Source: Pseudomonas sp.
GTDB taxonomy: Bacteria; Pseudomonadota; Gammaproteobacteria; Pseudomonadales; Pseudomonadaceae
NCBI GenBank assembly: GCA_029239415.1
Contig: JAQZAY010000104.1
Location: 1-10,925, forward strand
Length of the DNA: 10,925 bases
Reading direction: 5' to 3'
The position numbers and the translations under genes were made by a program. The stretch's first letter is position 1; every line of letters starts with the position of its first letter. A model generated the notes under the pieces. It did not search any database. It saw only the letters and a program-made list of their open reading frames with translations, and was not told where the DNA came from. Positions 1 through 10,925 of the stretch are shown here, in pieces.

Positions 1-115
1 CAGCCTGACCGGCGGCTCCAACCGCATCGTCGAGCACCTGTCGAACGGCAAGCTCTGGCAGTGGGTGAACTGGCCGGCGATCAAGCGGGTGCTGGTGCAT
101 CTCATCAACCCCTGA
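1..115 (+). CDS. C-terminal fragment of an unrecognised gene (5' end outside window)
   Basis: An open frame whose first complete codon begins at base 2 encodes 37 residues and stops at TGA 113-115. Almost every codon ends in G or C, as in the clear genes of the window, so the frame is very likely real. The visible tail ends KRVLVHLINP and is rich in Trp and basic residues (LWQWVNWPAIKRV), which might be an amphipathic or membrane-associated C-terminus. No family can be named from so short a piece. No T-rich terminator follows directly; the stop is trailed by a REP-like region with GC-rich hairpins that could slow transcription or protect the mRNA end. Confidence 0.75.
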   Translation, partial: SLTGGSNRIVEHLSNGKLWQWVNWPAIKRVLVHLINP

Positions 116-150
116 ACGCAGCACGCCGCAGTGATACCGGTCATCGCCAT

Positions 151-207
151 GCAGGAGCGGCCCCTGCCGGAGCGCCGGACCGACCGCGATTGGGCCCGCC
201 GGGCCCA
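151..207. repeat. Degenerate REP-like element
   Basis: The stretch carries GCAGGAGCGGCCCCTGCCG (151-169) followed, after about 14 unrelated bases, by CCGCGATTGGGCCC and a hairpin TGGGCCC-GCC-GGGCCCA (191-207, 7-bp stem). The order GGAGCGG, then GCCG, CGCGATTGGGCC and a GGCC hairpin is the layout of the abundant Pseudomonas REP elements, and it matches the reverse complement of the better copy at 361-405. The inserted bases make this copy degenerate. It lies just after the stop of the first gene, a usual place for REPs. Confidence 0.55.
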
Positions 208-320
208 TGAAATCAGCGCACCCCCTGTGTCAGGTGCCTGCACCGATGCCGCCCGACTGGATCGAAAAGGCGTCAGTCTGTCAGATCGGCAGCAGGCACA
301 GGCGGTGAGTGTCTGCCCGC

Positions 321-405
321 CGCCTTGGTGCCGCGATCGCGGGTATGCACAGGTCATTGTGGGCCTTTCAGGCCCAATCGCGGCACGGGGGCGCTCCTAC
401 AGGGG
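321..405. repeat. Inverted pair of REP-like elements
   Basis: The right half (361-405) holds a perfect hairpin GGGCCT-TTC-AGGCCC (361-375), then CAATCGCGGCAC and GCGCTCCTACAGGGG, which is the core of Pseudomonas REP sequences. The left half holds GCCTTGGTGCCGCGATCGCGG in the opposite orientation. GTGCCGCGAT (328-337) and ATCGCGGCAC (377-386) are perfect 10-bp inverted repeats enclosing the small hairpin, so the unit can fold as one larger cruciform, as expected of a REP doublet. No transposase-like gene is nearby. Confidence 0.65.
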
Positions 406-440
406 GGCTAGGCTGACAGATCAAGAAATAGAGAAAGACA

Positions 441-468
441 AGGGCCCCTCAAAAAAAGGGGGAGCCCT
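441..468 (-). terminator. Rho-independent terminator of the chemoreceptor gene
   Basis: Bases 441-450 (AGGGCCCCTC) pair with 458-468 (GGGGGAGCCCT), with A463 bulged and a loop of seven A on the plus strand (seven U in the minus-strand transcript). The hairpin begins 11 bases past the stop codon of the chemoreceptor. On the minus strand it is followed by a T-rich tract (TGTCTTTCTCTATTTCTTG). Position, stem and tail fit intrinsic termination of the minus-strand gene. Confidence 0.8.
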
Positions 469-478
469 CACGCCGTCT

Positions 479-2119
479 TTACAGCTTGAAGCGTCGCACC
501 AGTTCGTTGAAGGACACCGCCAGGCGCGAGAGGTCCTGCGCCGAGGCGCTGGTCTGCTGCGCACCCGTCGCCGTCTGGGTCGACAGGTCCTGGATGTTGA
601 GCAGGTTGCGGTCCACTTCACGGGCCACGTTGGCCTGCTCCTCGCACGCGCTGGCGATCACCAGGTTGCGGTCGTTGATCTGGCCGATGCCGACCGCGAT
701 CTGCTCCAGCGCATCGCCCGTGGCGCGGGCCAGCGTCTGGGTGGTGGCCACCAGGGTCTGGCTCTTGCCCATGGCCACTACGGCCTGGTCGGAGCTGGCC
801 TGGACCGCGTTGATCATGCCTTCGATCTCGCCGGTGGACGCCTGGGTGCGTGCCGCCAGTGCCCGGACTTCGTCGGCCACCACCGCAAAACCACGACCCT
901 GCTCGCCCGCGCGGGCGGCTTCGATGGCGGCGTTGAGCGCCAGCAGGTTGGTCTGCTCGGCGATGCCGCGGATCACGTCCAACACCTTGCCGATGTCACG
1001 CAGCTGCGTGGCCAGTTGCTCGACGATGGTGGTCGAGGTGTCGATCTCGCGCGTGGCGTCATCGACCGCCGAGACGGCGTGACGGGCCTGGCCCAGGCCT
1101 TCGCCGGCCTGGGCGCTGGCGCCCCGCGAGGCTTCGGAGGTGGACATGGCGTTACGGGCGACTTCCTCGACCGCCGAGGTCATTTCGGTGACCGCCGTGG
1201 CCGCCTGCTGGATCTCGTCGTTCTGGCGCAGCAAGCCGCGGCTGCTGTCCTCGGTCACCGCGTTGAGCTCTTCGGCCGCCGAGGCCAGTTGATTGGACGC
1301 GTCGGCGATCTGCTGGATAGTGCTCTTCAGACTCTGCTGCATGTCGCCCAGGGCGTTGAGCAACTGGCCGGTCTCGTCGGCGGCCTCGCTGCGGACCTGT
1401 TGCGTCAGGTCGCCGCGAGCGATGGCCTGGGCGCTGACCACCGCCTGGGCGATGGGACGGCTGATCAGGCGGCTGATGAACAGGCCGAGTAGCATGGCCG
1501 CGATGAAGGCCAGGGCGATACCGATGTACAGCACCGTGGTCGCCGAGCGCTCGGTGACGCTGGCTTGTTGTCCACCCTCGGCGATCTGACGGTTGTTCGA
1601 CTCGACTATCACGGTGAGTTCGTCGAGGATGGTTCGGTAGCTCTGTTGAACGTCAGTGCCGATGATGCTCTGAGCAGTGTCGACATTGCCTGCCTGCAAC
1701 GCGGCGAGCACGCGCTGGATCTGCGCTTGATAGGCCGGCCAGTCGCGCTCCATGCGGTCGCCAGCGGCACGTTCGTCGTCCGCCAGGGGGGTGGTACGAT
1801 ACAAGGCGAAGGCCTTTTCGCTATCGGCCCGGTTGGCATCCATGCTCTGAATAAGCTGATCACGGCTCGCCTGCGGCGCGTTGGACGCGACGGCGTTGAT
1901 CAGTGCATACAAATCTCTTTGCTGCGCAATGGCCTTGCTCTCGGCCTCGGCGGTCTTGGACACCGATACCAGGTTGTTGGCGAAGACCGACCTGAGGCTT
2001 TCCGACAATTGGGAAATGCCGCGACTGCCGAGCACGCCCACCACGAGGGTGATGAGCGCGCACAGGCCAAAGGCGGCGATCAGTTTGGTAGAGAGTTTTG
2101 CATCGCGTAGCCAGTGCAT
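479..2119 (-). CDS. Methyl-accepting chemotaxis protein (4-helix-bundle sensor, HAMP, signalling domain)
   Basis: A 546-residue transmembrane chemoreceptor that would pass ligand binding in the periplasm to the CheA/CheW array. Transmembrane helix 1 spans about 11-31. A helical periplasmic domain of about 165 residues fits the four-helix-bundle sensor class. Transmembrane helix 2 is about 195-217 and a HAMP linker about 218-271, starting SRLISRPI. The rest is the cytoplasmic coiled coil. The conserved hairpin tip lies at about 385-422 and includes [20 protein letters not shown] and [13 protein letters not shown]. Alanine- and glutamine-rich flanks could carry methylation sites. The protein ends RRFKL and lacks a CheR-tethering pentapeptide. 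Its ligand cannot be told from sequence. The ATG at 2117-2119 is preceded by only a weak ribosome-binding site, but it places the Lys/Arg-flanked first membrane helix correctly. Expression is probably from the FliA-like promoter at 2192-2218. Confidence 0.95.
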
Positions 2120-2191
2120 GGAGGCATCCAGAAAAAGGGACCGAAAGAGAACGAGGCGCCACGGGTCAGAAAAACCCAGACATTCGCTCGG

Positions 2192-2218
2192 TTATCGGTC
2201 GTGCGCGACAGGCCTTGA
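2192..2218 (-). promoter_or_regulatory. Candidate sigma-28 (FliA) promoter of the chemoreceptor gene
   Basis: Read on the minus strand the site is TCAA (2218-2215), a 15-base spacer, then ACCGATAA (2199-2192). The FliA consensus is TAAA-N15-GCCGATAA, so 10 of 12 positions match and the spacer is exact. The predicted start of transcription is near 2185, leaving a leader of about 65 bases before the ATG at 2119. Chemoreceptor genes are typical FliA targets, which supports the call. It lies in the gap after the b561 gene. Confidence 0.6.
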
Positions 2219-2292
2219 GCGAAACGCGCACTTATTTTTCGTGCAGGGGGCCTCGTTCATCAGGTGGCCTCCCTCTGGGCTGCCCAGGCAGA

Positions 2293-2853
2293 TCACGGCG
2301 CTGAGCGCGAGCGCTCGGTCGACGAGGCACGCCCGGTCCGACCCGGCCACATCGCCCGCATCACCCCATCCCGCCGGACCAGCGCGTGCATCAGCGCGGC
2401 GCCCACGTGCACCAGGATCGTGGCGAACAGCAGATAGCCGGCCCAGCCATGGGCCTGGCGCAACACGGCATACAGCCGCAGGTCGTGCGGGGCGATCGCC
2501 GGCAGCCCCAGAGGCCGTGGATAATCGCCCGCCGAGAGCATCGCCCAGCCCAGCAGCGGCATGCCCAGCATCAAGGCGTACAAGGCCAGGTGCGAGGCCC
2601 CGGCCGCCCAGCGCTGCAACGGCGGCAGGTCGCGTGGCAGGGGCGGGTGCGGCAGGCTCAGGCGCAGCACGAGGCGCAGGACCACCAGCACCAGCAGCGC
2701 CAGCCCGGTGGCCTTGTGCAGCGTGACCAGGGTCGGGTGCCAGGGCGACAGGTTGCCGACCATGTTCACGCCGATGAACAGCATCGCCAGGATCAGCACG
2801 GCCATCAGCCAATGCACCGCTCGGCTCAGCGGATGAAAGGTGCTGGGGGTCAT
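2293..2853 (-). CDS. Cytochrome b561 (CybB-like di-heme membrane protein)
   Basis: A 186-residue integral membrane cytochrome b with four predicted helices, at about 11-33, 45-66, 86-108 and 133-157. Histidines at 14, 46, 135 and 149 sit where bacterial b561 proteins bind two b hemes; H14 falls in the family-typical RAVHWLMA context and H135 in RQAHGWAGY. Proteins of this family oxidise quinol in the inner membrane and can pass electrons to a periplasmic partner. The ATG (2851-2853) overlaps the stop of the peroxidase gene as ATGA and has a good AGGAG seven bases upstream, so the two genes are translationally coupled. The pairing suggests that the b561 serves the peroxidase, which is inference. 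The open frame runs far upstream through the peroxidase gene, but nothing before this ATG looks like protein of this family. Confidence 0.92.
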   Translation of the reverse strand: MTPSTFHPLSRAVHWLMAVLILAMLFIGVNMVGNLSPWHPTLVTLHKATGLALLVLVVLRLVLRLSLPHPPLPRDLPPLQRWAAGASHLALYALMLGMPLLGWAMLSAGDYPRPLGLPAIAPHDLRLYAVLRQAHGWAGYLLFATILVHVGAALMHALVRRDGVMRAMWPGRTGRASSTERSRSAP

Positions 2854-3896
2854 GGGCGTGCTCCTGTCTCGAGGCGTTCGCGGCTGCGGCGATTGAAGGA
2901 TTCGGCGTAGGCGGCCGAGCGGGCCGCGAGGATCGGATCGTCGGACGGTGCGATACCGGTCGGCAGGATCAAGGGGTCGAAGTTGAGGTCGCGGCAGGCA
3001 CCGTGTTCGGGCGCCTCGACCTGGTCGATGACCACGGTGCCGGCTTCGACCGTGCGCCGTTGCGCCGGCCAGGCCTGGGCCGGGTCGTCGATGGCATCGC
3101 CAGGCTCGGCCAGGGTGAGGCGCAAGGTCCAGCGCAGCGGGCCCTGCTTCACGCGGGCCTGGAGGTCGTGTTGCAGGTAGTCCGGGTCGGCGATGCCCGT
3201 GGGCAGCGCCTGAAACGGCATCTGCGGTTCGAGGCGCCAGCGCACCGGCTGCACCGCCCCTTGGTCGTTGATCAGGCGAAACGCATTGATGCTGTTGTAG
3301 GCGGTATTGGCGAAGCTGTCGCTGGGCGTGTACTGGGCCGCCCACTGGCGAAACGCGGCGCTTTCCGGGTGCGCTTGGGCGAAGGCCTTCTGCCGTGCCG
3401 GGTCGGGCTTGCCGGTGGTCGGGTCCGGTGTGTTCGCCAGCACCTGGTCGTAGAAGCCTTCCACGCTGTTGACGGCCAGCACCGGCGGGTTGTTCATGCC
3501 TGTGCGCCAGCGCTGCCCGTCGTCGGTGCTCAGTTGCAGGGCCAGGCTGCGCGTCGGTACGACGGCATCGGCGACATGGGGGTTGGCGCCACCGAGGGCG
3601 AAGCGGCCGATGACCGGCACGTGCGGTTGGCTGAAGACACGGGCGCGCGACAGCGAAGCGGCGAGCCCGGTGCTTTCGAAGTACCCGCTGACGCACAGGC
3701 CCTTGGCGTGGTTCTTGCGGTACCCCGGGTGATGCCCGGCCTGGGCCTCGAAGGTGTCGATGATGCGCTGCGGGGTCAGCGCCGGGGTGTCGATCCAGCC
3801 GGCGGCATAGGCGAAGCCGGCACCGGCCGAGGCCAGCAGCGCGGCGATGCCGAGCAGACGGAGGGCTTTGCGGCGCCCGTGCAGGGGAGGGGTCAT
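2850..3896 (-). CDS. Periplasmic catalase-like heme peroxidase (SrpA family)
   Basis: A 348-residue mini-catalase, much shorter than classical catalases of about 480 or more residues. An N-terminal export segment (about 13-32, after GRRKALR, which could be read as a twin-arginine motif) predicts export or inner-membrane anchoring on the periplasmic side. Catalase active-site features are present: RKNHAKGLCVSGYF (60-73) with the putative distal histidine H63, an asparagine in MNNPP (134-138), and R326-x3-Y330 in LAARSAAYAESF, matching the proximal heme-tyrosine motif. Members of this family act mainly as peroxidases that need an electron donor; here that donor may be the b561 whose start overlaps this stop. 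The gene is first in its operon and reads from the ECF-type promoter at 3928-3953, giving a leader of about 25 bases. The Shine-Dalgarno is weak (GAGA about 10 bases before ATG). Substrate and cofactor are inferred from family. Confidence 0.9.
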   Translation of the reverse strand: MTPPLHGRRKALRLLGIAALLASAGAGFAYAAGWIDTPALTPQRIIDTFEAQAGHHPGYRKNHAKGLCVSGYFESTGLAASLSRARVFSQPHVPVIGRFALGGANPHVADAVVPTRSLALQLSTDDGQRWRTGMNNPPVLAVNSVEGFYDQVLANTPDPTTGKPDPARQKAFAQAHPESAAFRQWAAQYTPSDSFANTAYNSINAFRLINDQGAVQPVRWRLEPQMPFQALPTGIADPDYLQHDLQARVKQGPLRWTLRLTLAEPGDAIDDPAQAWPAQRRTVEAGTVVIDQVEAPEHGACRDLNFDPLILPTGIAPSDDPILAARSAAYAESFNRRSRERLETGARP

Positions 3897-3927
3897 GCGC
3901 AGGTTCTCGTGAGGGGACAGCGGGTAC

Positions 3928-3953
3928 GACGCACGAGGAAAAATTCTATTCCC
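3928..3953 (-). promoter_or_regulatory. ECF-type promoter of the peroxidase/b561 operon
   Basis: On the minus strand: -35 GGGAAT (3953-3948), a 16-base spacer with a run of five T, and -10 CGTC (3931-3928). The form GGAAx-N16/17-CGTC is common to many ECF sigma factors. Transcription would start near 3921, about 25 bases before the ATG at 3896. The same two boxes with the same spacer occur on the other strand (3956-3981), so the adjacent sigma factor is the obvious reader of both. Confidence 0.8.
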
Positions 3954-3955
3954 GA

Positions 3956-3981
3956 GGGAATGCTTTCGTTCGCCAGACGTC
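3956..3981 (+). promoter_or_regulatory. ECF-type autoregulatory promoter of the sigma/anti-sigma operon
   Basis: On the plus strand: -35 GGGAAT (3956-3961), a 16-base spacer, and -10 CGTC (3978-3981). Its -35 is separated by only two bases from the -35 of the divergent peroxidase promoter, the two together making the palindrome ATTCCCGAGGGAAT (3948-3961). The predicted start near 3988 gives a leader of about 32 bases before ATG 4020. This also rules out an in-frame ATG at 3960, which overlaps the -35 box itself. Confidence 0.8.
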
Positions 3982-4019
3982 TGTTGTCAGTCTTTTCTGT
4001 CCGAGCCTCGAACCCGAAC

Positions 4020-4541
4020 ATGCATGACCTGGATGAACGTCAATGGCGCGACCTGCTCAACAGCCTGCGTCGCTTCGCGCTGTGGCTGGCTCGCGATACC
4101 AGCAGCGCCGACGACCTGGTGCAGGCGACCCTGGAGCGTGCCCTGAGCCGAGGCGCTCAGCAACGGGAGCGCGAGGGCCTGCGGCCGTGGTTGTTCACCA
4201 TCCTGTATCGCCTGTTCTTGGACGGCAAGCGCCGGGAGAAACGGCACGCCCGCTGGCTGGGTTGGATCGGCCTGAGCACCGCCAGCGAGGCGTCGCGCCA
4301 TGATGCGACCGAATCCAGCGTCTTCGCCCAGGCCGACCTGCAGGCCTTCGCCCGCTTGCCGGAGCAGCAGCGCGCCTTGCTGTTGCTGGTCAGCGTCGAG
4401 GGCTTGAGCTACAAGGAGGTCGCCCAGACCCTGGGCATCCCGATCGGCACGGTGATGTCGCGGCTGTCCCGTGCCCGTGCGGCGCTGCGCGAACTGACCG
4501 AAGAAACGCCTGCGCCGGTGGCGTTGCGGAGACTCAAATGA
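4020..4541 (+). CDS. ECF-family RNA polymerase sigma factor
   Basis: A 173-residue group IV sigma factor. Region 2 spans about 10-77 (SSADDLVQATLERAL at 28-42, then RPWLFTILYRLFLD at 55-68) and would bind core polymerase and the -10 element. Region 4 spans about 107-160 (LPEQQRALLLL, then a helix-turn-helix YKEVAQTLGIPIGTVMSRLS) and would read the -35 GGGAAT. A linker of about 30 residues joins them and there is no C-terminal extension. The frame is open far upstream, but the ATG at 4020 is chosen because an earlier ATG at 3960 lies inside the promoter and the protein from 4020 has the standard ECF N-terminus. No clear Shine-Dalgarno is seen. The stop overlaps the anti-sigma start as ATGA. 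Divergence from a catalase-like gene and b561 points to an oxidative or envelope stress role. The exact ECF group cannot be fixed by eye. Confidence 0.93.
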   Translation: MHDLDERQWRDLLNSLRRFALWLARDTSSADDLVQATLERALSRGAQQREREGLRPWLFTILYRLFLDGKRREKRHARWLGWIGLSTASEASRHDATESSVFAQADLQAFARLPEQQRALLLLVSVEGLSYKEVAQTLGIPIGTVMSRLSRARAALRELTEETPAPVALRRLK

Positions 4542-5290
4542 TTTTTTCGGCCCCCAGCGAACATGAGCTGCATGCCTACGTCGATGATCGCCTCGACCCG
4601 GCGCGGCGCGCGCAGATCACCACCTGGCTGGCTTCGCATCCCCAGGAGCAGGCCATGGTCGACGGCTGGCGCGACGATGCCCGGCGTCTGCGCGCGGCCC
4701 TGGCCGGCGGGTACGACGCGCGCGACGATGCCGGGCCATCGCTGGCGGCCGTGCGACAGCGGGTGGTCATGCGCCGCCGACGCCACCTGGCCATGGCGGC
4801 CGTTCTGTTGCTGACGCTGGGGCTGGGCAGCCTGGGCGGCTGGCAGGCGCGCGAAGCCACCTGGCTGGCCAATACACCGCCGATGGCGGACGCCGTGCAG
4901 GCCCACCGGCTGTTCGCCGACACCGCGTCCCTGGACATCCAGGCCCGCGAACCGGCTCGCCTGCGTGCCTGGCTCGCCCAGCACTTCACCCAGGTCGGCA
5001 CCCTGCCGGACCTGGCCGGGCAGGGCTTGGTCCCGGTCGGGGCGCGCCTGCTCGCCAACGAGAACGGGCCGGCGGCCTTGCTGGTCTATGAAGATGCCCA
5101 GGGCGGCCGCCTGAGCGTGTTTCTCCGCGCGCCGGGTCGGCACTTCGGCCACATGGCCAGCGGGCAACGGCGCGAAGGGGTGCTCGAGGCGCGTTACTGG
5201 GCCCACGGTGCCTACAACTTCGCCGTGGTCGGCCCCGCGCAGGACACGCAAGGCGAGCGCCTGGAGCAGGCGCTGCGCACGGCGTTGTAG
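4538..5290 (+). CDS. Membrane-anchored anti-sigma factor
   Basis: A 250-residue single-pass membrane protein directly after, and overlapping by ATGA, the ECF sigma gene; a GGAG lies six bases before its ATG. The cytoplasmic N-terminus (1-82) begins with a short helical domain, SEHELHAYVDDRLDPARR (7-24), resembling the sigma-binding helices of ECF anti-sigma factors. It ends in a basic stretch, MRRRRH (78-83), before one membrane helix at about 84-102. About 148 residues then follow, presumably periplasmic, with no recognised domain. There is no cysteine anywhere in the protein, so it is not a zinc/redox ZAS-type factor and must sense its signal otherwise, for example through the periplasmic domain or by proteolysis. 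Role inferred from position and architecture. Confidence 0.87.
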   Translation: MIFSAPSEHELHAYVDDRLDPARRAQITTWLASHPQEQAMVDGWRDDARRLRAALAGGYDARDDAGPSLAAVRQRVVMRRRRHLAMAAVLLLTLGLGSLGGWQAREATWLANTPPMADAVQAHRLFADTASLDIQAREPARLRAWLAQHFTQVGTLPDLAGQGLVPVGARLLANENGPAALLVYEDAQGGRLSVFLRAPGRHFGHMASGQRREGVLEARYWAHGAYNFAVVGPAQDTQGERLEQALRTAL

Positions 5291-5490
5291 TGGCGTCACC
5301 GAGGCGCGCCTTCGATCAGGAAAGTGGCAGGACATTGCTGAAATTTTCTCAGTAACGCATGAAACACCCCTCGGCTAATCAATCGACCAGGCGCCGGTCA
5401 TCATGGCCTGCGCTCGTCTTCATGGCGGGCCCGTCGGCCGGATGCCAAGCGCCCGACCGTTCCTGATCGATTCAGAAGAGGGCTTCACCG

Positions 5491-6612
5491 ATGTCTTCAA
5501 CGCTCACACCCATCGCACACGCGCTGTCGCAGGCCGCCCGGCCGCCCATCCGATGGGCCGCGCTCGGCGTCCTGCTGGCGTCTCTGGGGCTGGTCCTGCT
5601 GCCTGCACGTCAGGCCGCGGCCGCATCCACGACGCCTGTATCGACCCAGCCCACAGGGGCGAACAACTTCTACGCCAGCGAGCGCGTCGTCATCCAGTCC
5701 GTGACGTTCCAGAACCAATACGGCATGCGTATCGCAGCCAAGCTGGTCATCCCGAAGCAGCGGGAGGGCGATCAGCGCTCGCCGGCGATCGTCGTCGGCC
5801 ATCCCATGGGAGCGGTCAAGGAGCAGAGTGCGCTGTTGTACGCGCAGAAGCTGGCCGAACAGGGCTTCGTGACCCTGGCCATCGACCTGCCGTTCTGGGG
5901 GGAGAGCGAAGGCACGCCGCGCAACCTGGTCGCGCCGGAGCTCTACACCGAAGCGTTCAGTGCGGCGGTCGACTACCTGGGGACGCGCCCCTTCGTCGAC
6001 CGCGAGCGGATCGGTGCCCTGGGCATCTGCGGCAGCGGCGGGTTCGCCATCAGCGCTGCCAAGATCGACCCGCGGCTGAAGGCGATCGCCACGGTGAGCC
6101 TCTACGACATGGGTACGGTCACCCGCCAGGGCCTGAACCAGTCGGTGACACCGGCGCAGCGCAACGCCTTGCTCGCCCAGGCAGCCGAACAGCGCTACCA
6201 GGAATACACCACCGGGCAGGATATCTTCCTCAATTATCTACCGGAACGGCCCACCGCCCAGACCGATGCCGTCACCCGCGAATTCTGGGACTTCTACCGC
6301 ACGTCACGGGGCGCCGTCGTGCCCGAAGGGCGCACCTTGGAGCAGACCCAGAACCGCAGGCTCAGCAGCGAAGTGCGCTTCATGAACTTCTACCCGCTCG
6401 TCGACATCGAGACGATCTCGCCGCGCCCCTTGCTGTTCATCACCGGGGATCAGGCCCATTCGCGCGAATTCAGCGAGCAGGCCTATGCACGGGCGATCGA
6501 GCCGAAGACGCTGCATTACGTCAAGGGCGCCGGGCATGTGGACCTGTACGACCGGGTCGATCTGATCCCTTGGGACACGTTGAACCGGTTCTACCGACAG
6601 AGCCTGAAGTAA
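5491..6612 (+). CDS. Secreted alpha/beta hydrolase, dienelactone-hydrolase-like/YcjY-like
   Basis: A 373-residue alpha/beta hydrolase with an N-terminal signal peptide: RPPIR, a hydrophobic stretch at about 22-38, and likely cleavage around ARQAAAA-S near 45. The mature domain shows an oxyanion-type loop GHPMG (103-107), a nucleophile elbow LGICGSGGF (177-185), an acid in ITGDQAHS (D320) and a histidine in GAGHVDLYD (H349). The elbow fits G-x-C-x-x-G as in dienelactone-hydrolase relatives, so Cys180 is the likely nucleophile, though Ser182 is close. Substrate is unknown. The ATG has AGAGGG about eight bases upstream. The 200-bp gap after the anti-sigma gene contains no copy of GGGAAT-N16-CGTC, so membership in the stress regulon is not supported. 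Transcription probably ends at the hairpin at 6636-6668. Confidence 0.88.
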   Translation: MSSTLTPIAHALSQAARPPIRWAALGVLLASLGLVLLPARQAAAASTTPVSTQPTGANNFYASERVVIQSVTFQNQYGMRIAAKLVIPKQREGDQRSPAIVVGHPMGAVKEQSALLYAQKLAEQGFVTLAIDLPFWGESEGTPRNLVAPELYTEAFSAAVDYLGTRPFVDRERIGALGICGSGGFAISAAKIDPRLKAIATVSLYDMGTVTRQGLNQSVTPAQRNALLAQAAEQRYQEYTTGQDIFLNYLPERPTAQTDAVTREFWDFYRTSRGAVVPEGRTLEQTQNRRLSSEVRFMNFYPLVDIETISPRPLLFITGDQAHSREFSEQAYARAIEPKTLHYVKGAGHVDLYDRVDLIPWDTLNRFYRQSLK

Positions 6613-6636
6613 CGCTTTGACGCTTTGACGCTTTGA
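6613..6636 (+). repeat. Three tandem copies of the octamer CGCTTTGA
   Basis: Three exact head-to-tail copies of CGCTTTGA (6613-6620, 6621-6628, 6629-6636) start at the first base after the hydrolase stop codon and run into the terminator-like hairpin. They could be a slippage product. No function is evident. Confidence 0.85.
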
Positions 6637-6668
6637 CGCCTTGCGCCGGGTCACGCGGCGCAAGGCGT
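6636..6668. terminator. Terminator-like hairpin between convergent genes
   Basis: A perfect 12-bp stem: ACGCCTTGCGCC (6636-6647) pairs with GGCGCAAGGCGT (6657-6668) across a nine-base loop. It lies 23 bases after the hydrolase stop and 23 bases after the transporter stop on the other strand, so it can serve both. No T-tract follows on either strand, so it is not a textbook intrinsic terminator, but the position and stem strength support an end-of-transcript role. Confidence 0.6.
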
Positions 6669-6691
6669 GACGCTTCGCGGTCGTCATGCGC

Positions 6692-7900
6692 TTACACGTT
6701 CGCCGATCGCCCGATCCGGCTCGTCGCCAGCGTCATCGCTGCCGACGCCACCAGCAGCGCTGCCGCCGCCAGGAAGGTGATGCGGTAGCCGTGTTCATCG
6801 AACAGCATGCCACCGAGGGTCGAGCCCAGGGCGATGGACAACTGCACCACGGCAACCATCAGGCCGCCGCCGGCTTCGGCATCGTCGGGCAGCGAGTGTG
6901 CGAGCCAGGCCCACCAGCCGACGGGAGCGGCCGTCGCCACCAGCCCCCAGAGCGCCAGCAGGCCGAACACCGCGGCCAGGTGCTGACCCATCCCGATCAG
7001 TCCCACGGCCAGCACCGCCATCACCAGCGGGATGGCGATCAAGGTGCGGTACAGGCCCGAGCGCAGCAGTGCGCCGATCAGCAGCGTACCGGCGAATCCG
7101 GCCAAGCCGAGCGTCAGCAACAGCATCGACAGCGTGGTCACGTCGACCTGGGTCACCGTCTCGAGGAACGGACGGATGTAGGTGAACAGCCCGAACTGTC
7201 CCATGAAGAACAGGCCGGCGGCGAGCATGCCCACGATGACCTGTGGCCTACCCAACAATGCCACGACGCCAGACGCTGACTGGCGAGCGCGTGCCGGTAG
7301 CGCCGGTAGGCTCAGCCACTGCCATGTTAGCGCGGCCAAGCCGACCGGCACCAGGCACAGGAACGCCCCTCGCCAGCCGATCACCCCGCCCAGGAAACTG
7401 CCCAGCGGTGCCGCGATGACGGTGGCCAGGGCATTGCCGCTGTTGAAGATCGCCAGCGCCCTGGGCACGCGTTCGCGGGGGACCAGACGCATCGCGACCG
7501 CCGCCGACAGCGACCAGAAGCCTCCGATCACCACACCGATCAAGGCGCGCCCGATCAGGTACATCACGTAGCCTTGCGCCAGCCCGACCACCAGGCTGGA
7601 GGCGCACATCAAGGCGGTCAGTCCCAGCAGCAGCGTCTTGCGGTCCAACTGACCCGCCAGGCGCGCGATGCACAGGCTGGTGACCACCGCGAAGACGCCG
7701 GACACGGCGATGCCATAGCCGGCGAGCCCTTCGCTGATGCCCAGGTCATGGGCGATGAGCGTCAGCAGGCTGACCGGCATGAATTCCGAAGCGATGAGGG
7801 TAAAGACGCACAGGGTCATCGCCAGCACACCGCCCCAGTGGGCAGGGCGTTCGACGTTGGCGTCATTGAGGTAGGAAGAGGAGGCAGGGTTCATGGACAT
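6692..7900 (-). CDS. MFS transporter, DHA1-type, NepI-like efflux pump
   Basis: A 402-residue major facilitator with 12 predicted helices. Segments match what I know of E. coli NepI, a purine ribonucleoside exporter: RPAHW near the N-terminus, EFMPVSLL (39-46), HDLGISEG, GVVIGGFWSLSAAVAMRLVP (122-141), IAAPLGSFLGGVIGWRGAF, GQFGLFTYIRP and PVGWWAWLAHSLPDDAEAGG. A motif-A-like loop RLAGQLDRKT follows helix 2 (80-89). The likely job is proton-driven export of a small polar compound, with nucleosides as first guess; the substrate is inferred. The frame is open to an ATG at 7963, but the ATG at 7900 gives a length close to NepI (396) and the same short N-terminus, and leaves a normal promoter gap to the divergent LysR gene. 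An ATG two codons later (7894) is also possible. Confidence 0.9.
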   Translation of the reverse strand: MSMNPASSSYLNDANVERPAHWGGVLAMTLCVFTLIASEFMPVSLLTLIAHDLGISEGLAGYGIAVSGVFAVVTSLCIARLAGQLDRKTLLLGLTALMCASSLVVGLAQGYVMYLIGRALIGVVIGGFWSLSAAVAMRLVPRERVPRALAIFNSGNALATVIAAPLGSFLGGVIGWRGAFLCLVPVGLAALTWQWLSLPALPARARQSASGVVALLGRPQVIVGMLAAGLFFMGQFGLFTYIRPFLETVTQVDVTTLSMLLLTLGLAGFAGTLLIGALLRSGLYRTLIAIPLVMAVLAVGLIGMGQHLAAVFGLLALWGLVATAAPVGWWAWLAHSLPDDAEAGGGLMVAVVQLSIALGSTLGGMLFDEHGYRITFLAAAALLVASAAMTLATSRIGRSANV

Positions 7901-7948
7901 CGACTCATAACAGGTGGGTGACGGCAAGGTAGGTTTGCCGAGGCCATC

Positions 7949-7978
7949 TTGACGCACCCCCATTAAGATGATTAGTAG
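7949..7978 (+). promoter_or_regulatory. Candidate sigma-70 promoter of the LysR-type gene
   Basis: TTGACG (7949-7954) matches the -35 consensus at five of six positions. With an 18-base spacer the -10 would be TAGTAG (7973-7978), a poor match, so this promoter is weak or needs an activator. It lies in the 114-bp divergent region shared with the transporter gene, whose own promoter I could not assign with any confidence. Confidence 0.3.
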
Positions 7979-7998
7979 CCATGGTTTTCACGAACTGC

Positions 7999-8011
7999 TG
8001 AGAAAAGCTCA
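7999..8011. promoter_or_regulatory. Candidate LysR-type operator (T-N11-A dyad)
   Basis: TGAG-AAAAG-CTCA is a 13-bp interrupted palindrome of the T-N11-A form bound by LysR-type regulators. It ends three bases before the ATG of the regulator gene, which suits autorepression better than activation of the transporter. T-N11-A motifs are frequent by chance, so this is tentative. Confidence 0.3.
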
Positions 8012-8014
8012 ACA

Positions 8015-8908
8015 ATGGCCTCGCCCAAAGTCAACGACCTGCAAGCCTTCATCGCCGTGGCCCGCGAGCGCAGCTTCACCCGCGCGGCGATCACGCTCGG
8101 CGTCACCGCCTCGGCGCTCAGTCACACCGTCAGGGGGCTCGAAACGCGTCTGGGCATCCGATTGCTGTCGCGCACGACACGCAACGTTTCGACGACCGAG
8201 GCGGGCGACCGCCTGCTGCGCTCGATCGCGCCGCTGTTCGAGCAGATCGCGGCAGAGGTCGACGCACTTGGCGACTTGCGCGATTCGCCCCGCGGCACGA
8301 TACGCATCACCTGTACCGACGACGCCATCGAGCTGTGCGTGCGCGCCAAGCTGAAGGCCTTCGTCGAACGCTATCCGGACATCGTGCTGGAGTTCTACGT
8401 CGATTACGGGTTCACCAATGTCGTGCAAGAGCGTTTCGATGCAGGCATTCGTCTGGGTGAAGCGATCAGCAAGGACATGATCGCCGTGCGCATCGGTCCG
8501 GACTGGCGCTTGTCGCTGGTCGCGTCACCGGACTATTTCGAGCGCTGCCCGCCGCCTGTCACCCCTTATGGTCTGATGAGCCACACCTGCCTGAACATCC
8601 GGCATCGACCCTCGGGCGCAATCTACGCCTGGGAGTTCGAACACGCAGGCAAGCCGTTCACGGTCAAGGGGGAAGGGCCATTGGTATTCAACAGCATTCT
8701 GCACGTCCTCAACGGCGCGCTGGATGGCATCGGGATCGGCTATGTGCCGGAACAGCTGGTCGCACCGTACCTGGCCGACGGTCGACTGATGGAGGTGCTG
8801 GACGACTGGTGTCCAACCTTCCAGGGTTATCACCTGTACTACCCCAACCGCCGACAACCCTCGCCCGCATTTGCCGCGCTGGTGGAGGCATTGCGATACA
8901 CGCCTTGA
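8015..8908 (+). CDS. LysR-type transcriptional regulator
   Basis: A 297-residue LysR-family regulator of normal length. The winged helix-turn-helix occupies about 1-63 (VNDLQAFIAVARERSFTRAA, then TASALSHTVRGLETRLGIRL, then RTTRNVSTTEAG), followed by a linker helix (about 64-88) and the effector-binding domain (about 92-295). Near its end stands GIGIGYVPEQLVAPYLADGR, typical of the subgroup that includes many regulators of neighbouring efflux or oxidoreductase genes. It is divergent from the NepI-like exporter and is its probable regulator; the ligand is unknown. The start ATG has only a weak purine-rich site upstream (GAGAAAAG). It converges on the TonB receptor gene, from which it is separated by hairpin-rich DNA. 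Confidence 0.93.
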   Translation: MASPKVNDLQAFIAVARERSFTRAAITLGVTASALSHTVRGLETRLGIRLLSRTTRNVSTTEAGDRLLRSIAPLFEQIAAEVDALGDLRDSPRGTIRITCTDDAIELCVRAKLKAFVERYPDIVLEFYVDYGFTNVVQERFDAGIRLGEAISKDMIAVRIGPDWRLSLVASPDYFERCPPPVTPYGLMSHTCLNIRHRPSGAIYAWEFEHAGKPFTVKGEGPLVFNSILHVLNGALDGIGIGYVPEQLVAPYLADGRLMEVLDDWCPTFQGYHLYYPNRRQPSPAFAALVEALRYTP

Positions 8909-8953
8909 AGCGGAGGCCTACGGGCGGTTCATCAGGTGGGGTTGCGGGTCAGG

Positions 8954-9002
8954 CGGTCGACATCACAGCGTGTGAGACATCGACCGGATCGACTGCCGGT
9001 CG
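8954..9002. terminator. Overlapping inverted repeats between convergent genes
   Basis: CGGTCGA (8954-8960) pairs with TCGACCG (8980-8986), with an inner CACA/TGTG stem. The arm at 8981-8987 can instead pair with CCGGTCG (8996-9002) over an eight-base loop. The first hairpin follows the LysR stop by 45 bases and the second lies two bases beyond the receptor stop on the other strand, so together they can end both transcripts. No T-tracts are present. Confidence 0.45.
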
Positions 9003-9004
9003 CC

Positions 9005-10925
9005 CTAGAAATCGATCGTCGCCGACAGCTGGTACGTACGCGGCTCACCCAGGGCCAGGCTGGCCGTCTGGGGCATGCCCCAGTAGTTCTTGTTGGCGAG
9101 GTTCGAGACCTCGGCGCGGACCACCACCGGCTTGCCGCTGACGTTCATCGCGTAGCGCGCGCCGGCGTCGAAGAGCGTGTAGCCGGGGATCGACTGGGCG
9201 TTGTCGGCGCTGATGTACTGCTTCGACAGTGAGGTGACGTTGGCGGTCAAGGTCAGGCCCTCGGCGAACGGCGTGTCCCATTCGATGCCCAGCTTGCCCT
9301 GCAGCTTCGGTACACCGGTGGCGGTCTTGCCTTCCTGAGTGCTGGTGCTGGCCTTGGTCACTTTCGGGTCCACGTAGGCGACGCCGCCCATCAGTCGCAC
9401 ATTCATCACCGGCGAGCCGAAGAAGGTCCATTCAATGCCACGGTTGCGCTGCTCGCCACCGAACGAGTAGATGTTGGTGGCCGGGTCGGTGTAGCCGTTG
9501 GGACGCTTGATCTCGTACAGCGCCAGGGTATGGGTGAAGGTGCCCAGGTCGAGCTTGGCGCCGATCTCGCGCTGCTTGGACTCGTAGGGCGCGAACATTT
9601 CCCCGGCGTTGGCCGCAGTCAGGGGCGCCGAGCTGCCTTTGCTCAACCCCTCGATGTAGTTGGCATACAGCGAAAGGTCATCGGTCACCTTGAACAGGAT
9701 GGCCCCTGCCGAGCTGGTGGCGTGTTTGTCGTAGCCTGGCCGGTTGCGCTCGCCCGTGCCGGTATTGTAGGTGTCGGACACTACCTCCTGACGGCGCACG
9801 CCCAGGGTCAACTGGACGCGCTCGTCGAGGAACGACAGGGTGTCGGCGATGCCGTAGCTCTTCAGGTCGTTCTCGTTGTGGATGATGTAGGGCCACGCCT
9901 CGGGCGCCTTGGGGCCCCAGACCGGGTGGTAGAGATTGGTGACCCAGGGCGTGTCCGAAATGATGCGACGCCCCCAGTCGCGTTCCTTGTCGCTGTACTG
10001 GGTCGCGTTGATCGACCACTGGTGGCCGATGCCGAACGTGTCGAACTGGCCGCGCAGGCCGACTTCGGCGGACGTCTTGTGAAATTCCTGGCGCAGCTGC
10101 CCCAGGGTCGTGGAGATATCACCCCGGGCGTTGATCACGGTGGCCGACATGGCCCCGCTGTACTGGTAGTGGGTCTTGCTGGTGCCCACGGCGCCGTAGG
10201 CGGTCAATTGATCGCTCAATGCGTACTCACCGCGCAGGATCACACCCTTGTCCTGGGTGCGGACACGTCCCCAGTCCGGGTTGAGCAGGGTATCCGCGCT
10301 GGGTGGCTTGGGCACCGACACACCCGCAGCCAGGCCGAGGCCGCGGTTCTGCCCGACGGTGGTGTCGTCGCTGTCGAACAGGTCCAGGGACAGCCGCGCC
10401 CGCTCGCCACGCCAGTCCAGGGCCAGGGCATTCACACCGACGCGGTGGCTCTGGTCGTCGGTGGCCGCATCGCCATCGCGGTAGACCGAGTTGAAGCGCA
10501 CGCCGAACTGGTTGCCCTCGCCGAAGCGCCGCCCGATGTCCACGTGGCCACCGATCTGCGAGTCCGATTCGAAGGTGCCGGTCACGCGGGTCAACGGCGT
10601 GTCGGCGGCACGTTTGGGTACCAGGTTGATGGTACCGCCCACCGAACCGTTCGGCGGCATGCCGTTGAGCAGCACGGAGGGGCCCTTGAGCACTTCGATC
10701 CGCTCGTAGATCTCCGGCGAGGCGCGGTAGAACGGCGCCATGCCGAACAGGCCCTCGACGGTCATGTCGCTGGGGCTGGTGCTGAAGCCGCGGATCGCGT
10801 AGCTCTCGCTGTGGGTGTTCTTGACCCCGTTGGTGAAGACCGACGGGTCGGTGGCGGCGATCACGTCGGTGATGTCCCGGGCCTGCAGGTCCTGCACGTA
10901 CTGCTCGGTGTAGCTGAGCGTGCTG
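9005..10925 (-). CDS. TonB-dependent siderophore-type outer-membrane receptor (N-terminus outside window)
   Basis: The frame stays open to the window edge and encodes 639 visible residues; the signal peptide and TonB box lie outside. The visible part starts in the plug domain, with NTHSESYAIRGFS, then ERIEVLKGPSVLLNGMPPNG and VGGTINLVPKRA, all typical plug motifs of ferric-siderophore receptors. About 520 residues of beta-barrel follow, with the hallmarks of paired strands and long loops, for example GYTLFDAGARY late in the barrel. It ends TYQLSATIDF, the aromatic C-terminal strand needed for barrel insertion. It would import a ferric chelate or similar large ligand using TonB energy; the ligand cannot be named. 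An internal GTG at 10895-10897 is not the start, because plug sequence continues upstream of it (LSYTEQYVQDL). No cognate sigma/anti-sigma pair is adjacent at its 3' side. Confidence 0.93.
   Translation of the reverse strand, partial: STLSYTEQYVQDLQARDITDVIAATDPSVFTNGVKNTHSESYAIRGFSTSPSDMTVEGLFGMAPFYRASPEIYERIEVLKGPSVLLNGMPPNGSVGGTINLVPKRAADTPLTRVTGTFESDSQIGGHVDIGRRFGEGNQFGVRFNSVYRDGDAATDDQSHRVGVNALALDWRGERARLSLDLFDSDDTTVGQNRGLGLAAGVSVPKPPSADTLLNPDWGRVRTQDKGVILRGEYALSDQLTAYGAVGTSKTHYQYSGAMSATVINARGDISTTLGQLRQEFHKTSAEVGLRGQFDTFGIGHQWSINATQYSDKERDWGRRIISDTPWVTNLYHPVWGPKAPEAWPYIIHNENDLKSYGIADTLSFLDERVQLTLGVRRQEVVSDTYNTGTGERNRPGYDKHATSSAGAILFKVTDDLSLYANYIEGLSKGSSAPLTAANAGEMFAPYESKQREIGAKLDLGTFTHTLALYEIKRPNGYTDPATNIYSFGGEQRNRGIEWTFFGSPVMNVRLMGGVAYVDPKVTKASTSTQEGKTATGVPKLQGKLGIEWDTPFAEGLTLTANVTSLSKQYISADNAQSIPGYTLFDAGARYAMNVSGKPVVVRAEVSNLANKNYWGMPQTASLALGEPRTYQLSATIDF

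Follow-up and report, generated by a model that had tools for sequence, protein, structure and literature searches.

A conserved pair of divergent ECF26-type promoters between a sigma/anti-sigma operon and a peroxidase/cytochrome b561 operon in Pseudomonas

Two divergent operons and the promoters between them

The window, by which we mean the whole stretch of 10,925 bases of Pseudomonas DNA analysed here, includes two divergently transcribed operons (Table 1). A sigma gene and an anti-sigma gene lie to the right of the intergenic region, and genes for a peroxidase and a cytochrome b561 lie to the left, as described in the original prediction. The sigma protein matches the Pfam domains Sigma70_r2 and Sigma70_r4_2, plus overlapping related models, which is the sigma2/sigma4-only make-up of an ECF factor. 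It is 42% identical over 149 amino acids to the sigma factor of the SMa0143 (RpoE6) region of pSymA, with an E value of 3e-26 that was computed in an eight-locus database and with ECF26 as the only ECF group scored; the pSymA sigma gene was recognised from the promoter sequences of its neighbours SMa0142 and SMa0144, which PMC6180224 gives. The anti-sigma protein scored 28.4 bits against the NCBIfam anti-sigma model, for which the cut-off is 100, and gave no Pfam match; by eye, its translation has a single hydrophobic segment behind the N-terminal part. The peroxidase is likely to be exported, judging by an N-terminal hydrophobic segment that was also read by eye. The nearest locus to the window is that of P. 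entomophila 6C6 (L001), in which the sigma protein is identical and the peroxidase 99% identical. Other genes of the window, spanning 479-2119(-), 5491-6612(+), 6692-8908 and 9005-10897(-), include a chemotaxis receptor, an alpha/beta hydrolase and a LysR regulator, identified by Pfam matches, and frames that by eye resemble an MFS transporter and a TonB receptor.

Table 1. Genes and regulatory features of the divergent locus, in coordinates of the window.
Feature	Position	Strand	Description
Cytochrome b561 family membrane protein	2293..2853	-	PF01292, E 1e-29; start overlaps end of peroxidase gene
Catalase-family peroxidase	2850..3896	-	PF00199, E 4e-25
ECF26-type promoter toward peroxidase/b561 operon	3928..3953	-	-35 GGGAAT 3953-3948, spacer 16, -10 CGTC 3931-3928
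Putative UP element of plus promoter	3937..3947		A/T-rich tract in minus spacer, -19 to -9 of plus -35; 8/11 A/T; function inferred
ATTCCCGAGGGAAT, two -35 boxes and 2-bp gap	3948..3961		Exact form in 3/103 distinct divergent loci, all P. entomophila-like
ECF26-type promoter toward sigma/anti-sigma operon	3956..3981	+	-35 GGGAAT 3956-3961, spacer 16, -10 CGTC 3978-3981
Putative UP position of minus promoter	3962..3972		Start of plus spacer, -19 to -9 of minus -35; 5/11 A/T; function inferred
ECF sigma factor, 173 aa, ECF26-like	4020..4541	+	Domain matches and 42% identity to pSymA sigma
Probable anti-sigma factor, 250 aa	4538..5290	+	Start overlaps sigma stop

The motif GGGAAT-N16-CGTC occurs once on each strand between the operons, and there is no third copy in the window. 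Its chance expectation in the window is 0.03, and two copies were seen in none of 200 shuffles. The -35 boxes come together in ATTCCCGAGGGAAT, which occurs a single time in the window and is a perfect inverted repeat except for the central GA. The arrangement first reported, with the motif on both strands, equal spacers and -35 boxes two bases apart, is thus confirmed. A simple scan of 3800-4100 found neither a sigma-70-like promoter nor a terminator. The two copies had been described as mirror images, a description that comparison with relatives qualifies. The box in relatives is NGGAATA(A), in which the first base varies and the A after the T is almost invariant, being present in 58 of the 62 distinct compact plus-side promoters described below. 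The plus copy of the window, GGGAATGC, lacks this A and reads GGAATG rather than the consensus GGAATA; the two window copies are therefore unequal. The predicted transcription starts, placed at first near 3988(+) and 3921(-), shift to about 3991(+) and about 3918(-) when scaled from the mapped sorT promoter of S. meliloti, which by our own count from Table 1 of PMC6180224 starts 35 nt past the first G of GGGAAT by both mapping methods.

The window motif agrees with the ECF26 consensus, -35 GGAATA and -10 GT (PMC6180224, section 7), and with the mapped ECF26 promoters of the same paper. This consensus is shared with RpoE1, RpoE4 and RpoE6, the ECF26 factors of S. meliloti, and these have a downstream anti-sigma factor with membrane and periplasmic parts (PMC6180224), as may also be the case in the window. 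Activation of its own operon is reported for RpoE1 and argued for RpoE6, and ecfR4 is listed in Table 1 as induced by RpoE4 (PMC6180224). Moreover, rpoE6 is divergent from a serine-protease gene that is its target, an arrangement described as widely conserved for ECF26 (PMC6180224). The targets differ, those of S. meliloti including an operon for a sulfite oxidase or a gene for a serine protease, whereas here they would be a catalase/b561 pair, and mirror-adjacent -35 boxes do not appear in the available portion of the S. meliloti ECF26 description in PMC6180224.

Conservation of the promoter pair

The sigma factor was searched against 398 Pseudomonas genomes, of which 291 gave a match at E values up to 1e-20, and 90 of the Pseudomonas matches were examined as loci, in addition to loci from further searches. 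A class-wide search of 369 genomes gave, at E 1e-32, only G001 and one other match. The resulting divergent set comprises 103 distinct loci, counting the window, in which a catalase-family gene is divergent from the sigma gene; the terms P. putida-type, P. fluorescens-type and Burkholderia-type are labels of this analysis, given by similarity and search group. In 101 of the 103 loci the motif NGGAAT-N16-CG(T/A)(C/A/T) is directed toward each gene, and the remaining two have 17-nt spacers, on one side in L090 and on both sides in a Gluconobacter plasmid (L118). The original claim of two ECF-type promoters facing both operons is upheld by these counts, and from the sequences both promoters would be expected to depend on the neighbouring sigma factor.

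The distance between the two -35 boxes varies widely. A gap of 2 bp is found in three loci, namely the window, L001 and L002. It is 4-7 bp in 59 loci (4 in 3, 5 in 39, 6 in 12 and 7 in 5), 23-26 bp in 34 loci (23 in 13, 24 in 8 and 26 in 13), and 29, 58, 92, 169 and 203 bp in one locus each, with the gap of the last two loci not measurable by the strict pattern. The half-sites are thus close together (2-7 bp) in 62 of the 103 loci, which we term compact. The original prediction had attached importance to the palindrome and had named in advance its loss from close relatives that keep the same genes as evidence against this view; comparison of the relatives found exactly that, the exact form being confined to the three loci with the 2-bp gap. 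Compactness is a lineage trait and the exact palindrome is not, its mirror form being a detail at the level of the species. In a tree built from 128 sigma rows, in which the bootstrap is unsettled, several branches are long and L088 and L089 are placed unsurely, the 2-bp form falls together with the forms of 5 and 6 bp at a support of 97/88, and the wide-gap loci are nested within compact loci. Inserts in L032, L033, L027 and L037 widen the distance between the -35 boxes to 58-203 bp. The gaps of L032 and L033 contain inverted stretches that by eye resemble REP elements, and in both loci a second GGGAAT persists beside the minus box.

The family of a Cupriavidus genome supplied 21 loci that have the divergent module, and both motifs are present in all 21, separated by 23-24 bp with an A/T tract between them. 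Kosakonia and Pantoea have a different arrangement, in which the catalase, b561, sigma and anti-sigma genes are co-directional and a single copy of the motif stands at the head (5 of 5 distinct loci), so that the module seems functional without a divergent pair. An apparently ECF26-controlled peroxidase/cytochrome b561 module is found in Pseudomonas, the Cupriavidus family, Kosakonia, Pantoea and a Gluconobacter plasmid. A search of titles and abstract openings in the open-licence PMC literature found no paper that deals with the Pseudomonas peroxidase/b561/ECF locus.

In 24 distinct loci, including the distant relatives L008, L009 and the pSymA locus L119, the DNA examined showed no catalase gene. 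Eleven P. fluorescens-type loci lack an adjacent catalase gene (L091-L094, L097, L101, L103, L104, L109, L113 and L114), but each of the 11 retains a motif directed toward sigma. A long divergent frame, by eye an NRPS-like adenylation protein, is present in 8 of the 9 P. fluorescens-type loci viewed, L091 being the exception; L091 and L093 carry an additional motif facing away, 24 bp off. At L117 of Cupriavidus campinensis, where 6.4 kb were examined with no catalase match, two tandem GGAATAA boxes lie 21 bp apart upstream of sigma, at about 2902-2948(+).

The motif had also been proposed as a precise means of finding the rest of the regulon, for which it proved weak. GGGAAT-N16-CGTC gave 9 matches in G001 and 6 in G002, against 4 and 2 for the reversed control. 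In 12 chosen genomes GGAATA-N15-CGTC matched 64 times and its reversed control 35 times; this locus accounts for 22 of the 64. With the other 42 matches near the 35 of the control, no wider regulon was found in these 12 genomes, and the regulon looks local. Sites of the form GGGAATTACTC...CGTC near a topoisomerase IB-like gene, at about 1501-1526(-) in L010 and 1501-1526(+) in L021, which come from two Pseudomonas genomes, were excluded from the regulon: the A typical of ECF26 is missing behind their GGGAAT, and it is not clear which gene would lie downstream.

A/T-rich tracts in the spacers

The alpha subunits of RNA polymerase bind UP elements at about -44 to -54. ECF promoters of GC-rich genomes are reported to have been supplied with synthetic UP elements so that they would function in E. 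coli (PMC3817407). For the present promoters the corresponding segment, which lies 9-19 nt before the -35 box, has a mean A/T content of 0.98 in the 5 co-directional promoters, 0.80-0.81 in 66 mid-gap promoters, 0.72 in 18 single promoters and 0.78-0.82 in the 124 compact promoters, with overall values of 0.80 for compact and 0.80 for non-compact promoters. In compact pairs this stretch is made up mostly of the end of the partner's box and the early part of its spacer. Spacer positions 3-8 are 0.73 A/T in the 124 compact promoters versus 0.26 in 89 non-compact ones, and positions 9-16 of compact promoters are 0.24-0.28. The Mann-Whitney p value for the compact versus non-compact contrast, 3e-33, is overstated, since the compact loci belong mostly to one clade and the contrast is thus near to one evolutionary event. 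In pairs with a 5-bp gap, the gap bases and the partner's three C's form an 8-base G+C-rich offset (0.21-0.24 A/T), which resembles that of the co-directional promoters (0.30) and of P. fluorescens-type pairs and is less clean in the mid-gap set, including Burkholderia-type pairs (0.47-0.49 A/T). The ten promoters of five wide-gap loci keep both motifs and have upstream A/T means of 0.55 on the plus and 0.36 on the minus side. The plus spacer of the window is poor in A/T (0.45) at the positions that would act for the minus promoter.

What is new here is the reciprocal placement of A/T tracts in compact pairs; no paper on reciprocal UP elements was found among titles and abstract openings of the open-licence PMC literature. 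From this placement we suggest, tentatively, that each compact promoter may serve as the UP element of its partner, weakly so in the window itself. It is likewise conceivable, though doubtful, that the P. putida-type element of about 54-59 bp consists of two ECF promoters brought so close as to interlock, which through reciprocal UP elements would have their recruitment signals in common and would admit one polymerase at once, the ratio of regulator to effector being thereby fixed. As regards the UP step only, the promoters may instead be plain divergent ECF promoters that are functionally unlinked, with adjacency and A/T-rich spacers reflecting lineage history, for example the shortening of a 26-bp gap by some 21 bp. 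We regard this as quite possible, if short of probable. It accords with the restriction of compact loci mostly to one clade, with the retention of both motifs in the nested wide-gap loci, and with the lower upstream A/T of wide-gap promoters that have not lost their motifs; however, it accounts poorly for A/T enrichment at spacer positions 3-8 and not at positions 9-16. The reciprocal placement of the tracts is the part worth testing, and the locus is a small and conserved system in which to ask how far two promoters of the same sigma factor can be compressed and whether the spacer of one can be the UP element of the other. Should reciprocal UP sites prove real, models of promoters in which the spacer counts as neutral would miss information in divergent regions.

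Regulation of the two operons

Expression data are available for a likely counterpart. In B. cenocepacia biofilms, the catalase gene BCAL3477 and its divergent neighbour, the sigma gene BCAL3478, are expressed highly alike and are induced by H2O2 (PMC2830190). Microarray values were 2.7 for BCAL3477 and 3.4 for BCAL3478; by qPCR they were 1.7, 6.5 and 23.1 for BCAL3477, and not significant, 5.5 and 16.6 for BCAL3478, a series that, going by part of the table header, seems to stand for 15, 30 and 60 min of exposure to H2O2 (PMC2830190). Neither gene responded significantly to hypochlorite, and the authors take the lateness of the induction to point to an indirect trigger and not to direct removal of H2O2 (PMC2830190). 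BCAL3478, or Bcen-EcfB, is 522 bp long by its coordinates (PMC2194791), and the pair resembles the window both in the divergence of a catalase and an ECF sigma gene and in the size of the latter (PMC2830190, PMC2194791). Gene order, size and the 21 Cupriavidus-family loci indicate that BCAL3477/BCAL3478 is probably homologous to the window module, although loci of this kind have a gap of 23-24 bp with a central A/T tract whereas the window gap is compact.

The promoter pair is real, well conserved and of a known kind. It probably acts as a bidirectional, autoregulated ECF26-type promoter through which regulator and effector are induced jointly. The anti-sigma factor would release sigma in response to an envelope or oxidative signal, and a single species of sigma-RNA polymerase would then start transcription both ways. 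Rightward transcription would yield more sigma and anti-sigma, a positive feedback, and leftward transcription would yield the probably exported peroxidase together with cytochrome b561, which may hand quinol electrons to the peroxidase; both outputs would go up jointly. In compact pairs the A/T tract within the partner's spacer might allow the promoters to aid each other's polymerase recruitment, with probably one polymerase at a time on the core.

The original prediction saw in the adjacent -35 boxes a competition switch, in which mutually exclusive binding shares out a limited amount of active sigma between regulator and effector. This we consider unlikely. The boxes are indeed 2-7 bp apart in the compact loci, where two polymerases would probably overlap in their upstream parts. 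Occlusion between divergent promoters also has an ECF precedent in HrpL of P. syringae, which when acting at hrpJ represses hrpL. As might occur here, the ECF polymerase bound on one side thereby influences the divergent promoter that drives its sigma gene; unlike the window promoters, which both look to be of the same ECF type, the repressed hrpL promoter is a sigma-54 promoter (PMC5263251). However, loci that all retain the genes have gaps of anything between 2 and 203 bp, co-directional versions exist with a single motif copy, and the likely Burkholderia counterpart is co-induced (PMC2830190), BCAL3477 and BCAL3478 rising together, which is unlike the outcome of a switch between them. A single locus, moreover, would hardly deplete the cellular pool of sigma, and adjacency could at most cause local occlusion. 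The varied gaps, the single-copy co-directional operons and the Burkholderia co-induction thus favour joint induction over the switch. Local occlusion is plausible where the pair is compact, but the range of gaps and the existence of co-directional versions suggest that it is non-essential. It is far less probable still that the palindrome is an operator for a dimeric repressor or activator, its likeness to promoters being secondary. The inverted repeat is unique in the window and near-perfect, yet the exact repeat is rare among the divergent loci, half-sites lie up to 203 bp apart with each still 16 nt from its own CGTC, and a single half-site with CGTC heads the co-directional operons. We rejected this reading because the half-sites part while each keeps its own -10 element.

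With regard to the signal on which joint induction would depend, the translation of the anti-sigma gene (4538-5290), inspected by eye, is free of cysteine, which makes a thiol-based peroxide sensor within the anti-sigma factor unlikely.
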